Part shown: positions 1 to 64,000 of the stretch, one piece after another
Layout of the letters: every line of letters starts with the position of its first letter
Numbering within the stretch: position 1 is the stretch's first letter
From: Lachnospiraceae bacterium
GTDB lineage: Bacteria; Bacillota; Clostridia; Lachnospirales; Lachnospiraceae
DNA: 64,000 nt
Direction of reading: 5' to 3'
NCBI GenBank assembly: GCA_902363445.1
Contig: CABJAB010000005.1
Location: forward strand, 360,669-424,668
Notes under the pieces: generated by a model
The model's input: the letters and a program-made list of their open reading frames with translations, nothing else
What the model was told of the DNA's origin: nothing
Databases searched by the model: none
Translations under genes and position numbers: made by a program

Positions 1-632
1 AGATGAAGGAAGGGATTAGCGTCGCTCTTGTGACTGATGCTGGAACTCCGGGAATATCAGATCCCGGCGAAGAACTGGTGAGGCAGTGTTATGAGGCGGG
101 TATCCCCCTCACATCACTTCCAGGCCCGGCTGCGTGCATAACGGCGCTGACCGTATCGGGGCTTTCCACCAGGCGCTTTTGTTTTGAAGCCTTTTTGCCC
201 TCTGATAAAAAGGAACGGAGAGAGATTCTGAAGGAATTGGAGAACGAAACCAGAACTATTATCCTTTATGAAGCGCCGCATCATCTTCTGAAAACTCTGG
301 AGGAGCTTTTGGAAGCATTGGGCGACCGGAAGATTTCCATTTGTAAGGAACTCACCAAGACCTTTGAGAAAGTGTTTCAGACGACTCTGAGCAATGCGGT
401 AAAACGCTTTGAAGCGGAGGTTCCCAGAGGGGAGCAGGTGCTGATCATTTCCGGAAAGAGCAGGACAGAGCTTAAAGAGGAAGCAGAAAGGGCCTGGGAG
501 AGCATGTCCCTGGAGGAGCATATGAATTATTATCTGCGCCAGGGAATAGAAAAAAAAGAGGCCATGCGGATGGTGGCCAAGGATCGGGGGATTTCCAGGC
601 GCGACGTATATCAGGGACTTTTGGAAGTCTGA
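1..632 (+). CDS. rsmI: 16S rRNA 2'-O-ribose methyltransferase RsmI, 5'-truncated by window edge
   Basis: C-terminal 209 or so residues of RsmI, which methylates the 2'-O of C1402 in 16S rRNA using S-adenosylmethionine. Visible are the SAM-binding TDAGTPGISDPG and SLPGPAA motifs of the tetrapyrrole-methylase fold and the YEAPHHL segment typical of RsmI; the C-terminal helical part ends in GISRRDVYQGLLEV. The true start lies left of the window, so the internal Met at base 3 is not the start. No convincing intrinsic terminator follows. Family assignment rests on motif recognition. Confidence 0.93.
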   Translation, partial: MKEGISVALVTDAGTPGISDPGEELVRQCYEAGIPLTSLPGPAACITALTVSGLSTRRFCFEAFLPSDKKERREILKELENETRTIILYEAPHHLLKTLEELLEALGDRKISICKELTKTFEKVFQTTLSNAVKRFEAEVPRGEQVLIISGKSRTELKEEAERAWESMSLEEHMNYYLRQGIEKKEAMRMVAKDRGISRRDVYQGLLEV

Positions 633-748
633 AAAATGAAATACATAATTGGAAGATGATGCCTTTCGACAGGAAATTACAATATAATCTTGTTATCGCA
701 CGGCCGATATGGTAAAGTATTTATGAGAAAATAATATCAATAAGGGTG

Positions 749-767
749 TTTTCCGGCGGCCGGAAAA
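749..767. promoter_or_regulatory. 19-bp perfect palindrome upstream of ferredoxin gene
   Basis: TTTTCCGGC, one central G, then GCCGGAAAA. It sits about 5 bases before the AGGAGG ribosome binding site of the ferredoxin gene. No T-run follows, so it is not a terminator. It could be an operator or a 5'-UTR hairpin; which is unknown. Confidence 0.45.
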
Positions 768-786
768 TGCGATAGGAGGAAGTATC

Positions 787-1173
787 ATGAAGAAGCTGAC
801 AATGAAAAAGGGCGGAGACTGCCACGCATGTCTGGAATGTGTAATCGCGTGTTCCCAGGCATTTTATAAAGTGTTTGACCCGGATAAGTCCTGCATCCAG
901 ATTACTGAAAAGAAAGGCGCCATTAAGCCTATGGTCTGTATCCAGTGCGGGAAATGTGCCAAAGCGTGTGAGCAGGGCGCTATCAAACAGAATGCCAAAG
1001 GAGTTTATATGATTGACAAAAAGCTCTGCGTCGGCTGCGGAAAGTGCGTGGAAGCATGTCCCTTCGGCGTAATGGTCATGCCGGCAGAAGCTTCCGCGCC
1101 TACGAAATGTATCGCCTGCGGCATCTGCGCCAAAGCATGCCCCATGGAGATCTTAGAAGTCGTAGAAAGCTGA
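787..1173 (+). CDS. Polyferredoxin, four [4Fe-4S] clusters (CooF/HydN-like)
   Basis: A 128-residue soluble electron carrier. Sixteen cysteines fall in four C-x2-C-x2-C-x3-C groups: CHACLECVIAC, CIQCGKCAKAC, CVGCGKCVEAC and CIACGICAKAC. That is enough for four cubane clusters, as in the HydN/CooF/HycB electron-transfer subunits. The start is fixed by AGGAGG six bases upstream. No partner oxidoreductase or hydrogenase is adjacent and the gene has its own terminator, so its redox partner cannot be named. Likely cytoplasmic, since no signal or membrane segment is seen. Confidence 0.88.
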   Translation: MKKLTMKKGGDCHACLECVIACSQAFYKVFDPDKSCIQITEKKGAIKPMVCIQCGKCAKACEQGAIKQNAKGVYMIDKKLCVGCGKCVEACPFGVMVMPAEASAPTKCIACGICAKACPMEILEVVES

Positions 1174-1202
1174 TTCTATACATAATTATCATTGGAACGA
1201 GC

Positions 1203-1239
1203 ACGGCCCGCTGCTTTATGCACGCGGGCCGTTTCTATT
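1203..1239 (+). terminator. Rho-independent terminator after ferredoxin gene
   Basis: Stem ACGGCCCGC / GCGGGCCGT (9 bp) with a 12-base loop, followed by TTCTATT. It lies 30 bases after the ferredoxin stop and directly before large repeat copy A. Confidence 0.8.
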
Positions 1240-1240
1240 A

Positions 1241-1966
1241 GGTATGATATAAGATACTTTTGGAATCATTTTTAAATAGTTCCAATAAAACTCCAGTTTA
1301 ACACTGGCAGAAGTTCCGGACCGTCACGATTTCGGTTCGCTGGCGATGCAGGGGCTGCTTTATCCCCGCTCCAGCAGTACCGCTCACATGTCGACAGGAG
1401 TTCTTTATGATTTCCTGTCTCCTGTTCGCTCAGAAACGGAATCGGTATTTCCGTTTCTGCCTCCCTCCACTTGGGGAACACCGGCCGCTGCCCTGCGGCG
1501 CTCGCCTTTAGGCCGGTCCGGAATCATTCTGCCGGTGTCCTGCCTGCTGCGCTGTTCTGGATGATCTCCGTTCCATTGATTCCAAAAAAGAATCAGATTC
1601 CCACACGGCCCGCGCGCCTTACGGCAGCGGGCTGCGGTGGACCGCACCAATGCTTTTAAAACAAATGGGAGCTTATTTCGGTGCGGGAAGAAGAGCAAGA
1701 GGAACGATCCAATTCCATCGTAAGGCGAGCGCCGTCAGGGCGTTAGCAGGATCTTCCCGGCCGCAGGAAGGTAAAAACCGAATATCATGCAGGTTTTTAT
1801 TGGAATCTGACATGGAAAAATATCGATTTATCCATGTCAGTTGGAAAGGACCGACTGGAGGCCGTAAAGATGCTGGTTACGGCTGTCAGCGAGCCGCCTG
1901 GATGGAATCGGATTTCCTCTTGTTTTGTAAATCAAACAAAGAAAACATGTTTGAAAGGTATTCAAA
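1241..1966. repeat. Large modular structured repeat, copy A (full length)
   Basis: Non-coding block of about 0.7 kb that recurs at 45.21-45.90 kb (copy C, full length) and 21.94-22.25 kb (copy B, shortened). Bases 1785-1864 are identical to 45756-45835. Internal hairpins include CAGAAACGGA/TCCGTTTCTG (1431-1459) and CTGACATGGA/TCCATGTCAG (1807-1840). A long closing stem joins 1696-1719 to 1901-1922. Several frames are open across it on both strands, but they overlap each other, lack ribosome binding sites and resemble no protein family I know, so I treat them as accidental. It lies between convergent genes. It could be a structured RNA or a non-autonomous mobile element. Confidence 0.8.
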
Positions 1967-2033
1967 GGTATACCTTGTCGCACGAAGTGCGCCCGCCTGG
2001 AGGGCATGTATTAAGGGATGCCCTTTGGTATAT
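1967..2033 (+). repeat. Short palindromic (REP-like) repeat, copy 1
   Basis: About 65 bp starting with GGTATACC and ending with GGTATA, containing the hairpin CGCAC-GAA-GTGCG and the stem AGGGCAT/ATGCCCT. Related copies are at 22247-22312 (opposite orientation), 41537-41592 (partial) and 45150-45217. It abuts large repeat copy A and ends right at the stop of the convergent IclR gene, so it may also serve as that gene's terminator. Confidence 0.75.
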
Positions 2034-2804
2034 TTATATGGACAGTTTTCCTTTTATCTCGCCTGCGGATTCCAGCAGGCATTTTTTTATGTACTCAAAG
2101 TTTTCTTTATTCCGATATTCTTCGATATATCCTGTTACGCCAATGGCTGCGGTGCACTGGCCGTCACCGTCAAAAACAGGTACTGCCATACATCCAATCC
2201 CAATGGTAAACTCTTCATCGTCCATTCCAAAACCGCGTTTCTTTGTTAATTCCAGTTCCCTTTTAAAGGCTTCCGTTTCGTCAATGGTATGAACGGTTCT
2301 TTTGTGAAGCAGGATTCCCGACAAATATTGATTGATCAGCTCCTCCGGCTGGTTGGCCAAAATGACCTTTGCACCGGCGCTGGCGTTGACTTCAAGGGGC
2401 ATATAGAGCTGAGCGATGATATTCAGCTCTGCCGTAGAAAGTACCTGTTCAATATAGATAAACTGCCCGTTTTGAAATACGGCGTATTGGGCGGTCTGGT
2501 TTGTCTTGGCGGTGAGCTCCTGCATCACCGGTTTGATGACATCCTTCTGGTCGAGGCGGCTCCGGTATTCGGTCACCAGCTGGAAGGGCTTGTGCCCTAT
2601 GGTATAACGGACCGGGTTCCCTTCTAATACCGTCACATATTCCCGTCTGGCCAGGTTTTTCATGATGCGGAACAAGGAAGCCGTAGGGATATCCAGTTCC
2701 TTGGAAAGATCGCTGAGAGACTTCGGCGCCGTACCGGAAAATAATGCCTCTATTACATTTAAAGCCCGCATTACCGCCGGCACAATCACTATTTCATCGG
2801 ACAA
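2034..2804 (-). CDS. IclR-family transcriptional regulator
   Basis: A 256-residue regulator. The N-terminal winged helix-turn-helix spans about residues 8-65 (AVMRALNVIEALF, then a recognition helix with TASLFRIMKNL). The C-terminal IclR effector domain covers about residues 80-250, with the GIGCMAVPVFDGDGQ and AIGVTGY segments usual for the family. The start is TTG, preceded by AGGAGG. IclR proteins bind small catabolic ligands; no divergent metabolic operon is next to it (the neighbour is a HAD phosphatase on the same strand), so the ligand and targets are unknown. Single-gene transcription unit. Confidence 0.9.
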   Translation of the reverse strand: MSDEIVIVPAVMRALNVIEALFSGTAPKSLSDLSKELDIPTASLFRIMKNLARREYVTVLEGNPVRYTIGHKPFQLVTEYRSRLDQKDVIKPVMQELTAKTNQTAQYAVFQNGQFIYIEQVLSTAELNIIAQLYMPLEVNASAGAKVILANQPEELINQYLSGILLHKRTVHTIDETEAFKRELELTKKRGFGMDDEEFTIGIGCMAVPVFDGDGQCTAAIGVTGYIEEYRNKENFEYIKKCLLESAGEIKGKLSI

Positions 2805-2912
2805 TTACTTTTTCCTCCTGTTAGTCGTTTCAATTATATATACAATTCTATCATATTCCCTTTAAACATGTAACCGTTTCCAAAAGAAAAAGAATCTCAA
2901 TTCGTTTTTAAA

Positions 2913-3716
2913 TTATGGAAACATATGATTAATGGCCTGCAGCAGTCCTTCATGGTCGTGGTCGCCGGTCACGCCGGACGCCATCCGTTTTACTTCCTCT
3001 GGAGCATTGCCCATGGCGATTCCGCATCCCACTGACTGGAGCATATCCACATCATTATAGTTGTCCCCAAATGCGGCGGCGTTTTGTGGAGAAATCCCCA
3101 GCTTTTTACAAAGGGCGTGGACGGCCCTCGATTTGGAAGCTCGTCCGTCCATGATTTCCAAAAGAGTATGGAAAGATTTGTAAATGGTGCATTGAGGAAA
3201 TTCTGCTTTCAGATGGCCGGCAATCTGGTCGAGAAGACCGGAAGGTCCAAAGCACATGAGCTTATGAACTGGGTCCTCCGGATTGAGAAGGGTCTCCATA
3301 GTGCCGGTCATAGAGGCGACCTGGGTGACTTCTTCTTCCCGGCGGATGATGGGATGAAGGCTGTCTCTGGTGATCCACTTGTCGTAGGAATAAGCGCAGA
3401 AACAATAGGAATCCGTGTCCAGAGGGACATGTTTTTCAATCTCTGCCGCCAGAGACAGAGAGAGGCCGGTGCTGCTGAGCGCGTTTCTGTCCTTATCTAA
3501 GATCAGAGCGCCTCCGTAGCTTATGATGGGGGCATGAATGCCCAGTTCCTCCTGAATCGGATAAATGGCGGCGGGCATCCTGGCGGATACCAGCACAAAA
3601 GGAATTCTATTTCCGTGAAGCGTCCGGATCTTTTCTTTCGTATCAGGCGTGATCTGATGGCTGCTGTTGAGCAGAGTGCCGTCAATATCACAGAAGACAG
3701 CCTGAAATGCACACAT
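2913..3716 (-). CDS. Cof-type HAD-IIB phosphatase
   Basis: A 267-residue haloacid-dehalogenase superfamily hydrolase, probably acting on sugar phosphates or similar metabolites. Motif I is FCDIDGTLL with nucleophile Asp10 and acid Asp12; motif II lies near FVLVSAR; motif III/IV is seen in GDNYNDVDML near the C terminus, after the IIB cap. The HTLLEIMDGRASKS segment is typical of Cof proteins. Substrate cannot be predicted. Start supported by a GGAGGGATT-type ribosome binding site. Confidence 0.9.
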   Translation of the reverse strand: MCAFQAVFCDIDGTLLNSSHQITPDTKEKIRTLHGNRIPFVLVSARMPAAIYPIQEELGIHAPIISYGGALILDKDRNALSSTGLSLSLAAEIEKHVPLDTDSYCFCAYSYDKWITRDSLHPIIRREEEVTQVASMTGTMETLLNPEDPVHKLMCFGPSGLLDQIAGHLKAEFPQCTIYKSFHTLLEIMDGRASKSRAVHALCKKLGISPQNAAAFGDNYNDVDMLQSVGCGIAMGNAPEEVKRMASGVTGDHDHEGLLQAINHMFP

Positions 3717-3826
3717 AGATAATCCCTCCTAAAGGTATATATGAAATTATAAGCTTCCACCGATGGTCAGTCAAGGGGATTCAGGCGCGCAGGCGTTTCA
3801 TGCTGGATAGCAGCTTATCCCCGTGC

Positions 3827-3832
3827 TATAAT
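3827..3832 (+). promoter_or_regulatory. Candidate -10 box for the aroE-like gene
   Basis: TATAAT about 25 bases before the start codon; the -35 region 17 bases upstream (TGGATA) is a poor match. Weak evidence only. Confidence 0.35.
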
Positions 3833-3856
3833 AAAGAAAGACAGGAGGTAATCAAT

Positions 3857-4711
3857 ATGAGTAAAAATTATCGTGCGGAATTGGTAGGAGCATTTGGAAA
3901 TCCCATTGACGAGAATCCGACGGGGGTGATGGAGGAGGCAGCCTTTGCGGCGAAGGGCCTGAATTTCCGATATCTGACAGTGAAGGTGGAAAAAGAGGAC
4001 CTTGAAGCGGCCATGAACGGGGTGAAAGCTTTTCAGATGAAAGGGATCAACCTGACGATTCCCCATAAGGTGAAGGTGTTGGAATACCTGGATGAGCTTT
4101 CCGAAGCCGCCCGCATCATCGGAGCCGTGAATATGGTGGTGAATAAGGATGGGAAGCTGTGGGGAGAGAACACGGATGGGAAAGGTTTTCTGATTTCCCT
4201 GAAAAATGAAGAAGTATCGGTGGATGGAAAGAATGTGGTCATTTTGGGAGCAGGAGGCGCTGCGAAGGCGATCGGTGTAGAGTGCGCGCTCGCAGGAGCA
4301 AAGAGGATCACCGTCGTGAACCGCAGCCGGGAAAGAGGACAGGACCTGGCGGATCTGATCGCGGAAAAGACTTCTGCGGATTCCCAATACGTGTCCTGGG
4401 ACGATTCCTATAGGGTGGGACCGGATACGGATATCCTGATCAACGCCACCTGTATCGGTCTTTATCCTGACGTGGACAAAAAACCGGATGTGGATTATGA
4501 TACGATAACGCCGTCCATGGTGGTCAGCGACGTGGTATTTAATGATCCGAATACGCTGTTTTTACAGGAAGCGGCGAAAAGAGGGGCTCATACGGTCAAC
4601 GGACTGGGGATGCTGGTAAATCAGGGAGCCCTTAATTTTACTCTTTGGACAGGAGAAGAGGCGCCGCTGGATGTCATGACCGACACTCTTAAAAAGGAAT
4701 TCGGATTATAG
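3857..4711 (+). CDS. Shikimate dehydrogenase family protein (AroE-like, altered substrate motif)
   Basis: A 284-residue NAD(P)-dependent dehydrogenase of the AroE/YdiB superfamily. The catalytic Lys in NLTIPHK and the NTDGKGF Asp are present, and the Rossmann nucleotide loop is GAGGAAK. The substrate-side motif is unusual: the family norm GxPixHSxSPxxHN is replaced by GNPIDENPTGVMEE, so the Ser-x-Ser that grips the shikimate carboxylate is Asn-x-Thr. The true start is this Met, preceded by AGGAGG, not an upstream in-frame Met at 3800. Monocistronic. It may be a paralogue acting on a quinate- or aminoshikimate-like or other substrate. Confidence 0.82.
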   Translation: MSKNYRAELVGAFGNPIDENPTGVMEEAAFAAKGLNFRYLTVKVEKEDLEAAMNGVKAFQMKGINLTIPHKVKVLEYLDELSEAARIIGAVNMVVNKDGKLWGENTDGKGFLISLKNEEVSVDGKNVVILGAGGAAKAIGVECALAGAKRITVVNRSRERGQDLADLIAEKTSADSQYVSWDDSYRVGPDTDILINATCIGLYPDVDKKPDVDYDTITPSMVVSDVVFNDPNTLFLQEAAKRGAHTVNGLGMLVNQGALNFTLWTGEEAPLDVMTDTLKKEFGL

Positions 4712-4726
4712 AAAATTAAAATCTGC

Positions 4727-4783
4727 TTGACAAATCCCGGACCATCCCATATACTTTTGTAGTAAAATAGTTTGATATTCAAA
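4727..4783 (+). promoter_or_regulatory. fab operon promoter with FabT-like operator
   Basis: TTGACA (4727-4732), a 17-base spacer, then TATACT (4750-4755). Just downstream, 4771-4783 reads TTTGATATTCAAA, an inverted repeat matching the FabT box of streptococcal fatty-acid operons. Its position just after the expected transcription start fits repression by FabT bound to acyl-ACP. A FabT homologue is encoded at 44648-45094. Confidence 0.8.
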
Positions 4784-4804
4784 TAATAAGGACATAAAAA
4801 CATT

Positions 4805-5785
4805 ATGGCGGCTAGGATTATCGGCACCGGAAGCTACGTTCCGGACAGAATAATAACAAATGATGATTTGGCAGAGATGGTGGATACCAGCGACGCCTGG
4901 ATCGCAGAGCGGACGGGAATCCGTTCGCGCAGGATAACAGAGACGGGTACAACAGACATGGCGGTCCAGGCGGCCAAAAATGCCATGGAAAATGCCGGGC
5001 TGCCGTCGGAGGAGCTGGAACTGATCATTGTGGGGACTTCCACCGGCGACTGCCTGTTTCCCAATACAGCCTGTGAGGTACAGGCTGCCCTGGGAGCGGA
5101 AAAAGCCGTTTGTTTTGACCTGAGCGCCGCTTGTTCCGGGTTTTTGTTTTCTCTGAATACCGCTAAGGTCTATCTGGAGTCCGGTGCATACAGGACTGCT
5201 CTGGTCGTCGGTGCGGATACTCTTTCTAAAACAGTGGATTGGAGTGACAGAAGCACATGTATTCTGTTTGGAGACGGTGCGGGGGCCGCGGTACTTTCCA
5301 GTGCAGCAGATGAGCAGGCTCCATGGAACCGGGGAGTTGGGGATTTTATCATGGGATCCGACGGAAGCCGGGGAGAATGCCTTGCCTGCCGCTCTACAGA
5401 GCTTTGCAGTCCCTTTGTGGAAGAAAAAAAGACTTCTGGGTTCATGACCATGAACGGACAGGAGGTCTTTCGCTTTGCTGTGAAGACGGTGCCAAGATCC
5501 ATAGAAGAGGTGCTGAAAAAAGCGGGAGTATCCCCGGATGACGTAAAATATTTTATTCTCCATCAGGCAAATGAAAGGATTATTGCATCTGTGGCGAAAA
5601 GAATGAAGCAGGATACCGCTAAATTTCCCATGAACCTGGCTCAGTATGGGAATACATCAGGAGCCAGCATCCCGGTGCTGCTGGATGAGATAAACAGAAA
5701 AGGGCTCCTGAAGCAGGGTGATAAGCTGGTAATATCAGGATTCGGGGCAGGACTCACTTGGGGAGCGACGCTGGTCGTCTGGTAA
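4805..5785 (+). CDS. fabH: 3-oxoacyl-ACP synthase III
   Basis: A 326-residue condensing enzyme that starts each fatty-acid chain by joining an acyl-CoA primer to malonyl-ACP. Catalytic Cys110 sits in DLSAACSGF; the His and Asn of the triad are in ILHQAN and YGNTSGAS. Length matches the family. First gene of the fab/acc operon, directly downstream of the FabT-box promoter. The Shine-Dalgarno (AAGG) is weak. Confidence 0.96.
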   Translation: MAARIIGTGSYVPDRIITNDDLAEMVDTSDAWIAERTGIRSRRITETGTTDMAVQAAKNAMENAGLPSEELELIIVGTSTGDCLFPNTACEVQAALGAEKAVCFDLSAACSGFLFSLNTAKVYLESGAYRTALVVGADTLSKTVDWSDRSTCILFGDGAGAAVLSSAADEQAPWNRGVGDFIMGSDGSRGECLACRSTELCSPFVEEKKTSGFMTMNGQEVFRFAVKTVPRSIEEVLKKAGVSPDDVKYFILHQANERIIASVAKRMKQDTAKFPMNLAQYGNTSGASIPVLLDEINRKGLLKQGDKLVISGFGAGLTWGATLVVW

Positions 5786-5868
5786 CGAGTATAAGCGCGG
5801 GCGGCAGAGCCGTCTCCGGCTTGTATATAGATAAAGTAAAAATGTCAGATATGAAGGAGAACATAGTC

Positions 5869-6102
5869 ATGTTGGAAAAAATGAAAGAGATTATCGCACA
5901 GCAGCTGAACGCAGAGGCAGAAGAGATCACAGAAGCTACGTCTTTTAAGGATGATCTGGGGGCAGATTCCCTGGATCTGTTTGAACTGGTCATGTCCCTG
6001 GAAGAGGAATACGGTGTGGAGATTCCTTCAGAGGACCTGGAAAGCCTTACCACTGTGGGCGCGGTCATGGAATATTTAAAAGCAAAAGGCGTGGATGCAT
6101 AA
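5869..6102 (+). CDS. acpP: Acyl carrier protein
   Basis: A 77-residue acidic carrier holding growing acyl chains on a phosphopantetheine arm. The attachment site is Ser34 in GADSLDLFEL. The start used is the Met after AAGGAGA (8-base spacing); upstream in-frame Met codons would add an unlikely basic extension. Lies between fabH and fabK, as in other Firmicutes FAS-II operons. Confidence 0.95.
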   Translation: MLEKMKEIIAQQLNAEAEEITEATSFKDDLGADSLDLFELVMSLEEEYGVEIPSEDLESLTTVGAVMEYLKAKGVDA

Positions 6103-6147
6103 AGCCTGCAAAAGTTTTAAACGGGAAGGAAAACAGGAAAGGGACAG

Positions 6148-7095
6148 ATGCTCATGAAGACGAGAATTACAGAGCTTTTAGGGATTGAACATCCGGTCAT
6201 CCAGGGCGGTATGGCCTGGGTGGCAGAACATAATCTGGCGGCCGGCGTATCGGAGGCCGGCGGTCTGGGCCTGATCGGCGCTGCCAGCGCCCCCGCGGAA
6301 TGGGTACAGGGAGAAATCCGCAAAGCCAAGAAACAGACAAAGAAGCCGTTTGGCGTGAATATCATGCTGCTCAGTCCCCACGCGGATGCCGTGGCGCGGA
6401 TAATCGTGGAAGAAGGGGTCAAGGTGGTCACCACCGGCGCCGGGAATCCTGAGAAATATCTGGAGATGTGGAAGGAAGCCGGGGTAAAGGTAATACCCGT
6501 AGTGGCATCTGTAGCGCTGGCAAAGAGGATGGAGCGCTGCGGCGTCGATGCCGTGGTGGCGGAGGGATGCGAATCCGGGGGTCATATCGGTGAGCTGACG
6601 ACTATGGCGCTGGTTCCTCAGATTACGGACGCGGTTTCGATTCCTGTCATCGGCGCCGGCGGCGTGGGCGACGGCAGAGGGATGGCGGCCATGTTTATGC
6701 TGGGCGCTGAGGCGGTACAGATTGGAACACGTTTCGTAGTGTCTCACGAATCCATCGTTCATGACAATTACAAAAAGAAGATTCTATCTTCTAAAGATAT
6801 CGACAGTGTGGTGACAGGAAGAAGCACAGGACATCCGGTCCGTGCGATCCGCAATAAAATGACAAGAGAGTACATAAAGCTGGAAAACAGTGGCGCGACC
6901 TTTGAAGAGCTGGAATATTTGACCCTGGGAGGGCTGAGAAAAGCCGTCATGGATGGGGATGTGTCGGAAGGAAGCGTAATGGCAGGCCAGATTGCGGGGC
7001 TGATCCACAAAGAACAGTCATGCCGGGAAATTATAGAGGAGCTGATGACGCAGACGGAGGCTCTGTTCAGGAGAAGTAATACATGGGTAAGATAG
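6148..7095 (+). CDS. fabK: Enoyl-ACP reductase II (FMN-dependent)
   Basis: A 315-residue flavoprotein that reduces trans-2-enoyl-ACP in the last step of each elongation round, using NAD(P)H and FMN. TIM-barrel motifs are HPVIQGGMAWVA at the N terminus, the EGCESGGHIG loop with the catalytic His region, and the phosphate-binding GAGGVGDGRG and GAEAVQIGTRF. No FabI or FabL is seen in the window, so this is probably the operon's enoyl reductase; FabK-type enzymes are insensitive to triclosan. Two Met codons six bases apart (6148, 6154) could start it. Overlaps fabD by 13 bases. Confidence 0.94.
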   Translation: MLMKTRITELLGIEHPVIQGGMAWVAEHNLAAGVSEAGGLGLIGAASAPAEWVQGEIRKAKKQTKKPFGVNIMLLSPHADAVARIIVEEGVKVVTTGAGNPEKYLEMWKEAGVKVIPVVASVALAKRMERCGVDAVVAEGCESGGHIGELTTMALVPQITDAVSIPVIGAGGVGDGRGMAAMFMLGAEAVQIGTRFVVSHESIVHDNYKKKILSSKDIDSVVTGRSTGHPVRAIRNKMTREYIKLENSGATFEELEYLTLGGLRKAVMDGDVSEGSVMAGQIAGLIHKEQSCREIIEELMTQTEALFRRSNTWVR

Positions 7096-8012
7096 CATAC
7101 GTGTTTCCCGGACAGGGCGCTCAGAAAGCCGGGATGGGAAAAGATTTCTATGAAAATAGCCCGGCCGCGGCGAAAGTGTTTGAACGGGCGGGAGATATCC
7201 TCTCCCTGGATATGAAGGCGCTTTGCTTTGAACAGAATGAAAGATTGGATATCACAGAATATACACAGGCGGCTATGGTGACGACGAGCTTGTCTATGCT
7301 GGAGGCGATGAAGGACCGCGGCCTGCGGGGACCGGATGTGACGGCGGGCTTAAGCCTTGGAGAATATTGTGCCATGGCGGCGGCGGGTGTCATGAGCGGC
7401 GAGGATGCCATCAGGATTGTGCGCCGGAGGGGAATCCTCATGCAAGAGGCAGTACCCGCCGGGCAGGGGGCCATGGCGGCGGTTCTGGCCATGAAAGCGG
7501 AAGATATCGAACATATCCTGGAGAATATGGAAGAAGTACAGATTGCCAATTATAACTGTCCCGGACAGACCGTGATCTCCGGGAAGACAGAAGCGGTGGA
7601 GAGGGCGTGCGCCGCTTTACAGGAGGCCGGGGCGAGACGGACGGTGAAACTGAACGTCAGCGGGCCTTTTCATTCGTCACTTCTCAGGGACGCCGGTGAA
7701 AAGCTTTATGAGGCGCTGACGCCGGTGAACCTTATGGAGCATGAAATCCCTTATGTATCCAATGTAACGGCGGAATATGTGACGGGAACAGAGAACGTAA
7801 AGAATCTTCTGAAAAGACAGGTATTTTCACCGGTAAAATGGCAGCAGAGCGTGGAAACTATGCTCTCATCCGGAGTGGATACATTTGTGGAGATTGGGCC
7901 GGGAAAGACACTCAGTTCTTTCATTAAAAAGATACGCCGGGATGCGGCGGTCTATAATGTAGAGGTCTGGGGAGATCTTGATAAGCTGGAAACAGTGCTT
8001 GGGAGGAATTGA
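7083..8012 (+). CDS. fabD: Malonyl-CoA:ACP transacylase
   Basis: A 309-residue enzyme that moves malonyl groups from CoA to ACP. N-terminal FPGQGAQ; nucleophile Ser91 in GLSLGEY; catalytic His in [10 protein letters not shown] near residue 200. Translationally coupled to fabK by overlap and followed one base later by fabG. Confidence 0.95.
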
Positions 8013-8013
8013 A

Positions 8014-8754
8014 ATGCCAGAAAGGAAAATTGCAGTAGTGACCGGGGCATCCAGAGGAATCGGGAGAGAGATTGCCCTGATCCTCGCAGGAGCCGGCGCG
8101 GCTGTTATCATAAATTATAATGGCTCCGCCGAAAGAGCGGAAGAAACGGCAGAGGAGATCCGAGAGGCCGGAGGCTGCGCCGAGGCGATGCGCTGTAACG
8201 TAGCTGACTTTGAAGCCGCGGGTGTATTCCTCAGCGAAGTGATAAAAAAGTACGGCAGAATCGATATTCTGGTGAACAATGCCGGCATCACCAGAGATGG
8301 ACTGCTCATGAAGATGAGCGAAGAGGATTTTGACGCGGTGCTGGATATAAACCTTAAAGGCACTTTCAACTGTATCCGCCACGTATCCCGGCAGATGCTG
8401 AAACAGAAAAGCGGACGGATCGTCAATATTTCTTCCGTCTCCGGTGTTTTGGGAAATCCGGGCCAGGCCAATTACTGCGCTTCCAAGGCGGGAGTCATCG
8501 GCCTGACGAAATCTGCGGCCAGGGAGCTGGCGTCCAGAGGGATCACGGTGAATGCGGTGGCCCCCGGGTTTGTGGATACGGAGATGACCAGAGTTCTATC
8601 GGAAGAAGTCAGAAAAAAGGCAGAGGCTCAGATTCCGCTGGGCCATTTTGGGACCCCCGCGGATATCGCGGACGCTGTGGCGTTTTTGGCGTCCGACCGG
8701 GCGGGATATATCACGGGCCAGGTGCTCCGGGTAGACGGCGGCATGGCTATGTAG
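8014..8754 (+). CDS. fabG: 3-oxoacyl-ACP reductase
   Basis: A 246-residue short-chain dehydrogenase that reduces 3-oxoacyl-ACP with NADPH. Cofactor loop TGASRGIG (residues 10-17), NNAG near 87-90, catalytic Ser in NISSVSG, and Tyr/Lys in YCASK. The start is the Met after GGGAGG, placing it immediately after the fabD stop; an upstream in-frame Met at 7978 would overlap fabD needlessly. Confidence 0.95.
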
Positions 8755-8786
8755 ATCAGAGAAGCACAGGCAGGAAAGGAGAACCC

Positions 8787-10025
8787 ATGAGCAGGAGAGT
8801 AGTAGTGACCGGACTGGGCGCAGTCACTCCCATCGGGAATACCGCAGAGGAATTCTGGAAGAACATCAAAGAAAATAAAGTGGGAATCGGTGAGATTACC
8901 AGGTTCGATACCACAGACTATAAAGTGAAGCTGGCAGCAGAGGTTAAAGGATTTGTGGGAAAAGAGCACATGGATTTCAAGGCGGCGAAACGTATGGAGC
9001 TTTTCAGCCAGTACGCGGTGGCGGCCACAGGAGAAGCGCTCAAGGATGCAGGAATCCATACGGATAAGGAAGACCCGTATCGTCTGGGAGTCAGCATCGG
9101 CTCAGGGATCGGAAGCCTTCAGGCCATGGAGCGGGAGCATACAAGGCTTCTTGAAAAAGGACCTGGGAGGATCAGTCCGCTGATGGTGCCGCTCATGATA
9201 TGCAATATGGCGGCCGGAAATGTGGGGATCCAGTTCGGTCTTAAGGGAAAGAACATCAACGTGGTGACGGCCTGCGCCACCGGTACTCATTCCATCGGGG
9301 AAGCTTATCGTTCCATTCAGTATGGGGAAGCGGACATAATGGCTGCGGGAGGGAGCGAGAGTTCCATCACGCCTCTGGGAATCGCTGGTTTTGCGGCCCT
9401 CACGGCTCTCAGTACTGCAGAAGACCCCTACAGAGCCTCTATTCCTTTTGATAAAGAGCGAGGAGGCTTTGTCATGGGAGAAGGGGCCGGAGTGGTGATC
9501 CTGGAAGAGCTTGGCCACGCCCTTTCCAGAAATGCCCATATCTATGCCGAGGTGGCAGGATATGGATCCACCTGTGACGCTTATCATATTACCTCTCCGG
9601 CAGAGGACGGCGCCGGCGCGGCCAGGGCAATGGAGGAAGCGATGAAAGACGGAGGCGTCTCTCCGGACCAGATAAGCTATATCAATGCCCACGGCACTGG
9701 AACCCACCATAATGATCTGTTTGAGACAAGAGCCATAAAGCTGGTCATGGGAAAAGCGGCGGCGGCGGTGAAGATAAGCTCCACTAAATCCATGACGGGC
9801 CATCTTCTGGGAGCAGCCGGAGGCGTGGAATTTATCACATGTGTGAAGTCTATCGAAGAAGGGTATATCCATCCCACGGTGGGATTCAAGGTGCCGGATG
9901 AGGACTGCGATCTGGACTATACCATCGGCGGCGGGATTCATATGGACGTGGAATATGCCATGAGTAATTCTCTGGGCTTTGGCGGTCACAACGCCACCGT
10001 CCTGGTGAAAAAATACAGGAACTAA
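8787..10025 (+). CDS. fabF: 3-oxoacyl-ACP synthase II
   Basis: A 412-residue elongating condensing enzyme. Nucleophile Cys163 in TACATGTHSIG; the His residues are in NAHGTGTHHND and KSMTGHLLGAAGG. The first His motif reads HGTGTHHND where HGTSTPxND is commoner, a mild variant that leaves the catalytic His intact. Good ribosome binding site (AAAGGAG). Confidence 0.95.
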   Translation: MSRRVVVTGLGAVTPIGNTAEEFWKNIKENKVGIGEITRFDTTDYKVKLAAEVKGFVGKEHMDFKAAKRMELFSQYAVAATGEALKDAGIHTDKEDPYRLGVSIGSGIGSLQAMEREHTRLLEKGPGRISPLMVPLMICNMAAGNVGIQFGLKGKNINVVTACATGTHSIGEAYRSIQYGEADIMAAGGSESSITPLGIAGFAALTALSTAEDPYRASIPFDKERGGFVMGEGAGVVILEELGHALSRNAHIYAEVAGYGSTCDAYHITSPAEDGAGAARAMEEAMKDGGVSPDQISYINAHGTGTHHNDLFETRAIKLVMGKAAAAVKISSTKSMTGHLLGAAGGVEFITCVKSIEEGYIHPTVGFKVPDEDCDLDYTIGGGIHMDVEYAMSNSLGFGGHNATVLVKKYRN

Positions 10026-10054
10026 AAATAAGTGCCGGGACAGGAGGGAATGTT

Positions 10055-10543
10055 ATGGAATTCGGACAGATAATAAAATTAATAGAAACGGTGTCGGCGT
10101 CCAGCCTGACCAGCTTTGAGCTGGAAGAAGGCGAAACAAAGATCTCGCTTACTGCCGGAAGGAACTGCGTGGAGGGCAGGAAGGCGGCCGGCCCGGTGTC
10201 CATGCCGGCAGTCTCCAATGCGGTTTCTGAGGCGGCGGGTTTTTCAGCCGGCCTGGCTTCCGGGGTTCTAGCCCAGGAGGAAACGCGGCAGGATGAAGGG
10301 TTTCAGTCCGATCAGATTGTAAAATCCCCGCTGGTCGGTATTTTTTATGCCGCGCCGTCTGAGGATGCGGAGCCTTTCGTAAAGGCAGGGGATACGGTGA
10401 AAAAAGGCCAGGTATTGGGCATCATCGAGGCCATGAAGCTCATGAATGAGATTGAATGCGAATATGACGGAGTCGTGGAGGCGGTGCTGATCGAAAATGA
10501 GCAGGTGGTGGAATACGGCCAGCCGTTGTTCCGCATTCGCTGA
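10055..10543 (+). CDS. accB: Biotin carboxyl carrier protein of acetyl-CoA carboxylase
   Basis: A 162-residue carrier. The biotinyl domain at about residues 88-162 has the biotin acceptor Lys128 in EAMKLMNEI. The N-terminal third is the dimerisation segment, joined by an Ala/Gly-rich flexible linker (about residues 44-80). It moves carboxyl groups from AccC to the carboxyltransferase encoded downstream. Confidence 0.95.
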
Positions 10544-10613
10544 TCTGGACAATACGGCGTTTGGAATTTTGCGGGGGAAGGACGCCGGAGGACAGGGGAA
10601 AGGAGCACAGGAA

Positions 10614-11036
10614 ATGTTAGGTATAAAAGAAATTGAGGCGATTATTCCTCACAGGCATCCTTTTTTGCTGGTGGACTGTATCGAGGAGCTGGAGCCCGGC
10701 GTCAGGGCGTCGGGCTATAAGTGCGTGACCTATCACGAGGATTTTTTCAAAGGACATTTTCCGCAGGAGCCGGTGATGCCGGGAGTCCTGATTGTCGAGG
10801 CTCTTGCACAGGTAGGGGCTGTGGCGATATTGAGCCTGGAAGAAAATAAGGGGAAGGTGGCGTATTTCGGGGCCATTAATAATGCCAGATTTAAAAAAAA
10901 GGTGCAGCCTGGAGATAAGCTGAAGCTGGAATGTGAGCTGATCAAGAGAAAAGGTCCCCTGGGTGTCGGAAAAGCGACGGCAACGGTGGACGGACAGACA
11001 GCGGTGACGGCGGAGCTGACCTTTATGGTGGGCTGA
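10614..11036 (+). CDS. fabZ: 3-hydroxyacyl-ACP dehydratase
   Basis: A 140-residue hot-dog-fold dehydratase. Conserved HRHPFLLVD near the N terminus; catalytic His48 in GHFP and Glu62 in the VEALAQ segment. The start is the Met preceded by AAAGGAG; upstream in-frame codons overlap accB and are not used. Together with FabK it completes the elongation cycle. Confidence 0.95.
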
Positions 11037-11065
11037 CACAAGGGAGCCTGAAATGGAGGAGCAGC

Positions 11066-12382
11066 ATGTTTAACAAGGTTTTGATTGCCAATAGAGGAGA
11101 AATCGCGGTGCGGATCATCCGGGCCTGCCGGGAGATGGGAATCCACACGGTAGCCGTATATTCAGAGGCCGACAGCGAGGCGCTCCATACTTTGCTGGCG
11201 GATGAGGCCATCTGTATCGGTCCGGCCAAATCCTCGGAAAGCTATCTGAATATGGAGAGGATTTTGTCGGCGGCCGTATCTCTGGGAGCCGACGCCATCC
11301 ATCCCGGCTTTGGCTTTTTATCCGAAAACGCCCGGTTTGCGGAGCTGTGCGCGCTTTGCGGCATAAAGTTTATCGGTCCGGACAGCCAGGTCATAGCCAG
11401 AATGGGAAATAAGTCAGAGGCGAGGAATACCATGATCGCCGCGGGAGTCCCGGTGGTGCCGGGAGGCAGGGAACCGGTATGGGACGCGGAAACGGGGATC
11501 CGGATGGCGGCGGAGATCGGTTATCCGATTATGATAAAGGCAGCGTCCGGCGGCGGAGGAAAAGGAATGAGGGTCGTAGAGCGGGAGGAGGAATTTGAGA
11601 CTAATTTTCTGAACGCTCAAAGAGAATCAGTAAAAGGGTTCTCGGATGATACGATGTATCTGGAGCGGTATGTAAAGAATCCAAGGCATATCGAATTTCA
11701 GATATTGGCCGATGAACACGGCCATGTGATCCACCTGGGCGAGCGCGACTGCTCCGTGCAGAGGAACCACCAAAAGCTGGTCGAGGAATCACCGTCGGCC
11801 GCCATATCGGAAGGACTCAGAAATAAAATGGGAGAAATGGCGGTAAAAGCGGCAAAAGCTGCCGGATATGTGAATGCCGGCACCATCGAATTTCTGCTGG
11901 ACCGCGATGGCCATTTCTATTTTATAGAGATGAATACCCGGATACAGGTGGAGCATCCGGTGACAGAGGCAGTCACGGGACTGGATCTTGTCAAAGAACA
12001 GATTCGGATCGCCGCGGGAGAACCATTGACCATCCGCCAGGAAGATGTTCACCTGACCGGCTGTTCCATTGAGTGCAGGATCAACGCCCGGATGGCGGGG
12101 AAGATCAAGAATATCCTGGTGCCGGGAGGAAACGGCATCCGGGTGGATACCGCGGTATACAACGGATATCTAATCCCGCCCAACTATGACGCCATGCTGT
12201 TAAAGCTCATTGTCCATGACCGAAACCGAAAAGATACAGTCAGGAAGATGCAGTGCGCTTTGGGTGAACTGGTAATAGAAGGGGTAGATACAAATCTGGA
12301 GAATCAGTATGAAATATTCACCCATCCTGTTTATGAAGCCGGTCCTGTAGATACCGGTTTTATGGAGACCTATTTTAAATAA
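11066..12382 (+). CDS. accC: Biotin carboxylase subunit of acetyl-CoA carboxylase
   Basis: A 438-residue ATP-grasp enzyme that carboxylates biotin on AccB using ATP and bicarbonate. N-terminal KVLIANRGEIAVRIIRACRE; glycine-rich ATP loop SGGGGKGMR; the HIEFQ, ERDCSVQRNHQKL and EMNTRIQVEHPVTE segments are canonical. Slightly shorter than the usual 445-450 residues, with nothing essential missing. Start after GGAGG. Confidence 0.96.
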   Translation: MFNKVLIANRGEIAVRIIRACREMGIHTVAVYSEADSEALHTLLADEAICIGPAKSSESYLNMERILSAAVSLGADAIHPGFGFLSENARFAELCALCGIKFIGPDSQVIARMGNKSEARNTMIAAGVPVVPGGREPVWDAETGIRMAAEIGYPIMIKAASGGGGKGMRVVEREEEFETNFLNAQRESVKGFSDDTMYLERYVKNPRHIEFQILADEHGHVIHLGERDCSVQRNHQKLVEESPSAAISEGLRNKMGEMAVKAAKAAGYVNAGTIEFLLDRDGHFYFIEMNTRIQVEHPVTEAVTGLDLVKEQIRIAAGEPLTIRQEDVHLTGCSIECRINARMAGKIKNILVPGGNGIRVDTAVYNGYLIPPNYDAMLLKLIVHDRNRKDTVRKMQCALGELVIEGVDTNLENQYEIFTHPVYEAGPVDTGFMETYFK

Positions 12383-12394
12383 GAGGCAGAGAAT

Positions 12395-14128
12395 ATGCGG
12401 AAACATTTATTTAAGAGGACACCGTCCAATACTTATATTAAAATTGAAATGCCGGAGAAAAAAGGGACGGCGCAGCCGGAAGTGCCCAAGGGCATGTGGC
12501 GTAAATGCAATAAATGCGGCGCTCCTATTTATACAGAAGACGTCATCGAAGGCAATTATATTTGTCCCAAATGTAAAGGATATTTCCGCGTACACGCCTA
12601 CCGCCGGATTGATATGCTGGCGGATGAAGGAAGCTTTGAAGAGTGGGATAAGGGGCTTCCGGTGAAGAATCCCCTGCAGCTGCCCGGATATCCCAGAAAG
12701 GTGGCGGAGCTTCAGGAAAAGACTGGACTTGATGAGGCGGTCATCACGGGAAAAATGACCATGGGAGGTCATGGAACGGCAGTCGGCGTCATGGACGGCC
12801 GGTTCATTATGGGGAGCATGGGCCATAACGTAGGTGAAAAAATCACCAGGCTGGTGGAGCGCGCCACAGAGGAAAGGCTTCCTGTTATCCTGTTTTGCTG
12901 CTCCGGCGGAGCCAGGATGCAGGAAGGAATCGTGTCGCTGATGCAAATGGCTAAGACCTCTGCCGCGCTGAAAAGGCACAGCGACGCAGGACTTCTCTGC
13001 ATCTCGGTACTGACGGAGCCCACCATGGGAGGCGTGACCGCCAGCTTTGCCATGTTGGGAGATATCATCCTGGCTGAGCCAGGAGCGCTGGTGGGCTTTG
13101 CTGGCCCCCGGGTGATCGAGCAGACCATAGGACAGAAGCTCCCGGAAGGATTTCAGCGTTCAGAGTTTCTGAAGGAACATGGATTTGTGGATGCCATTAT
13201 GAAGAGAGAGGAATCCAGGGAAATGCTCACCCGGATTCTCATGCTCCATGAGGATAACAGATACGGTGCGGAAGATCAAGATAAAAAAGAAGATCTGCCG
13301 CGGGCAGCCGGGATAACGGCTGACCGGAGCTCCGGAAGACAGCAGAATCTGCCTGCCTGGGAAAAGGTGAAGCTCTCCAGAAAACCGGGACGTCTCACCG
13401 GGATTGATTATATTGAAGGCATTTTTGACGACTTCATCGAATTTCATGGAGACCGATACTGCCATGACGATAAGGCTGTTGTGGGAGGGATCGCGAGGTT
13501 TCATGGACGTCCGGTGACAGTGATCGCACAGCAAAAGGGCAGAAATACCAAAGAAAATATTGAGCGGAATTTTTCCATGCCTTCGCCGGACGGCTACCGG
13601 AAAGCCCTCCGGCTGATGAAACAGGCGGAGAAATTCGGCCGGCCTGTTTTCTGCTTTGTGGATACGCCGGGAGCATTTTGCGGATTGGAAGCAGAGGAAC
13701 GGGGACAGGGCGAAGCCATAGCCCGGAATTTATTTGAAATGTCCGGACTGAAGGTGCCGGTCCTGTCGGTAGTGATCGGAGAAGGAGGAAGCGGAGGCGC
13801 TCTAGGCCTTGCGGTGGCCGACGAGGTATGGATGATGGAAAATGCCATTTATTCTATCCTCTCTCCGGAAGGATTCGCTTCTATTTTGTGGAAAGACAGC
13901 AAAAGAGCGGATGAGGCGGCCGGCATTATGAAGATCACAGCGGCCGATCTTATGGAGCTTGGAATCATTGAACGTGTAATTCCGGAGGAGGAGCCGGCCG
14001 GCAGGGCAAACTGCGGAATTATCTGCGGAATACTGGAAAACGGATTTGAAGAGTTCCTGAACCGGTACGGTTCCATGAGCGGGCAAGAACTCGTGGCCTG
14101 CCGTTATGGACGTTTCCGGGCCATGTGA
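12395..14128 (+). CDS. accDA: Acetyl-CoA carboxylase carboxyltransferase, fused beta and alpha subunits
   Basis: A 577-residue fusion. Residues 1 to about 285 are AccD: a zinc ribbon CNKC...CPKC (two CxxC pairs), then SGGARMQEG and [14 protein letters not shown] linker at about 288-328 is rich in charged and polar residues. Residues from about 328 are Acc[20 protein letters not shown] and [14 protein letters not shown]. The AccA part lacks most of the usual N-terminal helical leader. The protein transfers carboxyl from carboxybiotin to acetyl-CoA, giving malonyl-CoA for FabD. Covalent linkage would enforce 1:1 stoichiometry. There is no internal stop or frameshift, so this is a true fusion. 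Confidence 0.93.
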
Positions 14129-14172
14129 ACCAGGGAATGCTGCTGGGGGTCCGGACAATGGAGGGAAGATAT

Positions 14173-15228
14173 ATGAAAAGAGAGCCATTGGTTATTGGAG
14201 ATCTGACCGCGGAAATCCCGCTGGTGCAGGGAGGCATGGGAGTCGGGATAAGTCTGTCCGGGCTGGCAGGCGCCGTGGCGAAGGAAGGCGGGATCGGCGT
14301 CATCTCTACGGCGCAGATTGGATTTCGGGATCCGGAATTTGACGAGGCTCCCATCGAGACAAATCTAAGGTGTATCGGTGAGGAAATTAATAAGGCCAGG
14401 GAAATAGCGCCGGGAGGAATCATCGGCTGCAATATCATGGTGGCCACAAAACGGTATGAGGATTATGTGCGGGCGGCGGTAAAAGCCGGGGCCGACATCA
14501 TTATTTCCGGGGCAGGACTTCCGTCAAAGCTTCCGGAGCTGGTACGCGGATTTCGTACGAAGATCGCACCGATTGTTTCCTCGGTCAAAGCGGCGGCCGT
14601 CATTTGCAAGCTGTGGGACCGGCATTATCAGACGGCGCCGGACATGGTGGTCATAGAAGGGCCAAAAGCCGGAGGCCATCTTGGATTCCGGGAGGAGGAA
14701 CTGTCCCATATTGAGGATCTGGATTATGACGGAGAAATACGGAAGATCGCCGAAGAGGTCAGACAATGCGGAATGAAGTATGGAAAAAAGATTCCGGTTG
14801 TCGTGGCAGGGGGCGTATACGACGGGATGGACGTGGAACACTGCATGGACGACCTGGGAGCCGACGGCGTTCAAGTGGGAACCCGGTTTGTGACAACCAG
14901 GGAATGTGACGCGCCGGCCGCTTATAAGCAGGCTTATATAGACGCGAAAAAGGAAGACATCGTCATCACAAAAAGTCCGGTAGGCATGCCGGGAAGAGCG
15001 ATTCTGAATAAGTTCCTCCGCGAGGTGAAGGAAAAGCGAAAGCCGGCGTCCAGATGCCACCAATGCCTGGAGAAGTGTAATCCAAAGGAGATGCCGTACT
15101 GCATCACGGACGCTCTGTTGAACGCGGCCAGAGGAAAGATCCAGGAGGCTCTGCTGTTCTGCGGAGCCAATGCCTACCGGGCCGAGAGGATTGAGTCCGT
15201 CCGGGAAGTGATCGCGGATCTAATGTGA
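14173..15228 (+). CDS. FabK/nitronate-monooxygenase-like flavoprotein with C-terminal Cys cluster
   Basis: About 351 residues of the 2-nitropropane dioxygenase/FabK TIM-barrel family: PLVQGGMGVGIS at the N terminus, the EGPKAGGHLG loop, VVAGGVYDG and GADGVQVGTRF. It differs from the FabK upstream in the operon and carries a C-terminal extension with C-x2-C-x3-C-x7-C (CHQCLEKCNPKEMPYC), which could hold a metal or Fe-S cluster. An in-frame Met overlaps the accDA stop, but the Met with GGAGGG seven bases upstream is the likelier start. Last gene of the fab operon. It might be a second enoyl reductase or a nitronate oxidase; the sequence alone does not decide. Confidence 0.8.
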   Translation: MKREPLVIGDLTAEIPLVQGGMGVGISLSGLAGAVAKEGGIGVISTAQIGFRDPEFDEAPIETNLRCIGEEINKAREIAPGGIIGCNIMVATKRYEDYVRAAVKAGADIIISGAGLPSKLPELVRGFRTKIAPIVSSVKAAAVICKLWDRHYQTAPDMVVIEGPKAGGHLGFREEELSHIEDLDYDGEIRKIAEEVRQCGMKYGKKIPVVVAGGVYDGMDVEHCMDDLGADGVQVGTRFVTTRECDAPAAYKQAYIDAKKEDIVITKSPVGMPGRAILNKFLREVKEKRKPASRCHQCLEKCNPKEMPYCITDALLNAARGKIQEALLFCGANAYRAERIESVREVIADLM

Positions 15229-15257
15229 AGATGAATATAGCTATATTTAAATAATAT

Positions 15258-15297
15258 AAAAGACTTTGACCATTTGGGAGAAGTCTTTTAATTTGCG
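15258..15297 (+). terminator. Terminator of the fab/acc operon
   Basis: 9-bp stem AAAAGACTT / AAGTCTTTT with a 14-base loop followed by AATTTG, 30 bases after the last operon stop. Confidence 0.75.
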
Positions 15298-15364
15298 TAT
15301 TATGTTAACGAAATTAGTTTATAATAGATTTTTTTTGGATGATCAGAATATCGATGAATATTGC

Positions 15365-15393
15365 TTGCACATATATGTTGAATCTGCTATAAT
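15365..15393 (+). promoter_or_regulatory. Promoter of the secreted-protein/ABC cassette
   Basis: TTGCAC, a 17-base spacer, TATAAT. This implies a leader of about 155 bases before the first gene. The 15229-15556 gap is strongly AT-rich and, apart from this promoter and the operon terminator, shows nothing else I can name. Confidence 0.65.
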
Positions 15394-15556
15394 ATTAAAA
15401 ACTAAAGATTAAGTCGATAGATAATAATAAATAACTTTTGTTTATATCTTGCAAATAAATGATATTTGTAAAGAAATTTTATTAATGATCTAAAGAAGAA
15501 CATAACTCTTGTTGCGGGCCAGGAGTTTGTGATATAAAATGAAAGGTGGGGAACGA

Positions 15557-16033
15557 ATGAGAAAGAAGAAGGCTTTAAAGATGATGGTGTTATTATGTTT
15601 AATGTTTGCTGTATTAGGTGTTCCGGTGCTGGCATGGTCAGGCGATGAACCCGCTCCGTCACCAAATGGGAATTATCCATTCCTTTTTACTGCCAACGCC
15701 CAGAAAAAGACAAGTGATTCGGAAGAAAAACCTGGGGATGGTGATATGTATGCATATATTACACCTCGACAAAAACTGAAATTAAGTAATGTTACCTATT
15801 ATAGTAACGCTTACGAGAAGGGGGCAACTTCTTATTTCAAGGTGCGGACAAATCATGTTTCAACTCCGGAAGCAACTGGTTTACTTACCACAAAAGTATA
15901 TGGTAAAAAAACAGTAAGGTATCTTTCCACAGCCTTGGCGAATCAAGGAGAGTATGTGCTGCGTGGAGAGATAGATGGATTTAACTTTAGTTCAAATCCC
16001 AGCGCGAGGCTGTGTGTATCTTGGTGTCCTTAA
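15557..16033 (+). CDS. Small secreted protein of unknown function
   Basis: 158 residues. The N terminus MRKKKALKMMVLLCLMFAVL is a typical Sec signal peptide, with cleavage likely after VPVLA. The mature part starts acidic and Pro/Ser-rich, then contains several YY/Tyr-Asn segments and ends with two cysteines in CVSWC, which could form a disulphide. No homologous family recognised. Gene order (secreted protein, lipoprotein, ABC membrane proteins, ATPase) resembles bacteriocin/immunity clusters such as lactococcin 972-like loci, but the resemblance is contextual. Start chosen at the Met after GGTGGGG. Confidence 0.6.
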   Translation: MRKKKALKMMVLLCLMFAVLGVPVLAWSGDEPAPSPNGNYPFLFTANAQKKTSDSEEKPGDGDMYAYITPRQKLKLSNVTYYSNAYEKGATSYFKVRTNHVSTPEATGLLTTKVYGKKTVRYLSTALANQGEYVLRGEIDGFNFSSNPSARLCVSWCP

Positions 16034-16057
16034 AGTAAACAGTCGTAATTATTAAAG

Positions 16058-16085
16058 AGACGGGGTGCCCGCACCGTCTTTTCTG
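16058..16085 (+). terminator. Intercistronic terminator/attenuator
   Basis: Hairpin AGACGG-GGTGC / GCAC-CGTCT followed by TTTCTG, between the secreted-protein gene and the lipoprotein gene. It would let the first gene be expressed above the rest, a pattern common when the first product is needed in excess. Confidence 0.7.
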
Positions 16086-16100
16086 TGTAATGGAGGAGTT

Positions 16101-17213
16101 ATGGAAAAAAAGATAATATGTGTTATGCTTGCAGTAATAATGACAACTTTAGTCAGCTGCGGTGAAAAAAAATATATTGAAAAAGAAACGGACTATAAAG
16201 AAATAGAGGAAACAGTTACAACTGCGGAGGAAGATACCGAAAACAAAATAAGTGAGACGGTTTGTGAAAATGTCGTGTTGAATTGTGAGATGCTTTATCC
16301 AGATTCTGAAATATATGAATATAGAGCGGAAGTTAAACCTTATGATGGTGAACAAATATATAAATATTTTTATCCTAATGAGGGAAAAGAACAATGGGAA
16401 GTCTCAGAAGTGGATTTTTTGAAATCTCCGTATAATGAATATAGAATACAGGGTACTGATGGAGGACGAGCAACTATATCAGATTATTTATATTATTGTA
16501 CTGGGCATTGGCAATATATGAGAGCGTTTGGTCCGATTGATTCAGAAAATGAAATTGGAAGTGGATTTCCTGAAAATGAGGAATTGGAATTTTGCTCTAT
16601 AAATGAAGCGGAAAAACAAGTACAGGAATTTATTCGTAAATGTGGCTATGAAAACGCATATGTAGAGAAAGTCTATACCCTTGACCATAAAATAATGGAA
16701 GAGGTAGAGTCGGAAGCTATGGCTGAGGGATATGTGGACGCAGCAAAGGAGAATGACTATACGGGTAAAGCTTCCTGGGATGAAACTGACGACGCATATC
16801 TTTTCCGCATGACATGTATTATTGATGGGATGCCAGTGGATACATTTGGATATACAAAAAAAGATGATTCGATTATACCTGGAGGTAAAATCACGGTTGG
16901 CTATGGGGCTTCTGGTATCGAATATGTTTATACTCAAGCGAAGTTTGAAGTAATCGAGGATACAGGAAGAAAAGTTCAATTGTTGCCAAAGGATGTGATA
17001 TTGAATAGCCTTGCGAAAAAGTATAATTTGGTGATAACTGATGCTCAGGTGATTTTCAAAGACGTACATTTAATATATTTCCTAATTCCGGTTCAGGGGG
17101 ATATTTTTCAGTTTGATTTGGTGCCGGCATGGCAGTTTACTTCAGAAAATAGCGGATATGTAGATAGGGTATACATAAATGCTGAAACAGGGGAAGAGCT
17201 GTATAAGGAATAA
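16101..17213 (+). CDS. Putative lipoprotein, unknown family
   Basis: 370 residues. The signal peptide ends in the lipobox LVSC with the modified Cys near residue 20, followed by a highly charged acidic linker. The rest is soluble and rich in Tyr and acidic residues, with no family I recognise. Start after GGAGG. Its place between a secreted protein and an ABC transporter suggests a surface immunity, sensing or transport-accessory role; this is inference. AT-rich like the rest of the cassette. Confidence 0.6.
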   Translation: MEKKIICVMLAVIMTTLVSCGEKKYIEKETDYKEIEETVTTAEEDTENKISETVCENVVLNCEMLYPDSEIYEYRAEVKPYDGEQIYKYFYPNEGKEQWEVSEVDFLKSPYNEYRIQGTDGGRATISDYLYYCTGHWQYMRAFGPIDSENEIGSGFPENEELEFCSINEAEKQVQEFIRKCGYENAYVEKVYTLDHKIMEEVESEAMAEGYVDAAKENDYTGKASWDETDDAYLFRMTCIIDGMPVDTFGYTKKDDSIIPGGKITVGYGASGIEYVYTQAKFEVIEDTGRKVQLLPKDVILNSLAKKYNLVITDAQVIFKDVHLIYFLIPVQGDIFQFDLVPAWQFTSENSGYVDRVYINAETGEELYKE

Positions 17214-17217
17214 GAGT

Positions 17218-18036
17218 ATGAAGAAATTTATAAGGATTCTTAAATCTGATATAAAAAGGTTAATAGTGTCAAAATCATTATACTTCTCAATATTTGGCGT
17301 AGTGTTTTTATGCTTTTTAAATTTATGGAACGATATTTATATGAGATTATCGAATCATTATGAGGGAAACGTCTTATATTACATAATTTTAAAAAGAGGG
17401 CTTGGAGCATTTTTTATGGCAATGACCGTTATTTGCGTAATTCCGTCAGGGTTAGGACATTGTGCAGATATTAAAAATAACTATAAAGGTTATATTTTGA
17501 GTAAAACCAATATAACTAAGTATTGCTGGTCCAAAATAATTGCTTCTGTACTTGGTGGCTTCCTTTGTGTATTTTTAGGATATATGATATTTTTCGGAGG
17601 TTTATCGTTATTTTTTCCTATAGCAGAGTCGGATCCAGAAATATTAAATCAATACATGGAAACGTCCAGATATGTAGTAATGATTGAAAAATCGCCAGTT
17701 ATATATTGGATTTTAGAATTTTCATCGGAAGCTTTAGGGTATGGTTTTCTTGCTTCTGTAGCGATGACGTTTTCTGTACTGACAGATAATGTGTTTGTGG
17801 TATTGAGTATGCCAATTATTTTTTATTATTTTACAGATTTTCTAAATTCAGTGTTAGGACTTCCCCTAATTTTAAGATGGTATCAAGTCATGGAAAATGG
17901 CGGAGTTTTGTTTACGGTGCAAGATAGTAACTGGGCAGATACTTATTTAAAAACAATTTTTTATTTTGCGGTACTAATTGGTATAACAGGGATGGTATTT
18001 GTAAAGATGATGAAAATAGGGGCGCGTGATGAATAG
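17218..18036 (+). CDS. ABC-2-type membrane protein
   Basis: 272 residues with about six hydrophobic spans, among them SIFGVVFLCFLNLW, FFMAMTVICVIPSGLG, VLGGFLCVFLGYMIFF and a C-terminal IFYFAVLIGITGMVF. The layout is that of ABC-2 permeases paired with a separate ATPase. Overlaps the next gene by 11 bases. Substrate unknown. Confidence 0.7.
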   Translation: MKKFIRILKSDIKRLIVSKSLYFSIFGVVFLCFLNLWNDIYMRLSNHYEGNVLYYIILKRGLGAFFMAMTVICVIPSGLGHCADIKNNYKGYILSKTNITKYCWSKIIASVLGGFLCVFLGYMIFFGGLSLFFPIAESDPEILNQYMETSRYVVMIEKSPVIYWILEFSSEALGYGFLASVAMTFSVLTDNVFVVLSMPIIFYYFTDFLNSVLGLPLILRWYQVMENGGVLFTVQDSNWADTYLKTIFYFAVLIGITGMVFVKMMKIGARDE

Positions 18037-18883
18037 AAATTCAAAATGTCTTCGGATATGTAACCATGAGTTTAGGAAAGCTTGGCATAATCCAAGAAAT
18101 TTTGTGACGATTATATGGATTATAATAATATTTCGGGGATATGTTCAGCCGATTAGAGAATTTGCTGCAATGAAAGAAATTCCGTCTGCACCTTGGGTGC
18201 TTCCGCATCTTCTTCAAAGCAGCTTTATTCAAATGATGTTAACGCTAGGAGCGGTATTGATTTTTTGTGATGCTCCGTTTGTAAAGAATGATACAAATTA
18301 TATAGTAATGCGTTCAGGCAAGAACTCGTGGCTGGCGGGAGAGATACTGTATCTATTTGGCGCGTCTGTAATATATGCCGGTATAGTGAGCATCATTGTC
18401 TTGCTTTTGTTGGTTCCCTACGTAGGGTTTTTTACCGGATGGGGAAAGATTCTGGGGACGCTGGCACAATCTAATTCATCATTAAATGGATATGTAAGCT
18501 ATCGGATAATTTTATCATATCAGCCATGGGAAGCGTTTGCCCGATCGTTTTTTGCGCTGACTATGAATACGTTTATAGTAGGATTACTTATAATGATTTT
18601 AAATATGTTTTTTAAGCGCAATATCGGCCCAGTAATAGGTACTATTGTTGCATTTACCCCTTATTTGGTTATTCGGTTATCGCAAAATAATTATTTAGGA
18701 TATTATTTTTCGTTGCCTTCTTGGATGGATATCAGTATTTATAATTTCGGAGATGCATCACGTTTGCCTACTTTAGGTTATATTTACAGTGTTTGGGGAG
18801 TTTTACTCTTTTTACTGATAGGTATGGGAGTTTTTTACGTTAGGCGCAGGGATATGGATTCGTTGATAATGGAATGTAGGTGA
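18026..18883 (+). CDS. ABC-2-type membrane protein
   Basis: 285 residues with about six membrane spans (for example VIYAGIVSIIVLLLLVPYVG and SVWGVLLFLLIGMGVFYV). Start is GTG, or the ATG right after it, both inside the preceding gene, so the two permeases are translationally coupled and probably form a heterodimer. Overlaps the ATPase start by four bases. Substrate unknown. Confidence 0.72.
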   Translation: MMNRNSKCLRICNHEFRKAWHNPRNFVTIIWIIIIFRGYVQPIREFAAMKEIPSAPWVLPHLLQSSFIQMMLTLGAVLIFCDAPFVKNDTNYIVMRSGKNSWLAGEILYLFGASVIYAGIVSIIVLLLLVPYVGFFTGWGKILGTLAQSNSSLNGYVSYRIILSYQPWEAFARSFFALTMNTFIVGLLIMILNMFFKRNIGPVIGTIVAFTPYLVIRLSQNNYLGYYFSLPSWMDISIYNFGDASRLPTLGYIYSVWGVLLFLLIGMGVFYVRRRDMDSLIMECR

Positions 18884-19530
18884 AAAATTTGGGTGATAAG
18901 ATTGAAGTTCATGGAGCTGTAAAAAAGTTTAGAGAGTTTACTGCATTAGATCATATATCAATTAATTTTGAAAAGGGTAAGATTCATGGTATTATAGGCA
19001 GGAACGGGAGCGGAAAGACGGTCTTGTTTAAGTGTATTTGTGGATTACTTCGCTTATCTGAAGGGGAGATCTTGGTTGACGATAAGCGTATGGGAACAGA
19101 TATGGATATACTGCCGAATGTAGGAATTATTATTGAGAATCCAGGCTTTTTATCAGGCTATAATGCCTATAGAAATTTGGAATTTTTAGCAATGATTAAC
19201 GGCAAAATTGGGAAAAAAGAAATTGATTCGGCTATAGAAAAAGTGGGTTTAGACGCTAGAAGCAAAAAAAAGGTAGGTAAATATTCGATGGGTATGAAAC
19301 AACGCCTGGGAATTGCACAAGCCATCATGGAAAATCCGGATTTATTAATTTTGGACGAGCCTATGAATGGTCTTGATAATCAAGGAGTTGCAGATATAAG
19401 AACCCTTCTGCTGGAACTAAAGCGGCAAGGTAAAACGATTTTGTTGTCCAGTCATAATAAAGAAGATATTTCTGTATTATGTGACACTGTGGCGGAAATG
19501 GATCATGGACAGATAATAAGAAGAGGATAA
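18880..19530 (+). CDS. ABC transporter ATPase
   Basis: 216 residues. Walker A GRNGSGKT, signature YSMGMKQR (variant of LSGGQ), Walker B LLILDEP, and the switch His in SSHNKE. GTG start overlapping the previous stop (GTGA). It energises the two upstream membrane proteins; the short length fits bacteriocin-immunity-type exporters, but that is inference. Confidence 0.88.
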   Translation: MKNLGDKIEVHGAVKKFREFTALDHISINFEKGKIHGIIGRNGSGKTVLFKCICGLLRLSEGEILVDDKRMGTDMDILPNVGIIIENPGFLSGYNAYRNLEFLAMINGKIGKKEIDSAIEKVGLDARSKKKVGKYSMGMKQRLGIAQAIMENPDLLILDEPMNGLDNQGVADIRTLLLELKRQGKTILLSSHNKEDISVLCDTVAEMDHGQIIRRG

Positions 19531-19546
19531 AGCTTGCTTGTCAGGG

Positions 19547-19575
19547 TTTCCATAGGATATGGTATCTGCTATAAT
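19547..19575 (+). promoter_or_regulatory. Candidate promoter for the second ABC pair
   Basis: TTTCCA, a 17-base spacer, TATAAT, about 50 bases before the GTG start and its AGGAGG. Confidence 0.5.
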
Positions 19576-19627
19576 GGGAGGGATACGTAATTTGGGGAAC
19601 GACATATGACAGGAGGATAAAACAGCA

Positions 19628-20338
19628 GTGAAATTAGTTATCCGGGATTTGAAGAAATCGTTTGACAATAAGGAGGTCCTGAGCGGGGCCGGTTTTTCCT
19701 TTGAGAAGGGAAAGATCTATGGGCTGCTTGGAAGGAACGGAGCAGGCAAGACGACACTTTTTAACTGTATCAATGAAGATTTGGAAATTGATGGCGGAGA
19801 ATTTTTTCTGGAGGGCGAGGACAGCGTAGCGCGGAAGCCTGCGGCGGAGGATATCGGGTATGTGCTGTCCACACCGGTGGTGCCTGAATTCCTGACCGGA
19901 AGGGAGTTTCTTAAGTTTTTTCTGGATATCAACAGGAAACGGATCCAGGAAGTGAGATCAGAGGATGAATATTTTGATTTCATGGATATTGATCAGGAGG
20001 ACAGAGACAGGCTGCTGAAGGATTATTCCCACGGCATGAAGAACAAGATGCAGCTGCTTGTTAATCTGATCGCGGATCCGGCCGTACTTCTTCTGGATGA
20101 GCCCCTCACCTCCTTTGATGTGGTGGTGGCGGAGGAGATGAAGCAGCTGCTCCGGCAGATTAAAAAGGACCATATTATTATTTTTTCCACACACATTATG
20201 GAGCTTGCCCTGGATCTGTGTGATGAGATCGCGGTTCTGAATGGCGGCGTACTGGAGCCGGTCACAAAAGAAAACCTTTCCGACCGTGACTTTAAGGATA
20301 AGATCATACAGGCGCTTAAGGGGGAAGAAAATGATTAG
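19628..20338 (+). CDS. ABC transporter ATPase
   Basis: 236 residues. Walker A GRNGAGKT, signature YSHGMKNK, Walker B VLLLDEP, switch His in STHIM. GTG start with AGGAGG 11 bases upstream. Overlaps its permease by eight bases. GC-richer than the cassette before it, so probably a separate, native unit. Substrate unknown. Confidence 0.88.
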   Translation: MKLVIRDLKKSFDNKEVLSGAGFSFEKGKIYGLLGRNGAGKTTLFNCINEDLEIDGGEFFLEGEDSVARKPAAEDIGYVLSTPVVPEFLTGREFLKFFLDINRKRIQEVRSEDEYFDFMDIDQEDRDRLLKDYSHGMKNKMQLLVNLIADPAVLLLDEPLTSFDVVVAEEMKQLLRQIKKDHIIIFSTHIMELALDLCDEIAVLNGGVLEPVTKENLSDRDFKDKIIQALKGEEND

Positions 20339-21908
20339 TACCTTTAAGACAGGCTTCCGTCTCAGAAATACCTATAAGGCGAACAGCGTGATCTATTCTC
20401 TGAAGCAGATTCCTCTTATAAAAAAGCTGCTGCCGGACCGGTTGTACGCGAGCCGGGGGCTGAAAGTATTTGCCAATGCTGTGGCTGTCTTGTGGGAGCT
20501 TCTGTCGGTATTTCTGGGGAAATTTCTGTATCTTTTGTTTATGGTCTCTCTGATATCCGGACTCATGAAGGCGGAAACGGGAGCCGGATTTTCCCACATT
20601 CTGCTGTTTTTGAGCTTTATCGGAGCTTTTACGAATACGAATCTCTTCAACCCCACAAAGGACAAATATTATGGGATTGTCCTTATGAACATGGATGCCC
20701 GGGAATATGTGGTATCCAACTATTTGTATTTCCTGATCAAGATGATAGTGGGATTCATGCCGTTTATGATCTGGCTCGGGACCAAGGCCGGGTTGTCTCT
20801 GTCGCTTTGTATCTTGTATCCATTTTTTATCGTGGGTTTCAAGCTGGTGATCAGCGCCTGTGTGCTGTGGGATTATGAGAAAAATGGAAAGGCAAGAAGT
20901 GAGAATAACCTGCCGGCGGCGGCTTGGATTATTATGGCCCTTCTGCTGGCGGCGGCGTACGGCCCGCCGATCTGGGGATACGCGCTGGATGAAAGAATCG
21001 TCTGGGCGGCAGGACTTACGGGAATCGTGCTGGGAACCGCGTGCCTTGTCTATGTCCTCCGGTTCCGGAAATACGGCGCCATGTGCCGGAAGATGCTGAG
21101 CGGAACATCCGTGATCTTTTATACGGCGGAAAATAAAAGAGAGATCATGCAGGGGAGCTATCAGAAGAAAATCGATATAACAGCAGAAGCGGAGAGCGGA
21201 AAATCTGGTTTTGCCTATTTTCACGATCTTTTTATGAAAAGACATAGAAAGATATTGATCCGGTCTTCGAAAAGAACGGCTGCCATTCTGCTCCTCCTTT
21301 GGGGGATGATTGCTGCGGTATGCTTGATAAATCCCGAGTTCGGCGTCCAGGTAAACGGGCTGATGCTGACCATCCTTCCATATTTTATGTTTGTGATGTA
21401 TTTGACTAACCGGGGAAAGGTGGTCGCCCAGGCCATGTTCATGAACTGCGACCACAGTATGCTGACATACCGGTTTTACCGGCAGCCTCATGTGATTCTG
21501 AGCCTGTTCAGGGAACGGCTTAAATCAGTGATCTGGCTGAATCTTCCGCCTACGCTGGTCCTGGCCGCTGGACTGCCGCTCTTACTGTATCTGACGGGCG
21601 GTACAGATCAATACATGAACTATGCCATATTGTTTGTGTCCATCCTTTTCATGAGCGTATTTTTCTCTGTCCATAATCTGGTGCTCTATTATCTGCTGCA
21701 GCCCTATAATGTGGAGATTGAGATGAAAAGTATGCTCTACAGCATTGCGGACGGCGTTACTTATCTGGTCTGCTATGTGCTCGTGGGAAAGAGAATCCCG
21801 GTCCTCCTGTTTGGCGTTCTGGTGATCGTTTTCTGCGCGGTGTATATCGTGCTGGCGCTTTTTCTGGTCTACCGGTATGCGCCAAAGACCTTCCGGCTTC
21901 GGAGATGA
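20331..21908 (+). CDS. Large ABC transporter membrane protein
   Basis: 525 residues with about 10-12 hydrophobic segments in two groups separated by a soluble stretch at about residues 255-320, suggesting a duplicated permease that works with the ATPase upstream. Start at the Met after GGGGGA; an upstream in-frame Met at 20241 would lie deep inside the ATPase gene. Not assigned to a substrate. Confidence 0.75.
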   Translation: MISTFKTGFRLRNTYKANSVIYSLKQIPLIKKLLPDRLYASRGLKVFANAVAVLWELLSVFLGKFLYLLFMVSLISGLMKAETGAGFSHILLFLSFIGAFTNTNLFNPTKDKYYGIVLMNMDAREYVVSNYLYFLIKMIVGFMPFMIWLGTKAGLSLSLCILYPFFIVGFKLVISACVLWDYEKNGKARSENNLPAAAWIIMALLLAAAYGPPIWGYALDERIVWAAGLTGIVLGTACLVYVLRFRKYGAMCRKMLSGTSVIFYTAENKREIMQGSYQKKIDITAEAESGKSGFAYFHDLFMKRHRKILIRSSKRTAAILLLLWGMIAAVCLINPEFGVQVNGLMLTILPYFMFVMYLTNRGKVVAQAMFMNCDHSMLTYRFYRQPHVILSLFRERLKSVIWLNLPPTLVLAAGLPLLLYLTGGTDQYMNYAILFVSILFMSVFFSVHNLVLYYLLQPYNVEIEMKSMLYSIADGVTYLVCYVLVGKRIPVLLFGVLVIVFCAVYIVLALFLVYRYAPKTFRLRR

Positions 21909-21937
21909 TAGGCCGGGATCCTTGGCTATTTTCATAT

Positions 21938-22246
21938 GATATAAAATACTTTTGGAATCATTTTCAGTTAATTCCGATTGTTCCAGTCTGACATCGGCAG
22001 AAGTTCCGGGCCGCCCCAATAACTTTTACGACAGATGAGAGCTTATTTCGGTGCGGAAGAAAGAGCAAGAGGAACGATCCGATCCCATCGTAAGGTGAGC
22101 GCTGCAAAGCCGTTGGAAGAATTTTTCCGGATGCAGGGAGGCCGTAAAAATTCTGGTTACGGCTGCCAGCGAGCCGCCTGGATGGAATCGGATTTCCTCT
22201 TGTCTCATCTGATCCATAAGACATATTTGTTTTAAAAGTATTCAAA
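21938..22246. repeat. Large modular structured repeat, copy B (shortened)
   Basis: Keeps the left end (through AGAAGTTCCGG) and the right end (from GAGCTTATTTCGG) of copies A and C but lacks two inner modules. The missing pieces match A 1324-1644, flanked in A by two GGACCG copies, and A about 1773-1860. The closing stem survives between 22066-22089 and 22181-22202. Any reading frame here is shared only with the other copies and has no ribosome binding site. Confidence 0.75.
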
Positions 22247-22312
22247 GGTATACCCAAGGGCATCCCTTAATTTATGCCCTGCGGGCAGGCGCACTTCGTG
22301 CGGCAAGGTATG
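22247..22312 (-). repeat. Short palindromic (REP-like) repeat, copy 2, inverted
   Basis: Near-exact reverse complement of the unit at 1967-2033: AGGGCATCCCTTAAT first and GCACTTCGTGC last, between the same GGTATACC edge and an AGGTAT end. It directly follows large repeat copy B. Confidence 0.75.
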
Positions 22313-22336
22313 AGATGAAAACCGCGTTTCATACAG

Positions 22337-22368
22337 AAACGGACGGAATGATTTCCGTCCGTTTTTCA
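22337..22368 (+). terminator. Strong terminator downstream of repeat copy B
   Basis: 12-bp stem AAACGGACGGAA / TTCCGTCCGTTT with a TGAT loop, then TTCAT. It would end transcripts from the ABC permease gene or from repeat B before spmA. Confidence 0.8.
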
Positions 22369-22409
22369 TATGGTGGTGGAAAAGAAGATGATTCAGGAGA
22401 AGACAGAGC

Positions 22410-23087
22410 ATGCTAAATTATTTATGGGGCGCCATGCTGATTCTTGGCATCGTATGGGGAGTCCTTTTGGGAAGGCCGGCGGAGCTGACTGACGGGATCC
22501 TCACGGGGGCGAAGGACGCAGTCTCCCTCTGCATTACCATGGCGGGGGTAATGGCCTTTTGGACCGGCATGATGGAGGTGGCCAAGGAAGCGGGGATCAT
22601 TGAGAAGATCACCAGGCTCTTGAAGCCGTTCGTGGGATTCATGTTCCCCGATATCCCGCCCGGACACAAAGCTAGGGACGAGATTTCGACAAATATCGTG
22701 GCAAATGTCATGGGGCTTGGATGGGCGGCTACTCCCGCCGGCCTGAAAGCTATGGAAAGCCTGGAGGAGCTGGAGGAAGAACGGAGAAACGGCGCTGCTG
22801 TCAGAAGTGACGGCGGCAATGAGCGAGGACGGACAGTAGGGACGGGGGAAAGACTCCGCGGACGGAGGAAAGCGGTGCCCAGAGGGACGGCCAGCACAGA
22901 AATGTGTACATTTCTCATTCTAAACATTTCGTCTCTTCAGCTGATACCCATAAACATGATTGCTTACCGGGCGCAGTATGGTGCTGTAAATCCCACCGCC
23001 ATCGTGGCCCCCGCGATTTTGGCCACATTGGTCAGCACCGCAGCCGGCGTAGCTTTTGCAAAGATTGCGGGAGGAAGGAAAAAGTAG
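22410..23087 (+). CDS. spmA: Spore maturation protein A
   Basis: 225 residues, nucleoside-recognition (Gate) domain membrane protein needed in Bacillus for spore core dehydration. Typical segments: AVSLCITMAGVMAFWTGMM, PFVGFMFPDIPPGH, ANVMGLGWAATPAGLKAM and a C-terminal ILNISSLQLIPINMIAYRAQ. Residues about 120-165 form an Arg/Gly/Glu-rich linker longer than usual. spmB, normally the next gene, is absent here; the following gene is a solute-binding lipoprotein. Confidence 0.85.
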   Translation: MLNYLWGAMLILGIVWGVLLGRPAELTDGILTGAKDAVSLCITMAGVMAFWTGMMEVAKEAGIIEKITRLLKPFVGFMFPDIPPGHKARDEISTNIVANVMGLGWAATPAGLKAMESLEELEEERRNGAAVRSDGGNERGRTVGTGERLRGRRKAVPRGTASTEMCTFLILNISSLQLIPINMIAYRAQYGAVNPTAIVAPAILATLVSTAAGVAFAKIAGGRKK

Positions 23088-23171
23088 ATATACCTTTACA
23101 TCTGATTTAAAATCACCTACAATTATGAGGAAGAATAAAAATGGGCTGAGTAGGCCGTGTGAGGAGAAAAG

Positions 23172-24659
23172 ATGAAGGGAATACAAAAGAAAAAGGCGTG
23201 GATACGGGCTGCTGCGGCAGGGATGGCAGTGATGCTTCTCGGGCTTTCGGGCTGCGGAACGGCTCCGAAGGAAAGTAAGCAGAGCAAGGACAGCCCTGTG
23301 GCAATCACCGTATGGCATTATTACAATGGGGTGCAGCAGGCGGCATTCGATAATCTGGTGGAGGAATTCAACCGCACAGTCGGACAGGAAAAAGGAATTC
23401 ATGTGGAAGGGCACAGCCAGGGAGATGTGAACCAGCTGGAGACTAACGTGCTGGCGACGCTTAATAAAGAGGTGGGAAGCGGCGACGCGCCCAACATTTT
23501 TTCGTCCTATGCGGATACGGCTTATGCCGTCCAGAAGATGGGCTGCTTGGCGGATATCTCTAAATATATGGGTGAGGATGAGTTTGACAGCTATGTGGAC
23601 TCTTACATAGAGGAAGGACGGATTGGCTCCGGAGAAGAACTTTATATCTTTCCCGTGGCGAAATCCAGCGAAGTATTTATGCTGAATAAGGAGGACTGGG
23701 AGAAATTCGCAGAAGCTACCGGAGCGGATACGTCTCAGCTCTCGACCATCGAGGGTGTGACCAAAACAGCGGAGGATTATTACAATTGGACGGACAGCCT
23801 GACGCCGGATGTGCCCAATGACGGACATGCTTTTTATGGAAGAGACGCTATGGCGAATTACTTTATTGTAGGTTCCATGCAGCTGGGAACAGAGATTTTC
23901 CAGGTGAAGGATGGCAAGGTGACTTATAATGCAGACCGGGATGTAATGAAAAAGATTTGGGATAATTATTATGTTCCCTTTGTAAAGGGATATTTCAGCG
24001 CTTATGGACGGTTCCGTTCGGACGATGTGAAGATCGGGGAGATCATTTCCTTTACCGGGTCCATCACGTCTGCCACCTATTTCCCCGACACGGTGGAGCT
24101 GGAAAATGGAGAAACATATCCGATCGACTATGTCGTGATGCCGGCGCCTCAGTTTGAAGGCGGAGAGCCGTATGCAGTGCAGCAGGGCGCGGGCATGGTG
24201 GTGACCAAGTCAGACGAGGCCAAGGAAAAGGCTTCTGTGGAATTTCTGAAATGGTTTACCGAGGAACAGAACAGCTATGATTTCGGCTGCAGCAGCGGTT
24301 ATATGCCGGTCAAGAAGGATGCCTATGATAAAGAGAAGCTGGACGATACGATCCGTGAGCATAATATTGATGTGTCGGACAAAACATATGATTCTCTGAT
24401 GATCGGTTTCGATACTGTGTCTGAAAATAAGATGTATACCAATAAGGCATTTGACGGCGGAAGCGCCGCGAGAAAGGTACTGGAGTACAATCTTTCGGAC
24501 AAAGCCGCTGCGGACAGGGAACAAGTGAAAGCGGAGCTGGAAGCGGGAAAGACTCTGGAAGAAGCGGCCGCTCCATTTATCACGGAGGAAGCCTTTGACG
24601 CCTGGTATGAGTCGCTGAAGGCCGGACTTGACGCTGCGGCGGAGGAACCGGCGCAGTGA
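23172..24659 (+). CDS. Extracellular solute-binding lipoprotein (family 1-like)
   Basis: 495 residues. Signal peptide with lipobox LSGC (Cys near residue 28), then a periplasmic-binding fold starting at AITVWHYYNG. Such proteins usually deliver sugars to an ABC importer, but no permease or ATPase follows; the next gene is a hybrid sensor kinase. Most likely it presents a ligand to that kinase's extracellular domain. The C-terminal tail is Ala/Glu-rich. Confidence 0.85.
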   Translation: MKGIQKKKAWIRAAAAGMAVMLLGLSGCGTAPKESKQSKDSPVAITVWHYYNGVQQAAFDNLVEEFNRTVGQEKGIHVEGHSQGDVNQLETNVLATLNKEVGSGDAPNIFSSYADTAYAVQKMGCLADISKYMGEDEFDSYVDSYIEEGRIGSGEELYIFPVAKSSEVFMLNKEDWEKFAEATGADTSQLSTIEGVTKTAEDYYNWTDSLTPDVPNDGHAFYGRDAMANYFIVGSMQLGTEIFQVKDGKVTYNADRDVMKKIWDNYYVPFVKGYFSAYGRFRSDDVKIGEIISFTGSITSATYFPDTVELENGETYPIDYVVMPAPQFEGGEPYAVQQGAGMVVTKSDEAKEKASVEFLKWFTEEQNSYDFGCSSGYMPVKKDAYDKEKLDDTIREHNIDVSDKTYDSLMIGFDTVSENKMYTNKAFDGGSAARKVLEYNLSDKAAADREQVKAELEAGKTLEEAAAPFITEEAFDAWYESLKAGLDAAAEEPAQ

Positions 24660-24711
24660 GATACTGAATGACGGGGTTCCTTTTTGTGAGTGGTCGAAAA
24701 CGGTGAAAGCG

Positions 24712-27700
24712 ATGAAAAAACGTACAATTTACAGGCTGTTTATCATACCGCTTCTTGTGATCCTGCTGGTACAGGCGGTGGTCTCCCTAGGGACAGTGAT
24801 CTTCGGGGGAACGACTTCCCTTCTGGACCAGTATCTGGTGAGCATTCAGGACAGGACAGTGGAGAACAGACAGATCCTGCTGGAGAACAATATGATCCAG
24901 CAGTGGTCCAATGTGAGCGAAGAAATGGAAACGATTGAAAGCGGGCTTGGAGAAATCCTTAGCAACAGGGGTGCGTCCATTTCTGAGTTTCTAAACAGCA
25001 GTGAAATGAAGGAAGAGCTTTTGCAAAAGATGCTTTCCTCCTGTCTTTATATGCTGCGTAAAAATTCTGTGACAGGTACTTTCATTATCCTGGCCAATGG
25101 GCGGGACAGTTTGAGCGCCCAGGAATGCCAGGGTGTTTACTTTCACGATGCGGACCCCATGACAAATCCCGGAGATTATTCGGATGTTCTGATGAAACGG
25201 GGAAGTTCCCGCTTCTCACACGAATTGAATGTGCCGCTAGACAGCTACTGGACGACAGATTTTGCTTTTGGAGCAGCAGGAGAAAAAGAGGCGGACAGTT
25301 TTTTTTATGAACCGTTTATGGAGGCGGGGGATAATCCTCAGCTGGGATATAAAAATCTCTGTTATTGGAGCCGTCCTTTCTACCTTGAGGGAGACTGGAA
25401 GAACGGTGGATCCGAGGTTATCACGTATTCTGTCCCTCTGATCCATGAGGACGGTACTGTGTACGGTGTCATGGGAATCGATATTTCCACCAAATATATG
25501 CAGGATCTGATGCCATATACGGAACTGAGCCAGTACAGCAGCTACCTGCTGGCGGAACGGACAGAGGACGGTTCTTATATTCCTCTGGTTTCCACCGGGA
25601 CGATTGTATCCTTGGGAGATGAAAAGCCTGAGAGCATCAGCTTGGAGGACACAAAATATGACGGATTGTATGCGATTGGGTCCGATGATGAAAAGCTGTA
25701 TGCTTCCGTGCGGGAAATGCATCTTTACAATACCAATGCCCCGTTCTCGGAGAGAGTATGGGTCCTGGCCGGCGTCATGGAAGAAGCCGGACTGTTCGGG
25801 ATCGGCAGCGCCGTACTTAGGAACCTGTCTATGGCGATTCTTCTTTCTCTGGTGTTCGGGTTTGTGGGCACGGTCCTCATCGTGGGGTTTGTGACGAAGC
25901 CCATCCGGAGTCTGGCGGAATGTATTCGGGGAAGCTCTGAGCACCAGCTGAAGACCTTTAAAAAGAGCAATATTGTCGAGGTAGATGAATTGTATGAGGT
26001 GGTCTCTGACTTGACAGAAAAGCAGAGAGAAGCAGAATACCGCCTGATGGAGGAAAAGGAACGGTATCTGATCGCTTTGAAGAGCAGCACGGATCTTCTG
26101 TTTTCCTATGACATTCGTCAGGATACCATAGACGTATCGAATTTTGCCATGGAGGCGAAAAGCGGACAGGCCGAATTCCACCTGGAAAACCTGAAGGAGA
26201 GGCTGAACAGCGGCTGGATATACAGGGAAGATCTGGAGAAATTTCTGCAGATACTGGAAAATCCGGAGGAGTCGGTATTTCTGGTGTTCCGGGGCCGGTT
26301 CTTTGAACAGGATGTAAACTATGAGTGGATGGAGTTAAATGGCAAGGTCATCAGTGACGCAAATGGAGAAAAGACGAAGATCATCGGCAGCCTGAAGAAT
26401 ATCCACGAACAAAAGGTACGTGAGCTGATGCGCCTGGAGTCCGCCCGCCGTGACCGTGTGACCGGCCTTTATGAGCGAAGCGTCGGCGAGGACATCATAT
26501 GTCTGGAATTCGAGAAAGGAAAGAAAGGATGCCTTGTGCTCCTGGATTTTGATCATTTCCGGGAGCTGAATGAGCGTTATGGGATGGTCTTTGGGAATGC
26601 GGTCCTGGAAGAGACCGGCCGCCAGATCCTTCTGATGAAGAAAGAGGTTCAGAAACGGGATGAGATGGGGCAGAAGCGCATTACCGCTCTCCGCATGGGG
26701 GGAGATGAGATTCTCATATGGTTCTCTGAAATAAGGCCGGAAACTGCACAGGTATTCCTCAAGGAGCTTACTTCCCGGATAGATGAAATATATGATGGCA
26801 GGCGTTTCCCTTTAAGCTTTTCCGCCGGAATCAGCAAAAGGAAGGACGGAGAGGAATTTAAGGATTGCCTGTATGAAGCCGGGCGGGCGCTGGCCGCGGT
26901 AAAAGCCGGTGCCCGGAGAGGCATGGCTGTATTTGAGGAGCTGAGTGTAGATGAAATAAAGGAGGAGCGACGGGAGATCAATGAGATCGCAGCACTTCCC
27001 TATTCAGATGCCAGGAACATGGTTTCTCTTGTTTTTACCTTTTTTGATAAAGGAGGAGATATTTCCAATATTCTCCCGGTCTTGTTGGTGAAACTGGGAC
27101 ACTTCTACGGCGCGTCGGATATTGTACTGACTCTGGTGGATATGGATTTTTGCACGTCCTATGTAAAATATCAATGGCATGACGTGCAGGGCGACCGGCA
27201 GAGCACGGGAGTCCGCCGGTTCAGCAGGCAGGAATTTGAAGCTCTGACAGGCTTCCTTTCTGGCGGGAGCAGAGAGTTTGGCGAAGAAAATGTTCTGAAC
27301 AGGGATGAATGCCGCTTCTTCGGCCTGGCGTCCGGGAAGAATGGTATCTGCGTCCCGATGTATGACAGCGGAAATTATATCGGCGCGATTGCGTACGTGT
27401 GCCGGGAAAGCCAGCCTCTTTGGGCAGAAAAGGACAGGAATGATCTCCAGGAGATCACGAAGATCATAGAGACTAATATCAACCGGGAGCGGTACGATAT
27501 GGCGAGCAGAGCAAAGAGTGACTTTCTGTCCCGCATGTCTCATGAGATCCGTACCCCCATGAACGCGATCATCGGCATGACGGACATTGCCCGCCATGAG
27601 GTGAAGCAGCCGGAACGTCTGGAGGAATGTCTCGATAAGATCGACCGTTCTTCCCAGTTTTTGCTGAGCCTGATCAACGATATTCTGGATATGTCAAAGA

Positions 27701-28635
27701 TTGAGAGCGGAAAAATGAAGCTGGATATCAGGACCTTTGACATGGAGGAGCTGGTAGAGAGCGTGGCCGGCCTTATTGAACCGCAGGCGGAGGCCAAAAG
27801 GATTCAGTTTGTGCGCAGCGTAAGTCTGACGCACAAATGGCTGATGGGTGATTCTCTTCATTTAAGCCAGGTGCTGGTGAACCTTCTGGGGAACGCGGTG
27901 AAATTCACTCCGGAGGGAGGAACTGTGACTCTGACGGTGGAACAGGAAGAAGTGCGGGGAAACAGCACGGGCATCCGTTTTTCTGTCAAGGATACTGGAA
28001 TCGGCATTGAACGGGAAAATTTCAAGAGGATATTTAACGCCTTTGAGCAGGCCGGGGATGATACCACGAAAGAATATGGCGGGACCGGTCTGGGGCTTGC
28101 CATCAGCAGCAGCCTGATCCGGATGATGGGAGGGAATATCAGCCTGAACAGCCGTCCGGGGGAAGGGAGCAATTTCTATTTCAAGATATGCCTGAAGACC
28201 GGGCGGGAAGAAGCCAGAGATCCGGAGAAAGAAAATATAGACAATGTGAGCTGCGAAGGAAAACGACTGCTTTTGGTCGAAGACAATGAACTGAACATGG
28301 AGATTGCCAAGGTGCTGCTGGAAATGAACGGGTTCCTGGTGGAGACTGCCGAAAACGGGAAGATAGCTGTCGGGCAGTTCTCAGGACATGACGAGGGCTA
28401 CTACGATGCGATTCTCATGGATATCCGTATGCCGGTCATGGACGGGCTGGAAGCGGCAAGGGTTATACGGCGCCTGGAGCGGCCGGATGCCGGTACGGTG
28501 CCAATTATCGCCATGACGGCCAATGCCTTCGATGAGGACATGAAGAAGTCCATTGAAAGCGGGATGAACGGTCACCTGGCTAAGCCGATTGACATTGAGG
28601 AGCTGATCAGGACCCTTAAAAAAGTCATGAAATAA
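24712..28635 (+). CDS. Multidomain hybrid sensor histidine kinase with GGDEF-like domain
   Basis: 1307 residues. TM1 at about 5-27; an extracellular sensor to about 375 (Cache-like by position); TM2 at about 375-397; a HAMP-like linker; a PAS-like region at about 450-570; a GGDEF domain at about 578-745 whose signature is RMGGDEI rather than GGDEF; a GAF-like region at about 763-925; HisKA with phospho-His about 944 in SHEIRTPMN; HATPase_c with GNAVKFTP and GTGLGLAIS; a receiver with Asp about 1237 in LMDIRMPVMDG. The start is the first Met before the TM segment; the ribosome binding site is weak. Paired with the binding protein upstream, so a ligand-sensing phosphorelay is likely. Confidence 0.88.
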   Translation: MKKRTIYRLFIIPLLVILLVQAVVSLGTVIFGGTTSLLDQYLVSIQDRTVENRQILLENNMIQQWSNVSEEMETIESGLGEILSNRGASISEFLNSSEMKEELLQKMLSSCLYMLRKNSVTGTFIILANGRDSLSAQECQGVYFHDADPMTNPGDYSDVLMKRGSSRFSHELNVPLDSYWTTDFAFGAAGEKEADSFFYEPFMEAGDNPQLGYKNLCYWSRPFYLEGDWKNGGSEVITYSVPLIHEDGTVYGVMGIDISTKYMQDLMPYTELSQYSSYLLAERTEDGSYIPLVSTGTIVSLGDEKPESISLEDTKYDGLYAIGSDDEKLYASVREMHLYNTNAPFSERVWVLAGVMEEAGLFGIGSAVLRNLSMAILLSLVFGFVGTVLIVGFVTKPIRSLAECIRGSSEHQLKTFKKSNIVEVDELYEVVSDLTEKQREAEYRLMEEKERYLIALKSSTDLLFSYDIRQDTIDVSNFAMEAKSGQAEFHLENLKERLNSGWIYREDLEKFLQILENPEESVFLVFRGRFFEQDVNYEWMELNGKVISDANGEKTKIIGSLKNIHEQKVRELMRLESARRDRVTGLYERSVGEDIICLEFEKGKKGCLVLLDFDHFRELNERYGMVFGNAVLEETGRQILLMKKEVQKRDEMGQKRITALRMGGDEILIWFSEIRPETAQVFLKELTSRIDEIYDGRRFPLSFSAGISKRKDGEEFKDCLYEAGRALAAVKAGARRGMAVFEELSVDEIKEERREINEIAALPYSDARNMVSLVFTFFDKGGDISNILPVLLVKLGHFYGASDIVLTLVDMDFCTSYVKYQWHDVQGDRQSTGVRRFSRQEFEALTGFLSGGSREFGEENVLNRDECRFFGLASGKNGICVPMYDSGNYIGAIAYVCRESQPLWAEKDRNDLQEITKIIETNINRERYDMASRAKSDFLSRMSHEIRTPMNAIIGMTDIARHEVKQPERLEECLDKIDRSSQFLLSLINDILDMSKIESGKMKLDIRTFDMEELVESVAGLIEPQAEAKRIQFVRSVSLTHKWLMGDSLHLSQVLVNLLGNAVKFTPEGGTVTLTVEQEEVRGNSTGIRFSVKDTGIGIERENFKRIFNAFEQAGDDTTKEYGGTGLGLAISSSLIRMMGGNISLNSRPGEGSNFYFKICLKTGREEARDPEKENIDNVSCEGKRLLLVEDNELNMEIAKVLLEMNGFLVETAENGKIAVGQFSGHDEGYYDAILMDIRMPVMDGLEAARVIRRLERPDAGTVPIIAMTANAFDEDMKKSIESGMNGHLAKPIDIEELIRTLKKVMK

Positions 28636-28764
28636 AGGCTTTGCATTTTATCATGGATTTTGATATGCTAATTATAAATGGAGCTGGCGGTTTCGATGGA
28701 AACTGTCGGCTTCCGCTGGTCATGCCAGGAATTGATAATGAGGAGAAAAATAAGGAGGAGAGTC

Positions 28765-29856
28765 ATGAGTTTTGAATTGCTTAAGTATACGGCGCCTGAT
28801 TTTACCCAGAGGATGTTCACGGAAGCACCGGATGCGAAATGGGAGCCCGCTCCAAAGGATAAGGTTGCGCCTGTAGCGTACCATTCCACCACCATTTTTC
28901 CGGAGTATTTCAAGGTGAACGGAAATTGGCTTCTGGCAGAAGAGAGCAGGATGGATTGTGTTGCGGTATACGAGAATGGAAAGATTTATGTCCGCGAGTT
29001 CAGAAACCTGAAACAGGGCGATCTTGTCTTTGTGGGCAGGACAGAGAACTGTGAGGACGGCATATATGTATATACCAATGGTTTTAATGAAAGGGGCAGC
29101 AGCCTGGACGATTCTTTCGCGTTCCGTCTCGGCCGATCCAGAGAGACTGCGTTTTCCAAGGATTATGATCATTTATATGAGCTTTTGGAATATGAGAGAG
29201 AGCATGGAAATATTCTGTGGGTGATGGGGCCGGCCTGTGCCTTTGACGCGGATTCCAGAGCGGCTTTTTCCAAGCTGGTCATGGGCGGATATGTCCACAG
29301 CCTTCTTGCAGGCAATGCCCTGGCGACTCATGATCTGGAGGGCGCCTATCTGAAAACGGCCCTGGGCCAGGATATTTATACCCAGGAGAGCCGGCCTATG
29401 GGACACTACAATCATCTGGACACCATAAACCGGGTGAAATATTATGGTTCGATTCCCAAATTCATTGAAGGGGAGAACATTCAGGACGGCATTATATACA
29501 GCTGTGTGAAAAAAGATGTGCCGTTTGTTCTGGTGGGATCCATCCGTGACGACGGTCCTCTCCCGGAGATCTATGCGAATGTGTATGACGGACAGAATGC
29601 CATGAGGGATTGTGTCCGTAAGGCGACGACGGTGATTTGTATGGCTACCACTCTGCATTCCATCGCCGTGGGGAATATGACGCCGTCCTTCCGGGTTCTG
29701 CCCGACGGTACGATTCGCCAGGTGTATTTCTACTGTGTGGACATCGCTGAGTTTGCGGTAAATAAATTGGCAGACAGAGGTAGTCTGTCTGCCAAGGGAA
29801 TTGTGACTAACGTACAGGATTTTGTCGTCAATGTGAGCAAAGGCGTAAAATTCTGA
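28765..29856 (+). CDS. TIGR00300-like (LOR/SDH domain) protein, possible ornithine cyclodeaminase
   Basis: 363 residues. The C-terminal two thirds match my recollection of the TIGR00300 family: GPACAFDA, LLAGNALATHD, GHYNHLDTINR, VPFVLVGSIRDDGPLPE, TTLHSIAVGNM and a closing DRGSLSAKGIVTNVQDF. Archaeal and cyanobacterial members (AgrE/ArgZ C-terminal region) act on ornithine. No arginine-pathway genes are adjacent, so the activity here is inferred from family only. Start at the Met after AAGGAGG; upstream in-frame Mets have none. Monocistronic. Confidence 0.65.
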   Translation: MSFELLKYTAPDFTQRMFTEAPDAKWEPAPKDKVAPVAYHSTTIFPEYFKVNGNWLLAEESRMDCVAVYENGKIYVREFRNLKQGDLVFVGRTENCEDGIYVYTNGFNERGSSLDDSFAFRLGRSRETAFSKDYDHLYELLEYEREHGNILWVMGPACAFDADSRAAFSKLVMGGYVHSLLAGNALATHDLEGAYLKTALGQDIYTQESRPMGHYNHLDTINRVKYYGSIPKFIEGENIQDGIIYSCVKKDVPFVLVGSIRDDGPLPEIYANVYDGQNAMRDCVRKATTVICMATTLHSIAVGNMTPSFRVLPDGTIRQVYFYCVDIAEFAVNKLADRGSLSAKGIVTNVQDFVVNVSKGVKF

Positions 29857-29869
29857 TCTCACCGTCTGA

Positions 29870-31081
29870 TCAGGAATCCAGTTCTGTCCGGATGCTTCCA
29901 AAGGAATTCTCCGCCTTGCTCTTGTATTTCCCAAGAGCAAGGGAGACACAGAGGATGGCGGCGGCAAAGGCGAGTTCTATGCCGAAATCCTGCCAGATCG
30001 GACGAAGGGAAGCGCTGTCCAGCGAGGTCAGGCTGTAGATGTCCGTGACAGCCTTTGAATACCAGTATACCGGGGTGAATCTTGAAAAGGCCTGGATGCT
30101 CTGACTTAGAAATTCCAGCGGGACAAAAGCGCCGCCCAGGAAGCTCAGGGCGAGGCCCAGGAAGTTGGCGAAAGCATTCTGGGTATTGGAGTTTTTGATA
30201 AAATGGCTGACCAGCATGGAAATCGCCAGTGAGGTCACGGAAAAGAGGAAGCTGTTTAAGAGCATCAGCCCTATCAGCCGCCAGTCCGTGCCGGCCAGTC
30301 TGCCGGCGGACAAGATGATTCCCATAATACTCAGGAGGAGCCATACGGAAAAACTGACTACACCGCAGTAAAGGAACTGTCCGAAATTTTTGGCCCGGAC
30401 GGTGGTGGGTGCGCATAAGTTTCTCATTTGAAGTTCGGGCCGTTTGAAGGACAGGGTCACGGAGCTCACACAGAGAAGAATCAGTACCAGGAGGATATAG
30501 CTCTGTACCCTGTTGTAGGCGTAATAAGCGTCATCCACCGGCTGCCCGGCAGAGAACCGCATGGTCTTTACCGAGGCCTCCAGGGAAAGTGATTCCAGGG
30601 CTTTGGAGACCAGGACTTCGTCATCCATCTGGGAGCCGGTCTTTTGATAGGTGTTTATAAAGCTCCAGTATTGATTCACCAGGTTATCCAGGTAATAGCT
30701 GTCACCGGTGCCGGGGACGGCAGCCATTTCCAGTGAGATCGGCGTTTCGGAAGCGAGGGAGGCATCAAAGCCTTCCGGGATGATCAGAATATATTCGGTA
30801 GCATGATAAAACATGGCGTCCTGAAGGACGTCTTTTTTATCGTCCAAAACCACTTCCGTGCCGTGATTGGAAAGGAAGCCTCTGAGACCTTCAGTGAATG
30901 CCGTTTCTTTATCGCGGTTGATGATAGTGAACTCCGGTTTGGTCTCGGAGAAGTCCGGCGTGATCTTTGTGGACATAAATGCAGAAATGACTATGAAGAT
31001 TCCCATGAAAAGAATCAGATAAGTGAGTATCTGCCCTTTATGCCGTTTCATGATCAGCAAACATGCTTTAAATACTTTCAT
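29870..31081 (-). CDS. ABC-2 exporter permease
   Basis: 403 residues. One N-terminal TM (LTYLILFMGIFIVISAF), a large extracellular domain at about residues 40-210, then about five TMs including YILLVLILLCVSSVTLSF and LGLALSFLGGAFVPLEF, the usual ABC2_membrane_3 arrangement (YhgE/DrrB-like). Third gene of the operon; overlaps the upstream permease by 14 bases. Probably a heterodimer partner in drug or peptide export. Confidence 0.85.
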   Translation of the reverse strand: MKVFKACLLIMKRHKGQILTYLILFMGIFIVISAFMSTKITPDFSETKPEFTIINRDKETAFTEGLRGFLSNHGTEVVLDDKKDVLQDAMFYHATEYILIIPEGFDASLASETPISLEMAAVPGTGDSYYLDNLVNQYWSFINTYQKTGSQMDDEVLVSKALESLSLEASVKTMRFSAGQPVDDAYYAYNRVQSYILLVLILLCVSSVTLSFKRPELQMRNLCAPTTVRAKNFGQFLYCGVVSFSVWLLLSIMGIILSAGRLAGTDWRLIGLMLLNSFLFSVTSLAISMLVSHFIKNSNTQNAFANFLGLALSFLGGAFVPLEFLSQSIQAFSRFTPVYWYSKAVTDIYSLTSLDSASLRPIWQDFGIELAFAAAILCVSLALGKYKSKAENSFGSIRTELDS

Positions 31082-32210
31082 AACGCTGCCTCCTCAGGAA
31101 AAACGCGGTGATGATGAACATGGTTAAGGTCATGACGGCCAGGATACCCAGGTTCAGGAAATATTTACTGAGATCGTCATAATAGTACAGACAATAGAAG
31201 GAATCTGCGATTCGGGCCGCGGGGTTCAGCCAGGACAGTACGGGAAGATTCTGGGCGATGGTATAATTGATGCCGGAAACCATCAGGCCGGCGCCGTAGC
31301 TGCAGACCATCGTGATGGTAATGATGAGTGCCACCTTCATGCCTTCTTTGAACTTTGTCGCCGCGGATATGAGTGCGCCGAAGGCGATGCCCAAAAGGCT
31401 TCCCAGGCCGCAGGTGAGGATTACCATCCATAAATTGGATCCGAAATCCACTCCGAGAACCAATACGATATAGGCGACCAGCATCATCAGACAGAGAACG
31501 TGGACGACGAAGGAAGCCAATAGGTCATAGACTACCATTGGAAGCCGTTTGGCCGGGGATAAAGTCCGCCTGGCGCCCAGCGGCGACAGGTTGGCCTGCA
31601 GATAAGACACACTTTCATGTCCCTGAAAAGCGCCGTACATGCAGACCATGGCGAGCAGGGCATAAAAATAGTTGACGGTCTGGGAAGGCGGGTTCTTAGT
31701 CAGGGAGATTTCCTGGGTGAAGGATCCTCTGTCAAAAAGTTCTGAGATCTCAGAGACTGCGTCCGGATTTTCTGCGAGGATACCGGTGATCGCGTGCTTT
31801 GTCTGGCTGTATTGGTCTAAAAAGCTTTTAATGATGGTCTGGTTGAGCCCGCTGCCGGACACAGTAAGATTCGGGGCAGCGTTTTCTAAGGTGATATAAC
31901 CGTCGATATCCTGGTTTTCCAGAGCCTTTCCAGCGTCCTCCGCAGATGGATATACGGTTACTTCGAAAAGCTTATCATCTCCATCCGCGGACAGGGAACC
32001 CAGCGCAGAGCGAAAGGCGGTATCCTTTCCGTATTCCGGGTTGTCTACAATCCCGATTGGAATCACAGTCAGAAGGTCCGCCTCGTCGAGGGCGGAGAAA
32101 GCGAAGAAGAACAGGGTGGCCAGCATTATGGGGAAGATCCAGGTCCATATGAGGGTGCTCCAGTTCCGGAGCGCGGTACGGATTCGTTTTCCAAAAATAT
32201 TGATAAACAT
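31068..32210 (-). CDS. ABC-2 exporter permease
   Basis: 380 residues, same layout as its partner: an N-terminal TM (WIFPIMLATLFFFAFSAL), an extracellular domain, then about five TMs ending in LAVMTLTMFIITAFFL. Start after AAGGAGG. Middle gene of the ATPase-permease-permease operon. Confidence 0.86.
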   Translation of the reverse strand: MFINIFGKRIRTALRNWSTLIWTWIFPIMLATLFFFAFSALDEADLLTVIPIGIVDNPEYGKDTAFRSALGSLSADGDDKLFEVTVYPSAEDAGKALENQDIDGYITLENAAPNLTVSGSGLNQTIIKSFLDQYSQTKHAITGILAENPDAVSEISELFDRGSFTQEISLTKNPPSQTVNYFYALLAMVCMYGAFQGHESVSYLQANLSPLGARRTLSPAKRLPMVVYDLLASFVVHVLCLMMLVAYIVLVLGVDFGSNLWMVILTCGLGSLLGIAFGALISAATKFKEGMKVALIITITMVCSYGAGLMVSGINYTIAQNLPVLSWLNPAARIADSFYCLYYYDDLSKYFLNLGILAVMTLTMFIITAFFLRRQRYESI

Positions 32211-32225
32211 TAAGAACCTCCTTCT

Positions 32226-33155
32226 TTAATCCCGCAGCTGTTTTCCGGTTATTTCCAGGAATACGTCATTCAGCGTGGGCGGTTCGGAATAAATCTGTCC
32301 GAATTTCAGATTGTTCTGCCGCAGCAGGTCCAGAACATCGATGATGGCGTGGCCGCCGCTTTTGCACTCCGCCGACAGATGGCTGTCGGAATATTCCGCC
32401 TTTATCACGTCTTCCAGAGAACGAATCTGCTCCAGGACCCGGAGGGGCAGGCTGTAGATTTCTACAGTCAGCTTTTCACCGGTGTTGATCATGGCGGTCA
32501 GTTCCTCTTTCGTTCCGGTAGCGACTTCCCGCCCTTTATCCATGATCATGATCCGGGAACAGAGCTGTTCCACTTCCTCCATATAGTGAGAGGTATAAAC
32601 GATGGTAGCGCCGCCGGCGTTAAGCGCTTTGATGCCCTCCAATATGTTGTTCCTGCTCTGGGGGTCCACAGCTACGGTCGGCTCATCCAAAAAGATCAGC
32701 TGGGGTTTGTGGGCGATGCCGCAGGCGATGTTCAGACGCCGGATAAGGCCGCCGGACAGTTTTTTAGGAAGAAATTTCCGGTATTCCTTAAGGCCGGCAA
32801 ATTCAATGGCTTCTTCCACGAGAGGCCTGCGTTTGCTTTTTTCGGGAACATAAAGGCCGCAGAAATAATCAATGTTTTCATAGACGGTCAGTTCGTTGAA
32901 TACGGCCACGTTCTGGGGGACGATCCCAATTTTCCGTTTACTCTCATAGTTGGTCGGAGACATGGGCTCTTGGAACAGGGAGACCTCTCCTTTATCGTAT
33001 TTCAGTAGAGAAAGCATACAGTTGATGGCGGTGGTTTTGCCGCTGCCGTTGGGCCCCAGCAGGCCGAAGATTTCTCCGTCTCGGACTTCCAGGTTAAAAT
33101 GATCCAGGGCCACCAGGCTGCCATATCGTTTTACCAGATTTTTAACTTCTATCAT
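32226..33155 (-). CDS. ABC exporter ATPase
   Basis: 309 residues. Walker A GPNGSGKTT, signature LSGGLIRR, Walker B LIFLDEP, switch His in TSHYMEE; the C-terminal about 80 residues are the accessory domain of DrrA/NatA-type exporters. First gene of an operon transcribed away from the two-component system, which probably controls it. Confidence 0.93.
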   Translation of the reverse strand: MIEVKNLVKRYGSLVALDHFNLEVRDGEIFGLLGPNGSGKTTAINCMLSLLKYDKGEVSLFQEPMSPTNYESKRKIGIVPQNVAVFNELTVYENIDYFCGLYVPEKSKRRPLVEEAIEFAGLKEYRKFLPKKLSGGLIRRLNIACGIAHKPQLIFLDEPTVAVDPQSRNNILEGIKALNAGGATIVYTSHYMEEVEQLCSRIMIMDKGREVATGTKEELTAMINTGEKLTVEIYSLPLRVLEQIRSLEDVIKAEYSDSHLSAECKSGGHAIIDVLDLLRQNNLKFGQIYSEPPTLNDVFLEITGKQLRD

Positions 33156-33192
33156 AATAAATGTCCTTTCTGAATTTCTTGATCTTAGCTTT

Positions 33193-33257
33193 ATTATAGA
33201 AAAAGAGAACCGGAAAAGACAGTGAGCTCTGTCATGGTTCGCTTATGACAAATGTCA
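33193..33257 (-). promoter_or_regulatory. ABC operon promoter region with inverted-repeat operators
   Basis: Reading leftward, TATAAT (33198-33193) has only a weak -35 (TGTCTT) 17 bases upstream, as expected for an activated promoter. Further upstream are TGTCAT-N9-ATGACA (33230-33250) and an overlapping palindrome TGACAAATGTCA (33246-33257). These are candidate binding sites for the NarL-type regulator encoded divergently. Confidence 0.5.
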
Positions 33258-33399
33258 CATTACAGCCGTTTACAAATGTTTCGGAACAGGGTATGATGTT
33301 TTTGGAGGGAAGGACATGATTTCCTTCTGACGCCTTTTATACCAATTATTCTCTGTCAGCTGTGACCGAAGTGACAGACAGAGGGAGAAGGAGGGGAAT

Positions 33400-34500
33400 G
33401 TGCGGAAGCTGATCGATAAACTAATTTTATTTGCGGTATCTTTTCTGCTTTTGATATTCAGAAAAACGAATACGGACGCGGTGGCAGGATTCCTGACTGC
33501 CGTGATCATCTCGTCTCTGAACAGCTATTTTAGGGGAAAGAAAGCCGGTGCGGGCGGCCTGATCTACAGCCTTCTCTGTATCTGGAGACCGGGACTCCTT
33601 ACATTTCTGGCGCCGATCGTCTATGACTGCGCGGGACAGAAGGAATGGTATTTCCGATTTCCCTGGGTCCTTTCCCTGCTGGTTTTTGTGGGGGAACGGG
33701 ATCTGACGGGGTTTTTGTCTGTCACCGCCTTCTGTGCTTTCGCGTTCCTGTTGGAGGTACGGACAGAATCTTTTGAGACAGCTATGGAAGCGTACTACGA
33801 TATGCAGGACACCACGAGGGAGAAGGCGCTCCACCTTGAAAAAAAGAATGTGGAGCTCATGGAGAAACAGGACTATGAGGTACGTCTCGCTACGCTGGAT
33901 GAACGGAACCGGATCGCCAGAGAGATTCATGATAATGTGGGGCACCTGCTGACCAGGTCTCTCTTGCAGGTGAGCGCCCTTTTAGTGGTCCATAAGCAGG
34001 AGGAAGAACTGAAGGATCAGCTGGAGCAGGTAAAGAATACCTTATCGGACGCCATGGACAGCGTGAGGAGCAGCGTACATGATCTCCATGAGGGGGCGAT
34101 GGATCTTCGGCTCCAGTTGGAGAAGCTGATCGGAGAGTATCAGTTCTGTCCGGTGAAGCTCACTTATAAGGCGGACGAGCTTCCAAGGGAATTAAAATAC
34201 TGTTTTGTTTCCATTGTCAAGGAGGGCCTTTCCAATATTGCCAGGCACAGCGACGCCACTCAGGCGGAGGTGACAGTCGTAGAGCATCCCGCGCTGTACC
34301 AGCTGATCATCCGGGACAACGGCGCGCAGAAAGACGGAGACGGACAGGAGCCGCTGGATGGAAGAGGAGGAATCGGGCTGCAGAATATTCGCGACCGCGT
34401 GGAAGCTTTCGGCGGGGTATTCCGGATAGAAAGAGACAATGGCTTCCGGCTGTTCATTTCCGTACCTGTACAGCAGGAAGCGCGGAAGGAGAAGCTTTAG
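33400..34500 (+). CDS. NarL-family sensor histidine kinase
   Basis: 366 residues. About four to five TM segments in the first 125 residues, no large extracellular loop, a coiled-coil linker at about 130-165, HisKA_3 with phospho-His in ARE-IHDNVGH, and a HATPase with GGIGLQNIRDRVEAFGG. The small membrane sensor suits intramembrane sensing of cell-envelope stress or antimicrobials. GTG start after GGAGGGG. Operon with the response regulator. Confidence 0.9.
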   Translation: MRKLIDKLILFAVSFLLLIFRKTNTDAVAGFLTAVIISSLNSYFRGKKAGAGGLIYSLLCIWRPGLLTFLAPIVYDCAGQKEWYFRFPWVLSLLVFVGERDLTGFLSVTAFCAFAFLLEVRTESFETAMEAYYDMQDTTREKALHLEKKNVELMEKQDYEVRLATLDERNRIAREIHDNVGHLLTRSLLQVSALLVVHKQEEELKDQLEQVKNTLSDAMDSVRSSVHDLHEGAMDLRLQLEKLIGEYQFCPVKLTYKADELPRELKYCFVSIVKEGLSNIARHSDATQAEVTVVEHPALYQLIIRDNGAQKDGDGQEPLDGRGGIGLQNIRDRVEAFGGVFRIERDNGFRLFISVPVQQEARKEKL

Positions 34501-34534
34501 CAGGAGGCAGGGCAGAAAGGATGGTAAAGAGCAG

Positions 34535-35173
34535 ATGAACATTATAATCGTAGACGACGATCAGCTGGTCTGCATGTCATTGAAGACGATCCTGCAGGCG
34601 GACGGGGAAATACAGGTATTGGCCACCGGGGGCAGCGGACCGGAGGCAGTGGAGCTGTATGAGCAGTATCAGCCGGATATCCTGCTGATGGACATCCAGA
34701 TGGGAGGAGGAAACGGGCTGGATGCCGGGGAGGAGATTCTGAGACGGCATCCTGGCGCCAGGATACTGTTCCTCACCACATTTTCTGATGATGAATATAT
34801 AGTAAAAGCGCTCCGAATCGGCGCAAAGGGATATTTGATCAAACAGGATATCGCTTCCATCGCCCCGGCCCTCGAAGCGGTCATGTCCGGCCAGAGCGTG
34901 TTCGGCAGCGAGATCGTGACCAGGCTTCCGGAGCTGATGAAAAAGAAGCAGAATGTGGATCTGTCTGCTTATGCCATAGGGGAACGGGAATTGGAAGTCA
35001 TACGGCTGGTCGCCAGAGGGCTGAGTAATAAAGAGATCGCCGATGAGATGTATTTGAGCGAGGGGACTGTCCGAAACTATCTGAGCGCGATCCTGGATAA
35101 GCTGGAGCTGAGGGACAGGACGCAGCTGGCTGTTTTTTATCTCATGGGAGAATCTGGTATCCTGGACAAATAA
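34535..35173 (+). CDS. NarL/FixJ-family response regulator
   Basis: 212 residues. Receiver domain with VDDDQ acidic pair, phospho-Asp in ILLMDIQMGG and the Lys in GAKGYLIKQD; C-terminal LuxR-type helix-turn-helix around ERELEVIRLVARGLSNKEIA. Start at the Met following GGTAAAGAGC; ribosome binding site modest. Likely target is the divergent ABC exporter operon. Confidence 0.92.
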   Translation: MNIIIVDDDQLVCMSLKTILQADGEIQVLATGGSGPEAVELYEQYQPDILLMDIQMGGGNGLDAGEEILRRHPGARILFLTTFSDDEYIVKALRIGAKGYLIKQDIASIAPALEAVMSGQSVFGSEIVTRLPELMKKKQNVDLSAYAIGERELEVIRLVARGLSNKEIADEMYLSEGTVRNYLSAILDKLELRDRTQLAVFYLMGESGILDK

Positions 35174-35279
35174 GTGGAATCGGATACAGATGTTCACAGA
35201 ACTTTCACACAATGGTTTCATAATAGGCACAAATTTTTTTTACGATGGTAAAAGATTAATGTCTAAAGGAGGAGCAGCT

Positions 35280-36266
35280 TTGATTGAGGTAAGAAATCTG
35301 GTGAAGAAGTATGGCGGCCATCTGGCGGTGGACAATTTGAACTTCACGGTTGAGAAGGGCCAGATTTATGGTTTTCTCGGGCCAAACGGCGCAGGCAAAT
35401 CGACGACGATGAATATCATCACCGGTTATATTGCGTCTACGGAAGGGACTGTGACGGTGGATGGGCATGATATCCTGGAAGAGCCGGAGGCGGCAAAAAA
35501 ATGTATCGGCTATCTGCCGGAACAGCCGCCGCTGTATTTCGATATGACGGTAACGGAGTATCTGAATTTTGCGGCAGAGTTAAAGCAAGTGGAAAGACCT
35601 AAGAGAAAAGAGATGATACAGGAGGTCATGGAAATGACCGGTATCACAGATGTGAGCGGCCGTGTCATCAAGAACCTTTCCAAAGGATACCGTCAGAGAG
35701 TCGGCCTTGCCCAGGCGCTGATCGGGTTTCCGGAGATTCTGATCCTGGATGAGCCGACGGTGGGGCTGGATCCGAAGCAGATGATCGAAATACGGGAGCT
35801 CATCAAATCACTCAGCAAGAATCACACCGTTATTCTGAGCTCTCATATCCTGTCGGAGGTCAGTGCGGTCTGCGATTACATTATGATCATATCCAAAGGA
35901 AAGCTGGTAGCCAGCGATACCCCGGAAAATTTGAGCAAAGCGATGGCAGGAGCACAGAAGCTGTCTCTTTTAGTAAAGGGGAGCACCCAGGAGGTGGAGA
36001 CCGCCGTCGGGTGCATCCGCCAGGTATCTTCCTTCTGCTGTGAAGGATTGGAACAGGAGGGAGTCCTTAAAGTATCACTGGAAGCAGAACCGGAAGCTGA
36101 CGTCAGAGAAGAGGTATTTTTTGCCATGGCTGACAGAAATCTGCCGATCCTTGAGATGATGACTACCAGCATGAGTCTGGAGGACGTGTTCCTGGAGCTG
36201 ACAGAAGGCAGCGAGGAATCAGAAAAATCAGAAGAGGAGGAGGAAAACCATGCTGGCGATTTATAA
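35280..36266 (+). CDS. ABC ATPase, Gld-like system
   Basis: 328 residues. Walker A GPNGAGKST, signature LSKGYRQR, Walker B LILDEPT, switch His in SSHILSE; the C-terminal accessory domain ends in a Glu/Ser-rich tail. The likely start is TTG, seven bases after AAAGGAGG, since upstream in-frame Met codons lack a site and one contains the site itself. First gene of a four-gene operon matching GldA-GldF-GldG plus DUF4340. Substrate unknown. Confidence 0.87.
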   Translation: MIEVRNLVKKYGGHLAVDNLNFTVEKGQIYGFLGPNGAGKSTTMNIITGYIASTEGTVTVDGHDILEEPEAAKKCIGYLPEQPPLYFDMTVTEYLNFAAELKQVERPKRKEMIQEVMEMTGITDVSGRVIKNLSKGYRQRVGLAQALIGFPEILILDEPTVGLDPKQMIEIRELIKSLSKNHTVILSSHILSEVSAVCDYIMIISKGKLVASDTPENLSKAMAGAQKLSLLVKGSTQEVETAVGCIRQVSSFCCEGLEQEGVLKVSLEAEPEADVREEVFFAMADRNLPILEMMTTSMSLEDVFLELTEGSEESEKSEEEEENHAGDL

Positions 36267-37113
36267 GAGGGAGGTCAGATCTTACCTCACTTCCATGCTG
36301 GGCTATGTGTTCATAGCATTGAACCTGCTTTTGGTGGGGATTTATTTTACATTTTATAATCTGCAGTACGGGTATCCGTATCTGGATTACACGCTGTCTG
36401 GGGTCAGCTTTGTATTTCTCGTCACGACTCCTATTCTGACCATGAAGGTGCTGGCAGAGGAGCGCCGGCAGAAAACGGACCAGCTTCTTCTGACTTCTCC
36501 GGTCAGCCCGGGGAAGATCGTATTGGGTAAATACCTGGCTCTGGTCACGATCTTTCTGATTCCCATGGTGATCATTGGATGCTATCCTCTGGTCCTGTCG
36601 TCTTTCGGCTCAGTGCCCCTGAAAACAGATTATACAGCGCTTCTTGGGTATTTCCTGGCAGGCTGCGCCTATCTGGCCTTGGGCCTTTTTCTGTCCTCAA
36701 CTACAGAAAGCCCTGTGCTCGCGGCAGTTCTTACCTTTGGAGCCTGCTTTCTGTGTTATATGGCGAATTCCCTGGGAAGCTTCATATCAGGGACCTCGTT
36801 TGCCACATATATCGCGCTGATCGTGGCGGCGGCGCTCATCTGCCTGCTGGTATACACTATGACAAAAAGCTCTGTGATCTCAGGAGGCCTGTTTTTGCTT
36901 GCCGTCATCCTTTTGACTGTTTGCTATTTCGCCAAATCCTCCTGGCTGGCCGGAGGCATCCAGAAAATCATCGGGATATTTGATTTCGGCTCTCCTTTCA
37001 GCAAGTTTCTGAATGGGATATTAGATCTGAGGTCGGTGTTGTATTTTATATCGGTGATCGCTGTGTGCGGCTGTCTTTCTGTACAGTCTATCCAGAAGCG
37101 CCGGTGGAGTTAG
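36250..37113 (+). CDS. ABC-2 permease, GldF-like
   Basis: 287 residues, six TM spans. The N terminus AIYKREVRSYLTSMLGYVF and segment LAEERRQKTDQLLLTSPVS are typical of GldF-type permeases. Overlaps the ATPase gene by 17 bases. In flavobacteria this family supports gliding; in Clostridia the role is unknown. Confidence 0.85.
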   Translation: MLAIYKREVRSYLTSMLGYVFIALNLLLVGIYFTFYNLQYGYPYLDYTLSGVSFVFLVTTPILTMKVLAEERRQKTDQLLLTSPVSPGKIVLGKYLALVTIFLIPMVIIGCYPLVLSSFGSVPLKTDYTALLGYFLAGCAYLALGLFLSSTTESPVLAAVLTFGACFLCYMANSLGSFISGTSFATYIALIVAAALICLLVYTMTKSSVISGGLFLLAVILLTVCYFAKSSWLAGGIQKIIGIFDFGSPFSKFLNGILDLRSVLYFISVIAVCGCLSVQSIQKRRWS

Positions 37114-37125
37114 GAGGGAGCCAAA

Positions 37126-38634
37126 ATGAAAAGACCGAATATAAAATGGAATAAGAAGAATATCAAGCATGGCTCCTACAGTCTCGTGTGGGCGGCGGCA
37201 GTCATCGCCATCATTATCATCCTCAATCTAATTGTGGCAGAGCTTCCGTCCAGATTCACCAGTAAGGATATGACGGCCAATCAGTATTATACGCTGTCTG
37301 ATCAGTCCAAGGATATGCTGAAGGGCGTGTCCGAGGATGTGACGATTTATAAGCTGACAGACGACGGCTCCGCAGATAATATGGTGGAGAACCTGTTGGA
37401 GCAGTACAAAAGCTATTCCGGCCATATTAAGGTCGTGGAAAAGGATTTGGTGAAATATCCCACCTTTGCAGGGAATTACACATCTGATACTCTGAAAGCC
37501 GGAAGTCTCATCGTTGAATGCGGGGAAAAGAGCCGGGTGATCTCTTCCTCTGATTTATATGAGACTTCTTATGATTCTTCCACTTATCAGGCGTACACCT
37601 CCGGATTTGATGGAGAGGGGCAGATCACCAGCGCCGTCGCATACGTGACCTCCGAAGAGGTCCCGAAGATCTATGTGCTGGAGGGGCACAGTGAAGGAGA
37701 ACTGAGCACAGAATTGACCGGACAGGTTGAAAAGGAGAATATTGATGTAGAGTCCTTAAGCCTCGTCTCCCGCACCTCGATTCCTGAGGATGCCGCCGCA
37801 CTTTTGATTAATTCTCCGCAGAAGGACCTTTCCGATGAAGAAACCGCCATGATCCTCGACTACTTAAAGAAAGGCGGCAAGGCTTTTATCACCAGCACTT
37901 ATACCGGAGAGGTTCTCCCCAACTTCAATTCCATTCTGGAGTATTATGGGGTGGCCCCCATGGACAGCATGGTAGGAGAAGGAGATTCCAACTACTATCA
38001 TCCTCAGAGCTCTTTTTATCTGCTTCCGAGTATCCAGAGCAGTGCGCTGACCTCTTCTTTGACCTCCGCGAACCGCAGGGTGTTCACATTTATCTCTCAG
38101 GGAATTGAAACATTGGATTCCAAAAGAGATACGGTGGACATCACAAGTCTGCTGAAGACCTCTGATTCTGCTTACGCTAAAGTCGACGCGGTCAACATGA
38201 CGACGACAGAGAAGGAAAAAGGAGATATTGACGGTCCTTTTGACCTGGGCGTATTGATTACAGAGAAACTGTCTGGCTCCGAAGGATCGTCGGAGGGATC
38301 GACAGAGGATTCGGCAGACGGTTCGGCCGATGAGTCAGGCGGAGAAGATACGGGAGAGGAGACAAAGATTGTTTATTTTGGTTCCGGGTATCTTCTGGAG
38401 GAACAGATGGACAGCATCGTTTCCGGAGGAAATTATGAGCTGGTCATGAATTGCCTGAGCAGCCTTGTGGATCACGAGACTACAGTGGCTATTCCCGCAA
38501 AAAGCCTGGAAACGGAGTACCTGACCATGACAGCCGCAAACGTCAACTGGTGGAGCATCATCACGGTGGCGGTTCTTCCCATCGCAGCGGTGGCCTCCGG
38601 CGGCGTTATCTGGTATAGGAGGAGAAAACGATGA
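37126..38634 (+). CDS. GldG-like ABC auxiliary protein
   Basis: 502 residues. N-terminal TM (residues about 22-40), an extracytoplasmic domain with ANQYYTLSDQSKDML typical of GldG proteins and an INSPQKDLSDEE segment, an acidic Ser/Gly/Glu/Asp stretch at about 385-410, and a C-terminal TM before an RRRKR anchor. Start after AGGAGG. Probably forms the extracytoplasmic part of the transporter. Confidence 0.82.
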   Translation: MKRPNIKWNKKNIKHGSYSLVWAAAVIAIIIILNLIVAELPSRFTSKDMTANQYYTLSDQSKDMLKGVSEDVTIYKLTDDGSADNMVENLLEQYKSYSGHIKVVEKDLVKYPTFAGNYTSDTLKAGSLIVECGEKSRVISSSDLYETSYDSSTYQAYTSGFDGEGQITSAVAYVTSEEVPKIYVLEGHSEGELSTELTGQVEKENIDVESLSLVSRTSIPEDAAALLINSPQKDLSDEETAMILDYLKKGGKAFITSTYTGEVLPNFNSILEYYGVAPMDSMVGEGDSNYYHPQSSFYLLPSIQSSALTSSLTSANRRVFTFISQGIETLDSKRDTVDITSLLKTSDSAYAKVDAVNMTTTEKEKGDIDGPFDLGVLITEKLSGSEGSSEGSTEDSADGSADESGGEDTGEETKIVYFGSGYLLEEQMDSIVSGGNYELVMNCLSSLVDHETTVAIPAKSLETEYLTMTAANVNWWSIITVAVLPIAAVASGGVIWYRRRKR

Positions 38635-39215
38635 AAGGAAAAAGACTGATTTTCGTACTGATACTTCTGGTCATATGTATCGGCGCTTACTTTGTGGTAA
38701 AGCGTCTGGATTTGAATAAGACGGACAGCGGAGAAGAAGAGACGGTTTACGTCAATCAGATGGAAGCAGGCGATATTACTGGCTTTTCTTATGTGAACGG
38801 AGAGGACACACTCGCTTTTTCCAAGGACGGAGACACCTGGCGCTATGACGGAGACCAGGAACTCTCCATGAACCAGACATCGATAACCTCTATGGTGGCT
38901 GTGCTGGCGGAAATTCAGGCAATGCAGGCGCTGGAAGATCACGAGGAGCTTTCGGAATATGGCCTGGATAAGCCGTCCAACACGATTTCTATCACGACAA
39001 AGGAGGGAACAAAGGAGCTCATCATCGGGAACGAAAACGAGGCGGCGGACGGATATTATGCTATGATAAATGGTGAAGACAAGGTCTATTTGATCTCTTC
39101 TTCTTTGCCGTCCAAGTTTTCTGCTGCTTTGGATACGCTGAAGGAAACGGAGTCGGAAGAGACGGCCACTGAAACAGAGACGGCCGCAGAAGACGAAACA
39201 ACATCACAGGAATAG
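38631..39215 (+). CDS. DUF4340 membrane-anchored protein
   Basis: 194 residues. One N-terminal TM (LIFVLILLVICIGAYFVV), an extracytoplasmic DUF4340-like domain (DGDTWRYDGDQ, EYGLDKPSNTISI), and a Thr/Glu-rich tail. Overlaps the GldG-like gene by four bases. DUF4340 proteins regularly accompany this ABC system. Confidence 0.82.
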   Translation: MKGKRLIFVLILLVICIGAYFVVKRLDLNKTDSGEEETVYVNQMEAGDITGFSYVNGEDTLAFSKDGDTWRYDGDQELSMNQTSITSMVAVLAEIQAMQALEDHEELSEYGLDKPSNTISITTKEGTKELIIGNENEAADGYYAMINGEDKVYLISSSLPSKFSAALDTLKETESEETATETETAAEDETTSQE

Positions 39216-39247
39216 AAAATTTAAAAAAATAAAATTTGCAGTTTATA

Positions 39248-39285
39248 GCTGACAGCTTTCTCCACATCAGCCATTTTGTTTTCGG
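39248..39285 (+). terminator. Weak candidate terminator after Gld-like operon
   Basis: Short stem GCTGA/TCAGC followed by CATTTTGTTTT. Marginal. Confidence 0.35.
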
Positions 39286-39314
39286 TTGAACCACAGCAAA
39301 AGCGGCATACTAAA

Positions 39315-39349
39315 AATGATGATACGTTGTGAACGAACGTATCATCATT
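39315..39349. promoter_or_regulatory. 14-bp inverted repeat in the cotJ leader
   Basis: AATGATGATACGTT, a 7-base loop, AACGTATCATCATT, about 20 bases before the cotJA start. No T-run follows on the + strand; on the minus strand it is followed by TTTTTAG and could act as a terminator. A CATACTAA just upstream (39307-39314) resembles a sporulation -10 element, which would put this hairpin at the mRNA 5' end. Function uncertain. Confidence 0.5.
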
Positions 39350-39371
39350 ACGTGGTGAAAGGAGATCAGCT

Positions 39372-39566
39372 ATGGAATGTACTTGTAATGGAAAGCCTGA
39401 TATGAATGGCTTTAAGCAGGAATGCACCTGCGTGCTGGCCATGGGAACCGTTCCGATGCAGCCCTTCGGCGAGATTTATGAGCCTAAGGAAGCGTTAAAA
39501 CAGGGAACAATGTTCCGGAATCTTAACCTGCCTTTTTTTAAGGGAGGTGAGATTCTTGGGAGGTAG
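39372..39566 (+). CDS. cotJA: Spore coat protein CotJA
   Basis: 64 residues; the QECTCVLAMGTVPMQPFGEIY segment (shown in part: PMQPFGEIYEPKEAL) is characteristic of CotJA. Preceded by AAAGGAGATC. Needed in Bacillus for placing CotJC in the inner coat. Overlaps cotJB. Confidence 0.88.
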   Translation: MECTCNGKPDMNGFKQECTCVLAMGTVPMQPFGEIYEPKEALKQGTMFRNLNLPFFKGGEILGR

Positions 39567-39846
39567 ATGCGAAGCTTTGGAACAGATAAACGAGGTCAGC
39601 TTTATGCTAAATGATCTATCCCTTTATCTGGATACCCATCCGACGGATAAGGAAGCTCTTGGATGGTTTGGTAAATACAGCGCGGAGAGAAAAAATCTTC
39701 TGAAGAAATTTGAAGAAAATTATAATCCTCTGACCATTGACTGTGTTTGTACAGAGCATCCGGAGAAAGAACCGCATTTTACCTGGGTAGACGGACCTCT
39801 TCCCTGGGATTGTCAGGAAGGAGGAAGGGCCCATGTGGAATTATGA
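39556..39846 (+). CDS. cotJB: Spore coat protein CotJB
   Basis: 96 residues from a TTG that sits eight bases after GGGAGG; a GTG nine bases earlier overlaps that site. Family features: FMLNDLSLYLDTHPTDKEAL and a C-terminal WVDGPLPWD. Part of the cotJ operon, overlapping both neighbours. Confidence 0.87.
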   Translation: MGGRCEALEQINEVSFMLNDLSLYLDTHPTDKEALGWFGKYSAERKNLLKKFEENYNPLTIDCVCTEHPEKEPHFTWVDGPLPWDCQEGGRAHVEL

Positions 39847-40450
39847 AAAACGTCTTCAGTTTCCTGTAAAGATTACAAAAACCTGCCCCAAATCCGCTCA
39901 GCTGATCATCAGTCAGTTCGGCGGCCCGGACGGGGAACTGGCGGCCTCTATGAGATATCTTTCCCAAAGGTATACGATGCCATGCAAAAAGACAGCGGGA
40001 CTTTTGACGGATATCGGTACAGAGGAACTGGCGCATATGGAAATGATATGTGCAATCATCTATCAGCTGACGAAGGATATGAAGCCGGAAGATGCAAAGA
40101 CAGCCGGATTTGACGCGTATTATATCGACCATACTTCCGGACTTTGGCCGCAGGCGGCAGGAGGAATTCCTTTTAACTCGTGTGAGTTTCAGTCAAAGGG
40201 TGACGCCATCACAGACCTTTTTGAGGATCTGGCGGCGGAGCAGAAAGCCAGGACGACGTATGACAATATTCTGAGGATTATTGATGATCCAGAGATCAGG
40301 GAACCCATTAAATTCCTCAGGGCAAGGGAAATTGTCCATTTCCAGCGATTCGGTGAGGCACTAGAGCAGATCAAAGACAATTTGGATTCAAATAACTATT
40401 ACTATTACAATCCGGAATTTGATAAGCAGATGGTGCAGGCGAGGAAATAA
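39833..40450 (+). CDS. cotJC: Spore coat protein CotJC (manganese-catalase family)
   Basis: 205 residues of the Mn-catalase family. Ferritin-like helices with metal ligands in GTEELAHMEM and AREIVHFQRF; DIGTEELAHMEMI and ASMRYLSQRYTMP are family hallmarks. May have peroxide-removing activity in the spore coat. Start after AAGGAGG. Confidence 0.93.
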   Translation: MWNYEKRLQFPVKITKTCPKSAQLIISQFGGPDGELAASMRYLSQRYTMPCKKTAGLLTDIGTEELAHMEMICAIIYQLTKDMKPEDAKTAGFDAYYIDHTSGLWPQAAGGIPFNSCEFQSKGDAITDLFEDLAAEQKARTTYDNILRIIDDPEIREPIKFLRAREIVHFQRFGEALEQIKDNLDSNNYYYYNPEFDKQMVQARK

Positions 40451-40467
40451 GCATCGGGAAGACGAAT

Positions 40468-40505
40468 AAAACGGTATCAGATAAATCTCTGATACCGTTT
40501 TATTA
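40468..40505 (+). terminator. Terminator of cotJ operon
   Basis: 13-bp stem AAAACGGTATCAG / CTGATACCGTTTT, 8-base loop, then ATTAT. Nearly symmetric, so it could also end leftward transcription. Confidence 0.85.
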
Positions 40506-40670
40506 TGAAAACTTACGCAATAATGATTCGGATTCTTTCTCTTTATCATCATGTTCTTGAATCTGTGCGTCACCTGCTCCGGAAAGGGCCTCAAGCATCT
40601 TGACTATTTCATTTTGACCTATAGGACCTGAACCCAAAGACAGTTGTTTATGGATTGAAAAGGAAGCCGT
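40503..40670 (-). pseudogene. Remnant of a leftward gene (3' end only)
   Basis: An open frame of 55 codons ends with TAA at 40503 and has protein-like composition (for example QNEIVKMLEALSGAGD, then a charged DDKEKESESLL tail), but begins after a stop, with no start codon near its left end and no ribosome binding site. It looks like the surviving C-terminal part of a deleted gene. Family not recognised. Confidence 0.4.
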
Positions 40671-40901
40671 TCAATTGTTTAGACGTACTTTATGGTTGAT
40701 CAATGTCCATCCATCAGGCAATAATATAATAGGGTCACTAAGAAAAAGAAGGTGATAATAAAAAAAAGATACAGAATGATTTTGTTTGTGATAACTGCAG
40801 TTATCTTGTCTAATAATTAATAAAAATTATAAGAGCTGCAAAAGAACACATTCATAGTTAAACAATTTTCAATATAATTCCTTTCTTATCCGCAGCTGCG
40901 A
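40671..40901. other. AT-rich gap with a possible truncated leader ORF
   Basis: Contains only a 22-codon frame starting GTG at about 40752, encoding a basic start and one hydrophobic stretch (ILFVITAVIL), like a signal peptide cut off by a stop. Nothing else recognised. With the remnant at 40503-40670 it suggests local gene decay. Confidence 0.3.
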
Positions 40902-41360
40902 TCAGCTCAAGCTTTGTTTGTAAATATACATTCTTATCATATCTGGTTCTTCATCTCCTTGAACCATACACAAAAAATTCCAGTCATATCTTTCATAAAA
41001 GGATGTGTGGTCGGTAATCAAATATAGAGTGTTTATTCCAAAGCTGCTCATATCTTCACACACGTAATTTAACAATTTCCCCGCTATGCCTTTGCAGCGA
41101 TATCCATCGTCAACATATAGAGCGCAAACGTTTGGAGTCAAATCCTTTCGGTTATGAAAATCATTTTCTATAACGCCAAGACCACCAATAATTTCTGAGT
41201 TCTCCAACGCGACATACCATTGTGGAACACAGTCTTCATTTTTCAAACATTCCAGCATACTTTCTTTATAGGCATCTACAGGTACGTTCCATTTAACATG
41301 GAACCACAGAGCAGCTTTATCAGCTATTTCATTGTGTTCCCTGATTTTCACGATTTCCAT
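40902..41360 (-). CDS. GNAT-family N-acetyltransferase
   Basis: 152 residues. Acetyl-CoA binding motif A: the VDDGYRCKGIAGKLL segment (R/QxxGxA form), followed by YLITDHTSFYERYDW, typical of GNATs that act on small molecules. Substrate unknown. Monocistronic, AT-rich relative to neighbours. Confidence 0.85.
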   Translation of the reverse strand: MEIVKIREHNEIADKAALWFHVKWNVPVDAYKESMLECLKNEDCVPQWYVALENSEIIGGLGVIENDFHNRKDLTPNVCALYVDDGYRCKGIAGKLLNYVCEDMSSFGINTLYLITDHTSFYERYDWNFLCMVQGDEEPDMIRMYIYKQSLS

Positions 41361-41536
41361 ACGTTAACTCCCGCAACTTTTAATTTTATAGGGATATTAT
41401 ACTGTCATTTAATATCTCCAGCAAGGAAAAACAGTACCATTTCATCTTTAGATATATAATAGCCTCGGTTCGGTTGACAAGAGGAAGGCCGCTCTTTATA
41501 ATGAAGTAAGGTATACATTACGAAAGAAAATTGAGA

Positions 41537-41592
41537 AAATTATACCTCGACGCACGAAGTACGCCTGCCCGGAGGGCATTTCCTGGTTATAA
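41537..41592 (+). repeat. Short palindromic (REP-like) repeat, copy 3, partial
   Basis: TATACCTCGACGCACGAAGT then ACGCCTGCCCGGAGGGCAT, ending near GGTTATA. Same order as copy 1 but lacking the distal AGGGATGCCC arm. It lies just upstream of the XRE gene rather than beside a large repeat. Confidence 0.65.
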
Positions 41593-41621
41593 GTGATTGC
41601 ATTCGGTAGAGGAAAAATAAT

Positions 41622-41864
41622 ATGAAAAATAGAGTCAGAGTTCTTCGGGAAGCCAGGGGGCTTACTCAAGAACAGCTGGGAAAGCTGACAAAAGTCTCCA
41701 GACAGGCGATTAACGCGGTGGAGACGGGAAAATTTGAGCCGTCGATCTGGCTGGCCTATGATATCTCACATGTATTTGGTTGTTCCATTGAAGAAGTTTT
41801 TTTGTTTCATGAGAGTGAAAGGAAATCCAGGGCGGAAAAAAGCAGGAGGGATATAGATGGCTGA
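41622..41864 (+). CDS. Small XRE-family transcriptional regulator
   Basis: 80 residues. Helix-turn-helix at about residues 5-58 (RVLREARGLTQEQLGKLTKV, SRQAINAVETGKFEPS), closest to the YozG/PrsW-neighbour type of short Cro-like regulators ending in FGCSIEEVFLF. Ribosome binding site GAGGAAAAAT. Target unknown; its 3' end overlaps the deformylase remnant. Confidence 0.85.
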   Translation: MKNRVRVLREARGLTQEQLGKLTKVSRQAINAVETGKFEPSIWLAYDISHVFGCSIEEVFLFHESERKSRAEKSRRDIDG

Positions 41865-42193
41865 TCGTCATCGACTATGACGGCCATTGTCTTAAGCTGG
41901 TAAATCCGGAAATACTGGAAACGAGCGGCACTCAGGAGTGTATGGAAGCATGTCTCAGCTTTCCGGGAGTGGTGGGAAGGACCATACGGCCGCAAAAGGT
42001 CATCATAAAGGCTATGAATGAAAGAGGAGAAACCGTCATCCTGACAGGAGAAGATGAAATGGCGAAGTGCTTTTGCCATGAGATCGATCATCTGAACGGC
42101 GAGGTATTTATCGATAAGGCATTGGAATTGGGGGAGGAACCCATATGGGGCATGAGGACAGGGGAAAAGCACATTTTCAAAAGCTGCCCGTGA
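41852..42193 (+). pseudogene. Peptide deformylase remnant lacking its N-terminal motif
   Basis: Continuous frame with PDF motif 2 (EACLSFPG, normally EGCLSxPG) and motif 3 (HEIDHLNG). Upstream it reads IVIDYDGHCLKLVNPEIL, but motif 1 (GxGLAAPQ) and the first ~45 residues are absent, replaced by the XRE gene in another frame. The first in-frame Met (41942) lies just before motif 2. Metal ligands Cys and two His remain, yet without motif 1 activity is unlikely. Probably a decayed second def gene. Confidence 0.7.
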
Positions 42194-44562
42194 TATATTC
42201 GAAACCGGACAGAGGACTGACCGATGTACAAGTAAAGGACAGGAAACGGGCAGGCCTGCAAAACCTGCCGGTGGAAGCACCCTCTAAAACTACCGGGCAG
42301 ATCATAGCGGGAAATGTGTTTACATTTTTTAATTTAATATTTGCGATTCTGGCAGTCTGCTTGATTCTGGTGAGGCGATATAAGCAGATGCTGTTTTTAA
42401 TTGCGGTCGTAGTCAATGCGGTTATCGGCATTATCCAGCAGCTGCGTTCCAAACGGGTGGTGGACCAGCTTTCACTTCTTTCTGCCTCCAGATTTCATGT
42501 GATCAGGGATGGGAAGGAAAAGGAGCTCGCATCCGATGAATTGGTGCGGGATGATGTGGTAGTATTCAAGGCCGGCTGCCAGATACCGGCGGACGCGGTG
42601 GTACTGGACGGGGAGGTCAGGGTCAGCGAAGCCCTGATAACCGGGGAAGCGGACGCCGTTTATAAACAGAAGAGATCGGCGCTTAAATCCGGCAGCTTTG
42701 TTCTCTCCGGAAAGTGCCGGGCCAGGCTGACCCATGTTGGTGAGGATTCTTATGTTTCCCGGCTGACGATGGAAGCGAAGAAGAAGGGATTCGGCAAAAA
42801 ATCGGAAATGATGGACTCCCTTGACCGGATACTTCATGTTATTGCCGTACTCCTGGTTCCTCTTGGCCTTTTGCTGTTTTGGAAACAGCACTGGATCATG
42901 GAGCTGGATATTCCTCGGGCGGCGGTTGCGGTGATAGCGGCATTGGTGGGTATGATACCGGAAGGGTTGTATCTGCTGACCAGCGTGGCGCTGGCGCTCA
43001 GTGTGATGCGTCTAGGTAAGAACCGGACCGTGGTACACGAGATGAGCTGTATTGAGACACTTGCCAGGGTGGACGTGCTGTGCGTGGATAAGACCGGTAC
43101 TATCACAGAACCCTCTATGAGGGTACATCAGGTGGTTTATTTGGATGAGGAGCATTACAGCCAGGCGTATGTCACGGAGATGCTGAACGCTTTTTACACA
43201 CAGATGGAAGCCGATAATGAGACAGCCATGGCCATGCGCCGGTATTATGGGAAGCAGATACCATGGGAGATTTCCCGTAAAATTCCATTTCAATCCTCGT
43301 CGAAATGGAGCGCCGTCACGTTTCGGGGAAGGGGTACCTTTGTGGTGGGAGCCCCGGAGGTTCTGCTGAGAGGGAATTTTCCTGAGCTCTCAAGACGTAT
43401 CGGACGTCATTCCCGCCGGGGAGAACGGATCATTCTTGTGGGAGAGTATCGCGGGCAATTGGAGGAAGGCCGATCGCTGACCGGGTCATTCCGGCCGGCC
43501 GCGTATATTGTCATTGCCAATAATATCCGGGAAAATGCAGCGGAGACCTTTCGTTTTTTCCGGGAACAGGGAGTCACCGTTAAGGTGATTTCCGGAGACA
43601 ACCCGGAGGCGGTTTCTAAAGTCGCGCAGAGGGTGGCCATAGCGGGCGCGGAAAATTATATTGATGCCAGGACGCTGGAGACAGAAGAATCCATAGAAAG
43701 CGCAGCAGAACGTTATACGGTATTCGGACGGGTGACACCTGAGCAGAAACGCTCTTTTATCAAAGCGCTGAAGAAGGCCGGGCATACAGTGGCGATGACC
43801 GGGGACGGAGTGAACGATGTGCTCGCCCTGAAGGATGCGGACTGCGGCGTGGCCATGGCTTCCGGCAGTGACGCGGCCTGTCACGCTGCCCATCTGGTTC
43901 TGTTGGATTCGGACTTTGCGTCTATGCCGAAGGTGGTGGCGGAAGGAAGAAGGGTAATCAACAACATTGAGCGGGCGGCCGCCTTGTTTTTGGTAAAGAA
44001 TATTTTTTCTTTTTTTGTAACGATTGTTCTTTTGTTTGCCCCGCTCCCCTATCCCCTGACGCCGATACAGCTGACCATGATCAGCGGGTTCACCATCGGT
44101 ATCCCATCCTTCTTCCTGGCTTTGGAGCCGAACGAAGGGCTGATAAGGGGTAAATTTATATATAATGTTCTGGCGAAGGCTTTCCCCGGCGGCTTTACCA
44201 ATGTGTGCGCGGTGCTTACAGTCTCCGTCGCATGTAAGATCATGGGATATCCGGTAGAGGTCATGAATACCATGGCGGGCATTACTGTGGGGTTTGTGGG
44301 TATTTTAGTGCTGGCGCAGGTCTGCTGTCCCTTTGACGGAAAGAGGTTTGCCATTTGGGTGTCTATGGCCGCCGCCATGACCCTGAATGTGGTTTTGTTT
44401 GGAAAGCTGTATTCCCTGGTCTTTTTAACGTTTCCCCAGCTTCTGGTACTGCTGGTGATCATGGGTGCATCTTATCCGTTTCTGATGCTGATGTCCCGCC
44501 TTGTTCCCATGGTGATCACGAGATGGAACGGAAGACGGCAAAAATATCCCCGGACCTTGTGA
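42145..44562 (+). CDS. P-type cation ATPase (CtpE/YfgQ-like)
   Basis: 805 residues. TM pairs near residues 52-90, 240-285 and about six at the C terminus. Phosphorylation motif DKTGTIT, actuator TGEAD (TGES variant), hinge GDGVNDVLALKDAD, and PEGL in the ion-site helix, as in CtpE-type calcium/cation pumps. No heavy-metal CPC motif or N-terminal metal domain. Start fixed by GGGGAGG seven bases upstream, overlapping the deformylase remnant by 49 bases. Ca2+ or related cation is the likely substrate by family; not proven. Confidence 0.87.
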   Translation: MGHEDRGKAHFQKLPVIYSKPDRGLTDVQVKDRKRAGLQNLPVEAPSKTTGQIIAGNVFTFFNLIFAILAVCLILVRRYKQMLFLIAVVVNAVIGIIQQLRSKRVVDQLSLLSASRFHVIRDGKEKELASDELVRDDVVVFKAGCQIPADAVVLDGEVRVSEALITGEADAVYKQKRSALKSGSFVLSGKCRARLTHVGEDSYVSRLTMEAKKKGFGKKSEMMDSLDRILHVIAVLLVPLGLLLFWKQHWIMELDIPRAAVAVIAALVGMIPEGLYLLTSVALALSVMRLGKNRTVVHEMSCIETLARVDVLCVDKTGTITEPSMRVHQVVYLDEEHYSQAYVTEMLNAFYTQMEADNETAMAMRRYYGKQIPWEISRKIPFQSSSKWSAVTFRGRGTFVVGAPEVLLRGNFPELSRRIGRHSRRGERIILVGEYRGQLEEGRSLTGSFRPAAYIVIANNIRENAAETFRFFREQGVTVKVISGDNPEAVSKVAQRVAIAGAENYIDARTLETEESIESAAERYTVFGRVTPEQKRSFIKALKKAGHTVAMTGDGVNDVLALKDADCGVAMASGSDAACHAAHLVLLDSDFASMPKVVAEGRRVINNIERAAALFLVKNIFSFFVTIVLLFAPLPYPLTPIQLTMISGFTIGIPSFFLALEPNEGLIRGKFIYNVLAKAFPGGFTNVCAVLTVSVACKIMGYPVEVMNTMAGITVGFVGILVLAQVCCPFDGKRFAIWVSMAAAMTLNVVLFGKLYSLVFLTFPQLLVLLVIMGASYPFLMLMSRLVPMVITRWNGRRQKYPRTL

Positions 44563-44584
44563 TTTCCCGGAGATTGTGTATAAT
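44557..44584 (+). promoter_or_regulatory. Candidate fabT promoter
   Basis: TTGTGA, a 16-base spacer, TATAAT, overlapping the end of the ATPase gene. No FabT box is seen here, so no sign of autoregulation. Confidence 0.55.
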
Positions 44585-44647
44585 ATAACTAATGTAATAT
44601 ACAAGAAGAAAAAGGAAACGGCCGTGAGATGCAGGGAGGCAGGCGTC

Positions 44648-45094
44648 ATGGACAGTTACGATACATTTAATCATATATTGGTAAAGCTGTTCAATGATAT
44701 CATGGATATTGAGCAGAAGGCGATTATTACGGATACGTTTAAGGATATTACCAACAACGATATGCATGTAATTGAAGCGATTGGTATCGGCGCGCCTAAA
44801 AACATGTCATCTATCGCCAAGCAGCTTCGTGTAACGACTGGTACGCTCACGATTTCCATGAACAGCCTGGTGAAAAAAGGGTATGTAAAAAGAGAGAGAA
44901 GTGAACAAGACCGCCGGGTAGTGTACATTATGCTGACAGCCAAAGGAAAGCTGGCATATCGCCATCACGAGGAATTTCATAAGAAAATGACCGAAGCTCT
45001 TGTACGGGACATGGATCCTGAGGAGAGCAGGCTTCTTGTTCGGGCCATGACCAATCTGAAGGAATTTTTCGAAGAATATAAAGAGAAGATATGA
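44648..45094 (+). CDS. fabT: FabT-like MarR-family regulator of fatty-acid synthesis
   Basis: 148 residues of the MarR fold and close in pattern to streptococcal FabT: FNDIMDIEQKAI, FKDITNNDMHVIEAIG, KQLRVTTGTLTISMNSLVKK, RSEQDRRVVYIMLTAKG and a C-terminal MTNLKEFFEEYK. FabT binds TTTGA-TAT-TCAAA-type boxes, helped by acyl-ACP, and represses fab genes. Such a box sits at the fab promoter in this window, 40 kb away. Start at the Met after GGGAGG; an upstream in-frame Met at 44576 overlaps the promoter -10. Confidence 0.85.
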   Translation: MDSYDTFNHILVKLFNDIMDIEQKAIITDTFKDITNNDMHVIEAIGIGAPKNMSSIAKQLRVTTGTLTISMNSLVKKGYVKRERSEQDRRVVYIMLTAKGKLAYRHHEEFHKKMTEALVRDMDPEESRLLVRAMTNLKEFFEEYKEKI

Positions 45095-45149
45095 ACAGCC
45101 GCTGCAGAAGGAAAAATCCATTCTGCGGCGGCTGAAAATTTCTGTGAAA

Positions 45150-45217
45150 AGGTATACCTTGCCGCACGAAGTGCGCCTGCTCGGAGGGCATGAACTAAGG
45201 GGGGCCCTTAGGTATGA
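45150..45217 (+). repeat. Short palindromic (REP-like) repeat, copy 4
   Basis: GGTATACCTTGCCGCACGAA then GTGCGCCTGCTCGGAGGGCA, ending GGGCCCTTAGGTATGA. Same orientation as copy 1, but placed before large repeat copy C, with the GGTATGATA end shared between the two. Confidence 0.75.
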
Positions 45218-45900
45218 TACAAAACACGTTCTGGAATCATTTTTAGTTAACAACAATCAAGCTCCAGCTTAGCATCGGCAGAAGTTCCGGACCGTCACAA
45301 TTTCGGTTCGCTGGCGATGCAGGGGCCGCTTTATCCCCGCTCCGGAAGTACCGCTCACATGTCGGCAGGAAATCTGGATGATTTCCTGTCTCCTGCTCGC
45401 TCAGAAACGGAATCGGTATTTCCGTTTCTGCCTTTCTCCGCATGGGGAACACCGGCCTCTGCCCTGCGGCGCTCACCTTTAGGCCGGCCCGGAATCTTTC
45501 TGCCAGCGCCCTGCCTGCCGCACTGTATTGGGCAAATTTCACTTCTTAGATTCCAGAAAAGGATTGGATATCCACACGGCCCGCGCGCCTAAAGGCTGCG
45601 GCCGCAGTGGACTGCCCCAATGGCTTTTAAAACAAATGGGAGCTTATTTCGGTGCGGGAAGAAGTGCAAGAGGAACAATCCGATTCCATCGTAAGGTAAG
45701 CGCCGCAAGGACGTTAGCAGAATCTTCCCGGCCGCAGGGAGGTAAAAACCGAATTTCATGCAGGTTTTTATTGGAATCTGACATGGAAAAATATCGATTT
45801 ATCCATGTCAGTTGGAAAGGACCGACTGGAGGCCGCAAAGATTCTGGTTACGGCTGCCAGCGAGCCGCCTGGATGGAATCGGATTGTTCCTCTTTTCTAA
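45211..45900. repeat. Large modular structured repeat, copy C (full length)
   Basis: Collinear with copy A over its whole length, including the 80-base identical block 45756-45835. The closing stem is perfect over 23 bp (45668-45690 with 45872-45894). Hairpins 45402-45430 and 45778-45811 match those of copy A. Like copy A it lies between convergent genes (fabT and glgB). Reading frames across it have no ribosome binding sites. Confidence 0.8.
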
Positions 45901-45953
45901 TCTATTGATAAATCGGAAAATCGTATTTTAAAAGGCACTTTAAGGTATATTTT

Positions 45954-47834
45954 CTAGAATTTAAATATGGCTGTCCCATAAGACGGCAGTGGGTACGCGA
46001 AAGAATAATCTCTGTCGTCGCATGGTTTTTTTTGTGAAGTATAAATCGTCTGCTGTTCTTTTCCGAGCAGACCGTGTTCATTGTTAAGCAATAGAGTGAA
46101 TTTCCCCTTTTTCGGTACGCCGACCCGATATTCCGGCCGCGCCACCGGGGTGAAATTGCAGATGACCAATATGTTGTTCCGGCCGGAAGGGCTTTTCCGG
46201 ATAAAGCTGAAAATGCTCCGTTCCGCGTCATTGCAGTTGATCCATTCAAACCCGTTCCAGTCGTAGTCCTCTCCATAAAATGCAGAATATTTTTTATACA
46301 GATGGAGCAGGTCACGGAAATAATCCTTGAGCTCCTGGTGGAGCGGCTCGTTCAGCAAGAACCAGTCGAGCTCCCTGTCCTCGTTCCATTCTCTCAGCTG
46401 TCCGAATTCCTGACCCATGAAAAGAAGCTTCTTTCCCGGATGACCAATCATGAATGTATACCCGGCCTTCAGGCTGGCGAATTTATCCGGGAGCTCACCG
46501 GGCATTTTATTCAGCATGGAGCATTTTAGATGTACCACCTCGTCATGGGAGAGCACCAGGATGAAATTTTCACTGCACGCGTAGGTCATGCCGAAGGTCA
46601 TTTTGCTGTGGTGGTCTTTTCGGAAATAAGGGTCCAATTTCATATATTCCAGAAAATCATGCATCCATCCCATATTCCATTTAAATGTGAAGCCAAGACC
46701 ACCGTATTCCGGCGGCTCCGTCACCTGAGGCCATGCCGTGGATTCTTCCGCTATGATCATGCTGCCTGGATTCCGGCGTTTCATGATACTGTTCAAATGT
46801 TTAAAGAATTCAATGGCTTCCAGGTTTTCGTGTCCGCCGTGGATATTCGGGACCCACTGTCCGTTTTGCTTACCGTAATCCAGATAGAGCATTGAAGCGA
46901 CCGCGTCCACGCGCAGACCGTCCACATGAAAATTTTCTATCCAATAAAGAGTGTTTGCGATTAAAAAGTTAGATACTTCATGCCTGCTGTAATCGAAGAC
47001 TTTCGTGCCCCAGTCAGGATGTTCCCCTTTTCTGGGATCGGAATATTCATAGAGCGGAGCGCCGTCGAAGTTTGCCAGTCCATGGGCATCTTTCGGGAAA
47101 TGGGCCGGTACCCAGTCCAGAATGACGCCGATGCCTTTTTTGTGCAGATAGTCGATGAAGTATTTAAAGTCCTCCGGTGTCCCGTAGCGGGAAGTGGGGG
47201 CATAATAGCCAGTCACCTGATATCCCCAGGAACCGTCGAAGGGATATTCTAAAAGTCCCATGATCTCCACATGGGTGTACCCCATATCCTTTATGTATTC
47301 TGCCAGCTCCCGGGCCAGCTCTCTGTAAGAAAGAAAGCTTTCACCGCGCCTTTTCCAGGAGCCAAGATGAATCTCGTAAATGGAAAGTGGTCCAAGAGTG
47401 GGAAGGCTGTTTTTCCGTTTTTCCATCCAGCGGCTGTCGGACCATTTATAATCTGTACAGCCGCAGATCCGGGAAGCTGTACCGGGGCGGAGTTCTGCTT
47501 GAAAAGCGTAGGGATCGGCCTTGTAAAGAAGCTCTCCTGTTTGTGTGGTGATGACATATTTGTAAAGATCTCCCGGCTTGGCCGAGGCGGTAAAAAGCTC
47601 ATAGATCCCAGATGAGCCTATGGGAGTCATGATATGCTCGTCGGGAGCCCATTCGTTGAATTCCCCTGATACGGCCACGGAAACGGCATGCGGGGCCCAC
47701 ACCGCGAAATAGACGCCTTTTTTGCCGCGGCGGGTCGTCGGATGTGCTCCGAGTTTTTCGTAGATATTATAATGAGTACCTTCTCCGAACAAATAACAGT
47801 CGGTCTCTGTGATAAACCCTGTTGTGTTCCCCAT
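45954..47834 (-). CDS. glgB: 1,4-alpha-glucan branching enzyme (GH13)
   Basis: 626 residues. N-terminal CBM48-like domain (VYFAVWAPHAVSVAVSGEFN), then the GH13 barrel: DWVPAHFP, GLRVDAVASMLY with the nucleophile Asp, IAEESTAWP with the acid/base Glu, and LSHDEV; a C-terminal beta domain. Transfers alpha-1,4 chains to form alpha-1,6 branches in glycogen. The Met used lies five bases after the amylase stop; a TTG five codons earlier is possible. Operon with the amylase, but no other glg genes are near. Confidence 0.93.
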   Translation of the reverse strand: MGNTTGFITETDCYLFGEGTHYNIYEKLGAHPTTRRGKKGVYFAVWAPHAVSVAVSGEFNEWAPDEHIMTPIGSSGIYELFTASAKPGDLYKYVITTQTGELLYKADPYAFQAELRPGTASRICGCTDYKWSDSRWMEKRKNSLPTLGPLSIYEIHLGSWKRRGESFLSYRELARELAEYIKDMGYTHVEIMGLLEYPFDGSWGYQVTGYYAPTSRYGTPEDFKYFIDYLHKKGIGVILDWVPAHFPKDAHGLANFDGAPLYEYSDPRKGEHPDWGTKVFDYSRHEVSNFLIANTLYWIENFHVDGLRVDAVASMLYLDYGKQNGQWVPNIHGGHENLEAIEFFKHLNSIMKRRNPGSMIIAEESTAWPQVTEPPEYGGLGFTFKWNMGWMHDFLEYMKLDPYFRKDHHSKMTFGMTYACSENFILVLSHDEVVHLKCSMLNKMPGELPDKFASLKAGYTFMIGHPGKKLLFMGQEFGQLREWNEDRELDWFLLNEPLHQELKDYFRDLLHLYKKYSAFYGEDYDWNGFEWINCNDAERSIFSFIRKSPSGRNNILVICNFTPVARPEYRVGVPKKGKFTLLLNNEHGLLGKEQQTIYTSQKKPCDDRDYSFAYPLPSYGTAIFKF

Positions 47835-47838
47835 AAAT

Positions 47839-49188
47839 TTACCCCACAATTTCTAATATTTTGCTTTCACAACCAGACAGATGAAGACTGAGGTGATTGT
47901 TTTCAATCAACATATTCTCACCTGTCTGCAGATCGATGGCCCGGCTTCCGCCCATGGGAAGGGAGAAAGACAGATCGGCGGCGCCGTCATCGATATTGAC
48001 GGCGATGATAATATGCTCATTCTCGGCTGAACGGCAGAAAGCGTACTGCCGGTTCGTCAGAAACAGTTCTTTGTATGCTCCGGTACACAAGGCAGGATGG
48101 GCTTTGTGTATGCGGGCCAGCTTTGCGACGTAGTCTGTCAGCCCGGTATGGTATTCCGGGAACTGGTCGGGCGATATGGCAGGACGGAGCATGTCGTCGC
48201 AATATGGAGTACGCGCTCCCTCGATTCCCCATTCCGAGCCGTAATAAATGGAGGGGATCCCAGGCAGAGTAAATAACATGGTGTAAACAGTTGTGATGTG
48301 ATTCTTGTTTTTGAGCTTGCTCATGATCCGGTCTTCATCGTGATTGTCCACGAAGGTATACAGATTGATATTCCGGTAGATACCGCCGTTCTGTTCGGAC
48401 TGGCGCCGGATGGTATGAGCGATTTCGAAACAGTTATAATCATTATGACCGGAATAAAGCCCCTTGTGGAGTTCATAATTGGTCACAGAATGAAGCATGG
48501 ATTCATTGGCCCAGCGGCTGTAGTCGCCGTGGATAACTTCTCCCATAAGCCAGAATTCCGGCTTCAGCCGGCCACAGTGGGACCGAAGCGCATTCATAAA
48601 ATCAAAATCCAGGACATTGGCACAGTCCAGACGGATACCGTCAATATCAAATTCCTGTACCCAGAATGAAACTGCACTGAGGAGGTAATCCCGCACCGCG
48701 GGATTTCTCAGGTTGAGGGCGGCCAGTTCATAATGCCCCTGCCACGCTTCATAAGTGAAGGAGTCTCCCAGAGGGCTGTCCTGCCAGAAGTTCACATTTT
48801 TATACCAGTCTCTGTAAAGAGAGCCGTCTCGCTTTTCTTGGATATCCCGGAAGGCAAAAAACTCCCGGCCTGTATGGTTAAAGACGCCGTCCACTACCAC
48901 ACGGATGCCAGACTCATGGCACAGGCTCACAAATTTCCGGAAGTCCTCGTTGGCGCCCAGACGCCTGTCCACCAGGCGGAAGTCCCGGGTATCATAGCCA
49001 TGGGTAGTGGATTCAAATAAAGGGCCGATGTAGATGGCCGAAGCACCCAATTCTTTGATATGGGGAATCCACGCATCCAGCTGTTTAAAACGCCCCTCAG
49101 TCTGTTCTTCTCTATTTTCTTTTGGCGCGCCGGTCATCCCCAGCGGATACATGTGGTAAAAGACACTGCTGTCATACCAGGCTGACAT
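47839..49188 (-). CDS. Cytoplasmic alpha-amylase-family glycosidase (GH13)
   Basis: 449 residues, no signal peptide. GH13 motifs: VVVDGVFNHTG, GIRLDCANVLD (nucleophile Asp), LMGEVIHG (acid/base Glu) and FVDNHDEDR. Probably hydrolyses maltodextrin or glycogen-derived oligosaccharides inside the cell. Start after GGGAGG. Upstream gene of the pair with glgB. Confidence 0.9.
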   Translation of the reverse strand: MSAWYDSSVFYHMYPLGMTGAPKENREEQTEGRFKQLDAWIPHIKELGASAIYIGPLFESTTHGYDTRDFRLVDRRLGANEDFRKFVSLCHESGIRVVVDGVFNHTGREFFAFRDIQEKRDGSLYRDWYKNVNFWQDSPLGDSFTYEAWQGHYELAALNLRNPAVRDYLLSAVSFWVQEFDIDGIRLDCANVLDFDFMNALRSHCGRLKPEFWLMGEVIHGDYSRWANESMLHSVTNYELHKGLYSGHNDYNCFEIAHTIRRQSEQNGGIYRNINLYTFVDNHDEDRIMSKLKNKNHITTVYTMLFTLPGIPSIYYGSEWGIEGARTPYCDDMLRPAISPDQFPEYHTGLTDYVAKLARIHKAHPALCTGAYKELFLTNRQYAFCRSAENEHIIIAVNIDDGAADLSFSLPMGGSRAIDLQTGENMLIENNHLSLHLSGCESKILEIVG

Positions 49189-49226
49189 ACGTTACCTCCC
49201 GTTCTTTATGACATGATTTCATTTTA

Positions 49227-49481
49227 TCAATTGCAGGAAGTAAGGTCAAGATACTTTGCCTGTTTTAGCAGAAACTGATAGCGGATCTGGGCGGCTTTCA
49301 GGGTATAGCTGTAATAATCGATTAATACGGGGTCCGTCACATGATTGAAATTATCCAGGGCATAGTCCAGGGAATCCTTGGTCCGGCGGATATCTTCCCG
49401 AAGCTCATCGGGGGATATGGAAAAAGCCGGGTTCTCCGGGGCGCCTCCTGACCGGTTTTGGCGTGCTGATTGTTTTTTCAT
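49227..49481 (-). CDS. DUF2508 (YaaL-like) protein
   Basis: 84 residues; the helical segment DIRRTKDSLDYALDNFNHVT and YYSYTLKAAQIRYQFLLKQA are typical of DUF2508. Start at the Met after GAGAGGAGAG; longer in-frame starts include a poor leader. Function unknown; usually small and cytoplasmic. Confidence 0.78.
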   Translation of the reverse strand: MKKQSARQNRSGGAPENPAFSISPDELREDIRRTKDSLDYALDNFNHVTDPVLIDYYSYTLKAAQIRYQFLLKQAKYLDLTSCN

Positions 49482-49643
49482 GGCACTCTCTCCTCTCATC
49501 CCCAAGTATGCCAAATTCTGGAGAAAATTATACTTGACAAATCTTTTTTTATCATGCATAATCTAAATCACCAATTCAAACCAGCCCGTTTTCAGGGCGA
49601 TTATCCCAAGTAGATTAATTGAATAAAGGAATGGAGGATGCCG

Positions 49644-50219
49644 GTGAAGTGGCTGCTTTTGGTAGTCTGCGGCCTGGCGGCGCTGTCGGATATTATGGAG
49701 CGCCGTATACCAAATTTCTGGCTGATGGCCTGGTTCCTGACCGGGATGCTTCTTTCTGGGACAGCATGGCTTGATTTTTGTTCCCCGGAGGCATTTCTTT
49801 GCCGAATACCTTCTTTAGGCAGGATAACTGCCCGGGCAGGCTCAGAAGCCGGAATCCTGTGTTATTTGTTCCGTGCGGCTGCAGTGTTTTTGACACTTCA
49901 TCCCTTGTGGACACTTCGTGTGATAGGGGCGGGAGACATTAAACTATGCTGTATCATGGGAGCCTGGATGGGAATATCAGCATTTGCCGGATGTTTCTTT
50001 TGCAGCCTGATCTCAGGAGGAGCCATGGCGTTTTTGCATATGGTCCGATATCGCATCATATTTCAAAGATTTTCTTATTTTCTGGCCTGGTTCAGGCAAT
50101 GTATCTCCAAAAAACAATGGATCGTTTATCTTAAACCGGAGGAAGCGGATAAAAGAAATACCATACCGTTTTCAGCCGCTCTTACGCTGGGCTATATTTT
50201 GTGGATGATGATTGCCTGA
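49644..50219 (+). CDS. tadV: Prepilin peptidase (TadV/CpaA-type, A24)
   Basis: 191 residues, about six TM spans. Active-site Asp residues in LSDIMERRIPN and GAGDIKL. Processes Flp-type prepilins. Start assigned to GTG, six bases after GGAGG; the ATG at 49638 touches that site. First gene of the Tad pilus locus. Confidence 0.82.
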   Translation: MKWLLLVVCGLAALSDIMERRIPNFWLMAWFLTGMLLSGTAWLDFCSPEAFLCRIPSLGRITARAGSEAGILCYLFRAAAVFLTLHPLWTLRVIGAGDIKLCCIMGAWMGISAFAGCFFCSLISGGAMAFLHMVRYRIIFQRFSYFLAWFRQCISKKQWIVYLKPEEADKRNTIPFSAALTLGYILWMMIA

Positions 50220-50295
50220 CGATTTAGATAAGGAGGAGCCGGCAGCAGAAAGAATTCGGAAATCAAAACGCTGCAAAGAAGACTGGAGGAATAAT

Positions 50296-51330
50296 ATGGG
50301 CGGGCGCCGCAGGCGATTTGGAATATACGACAGAGAAGCGGAGTACGCAAGAAGACTCGGCAGCTACTTACGCAGACGCTGCGGGGATATGCTGGAGATT
50401 AAAATTTTTACCAGATTAGAGACACTTGATAGCTGTCTCGCAGGCGAAGGGCTTGATATGGCTCTGGTGGGGCAGGAAGCGGCAGAGCTGTGCCGGAACT
50501 GCCGGGGCCTGTGGTTTGCCGTACTGACGGAGAAAGGAGGCGGAAATGGTTTTTCGGACGATGGAACAGACATCCCGCAGATAGACAAATACCAATCGGC
50601 AGAACAGATCTGGAAACGGATCCTGGAATTGGAAGGAGGAGTGTTCATGGAAGGGGAAGGTGACCGGGGCGACGGAAATACGGTTTCCTTCTTGGGTATC
50701 TGTTCGCCGGCACATGGCTGTGGAAAGACTTCTTTGGGACTGATCATGAGCCGGATTCTGGCGGAGCAGAAAAAGGTGCTGTTCCTTACGCTGGATGAAT
50801 TTTCAAGCTTGTCTTTTCTGGTTGGAGAGGAAATGCAGGAAGAAGCAGAGCTGTCAGAGCTTTTTTATTATTACAGCCAAAAAGAATTGACAGGCGCCAG
50901 GATCCAGGCCGCTGCCGGCCGGTGGGGACAGGCGGAATATATTTATCCGGTCAAGATTCCGGAGGATCTGTACCAGGATAACATGCCATATGAACCTGGG
51001 TTTTTTCTGGAGCTGGCGAAACGGGGAGGATATGAGCTGGCAGTATTGGATTTGGGAGAACACGCTTATGGAAAGGAACATTTGATGAGGCTATGCGGCC
51101 GGCTGTTTGTTCCGGGACGGGAAACGCCGGCGGATGAAATGAGGATCAGCATGTTTCTGGAATGGCTCCAGGAGAGAGGAATGGGAGAGCATGCGGTCCG
51201 GTGCCGGATACCGGCTGGGTCTGAAGATATCAGGAGATACAGTCTTATAAAAGCTTTTCATGGCCAGATGGGAAGCTATGCCAGGGAACTGCTTTGCAGA
51301 TATGGATACAGCCAGGGGGTGGAGGGATGA
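50296..51330 (+). CDS. TadZ/CpaE-like pilus localisation ATPase
   Basis: 344 residues. An N-terminal receiver-like region (about 1-110) and a ParA/MinD-like domain whose P-loop reads CSPAHGCGKTSLG, a divergent Walker A. TadZ proteins place the Tad secretion apparatus at the pole. Start at the Met after GGAGG rather than upstream in-frame Mets. Overlaps tadA by four bases. Confidence 0.75.
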   Translation: MGGRRRRFGIYDREAEYARRLGSYLRRRCGDMLEIKIFTRLETLDSCLAGEGLDMALVGQEAAELCRNCRGLWFAVLTEKGGGNGFSDDGTDIPQIDKYQSAEQIWKRILELEGGVFMEGEGDRGDGNTVSFLGICSPAHGCGKTSLGLIMSRILAEQKKVLFLTLDEFSSLSFLVGEEMQEEAELSELFYYYSQKELTGARIQAAAGRWGQAEYIYPVKIPEDLYQDNMPYEPGFFLELAKRGGYELAVLDLGEHAYGKEHLMRLCGRLFVPGRETPADEMRISMFLEWLQERGMGEHAVRCRIPAGSEDIRRYSLIKAFHGQMGSYARELLCRYGYSQGVEG

Positions 51331-52232
51331 AGGGTGAATTACAGGCAGAACAGACAGCAGAACGGAGACGAAAAACAGAGCTAAAGGAAGAGAGTCGGGA
51401 AGCCCTTCCGGGAGAGAGTATGGAACAGCAGCTGCGTAAACTTCTGCTGGATCGCCTGGAGAAAGAGGGGCAGGTGGAGGACAGCCGTCTTTTGGAGTTC
51501 ATTGACGAGGAAATCGTCGTGGCGAGCAGAAGAAATAAAATTCCGCTGGACCGGAGGATTCCGCTGCGTGCGAGCTTGTTTAACAGTCTGAGGCGTCTGG
51601 ATGTGCTTCAGGAGTTTCTGGAGGACGAGACCGTTACGGAGATCATGGTGAACGGAGCGGACAGCATTTTTCTGGAGCGGAAGGGAGTGCTGCTGGAAAG
51701 TGATAAGAAATTTTCTTCCCGGGAAAAGCTGGAAGACGTCATACAGCAGATTGTATCCCGGGTCAACCGGACCGTCAATGAAGCCAATCCCATAGTGGAT
51801 GCCCGACTGGAGGACGGATCCCGGGTCAATGTCGTACTGCGGTCCGCCGCGCTCAACGGTCCGGCTGTGACGATTCGGAAATTTGGAAAGAAATGCTTCT
51901 CTTTGGATCATTTGGTGTCGGCCGGGACGATAACACAGGAGGCGGCAGACTTTTTAAAAGACAGTGTACGGGACAGAAAAAACATATTTGTCTCAGGAGG
52001 CACGGGAAGTGGGAAAACTACGTTTTTAAACGCCCTGTCCGCCTGGATTCCCAGCGGCGAACGAATAATCACCATAGAGGATTCAGCGGAACTGCAGATT
52101 CAAAACGTGAAAAATCTGGTCCGGCTGGAGGCCAGAAGAGCCAGCGGAGAAGGAGAGAAAGAAATCACCATTCGGGATCTGATAAAGACAGCCTTGAGAA
52201 TGCGTCCAGATGGACGCAATATAAAAATATGA
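51327..52232 (+). pseudogene. tadA: tadA/cpaF secretion ATPase, interrupted by prophage
   Basis: The first ~295 residues of the Tad-type traffic ATPase: ETVTEIMVNGADSIFLER, Walker A GGTGSGKTT, Asp-box TIEDSAELQ, then IRDLIKTALRMRPD. Family homology stops after the Asp at 52209-52211, just before the expected RIIVGEVRG Walker B region, and the frame runs six codons into prophage DNA to a stop. The rest of the gene should lie at the far prophage end. As it stands the ATPase lacks Walker B and the pilus is presumably not made unless the element excises. Confidence 0.9.
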
Positions 52233-52233
52233 G

Positions 52234-53808
52234 CTAAAGGGTAACAAAAAGCTCGTTGCCATCCCAAACACAATCTTTTATAACAGAACGGGCTATACGG
52301 TTGCGTTCGGAGGGTGTAAAGCCATCAAAATTATGAAGCAAGTTGAGGATTATCTCTTGTTTTTTATTGGTATCCAGTTCTTCCTGTTTGGAGAAGCGTT
52401 CAGCAGCTTGGGCGGTTGCAATCTGGTGGCTGATATCCGCAAGAGAAGAATCAAGGCGTTCCATTTCTGCCACAATGTATTTGACGGCTGGAGAATCTGG
52501 AACGGTTGCCAAATTCTCTGCAAGTTGCTTTATTTTTGTTTCTATATTTAGATATTGACGGTTAAGTGATTTTATATCGATATGTTTCACGCCATTAGCT
52601 TGTCGATTCAAATATTTGTTAATAAGACTGGGATCGTGTTCTATATCACGAAAAATATCTATAACTTTTTCGTCGAGAAGGTCAATTTTAATTTGGGAGC
52701 GATCGCAATACTCTATTCCCTGGCGAACACGTCTAGGGCAATAATACCAGGAGGAAATCCCCTTATTCTTTTTCTTACGGCTGACAGACATCAAACGTCC
52801 ACAAGAACATCTTAAGACTCCTTTCAGCAATGGAACATCGTATTTCATTGATTTATCAAATACATTATGGGTAAATTGTTCTTGTACACGTAACCATTTT
52901 TCAGCTTTAATGTACGGCTTGTGACGGCCGATGCAGACTAACCACTTCTCAGGTGGGTTAAGCTGATGTTTCTTATTTTTTTCTGTTGTTCGGCCATAGA
53001 TCATGACTCCATATTTACCGTCCCACTTTTCACGGGGGGAATTTATATCCATCATACAGCCCTTATTTTTATAAAAGTCGTATATCTCAGGCGTGGCCTC
53101 TACGCAGTACGGCATTGTAAGGATTTGGCGGAGCTGACTTACAGAAAAGAACTTTCCATTTTTGGTGTAGATCTCATTGCGCTTAAACTGGGTCTCCAGC
53201 TTTTGCAAGGATTGCTTTTGACTTAAAAAAACATCATAAATCCATTCAATATATGAGGCTTCTTCGGGAATCGGCTCAATGATTACATGCTTTTTCCCGG
53301 TTTCAGAAATACACTGGACCCTTTTATAACTGATGGGAGGATTTCCACCGACCCACCACCCGTTTTTGGCAAGCCCAGTCATATTATCAGCGATACGATT
53401 TGAAGTTGTATCGAGTTCCATTTGGGCAAATACCACTATAATAAACATCATTGCCCGGCCTATGGGAGTGGAAGTATCAATATTTTCTTTGACAGATACA
53501 AACTGTACGTTATGTTCCGCCATGACATCATAAATATTTGAGAAATCCCGAATGTTTCTGGATAGCCGATCAATCTGATATACAATCAAGACATCAATAA
53601 TTCCGGATTTTATGTCTGAAATAAGCCGTTTTAAATCTGGACGATTGGTATTAGATCCGGTGTATGCTTCATCTTCATAGATCAGAAAAGAATCCACCTG
53701 ACCAGGGAAGTGAAGATCGGCATACTCACGGGACATCCGCGCTTGATTTTTGGTACTGTCGCTTTTGTCAGAGTAGACAGATTTTCTCGTATAATTTGCA
53801 AAAACCAT
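52234..53808 (-). CDS. int: Large serine recombinase (integrase)
   Basis: 524 residues. N-terminal resolvase domain with catalytic Ser in YTRKSVYS and DRLSRN; recombinase domain; zinc ribbon CSCGRLM...YYCPRRVRQGIEYC; coiled coil at about 400-470. Catalyses attP x attB integration. It ends two bases after the truncated tadA frame, placing it at attL. Start after AAAAGGAGG. Confidence 0.95.
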   Translation of the reverse strand: MVFANYTRKSVYSDKSDSTKNQARMSREYADLHFPGQVDSFLIYEDEAYTGSNTNRPDLKRLISDIKSGIIDVLIVYQIDRLSRNIRDFSNIYDVMAEHNVQFVSVKENIDTSTPIGRAMMFIIVVFAQMELDTTSNRIADNMTGLAKNGWWVGGNPPISYKRVQCISETGKKHVIIEPIPEEASYIEWIYDVFLSQKQSLQKLETQFKRNEIYTKNGKFFSVSQLRQILTMPYCVEATPEIYDFYKNKGCMMDINSPREKWDGKYGVMIYGRTTEKNKKHQLNPPEKWLVCIGRHKPYIKAEKWLRVQEQFTHNVFDKSMKYDVPLLKGVLRCSCGRLMSVSRKKKNKGISSWYYCPRRVRQGIEYCDRSQIKIDLLDEKVIDIFRDIEHDPSLINKYLNRQANGVKHIDIKSLNRQYLNIETKIKQLAENLATVPDSPAVKYIVAEMERLDSSLADISHQIATAQAAERFSKQEELDTNKKQEIILNLLHNFDGFTPSERNRIARSVIKDCVWDGNELFVTL

Positions 53809-53840
53809 AAAAATACCTCCTTTTGGGTATAAAAAATAGC

Positions 53841-53914
53841 CTATACAGGCCAGGAGGTATGTGATACAATATCATTGTTGATGTGGTACTGTATCGGCCT
53901 TCTGGGCTGTATAG
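53841..53914. promoter_or_regulatory. Long imperfect inverted repeat upstream of integrase
   Basis: CTATACAG (53841) pairs with CTGTATAG (53907-53914), followed inward by CCAGGAGG against CCTTCTGG (one mismatch) and GATAC/GTATC. It forms a cruciform-like block in the integrase upstream region; could be an operator or RNA structure. Confidence 0.5.
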
Positions 53915-53921
53915 TATCGGA

Positions 53922-53957
53922 CCGGTCTCTGTTGGCGCAGGGGCCGGTTTTATTTAT
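53922..53957 (+). terminator. Terminator-like hairpin, convergent with K+ channel gene
   Basis: ACCGGTC / GGCCGGT stem with an inner TCTG/CAGG, followed by TTTTATTTATTTTT on the + strand. No obvious + strand gene precedes it, unless the inverted-repeat region is transcribed as a small RNA. Confidence 0.45.
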
Positions 53958-54667
53958 TTTTCTGTATGTTCCTCAAGCTCTTCCTGATATCCTGAAATTA
54001 TTATGCCGGATGGAAGAGCAACTACGGCTATACCTAAAAATGATGATATCATACTTATAATGCGACCGATGTCGGATACAGGATATAAATCGCCGTATCC
54101 TACAGTGGTCAATGAAACGGTTGCCCAATAAACTGCTTTAAATAAGGATCCGAAAGTCTCAGGCTCCACCTGAAAAACAATCAAGGCGGAGACAAAAATA
54201 TAGGCTAAGGATAGTAGGCCGACGGTTACAAGGGCTTGTTTTTTTCTCTTAATAACATTGGTTATTATCCTGATATTTTCTGAGTACCGAAAAAATTTAA
54301 ATACTCTGAAAGTTCTTACGAGTCTGAACATTTTAAGAACACGAAAAGCATGATTTAAATTTGTAAGGGAAGGCAAGATGGATAATAAATCCACAAGTGC
54401 CATCGGCCTGAATGGATAGGAAAGAAAACTTATGAAATTTCGCTTCGGCTTATCACAATCAACGGTAATAAACCTTAGAAAGTAATCAACAATGAAAATA
54501 TATGCAGAGATTTTATCAATAAGTAACAAGGATCGCGTCTGATTTATAAAACATAAAGGTAAGATACTTATAATAATCATTATCATCATAAATATGTCAT
54601 AAATCTTACTTACCGTATCGCCCTCATCGGCTTTTTCAATAATTTGGTAAATCCTCTTCAGCATCAT
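53954..54667 (-). CDS. Voltage-gated-type potassium channel on prophage
   Basis: 237 residues, six TM spans. Selectivity filter TTVGYGD between S5 and S6; S4 has regularly spaced charges in RVLKMFRLVRTFRVFKFFR (Arg/Lys every third residue). Length matches compact bacterial Kv channels; no C-terminal RCK domain. Sits between integrase and the ImmA/repressor genes in the lysogeny block, so likely expressed in the lysogen. A role in altering host membrane potential or excluding other phages is speculation. Confidence 0.9.
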   Translation of the reverse strand: MMLKRIYQIIEKADEGDTVSKIYDIFMMIMIIISILPLCFINQTRSLLLIDKISAYIFIVDYFLRFITVDCDKPKRNFISFLSYPFRPMALVDLLSILPSLTNLNHAFRVLKMFRLVRTFRVFKFFRYSENIRIITNVIKRKKQALVTVGLLSLAYIFVSALIVFQVEPETFGSLFKAVYWATVSLTTVGYGDLYPVSDIGRIISMISSFLGIAVVALPSGIIISGYQEELEEHTEK

Positions 54668-54712
54668 AAGAACCTCTATTTTATCATAATGTTTCTACGC
54701 CGTATCCATTCA

Positions 54713-55387
54713 CTAAGCACCAATTTTCCTGAGTCCAGAAAAATCAATATAAAATTCTTCTGCAATCTCCACCCGCCTACCGTATTTATTAATATATCCG
54801 GAAAAAAGGCTAAGAAGCTGATCCTCAGATGCCTGAAATTGCAAATAGTTGTTCTTTTGCTTTGCCTTTATGTACTCTTTATTCAAATAATAAGATTTTT
54901 CTGATGCCTGGTTATCAGGAACAATACATGCGAATTTAATAAATTCTGTATCATTCGTCCAATGCATAGCATCTAGTATAATATCTGGACACAATGCCAT
55001 ACTGGCAAATTCATCTGCAGCAAGTTCAGAAGGGGTAAATCTATGTTTTTCAGCATAACTTTCACCCCGGATCTGTCCGTGCCGTTTAACATGTCCCAAT
55101 AAAGCGTGGCCAATCTCGTGCATGACTGCCCAGTTTGCATCAAAATATCCATTACGGGTATTAACATATATGTGATAATTTCCAAACAAGTTTAAAATTA
55201 TGGCGTTACCATAACGATCAATCAAAGAATCAAAATCTAAACTAGGAAACCTCTCAATCAGTTTATCATAAGTCATTATTATATATTGTAATTGTTTTGC
55301 AATCCGGATGGACTCCACCGGAAGCCGCGTACAATGTGATTTAATCAGTAATTCATAAGCCATTTTTTTAATATTTGTTTTATTCAT
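54713..55387 (-). CDS. ImmA/IrrE-family metallo-endopeptidase
   Basis: 224 residues. Zinc motif HEIGHALLGH, with the third ligand in the ELAADEFA helix. In ICEBs1, ImmA cleaves the repressor ImmR to trigger excision. Here it overlaps the repressor gene by eight bases and is co-transcribed with it, so it is the likely inducer protease. Confidence 0.9.
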   Translation of the reverse strand: MNKTNIKKMAYELLIKSHCTRLPVESIRIAKQLQYIIMTYDKLIERFPSLDFDSLIDRYGNAIILNLFGNYHIYVNTRNGYFDANWAVMHEIGHALLGHVKRHGQIRGESYAEKHRFTPSELAADEFASMALCPDIILDAMHWTNDTEFIKFACIVPDNQASEKSYYLNKEYIKAKQKNNYLQFQASEDQLLSLFSGYINKYGRRVEIAEEFYIDFSGLRKIGA

Positions 55388-56237
55388 TATTTTCTTTTGC
55401 TATATTGATTAACATTTCTGTCATCTTTCTTAATTCTTTGTCGTTTGGATCCATGCCTTTTTGTGCTGCAACAGCTACGCCATCAACAACATATGATTCA
55501 TCCTGGATGTCATCTTCATCAAGCAGTCCAGTGATTTTTCCCATACATTTTGCGTTTTTTTCCATGCAGACAACTTTGCAGTCAGGGTCAGACGATATCA
55601 ACTTCCCGTCATTAAGCTGTAGTATAAATACGCTTCCATCGATTAAAAAGATTCCTTCATCTCCGTCACTCATACAGCCTGAAGGACCTATTAGAAGGAC
55701 GTCTCCGCGTTCATATTCCGATATACTGCTGGCAAGCTGTATCGCATAAATTACGTCTTTATATTTTTGCAACCCCGGGAGTTCGATATAACCAGATGGG
55801 GGCAAAGGCCCTAAAGCAATCTCTCCATTGTCCCCGACGCGCACATACGAATAATATGGAATTATCCGCATAGGTAGCGGCGTGTCATCTTTCATTTCAG
55901 TAATGGTAGAACTCAATTCATCCACCTGAGCCATTCTATCGAATTCCCATTGAAGCACATCACTTATATGGTTCTTCCCTATGTTATCGAGTCTCCTGTA
56001 TTGATTTATCATTTCTATCTCAGATGGGGAAAATGTTTCATCTGAAGTGCCCAATAAATAATTGGGAGTAATGCTTAGAGCGCCACATATTAGCTCTATT
56101 GTATCTGGGTCAGGTTTGTTCTTATTATTTTCCCAATCGCTAATAGAATTGTGCTTTGCATGAATCATTTCCGCTAGTTGTCTCTGAGTTAGTTTTTTCG
56201 ACTTGCGTGCTTCACGCAGCCTGTTGCCAAAGGTCAT
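55380..56237 (-). CDS. CI-like phage repressor with degenerate S24 domain
   Basis: 285 residues. XRE helix-turn-helix at residues 4-62 (RLREARKSKKLTQRQLAEMI, SISDWENNKNKPD). The C-terminal part resembles the S24 peptidase fold (ERGDVLLIGPS, GIFLIDGSVFILQL), but the usual GDSMxP reads ASSISEY and the catalytic Lys expected in the VFIxQL strand is Leu. Self-cleavage therefore looks unlikely. It should bind the operator array just upstream. Start after AGGAGG. Confidence 0.88.
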   Translation of the reverse strand: MTFGNRLREARKSKKLTQRQLAEMIHAKHNSISDWENNKNKPDPDTIELICGALSITPNYLLGTSDETFSPSEIEMINQYRRLDNIGKNHISDVLQWEFDRMAQVDELSSTITEMKDDTPLPMRIIPYYSYVRVGDNGEIALGPLPPSGYIELPGLQKYKDVIYAIQLASSISEYERGDVLLIGPSGCMSDGDEGIFLIDGSVFILQLNDGKLISSDPDCKVVCMEKNAKCMGKITGLLDEDDIQDESYVVDGVAVAAQKGMDPNDKELRKMTEMLINIAKENNE

Positions 56238-56260
56238 ATTGCTACCTCCTCGATGTTAAA

Positions 56261-56289
56261 AGCATAGCATACAGTTTCGATTTTGTAAA
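56261..56289 (-). promoter_or_regulatory. Leftward repressor promoter (PRM/PL-like)
   Basis: Read leftward: TTTACA, a 17-base spacer, TATGCT. Operator O1 overlaps its spacer and -35. Confidence 0.7.
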
Positions 56290-56374
56290 CATAAAATTTC
56301 GAAATAAACGAAAAAACAATGTTGACTTTTCGAAATTACCGTAGTATCATGTAATTAGTTCGAAATAATCGAAA
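56275..56374. promoter_or_regulatory. Operator array O1-O4 of the lysogeny switch
   Basis: Four sites of TTTCG-N7-CGAAA form: 56275-56291 (weak), 56297-56313 (perfect), 56328-56344 (right arm CGTAG), 56358-56374 (left arm GTTCG). O3 exactly fills the spacer of the rightward promoter. Confidence 0.75.
56322..56350 (+). promoter_or_regulatory. Rightward early promoter (PR-like)
   Basis: TTGACT, a 17-base spacer occupied by operator O3, TATCAT; about 40 bases before the Cro-like gene. Confidence 0.7.
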
Positions 56375-56389
56375 TGAAGGAGGGAGAAT

Positions 56390-56620
56390 ATGGAAGTAGG
56401 AATAAAAATCAAGAAGTATCTTGATGACCACAAAATCACTCAGACTTATTTAAGCGAGAAGAGCGGGCTACAACTTCCTAAACTTAATCTTGCACTAAAT
56501 GGACATAGAAGACTTACTTTCACAGAGTATGCAGTGATTTGCGGGGTATTAGGTCTTAATACCGATTATTTTTTGAAACCTCGGGTACCAGATGGGGGAG
56601 AAACAAGGGAAGCAGGATAA
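56390..56620 (+). CDS. Cro-like XRE regulator
   Basis: 76 residues, almost all helix-turn-helix (IKKYLDDHKITQTYLSEKSG, LALNGHRRLTFTEYAVI). Divergent from the repressor across the operators, and first gene of the early transcript, as Cro is in lambdoid phages. Start after GAAGGAGGG. Confidence 0.82.
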   Translation: MEVGIKIKKYLDDHKITQTYLSEKSGLQLPKLNLALNGHRRLTFTEYAVICGVLGLNTDYFLKPRVPDGGETREAG

Positions 56621-57062
56621 AGATAAGCCAAAGAACAACAAAAAAAGGGTAAGGAAGGAGTACGGACTTAGCAAGATGGAAAAGATCTTTTATATTTGTG
56701 ACGGGAAAAAGCCTGGATGCAGAAAAACAAACTGTTATAAAGATGGGAAGATTACCGGGACGACTTGCATGCACACTGCAGATATAATACATGCATTAAA
56801 TTTTAAACATGGTAATCGTACGGATAGTTTTTTTGAAATGGACGCAACAAATAAAAAGATTAAATTAGATTTTAAAAACTCCGAGGTTATGGATGCTCAA
56901 AGAAATACAATCTGCATAAATGGACAGGAACTGCCAACATGGCAATTTGTTTGGAAACAGTTGAGGATGCAAGAAAGAAGACTTTTCCATCTAAAAATTG
57001 CAGTGTGCGCCATCGGAATGGTCACGGGAGTTATTACTATGATCCAGACATTATTGCGATGA
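56592..57062 (+). CDS. Cys-containing phage protein with C-terminal membrane anchor
   Basis: 156 residues; a very basic N terminus (Lys/Arg/Asn), then a domain with four cysteines (CDGKKPGC, NC, TTC) and a C-terminal TM (IAVCAIGMVTGVITM). It may start at the Met at 56676, which would drop the basic leader; neither site has a strong Shine-Dalgarno. Its 3' end overlaps the convergent gene by 26 bases. Family not recognised. Confidence 0.55.
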   Translation: MGEKQGKQDKDKPKNNKKRVRKEYGLSKMEKIFYICDGKKPGCRKTNCYKDGKITGTTCMHTADIIHALNFKHGNRTDSFFEMDATNKKIKLDFKNSEVMDAQRNTICINGQELPTWQFVWKQLRMQERRLFHLKIAVCAIGMVTGVITMIQTLLR

Positions 57063-57393
57063 TAGAGATAACCAATGAAAAAATTGAGGCAAGCAAAGCA
57101 AAAAATTCAATCCATCTTTCACCAAGATATTTTAATATTTCTTGCTTGCGAAAATATTTCCAATGCAAGCCCTTGTGAGATAAGGCAAAAGCAGCGTTCT
57201 TATTTGAATTTGAATATTTCTGATAATCAATGTATCCAAGATCGTGAAGATAACGTACGTTTGCACGAAGATTTTCTGTACTAATTTTAAGAGAAACGGC
57301 CAAATCATCAAATTCATCGCCAAAATAGATAGCATATTCACAGCCACCTTTGTCAATAAGGGTATTTAGAATTAATTTTGAGGTTTTATCCAT
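57037..57393 (-). CDS. Winged-helix-like protein with C-terminal membrane anchor
   Basis: 118 residues. The N-terminal ~80 residues look like a winged helix (DDLAVSLKISTENLRANVRY, LHDLGYIDYQ), then LSHKGLHWKYF and one C-terminal TM (FALLASIFSLVISIIAIM). Similar in plan to the protein at 57887-58270. Minus-strand gene inside the plus-strand early region, so independently expressed. Function unknown. Confidence 0.6.
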   Translation of the reverse strand: MDKTSKLILNTLIDKGGCEYAIYFGDEFDDLAVSLKISTENLRANVRYLHDLGYIDYQKYSNSNKNAAFALSHKGLHWKYFRKQEILKYLGERWIEFFALLASIFSLVISIIAIMSGS

Positions 57394-57485
57394 TACACCA
57401 ATGCTCCTTATTTTTCAGCTCCTTAAAAAACTATAAGTACAGTATAAAGCAGAGAGAAAAAGAAAACAACAGAAGGAGGTAAAAA

Positions 57486-57497
57486 ATGCTTAAATAG
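57486..57497 (+). other. Three-codon leader ORF (Met-Leu-Lys-stop)
   Basis: ATGCTTAAATAG, six bases after a strong AGAAGGAGG, and ending two bases before the next ATG (57500). This is the arrangement expected for translational reinitiation. Confidence 0.4.
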
Positions 57498-57499
57498 TC

Positions 57500-57640
57500 A
57501 TGAAAAAGACAGAGTTACAGGCAATGGGTTTTCCGGAAGAGTTACTGATGACAACATACCGGAGCCGCGGCCAGGATTTTGCCCATAAGATAAATCCGAC
57601 GAAGCCACTCGACACGATCGTGTTAATGGGAAGAACCTGA
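57500..57640 (+). CDS. Small phage DNA-binding-like protein
   Basis: 46 residues. Pattern MGFPEELLMTTYRSRGQDFA resembles short phage proteins of the form M-G-[FY]-x4-L-x3-[AT]-[YR]-x4-G-Q-x-F-A, likely a helix-turn-helix. Shorter than the usual ~65 residues. The strong ribosome binding site serves the three-codon ORF before it. Confidence 0.5.
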   Translation: MKKTELQAMGFPEELLMTTYRSRGQDFAHKINPTKPLDTIVLMGRT

Positions 57641-57759
57641 TAAAAAGGAATCTGGGAGACTTTGAGATAATACGTATTTTACACCGTTGCTGGCCTTCGC
57701 GATAGCAGGACTGAAGGAGCCTAATAGAAAAGGAACGTGAGAGATGGAGGTAAGAAGAA

Positions 57760-57990
57760 GTGAGAAAAGTAAGTGAAAAAAAATTAAAGAAGGAACTTGA
57801 GATTGCAAAAAAATATTATGGGGACGGATTCTTTGACTATGTAACAGATAGCAAAACAGGAAGGCCGCTTTTTATGTATCGGCATCCTAACTTCCCGTTA
57901 GCGATCTCAATAATTTCGCTAATACTTGTAGTATGCAAGCCAGTTCTCCTCGGTATGCTCCAATGGCTGCAAACAGTGCTATCAAAGTAG
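57760..57990 (+). CDS. Small membrane protein
   Basis: 76 residues with GTG start: a Lys-rich amphipathic N terminus, a soluble middle (YYGDGFFDYVTDSKTGRP) and a C-terminal TM (AISIISLILVVCKPVLLGML). Overlaps the convergent gene by 104 bases, so its TM is encoded antisense to the other protein's TM. Unknown function; could be spurious in its last third. Confidence 0.45.
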   Translation: MRKVSEKKLKKELEIAKKYYGDGFFDYVTDSKTGRPLFMYRHPNFPLAISIISLILVVCKPVLLGMLQWLQTVLSK

Positions 57991-58270
57991 CAATTCTCCA
58001 TTTTATGTCGTTTTCGTGCCTATTTTCGAGATATTCATTGCCGGCATGGGTGCAAACAAGATGGGAGGAATCGGAAAGCCATAAATCTACGCCACCGTCA
58101 TCTGTCTCCTTGGATCCGGCAACGCGGAATGAAAGTGATCCGTATGTAGATAGTTGGGTAACAATTTCTTCAAGGTCGTGCGTTTTCCTGAATTTGTATT
58201 TTAAAGCTTTATATGAAATGTATGGATGTTTGCATATATAACGAAGTATCTGGCGGTATTTTTTATCCAT
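57887..58270 (-). CDS. Winged-helix-like protein with C-terminal membrane anchor
   Basis: 127 residues from the Met of MDKKYRQIL (a GTG 27 bases upstream is the alternative). Winged-helix-like N terminus (KHPYISYKALKYKFRKTHDL, EEIVTQLSTYG), THAGNEYLENRHE, then a C-terminal TM. Same plan as the protein at 57037-57393. Weak ribosome binding site. Confidence 0.55.
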   Translation of the reverse strand: MDKKYRQILRYICKHPYISYKALKYKFRKTHDLEEIVTQLSTYGSLSFRVAGSKETDDGGVDLWLSDSSHLVCTHAGNEYLENRHENDIKWRIATLIALFAAIGAYRGELACILQVLAKLLRSLTGS

Positions 58271-58431
58271 GATATTATTATCCCTACTATTCTGCACACT
58301 AAGTTCTCAAAGCTTGTACTTAAATTATAAGGGAATTGGGAGAAAATGGAAACACTAAAAGCTGACCAGGACAGTTGAAACTGAATAGGATACGGTTAAT
58401 TGGATAGAGGAGGTAAGAGGAGGCGGATAAA

Positions 58432-58638
58432 ATGTTTATTCATGAAGCTGTGCATGAGGCAGTAAAAAAAGAGAAGTACATAACATTGAAGGATTTATCT
58501 GGCCGAATAAAAATAAAGCCTACAAATGGGCCTGGAAACTTAATAATCATGCAAGCTGACGGAAGCCGTCCATCAAAAGCTGGATGGCAACCATCAGCAG
58601 AAGATTTATTAAGAGATGATTGGATTGTCATTGACTAA
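58432..58638 (+). CDS. DUF2829/Tad2-like candidate anti-defence protein
   Basis: 68 residues. The closing pattern WQPSAEDLLRDDWIVID is the hallmark of DUF2829, the family of Thoeris anti-defence protein Tad2, which sequesters cyclic nucleotide signals. The N terminus (FIHEAVHEAVKKEKYITLKD) fits the start of that fold, though the usual RxxW is not obvious. Start after AGAGGAGGCGG. Early-region position fits a counter-defence gene. Confidence 0.55.
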   Translation: MFIHEAVHEAVKKEKYITLKDLSGRIKIKPTNGPGNLIIMQADGSRPSKAGWQPSAEDLLRDDWIVID

Positions 58639-58766
58639 AACCAGGACCGTATTTCTTTAAGGGCCGTGTAACCTTTTTTAATCAGCGTATTTTCTTCCGC
58701 AGATTGAATTCCCTTTGGAATTAATATGGTTTCGCAGTACAGAGCAAAATTATTGAGGTGTTAAAC

Positions 58767-58919
58767 ATGGAAAAAGGTGCCGTAAGAACAAACAAAGATA
58801 TCAAGGTATCCATTATCTTTACAGAAGGATATCAAAAAAGATTCACAGAAGCATGTCTTCAAGAAATAAAAAGGAGAGAAGAAGAAAAACAGATTTCAGC
58901 CGGAGCCGAGATTGCTTAG
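58767..58919 (+). CDS. Small phage protein
   Basis: 50 residues (KVSIIFTEGYQKRFTEACLQ core, charged C terminus). Starts 14 bases after GAGG. No family recognised; it has a one-helix, RHH-like feel but too little to say. Confidence 0.5.
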   Translation: MEKGAVRTNKDIKVSIIFTEGYQKRFTEACLQEIKRREEEKQISAGAEIA

Positions 58920-58937
58920 AAAAGAGGTGAGAGACCG

Positions 58938-59192
58938 ATGGAAGCGCAGGCAAGAGAACAGGTACGGAAGTTGTTATTCCGGACAAAAAAAGATATCCAG
59001 AAGGCAAAAGACCTTGAGACTATAGCTTATCTTTATGCGATGACCGAGGGTTTTCTACAGGGGCTGGTCCTGGCGCACGCAATAGACCGCCAGGAATATA
59101 AGAGGTGCCGCATGGAAATGGAATCATTCCGGAAAGGGACGGAAACAATGAAAAAAAGCCCCCAGCAGCGGCAACTGCTAAGGGGCCGATAA
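58938..59192 (+). CDS. Hypothetical helical phage protein
   Basis: 84 residues, mostly predicted helix (REQVRKLLFRTKKDIQKAKD, TIAYLYAMTEGFLQGLVLAH), Arg/Lys-rich tail. The last codons overlap a strong hairpin. Start after AAAGAGGTGAG. Function unknown. Confidence 0.55.
   Translation: MEAQAREQVRKLLFRTKKDIQKAKDLETIAYLYAMTEGFLQGLVLAHAIDRQEYKRCRMEMESFRKGTETMKKSPQQRQLLRGR
59157..59188 (-). terminator. Hairpin oriented as a leftward terminator
   Basis: GCCCC-AGCAG / CTGCT-GGGGC. On the minus strand it is followed by TTTTTTTC; on the plus strand it is followed by CGATAAA. It overlaps the end of the previous gene. A second small hairpin CCCCC/GGGGG follows at 59205-59219. Confidence 0.5.
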
Positions 59193-59239
59193 AAAAATAA
59201 CCTACCCCCATTATGGGGGATACGAAAGGAAAAGTCAAG

Positions 59240-59440
59240 ATGTATCAATACCGATGTGATCAATGCGGCTGCTACCTGGACCCGGAAGAGGGGGAGACCT
59301 GTGAGGAATGCAGAGCAGAGAGCAGGAAAAGGACCAGGGATGCGGCAGCTTTGCGGATGGAACTATACGGGGAGCCGGACGGCCGGCAGATAGGAGGACA
59401 AGATGAACGATACCTTACATACCTTAACGGAACAATATAA
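59240..59440 (+). CDS. Small zinc-ribbon-like phage protein
   Basis: 66 residues; two Cys pairs, CDQC and CEEC, 16 residues apart (YRCDQCGCYLDPEEG, ETCEECRAE), typical of a zinc ribbon. Start after AAAGGAAAA. Function unknown. Confidence 0.6.
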   Translation: MYQYRCDQCGCYLDPEEGETCEECRAESRKRTRDAAALRMELYGEPDGRQIGGQDERYLTYLNGTI

Positions 59441-59896
59441 TCATTTGCTGGATTGCCTTTATGACGAGGATTACGATGAGGAGACTCTCTTGGACACGCT
59501 GGAGGGCCTGGAAGGGGAGATAGAGGAAAAAGCGGACGGATATGCCAAAGTCATGCAGCGGCTGACGCCAGGGCGCTGAAAGAAGAGGAAGATCGCCTGA
59601 GAGCCCGAAGGACAACCCTTGAAAATAGGGAGAAGTGGCTAAAAGGTCAGCTGTATCTTGCCATGAAATCCACCGGAAAGATCAAATTTAAGACCCTGTT
59701 GTTTTCTTTTGGCATCCAGAAGAACGGAGGGAAACAGCCGATCGTGATCGACGATCCGGAGGCAGTACCGGACGCTTACATGGTCCCTCAGCCGCCAGTC
59801 GTGGACAAGGATGCGGTGAGAAAGACACTGGAGGACGGCGTGTCCATCACCTGGGCACATCTGGAACCGAGGGGGGAATCCCTCCGGATCCGATAG
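59403..59896 (+). pseudogene. Gp157-like siphovirus protein, frameshifted
   Basis: The first part (59403-59579, after AGGAGG) gives LEGLEGEIEEKADGYAKVMQ, the classic Gp157 start, then stops at TPGR. The same protein resumes in another frame from GAC at 59564 (DARALKEEEDRLRARRTTLE, KSTGKIKFKTLLFSFGIQ) and ends at 59896. One base appears lost near 59560-59564. It could be a real mutation, an assembly error or, less likely, programmed frameshifting. Intact Gp157 proteins are linked with phage resistance and recombination regions. Confidence 0.8.
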
Positions 59897-59905
59897 GAGG
59901 GCAGG

Positions 59906-60595
59906 ATGGATCATCTGACCTTATATAATAAAGTCCGCACGGTACCAGAGGAAGCAAAGAAAGAGATCAAGGGCGGCAGGATAAACGGATTTACCGATAT
60001 CAATCCCATGTGGCGGATCAAAGTGCTGACAGAACAGTTCGGCCCGTGCGGGATCGGATGGTACTACGAGATCAAGGACCGGTGGATGGAACGCTGCGGA
60101 GAAGAGGCAGCGGCATTTGTTGAGATCTTACTATACATAAAGCAAGGCGAGGAATGGTCAAAGCCGATCTTCGGTACAGGCGGCAGCATGTTCGCCAAAA
60201 AAGAGAGAGCAGGCATCAACGTGTCGGATGAATGTTATAAGATGGCGACTACCGATGCGATATCGGTCGCCTGTAAGCAGCTGGGTATCGGGGCGGATGT
60301 CTATTGGGGAAACGACAAGACAAAGTACGACGCAAAAGAGAAAAAAAAGGAAGAGCTGATGTCCGCAATTGTGAACAGTTTGTACCTGCAGCTTAAACGC
60401 ACCGGCGTAGGAAAAAAGAACCTGCTGGATAAATACGGAGTGGCTGATATCCACGAGATGACGCTGAAAGAATACAAGGACGCGATGGACAAGCTGGAGG
60501 AGATGCCGGATAAGGGCACCCCTCCGCCAGCACCGAAAGAAGCCATCCCGGATGAGATACCAGAGGAAGAAACTTTTGGTCTTCCGTTCCGATAG
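59906..60595 (+). CDS. Phage single-strand annealing-type recombination protein (candidate)
   Basis: 229 residues. GFTDINPMWRIKVLTEQFGP, GWYYEI, FVEILLYIK and SDECYKMATTDAISVACKQL followed by LGIGADVY resemble Rad52/Sak-like annealing proteins of Firmicutes phages. The C-terminal tail is Pro/Glu-rich with a final GLPF, a possible SSB- or partner-binding end. Neighbours (Gp157-like, NinB-like, nuclease) fit a recombination module. Confidence 0.65.
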   Translation: MDHLTLYNKVRTVPEEAKKEIKGGRINGFTDINPMWRIKVLTEQFGPCGIGWYYEIKDRWMERCGEEAAAFVEILLYIKQGEEWSKPIFGTGGSMFAKKERAGINVSDECYKMATTDAISVACKQLGIGADVYWGNDKTKYDAKEKKKEELMSAIVNSLYLQLKRTGVGKKNLLDKYGVADIHEMTLKEYKDAMDKLEEMPDKGTPPPAPKEAIPDEIPEEETFGLPFR

Positions 60596-60598
60596 GGG

Positions 60599-61180
60599 GT
60601 GGTCTGTGTGGTGGGGAGATTTGACGGGATCACGCAGGATGTCATGACAGGGAGGGCAACGGTCCGCTTTGAGATCGAGGCCCCCGCGAAGGCCGCAAAA
60701 GAGATGGGACCATTCGCGGGACACCGGCTGCGGATCGAAGTAAAGAGATACCGAGAGAAGCGCAGCCTTGACGCGAACGCTTATTACTGGACCCTGGTGA
60801 CAAAGCTTGCGGATGCGCTGGGCATATCCAACCCATGTATGCACAACCAGCTTCTGAGGCGATACGGTCAGCTGGAGGATATAGACGGTAAGCTGATCTA
60901 TCTGGTGCTTCCGGACACGGAGGAGGCAGAGGATAAGGACCTGGAGGCGGAGACCTACCACATCAAGCCGACATCAGAAGTGAAGATCGGGGAAAAAGGA
61001 GAGGCATACCGGACCTATGTCATGATGCGGGGCTCCAGCACCTATGATACAAAGGAGATGTCCAGGCTGATAGAGGGCCTTGTCTCGGAGTGCAGAGAGG
61101 CCGGGATCGAGACCATCACGCCGGACGAGATCGAGAGGATGATGACAGCATATGAAAAGAAGCATCCTTCAGACGGATGA
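60599..61180 (+). CDS. NinB-like phage recombination protein (candidate)
   Basis: 193 residues, non-ATG start (GTG). The segments KRSLDANAYYWTLVTKLADA and RGSSTYDTKEMSRLIEGLV follow the NinB pattern (RxxxQNxxxWxLL, ST..MS...FSxLI). NinB binds single-stranded DNA and helps phage recombination. Identity is by pattern only. Confidence 0.5.
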   Translation: MVCVVGRFDGITQDVMTGRATVRFEIEAPAKAAKEMGPFAGHRLRIEVKRYREKRSLDANAYYWTLVTKLADALGISNPCMHNQLLRRYGQLEDIDGKLIYLVLPDTEEAEDKDLEAETYHIKPTSEVKIGEKGEAYRTYVMMRGSSTYDTKEMSRLIEGLVSECREAGIETITPDEIERMMTAYEKKHPSDG

Positions 61181-61457
61181 ACATAGCTGTTTTTTATGCG
61201 AGAGGAACGGAAACGGAGACCCGCTGGAAAAGCATCATGCGTTCGGGGCATCCAACCGCTGGAAATCGGAGGAGGATGGACTATTTGTCTACCTGTGCGG
61301 ATGCCGCTGCCACCGGGACGGCCCCTTTTCGGCCCACCGGAATGCAGATACAGCCAGATACCTGCATGAGATAGCGCAGGAGGCATGGGAAAGAGAGTAT
61401 GGGAGCAGGGAAGGATTCCTTGCGAGGTACGGAAAGAATTATCTGACGGCTCCATGA
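61152..61457 (+). CDS. HNH-like zinc-binding phage protein
   Basis: 101 residues. CFLCERNG...LEKHHAFG...LCGCRCH gives a Cys2/His-type metal site as in small HNH or NinG-like proteins; then AHRNADTARYLHEIAQEAWE. Overlaps the preceding gene by 29 bases. Function uncertain: nuclease or structural zinc protein. Confidence 0.6.
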   Translation: MKRSILQTDEHSCFLCERNGNGDPLEKHHAFGASNRWKSEEDGLFVYLCGCRCHRDGPFSAHRNADTARYLHEIAQEAWEREYGSREGFLARYGKNYLTAP

Positions 61458-61564
61458 CCTGTCTGGTCATGTTGTCATATAACTATTGTCACGTTTTGTC
61501 ACACACAGGAACCAAAGTAAGCCGGTTAAGACCTCCGGGGAGACCCGGAGGGAAAGGAGGCAGG

Positions 61565-61981
61565 ATGAGGGCACGAGATCATTTTGAACGTATCTCCTAC
61601 GGATATGAGGGCGGCGTTTCGCGCCCCAGCAATAAATATGCGGACAGACGGCTGAGGGACTTGATCAATCAGGCGAACAAAAAAGGTGATTGTATCATAA
61701 GCGCCAGAGGACGGTATTACCGGCCCCGCATGTATCTGGAAGAAGAGGCACATGAGGCGAAGCGGTATTTTGCCAGTGAGCTGCACCGGGCGCGGGACAT
61801 CTTGTTTAAGCGAATGAAGATGATAGAAGCATCAAAAATAAGCAGGAGGGACATATGGGGAGGTCACAGAGAGAGAAGGGGAAACGCGGAGAGCGCGAGA
61901 TCGCCGGTATCCTACGGGATTACGGATATCCGTGTCGAAGAGGACAGCAGTTTTCCGGGGCAAATGGTGATGCGGATGTAG
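61565..61981 (+). CDS. Hypothetical phage protein
   Basis: 138 residues from the Met after AAAGGAGG. Conserved-looking ISYGYEGGVSRPSNKYADRR, then a basic helical middle. The last ~40 codons overlap the next gene and read as low-quality sequence (HRERRGNAESARSPV), so the true protein may once have ended near 61860. Family not known. Confidence 0.5.
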   Translation: MRARDHFERISYGYEGGVSRPSNKYADRRLRDLINQANKKGDCIISARGRYYRPRMYLEEEAHEAKRYFASELHRARDILFKRMKMIEASKISRRDIWGGHRERRGNAESARSPVSYGITDIRVEEDSSFPGQMVMRM

Positions 61982-62286
61982 TCGGGCTCCCGGGGATTCA
62001 TATCGAATGTAAACGTTGTGAGAGATTAAATCTAAAAGCGGCGTTGATGCAATCCAGAAGGGATTCCAAAAGTAGTGAGATCCCAGTAGTGATGCACCGT
62101 AAAGACCGTGAGCCGTGGAAAGTGAGCATGTATATCCAAAACTTTGAGAAGATATACCGAGTTGGAGTGTGCAGTACGTTCCGCAGGAAGATATACGGAG
62201 GGAAGATCACGCTCCTCTTGGATGACTGGATCTGTTTTTACCGGGAATGGCAGGCCGAAAAGGAGCTTGAGCAGGAGAGAGAATGA
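61855..62286 (+). CDS. Holliday junction resolvase-like PD-(D/E)xK nuclease
   Basis: 143 residues. GKRGEREIAGILRDYGYPCR, then GADV-type DADVVGLPGIHIECKR gives the E...D...ExK catalytic set of phage resolvases and archaeal Hjc. Would process recombination or replication intermediates. Overlaps both neighbours. Confidence 0.75.
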   Translation: MGRSQREKGKRGEREIAGILRDYGYPCRRGQQFSGANGDADVVGLPGIHIECKRCERLNLKAALMQSRRDSKSSEIPVVMHRKDREPWKVSMYIQNFEKIYRVGVCSTFRRKIYGGKITLLLDDWICFYREWQAEKELEQERE

Positions 62287-63017
62287 ACTATATAGCCGAA
62301 ATGAAAGCGTTTTACGATAGGCTCGAACTAAACCCGCAGCCCGCCCCTGTGATCGCCTTATGGCATGCGCTGATGTCCATAGCGAATAAGGCAGGGTGGC
62401 CAGATATGTTTACGGTAGCCTCATCAGTCCTTGGCCTTCGGGCTGGATTAAACGCCCAGGCGATCAAGAGAGCCAGGAACCAGTTGGCACAGAATGGCTA
62501 CATAACCTGGCAGCCACGTGGCGGGAACTTATCCGCCATGTACCACATCCAATCCCTTGTGGTACAAAATGATAGTAAAAATGTACCACAGTCTGTACCA
62601 CAAGTTGAACCACAAAGTGTACCACAAGCTGTACCACAAAGTGTACCCATTAATAAACATAAACTAAAACAGATACAAAAGAAAGACTCTTACGAGTCAA
62701 AAGAAAGATTCGTAGCTCCAACGGTTGAAGAGGTCAGAGCGTATTGTGTGAGCCGTGGGAACAGGATAAATCCGGACACGTTCGTGAACTTTTACAGTTC
62801 AAAGGGCTGGATGGTTGGGAAAAATAAGATGAAGGACTGGAAGGCATGTGTGAAAACATGGGAACAGACCGAAAAAGAGAAGAGCAGATCAGGGAAGAAA
62901 AACACTTTTTCTGGCTACGGTTCCCAGCGGGATTACGATGCGGATGCACTGATGATGCAGATCAATGATCTGGCAGACAGGGAGGGGGAGGAAGATGCCA
63001 AAGAAAACCGTGGATGA
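62283..63017 (+). CDS. Phage replication initiation protein with internal iterons
   Basis: 244 residues. The N-terminal ~95 residues are winged-helix-like (MSIANKAGWPDMFTVASSVL, LAQNGYITWQPRGG), followed by a VPQ(S/A/E) tetrapeptide repeat at about 100-121 encoded by the iterons, then a C-terminal domain (EEVRAYCVSRGNRI, WKACVKTWE) like those of DnaD/replisome-organiser phage proteins. By analogy with lambda O it would bind the iterons in its own gene and load the host helicase. Confidence 0.78.
   Translation: MNYIAEMKAFYDRLELNPQPAPVIALWHALMSIANKAGWPDMFTVASSVLGLRAGLNAQAIKRARNQLAQNGYITWQPRGGNLSAMYHIQSLVVQNDSKNVPQSVPQVEPQSVPQAVPQSVPINKHKLKQIQKKDSYESKERFVAPTVEEVRAYCVSRGNRINPDTFVNFYSSKGWMVGKNKMKDWKACVKTWEQTEKEKSRSGKKNTFSGYGSQRDYDADALMMQINDLADREGEEDAKENRG
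62540..62650. repeat. 12-bp iteron array, candidate phage replication origin
   Basis: GTACCACA recurs with exact 12-base spacing at 62583, 62595, 62607 (GAACCACA), 62619, 62631 and 62643 (degenerate). One more copy is at 62540 and an inverted one (TTGTGGTAC) at 62557-62565. AT-rich DNA follows at 62649-62685, suitable for strand opening. Confidence 0.75.
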
Positions 63018-63300
63018 TTATTCAGACAGCATAGATACCTCGATCACAAAAAGGCGGATAAAGGAATCCATCAGCTTGGAAGAGGTACAGATAGCAGCAA
63101 AAGAGTTAAAGTTAGGGGACAAGGTGCCCTTCCAGGTACGGGTCCCTACCATTGACGGAGATGATCTATATACCATGCGGAGTATGGTTGTCACAGTGAA
63201 ATACAAACATCTCTTTGGTGCATATGACCCGGTATCGAAACGGGTACAGTATATGACCTACCGAGAACTTGTGCGGATGAGACGGGGGGCAAAAAATTGA
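62995..63300 (+). CDS. Hypothetical phage protein
   Basis: 101 residues from the Met after GGGAGGGGGAGG. Acidic N terminus, TKRRIKESISLEEVQIAAKE, then a beta-rich end (YTMRSMVVTVKYKHLF, YMTYRELVRM). Unknown family; conserved in style with small phage early proteins. Confidence 0.55.
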   Translation: MPKKTVDDYSDSIDTSITKRRIKESISLEEVQIAAKELKLGDKVPFQVRVPTIDGDDLYTMRSMVVTVKYKHLFGAYDPVSKRVQYMTYRELVRMRRGAKN

Positions 63301-63596
63301 TAGAACGGATCTTGGCTGAGATCGAGGGAGAGAAGGAACGACAAAAGGAAGAATGGTCAACAGGGCAATGCTTTTCCAACACAGAGCAGGTATCTTACAT
63401 ACTGGGGCTGCGAAGGGCCGAGAAGATAATAGCAGAGCATCTCGGGGAGGATATCATACGCTGCCGGGACTGTGAAAACTGGGTGGACCGATTTGCAGGA
63501 TGTACAGACAAAGAGAAATACTGTACTGTTGGCCACTACAAAGTGCCGGCGGGCGGCTATTGCGTATTCGGGAAGAAAAGAAAGAGGACCGTATGA
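63297..63596 (+). CDS. Small Cys-rich phage protein
   Basis: 99 residues, TTG start overlapping the previous stop (TTGA). A helical N terminus (AEIEGEKERQKEEW) and a C-terminal Cys cluster (CRDCENW, GC, YCTVGHY, YCVF), probably zinc-binding. Function unknown. Confidence 0.6.
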   Translation: MIERILAEIEGEKERQKEEWSTGQCFSNTEQVSYILGLRRAEKIIAEHLGEDIIRCRDCENWVDRFAGCTDKEKYCTVGHYKVPAGGYCVFGKKRKRTV

Positions 63597-63796
63597 GCAG
63601 GCCGATCACTGACGCCCAGGCAGCGGAGATACACCGCCTGCGGGATGAAGGATACAGCCCGTACCAGGTGGCGAAGATGACCGGGCACACCATTGAGACA
63701 ATAAACAACCACTGGTACGATCCCGAATATTTGAGATGGATAGAAGGGTTTAAAGACCGTTGGGAGATCATGAGGAAAAGATTGAGAAGAGTATAA
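63593..63796 (+). CDS. Small helix-turn-helix phage protein
   Basis: 67 residues, overlapping the previous gene by four bases. AAEIHRLRDEGYSPYQVAKM then TGHTIETINNHW is a helix-turn-helix of the resolvase/sigma-4 type. May regulate later phage genes. Confidence 0.65.
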   Translation: MSRPITDAQAAEIHRLRDEGYSPYQVAKMTGHTIETINNHWYDPEYLRWIEGFKDRWEIMRKRLRRV

Positions 63797-63802
63797 GCCA
63801 GA

Positions 63803-63843
63803 AAGGAGGCCGGAGCCGCGCGCGCAAAAGGTACCTGGCTCCT
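63803..63843 (+). terminator. Terminator-like hairpin
   Basis: GGAGCC / GGCTCC stem with a 19-base loop that includes GCGCGCGC, followed by only TTTC. Weak. Confidence 0.3.
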
Positions 63844-63852
63844 TTCAAAAAA

Positions 63853-63912
63853 ATGAAAAAGATATGGATTGATCTTATGTCCATTGAAGTCATACCGGGG
63901 GTGATGCCATGA
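63853..63912 (+). other. 19-codon ORF coupled to the next gene
   Basis: Starts MKKIWIDLM and ends in ATGA shared with the next start. It could be a leader peptide; no Shine-Dalgarno at normal distance. Confidence 0.25.
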
Positions 63913-64000
63913 CAAACGGAAATAGAATACGCTACAAAGACAACACCCACCTGGCAGCAGTCATAAAGTGCCCGTACTCGGCAGATAAAAGGCCGTGTGA
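63909..64000 (+). CDS. Phage gene, 3'-truncated by window edge
   Basis: Open from ATG to the right edge (30 codons; begins MTNGNRIRYKDNTHLAAVIK, then CPYSADKRPC). Too short to name. Confidence 0.4.
   Translation, partial: MTNGNRIRYKDNTHLAAVIKCPYSADKRPC

What the first reader, a model, noticed from the sequence alone, without database searches (positions are those of the whole stretch)
1241..1966. Undescribed-looking 0.7-kb modular repeat, three copies in 64 kb
Copies at 1241-1966, 21938-22246 and 45211-45900 share long, well-conserved stretches (80 identical bases at 1785-1864 versus 45756-45835) yet encode no plausible protein. They contain many perfect hairpins and always sit in intergenic space after genes. 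Size and hairpin density fit a large ornate RNA or a non-autonomous mobile element. I could not place it in OLE, ROOL, GOLLD, HEARO or group II introns by eye, and no group II domain V is visible.
Basis: partly seen in the sequence, partly recalled or inferred. Interest (0 to 1): 0.85.

Follow-up and report, generated by a model that had tools for sequence, protein, structure and literature searches.

The report
Palindromic non-coding repeat in Lachnospiraceae
A 0.7-kb stretch of non-coding DNA, able to fold back on itself many times, is scattered between the genes of this bacterium and some relatives; it looks like a passively copied mobile element, although a role as an RNA is not ruled out.

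Summary
Three related copies lie between genes at 1243-1972, 21935-22252 and 45213-45949. Copies 1 and 3 are 86% identical, with an 80-base identical run; copy 2 has two internal gaps.

The repeat is non-coding: differences do not favour third codon positions, and 34 database ORFs from other copies lie in several frames of both strands. It matched no Rfam family, phage or plasmid record. The ORFs place it in Lientehia hominis NSJ-141, Qiania dongpingensis and metagenome contigs. The related loci that hold both flanking genes (3 for copy 1, 1 for copy 3) lack it.

The fold is far more stable than shuffles, but equally on both strands. Between window copies, stem changes break pairs about as often as chance. 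A separate 64-bp palindromic repeat touches one end of every copy.

Best reading: a new family of non-autonomous dispersed palindromic repeats, now decaying. The mobilising enzyme, terminal repeats and target duplications were not shown. A structured RNA remains possible; the main hint is a strongly covarying hairpin element in another genome (G339) that shares one 31-bp hairpin.

The parts
1243..1972 (+). copy 1 of the large repeat, between a ferredoxin-like gene (787-1173, +) and an IclR-type regulator gene (2034-2804, -)
1969..2032 (+). small palindromic repeat D5 at the right end of copy 1 (shares GGTATA with it)
21935..22252 (+). copy 2, with two internal gaps of about 320 and 90 bp relative to copies 1 and 3
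22249..22312 (-). D5 at the right end of copy 2, inverted
45213..45949 (+). copy 3, between a MarR-type regulator gene (44576-45094, +) and glgB (45954-47849, -)
45153..45216 (+). D5 at the left end of copy 3
45668..45894 (+). core rod of copy 3: 23-bp perfect inverted repeat, arms 45668-45690 and 45872-45894
1785..1864 (+). 80 bases identical to copy 3; includes a near-perfect palindrome at 1807-1840
41536..41603 (+). degenerate D5-like sequence standing alone

Best explanation
A new family of large (about 0.73 kb) non-coding, palindrome-rich dispersed repeats in a group of Lachnospiraceae. Shown: scattered copies, no coding constraint, dense inverted repeats, absence from the syntenic related loci that could be compared. 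Inferred: the copies were spread as DNA by an enzyme supplied in trans, stayed between genes where they do little harm, and now decay by substitutions and by deletions inside hairpins. The 64-bp D5 repeat is a second, separate small palindromic element that is found at the ends of the large one, probably by preferred insertion there (inferred).
For: Three scattered copies, 86% identity between the full ones. Differences by codon position 1/2/3 of 2/6/7, 7/13/6 and 6/10/8 show no protein constraint. 34 of 34 database ORFs match the window copies, in both strands and with frame switches in several; at least three lie in Lientehia NSJ-141 and at least two distinct ones in Qiania. The element is missing from 3 of 3 loci that hold both flanks of copy 1 (of 9 fetched) and 1 of 1 for copy 3. 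Stability is the same on both strands, z -10.4 and -10.8, and G-U changes are not favoured consistently over A-C changes. Copy 2's second gap is flanked by GGAGG-type short repeats in copy 3.
Against: No convincing terminal inverted repeats: best shuffles P 0.093, 0.017 and 0.467 for the outer 30 bases of copies 1, 2 and 3, and 0.630, 0.060 and 0.933 for 60 bases. No target duplication or exact empty site could be aligned. No transposase with these ends was found; the host genome is not held. Conservation is uneven, with an 80-base identical run, which plain decay does not explain. Paired bases change less than unpaired ones in 5 of 6 comparisons.
Confidence: 0.6

Rival explanations
1. A large structured RNA present in several copies, made from the + strand after the upstream gene, with side domains that can be lost.
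For: Very stable folds; same orientation to the upstream gene in 3 of 3 copies; fewer substitutions in paired bases in 5 of 6 comparisons, 4 compensatory changes against 1.1 expected in one of 6 (P 0.02), fewer broken pairs than expected in one of 6 (P 0.02) and in two of 6 with confident pairs (P about 0.04). The hairpin element of G339 covaries strongly.
Against: For confident pairs of the two full copies, 1 compensatory and 14 broken against 0.65 and 15.5 expected, and 1 and 11 against 0.46 and 11.0. No consistent G-U preference. Equal stability on the other strand. No Rfam match. Promoter-like sites are no more frequent than in shuffles. Copy 2 has lost one side of the stem that closes the 5' domain (my reading).
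Confidence: 0.2
2. A deletion derivative of a known type of insertion sequence, for example of a kind without terminal inverted repeats, whose ends only are recognised by that element's enzyme.
For: No clear terminal inverted repeats, hairpins close to the left end, several copies without an ORF.
Against: No transposase-like ORF in the element in any of six frames long enough to test was recognised by eye (these short frames were not run against Pfam), and no partner element could be looked for.
Confidence: 0.12
3. A 3'-end signal: terminator or mRNA-stabilising hairpin for the genes around it.
For: Copies 1 and 3 (with D5) fill the space between convergent genes up to 1 and 4 bases from the opposing stop codon.
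Against: Terminator-like sites inside the large element: one on the minus strand of copy 1 (1307-1293), none in copies 2 and 3; D5 of copy 1 holds one more. Relatives' loci do without the element.
Confidence: 0.05
4. A short protein-coding gene.
For: An open frame of 70 to 153 codons runs through the 3' half in all three copies and in database proteins.
Against: Codon-position test; frame switches and opposite-strand ORFs; the ORF set was found by searching with that frame, so its conservation is biased.
Confidence: 0.02

Closest known systems
MITEs of prokaryotes (review PMC10969869, section 3 read)
   Same: Non-coding, several scattered copies, palindromic, no transposase
   Different: Copies 1 and 3 exceed the 50-500 bp of the review; no convincing terminal inverted repeats; no partner transposon known
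REP / palindromic extragenic repeats (PMC3733652, listing and start of abstract only)
   Same: Palindromic, extragenic, repeated; D5 resembles them more than the large element does
   Different: 20-40 bp there, against 0.73 kb and 64 bp here; tag not searched
BOX-type modular repeats of Streptococcus pneumoniae (recalled)
   Same: Intergenic structured repeats with variable inner parts
   Different: Not compared by sequence here
Large ornate RNAs OLE, ROOL, GOLLD, HEARO (recalled; Rfam searched)
   Same: Size and density of hairpins
   Different: No Rfam match at gathering score, and none of them among matches up to E 5

Membership tests
MITE | No transposase gene, several copies | tested here: met
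MITE | Size 50-500 bp (PMC10969869) | tested here: not met
   copies 1 and 3 are 730 and 737 bp; copy 2, 318 bp, would fit
MITE | Terminal inverted repeats | tested here: inconclusive
   9-bp match near the ends of copy 2 (P 0.017), not significant in copies 1 and 3
MITE | Target-site duplication | tested here: inconclusive
   no alignable empty site
MITE | Related autonomous transposon | not testable with these tools
   host genome not held
Known RNA families (Rfam 15) | Covariance-model match | tested here: not met
   none at gathering score in the window; best below it are unrelated, E 0.7-3.8
Structured RNA in general | Covariation of paired bases | tested here: inconclusive
   no excess for confident pairs of the full copies; weak signals elsewhere
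Structured RNA in general | Transcript | not testable with these tools
   no expression data
REP | 20-40 bp palindrome | tested here: not met
   large element 0.73 kb, D5 64 bp
REP | GTAG or CGTC tag at one end | not tested
   not searched

The most novel reading that the evidence does not exclude
The repeat belongs to a wider, undescribed class of large multi-hairpin elements in Lachnospiraceae whose paired structure is actively maintained, as RNA or as single-stranded DNA during transposition. Genome G339 has an intergenic element with a 31-bp hairpin 94% identical to that of copy 3; its two copies keep their pairing through 7 compensatory changes, and each has complementary outer arms of quite different sequence.
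Probability: 0.17. Interest if true: 0.7.

Novelty: new member of a known kind. Interest (0 to 1): 0.38.

Why it matters
It adds a repeat family that I could not find described to cultured gut Lachnospiraceae, and it explains six annotated 'hypothetical proteins' of Lientehia NSJ-141 and Qiania dongpingensis as chance frames of a non-coding repeat. If its structure proves to be maintained, it would be a new class of mobile or RNA element, testable at once on the complete Qiania genome.

Tried and rejected
Coding sequence: rejected. Known RNA families: no match. Phage or plasmid origin: no match in phages or plasmids with copy 1 or copy 3; none in viral contigs by exact patterns or a degenerate peptide (70 stretches, none confirmed).

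Further DNA copies: an exact 22-mer found nothing in genome contigs. Eight whole-genome searches covered 8, 11, 397, 295, 397, 135, 397 and 328 genomes; the sets overlap, the number of distinct genomes is not known, in the large sets only 2 to 12 candidates per genome were scored, and none had a positive control. Hits: one of 44 bp in G354, which lies in what looks like a gene and was set aside; and one of 31 bp in G339 (the same), kept as a lead. The Qiania and Lientehia genomes were not reached, so no DNA of the other copies was seen. In one search only the 7996 candidates sharing most words were scored.

Alignment weakness: about 40 bases beside copy 2's large gap are misplaced in the alignment behind, so counts with copy 2 are rougher than copy 1 versus copy 3. 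A 2-base indel near 1915 is misplaced too; one search leaves those columns out, searches do not, so their counts of broken pairs are slightly too high.

Print: searches for 'miniature inverted-repeat transposable' with Lachnospiraceae (3 papers), 'intergenic repeat' with Lachnospiraceae and palindrom (0), five RNA terms with Lachnospiraceae (0), MITE/REP review terms (24, 12 listed), Qiania dongpingensis (3), NSJ-141 (1), Lientehia (11, 8 listed). No listed title or abstract start names this repeat. Seen: passages of PMC8140505 and PMC10989990, passages and section 3 of PMC10969869; the others as listings only.

Full report
Observation. The three copies are real. Identity is uneven: 50 of 50 bases in 1793-1842, 33 of 50 in 1543-1592. 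Copy 2 (21935-22252) keeps both ends but has gaps of about 320 and 90 bp. In copy 3 the second gap has GGAGG at both edges, as expected of a slippage deletion; the first seems to lie between two CAAT-containing stretches (my reading with family D6). The first gap removes one side of the long stem that closes the 5' domain in the folds of copies 1 and 3, which speaks for damage rather than tidy loss of a module.

Not a protein. An open frame runs through the 3' half of all three copies. Within it, differences at codon positions 1/2/3 are 2/6/7 (copies 1 and 3), 7/13/6 (1 and 2) and 6/10/8 (3 and 2), so there is no sign of protein constraint. Such chance frames are predicted as proteins in databases, and I used them to find other copies: 12 proteins, 8 more with a profile and 14 from the opposite strand, 34 in all. 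All 34 match the window copies; they use both strands, and several switch frame inside. Named sources are Lacrimispora sp. NSJ-141 (LQE92_04510, 04815, 12515), which PMC10989990 describes as Lientehia, and three proteins of Qiania dongpingensis; both strains came from human faeces (passages). The others are mostly short metagenome contigs of unstated origin, plus two ORFs on one 518-kb NCBI contig. Two of the Qiania ORFs cover the same part with different sequence, so that genome has at least two copies; the three of NSJ-141 have distant locus tags or different contigs.

Distribution and insertion. The host genome is not held. The nearest relative reached by glgB (L001, 81% identical protein) has the same gene order around copy 3 but only a short spacer, without the element. 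For copy 1, three of the nine fetched ferredoxin loci also hold the gene on the other side, and none shows the element (L092, L094, L096). No copy was found in the eight whole-genome searches with the element or its profile, nor in viral, phage or plasmid collections. The genome searches had no positive control, as the tool itself warns.

Structure. The + strand folds at z -10.4, -4.9 and -7.0 for copies 1, 2 and 3, the - strand of copy 1 at -10.8. A 23-bp perfect inverted repeat closes the core rod of copy 3. Between copies, pairs are hardly better preserved than under a null that redistributes the same substitutions. For confident pairs: 1 compensatory and 14 broken against 0.65 and 15.5 (copy 1 to 3), 1 and 11 against 0.46 and 11.0 (copy 3 to 1); the two comparisons from copy 2 have somewhat fewer broken pairs than expected, P 0.04 each. 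With whole minimum-energy structures, one of six comparisons has more compensatory changes than expected (4 against 1.1, P 0.02) and one has fewer broken pairs (15 against 19.9, P 0.02); paired bases change less than unpaired ones in 5 of 6. Changes to G-U against changes to A-C number 30:20, 16:12 and 14:22 (probability 0.5) or 11:11, 9:7 and 6:11 (0.9), so neither strand is favoured consistently. I read this as decay of an originally very palindromic sequence with at most a weak residue of structural maintenance.

The small repeat D5. A 64-bp palindrome of the form TATACC...GGTATA touches all three copies: right of copy 1 (+), right of copy 2 (-), left of copy 3 (+). ORFs P0012 and P0021 run on into it in the orientation of copy 2 (E 1e-13 and 5e-15); P0001 (8 residues) and P0029 (6 residues) show only short matches. 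P0015 and P0016 seem to reach the right end without it (my reading). A degenerate copy stands alone at 41536-41603. The relative G011 has six D5 matches at E up to 0.0013 and no match to the large element; the other 10 genomes of that genus have none better than E 0.09. One G011 copy seems to interrupt a reading frame (L108, my reading). So D5 is a separate element, and its presence at the ends of the large one suggests preferred insertion there, which is inferred.

The G339 lead. A 31-bp hairpin of copy 3 (45362-45392) recurs at 94% in genome G339 (E 8.4e-6 for one genome; the same hit). Copy 1 has a degenerate version of it (77% over the same 31 bases), and the hairpin pattern occurs once in the window, in copy 3. 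In G339 it lies in a long inverted repeat with a second copy, 151 of 188 columns identical. These two keep their pairs strikingly: 7 compensatory and 3 broken of 65 compared, against 1.35 and 13.1 in the null, reached by 0 of 5000 shuffles; in the other direction 6 and 0 of 60, against 0.83 and 9.3. Their outer arms differ in sequence although each set is complementary (read by eye). Whether this is the same family is open: one hairpin is shared, two copies are known, and correction of palindromes by template switching could produce the same pattern.

Verdict. A real, non-coding, palindromic repeat family in Lachnospiraceae that I could not find described (searches in Tried and rejected). It works most likely like a non-autonomous mobile element. 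It is not filed as a MITE, because the size was not met in two of three copies and terminal repeats and target duplication were not shown; nor as an RNA, because the covariation tests gave no clear support and no transcript data exist here.

Noticed in passing
1969-2032, 22249-22312, 45153-45216, 41536-41603; G011 loci L101, L107-L111: D5, a 64-bp palindromic repeat TATACC...GGTATA, found at one end of every copy of the large repeat and alone in a related genome, there sometimes apparently inside genes.
   Followed up: partly
L112:1370-1720 and L114 about 1480-1740 (genome G339): Another large intergenic inverted repeat with two copies, strong compensatory changes, quite different outer arms, and one 31-bp hairpin shared with copy 3.
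   Followed up: partly
proteins P0015, P0016, P0022, P0030, P0032, P0035: Six annotated 'hypothetical proteins' of Lientehia NSJ-141 and Qiania dongpingensis match this non-coding repeat and are probably not real proteins.
   Followed up: yes
window 52234-53808 (-): A large serine recombinase gene (Resolvase, Recombinase and zinc-ribbon domains), next to an ion-channel gene and an HTH regulator gene; possibly a mobile segment.
   Followed up: no
window 49638-52232 (+): A prepilin-peptidase-like gene, an unassigned gene and a type II/IV secretion ATPase gene in a row.
   Followed up: no
window 20241-21908 (+): A 555-aa protein without Pfam or NCBIfam match, after ABC-transporter ATPase genes; relatives at 44-47% identity in 8 of 9 genomes searched.
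   Followed up: no
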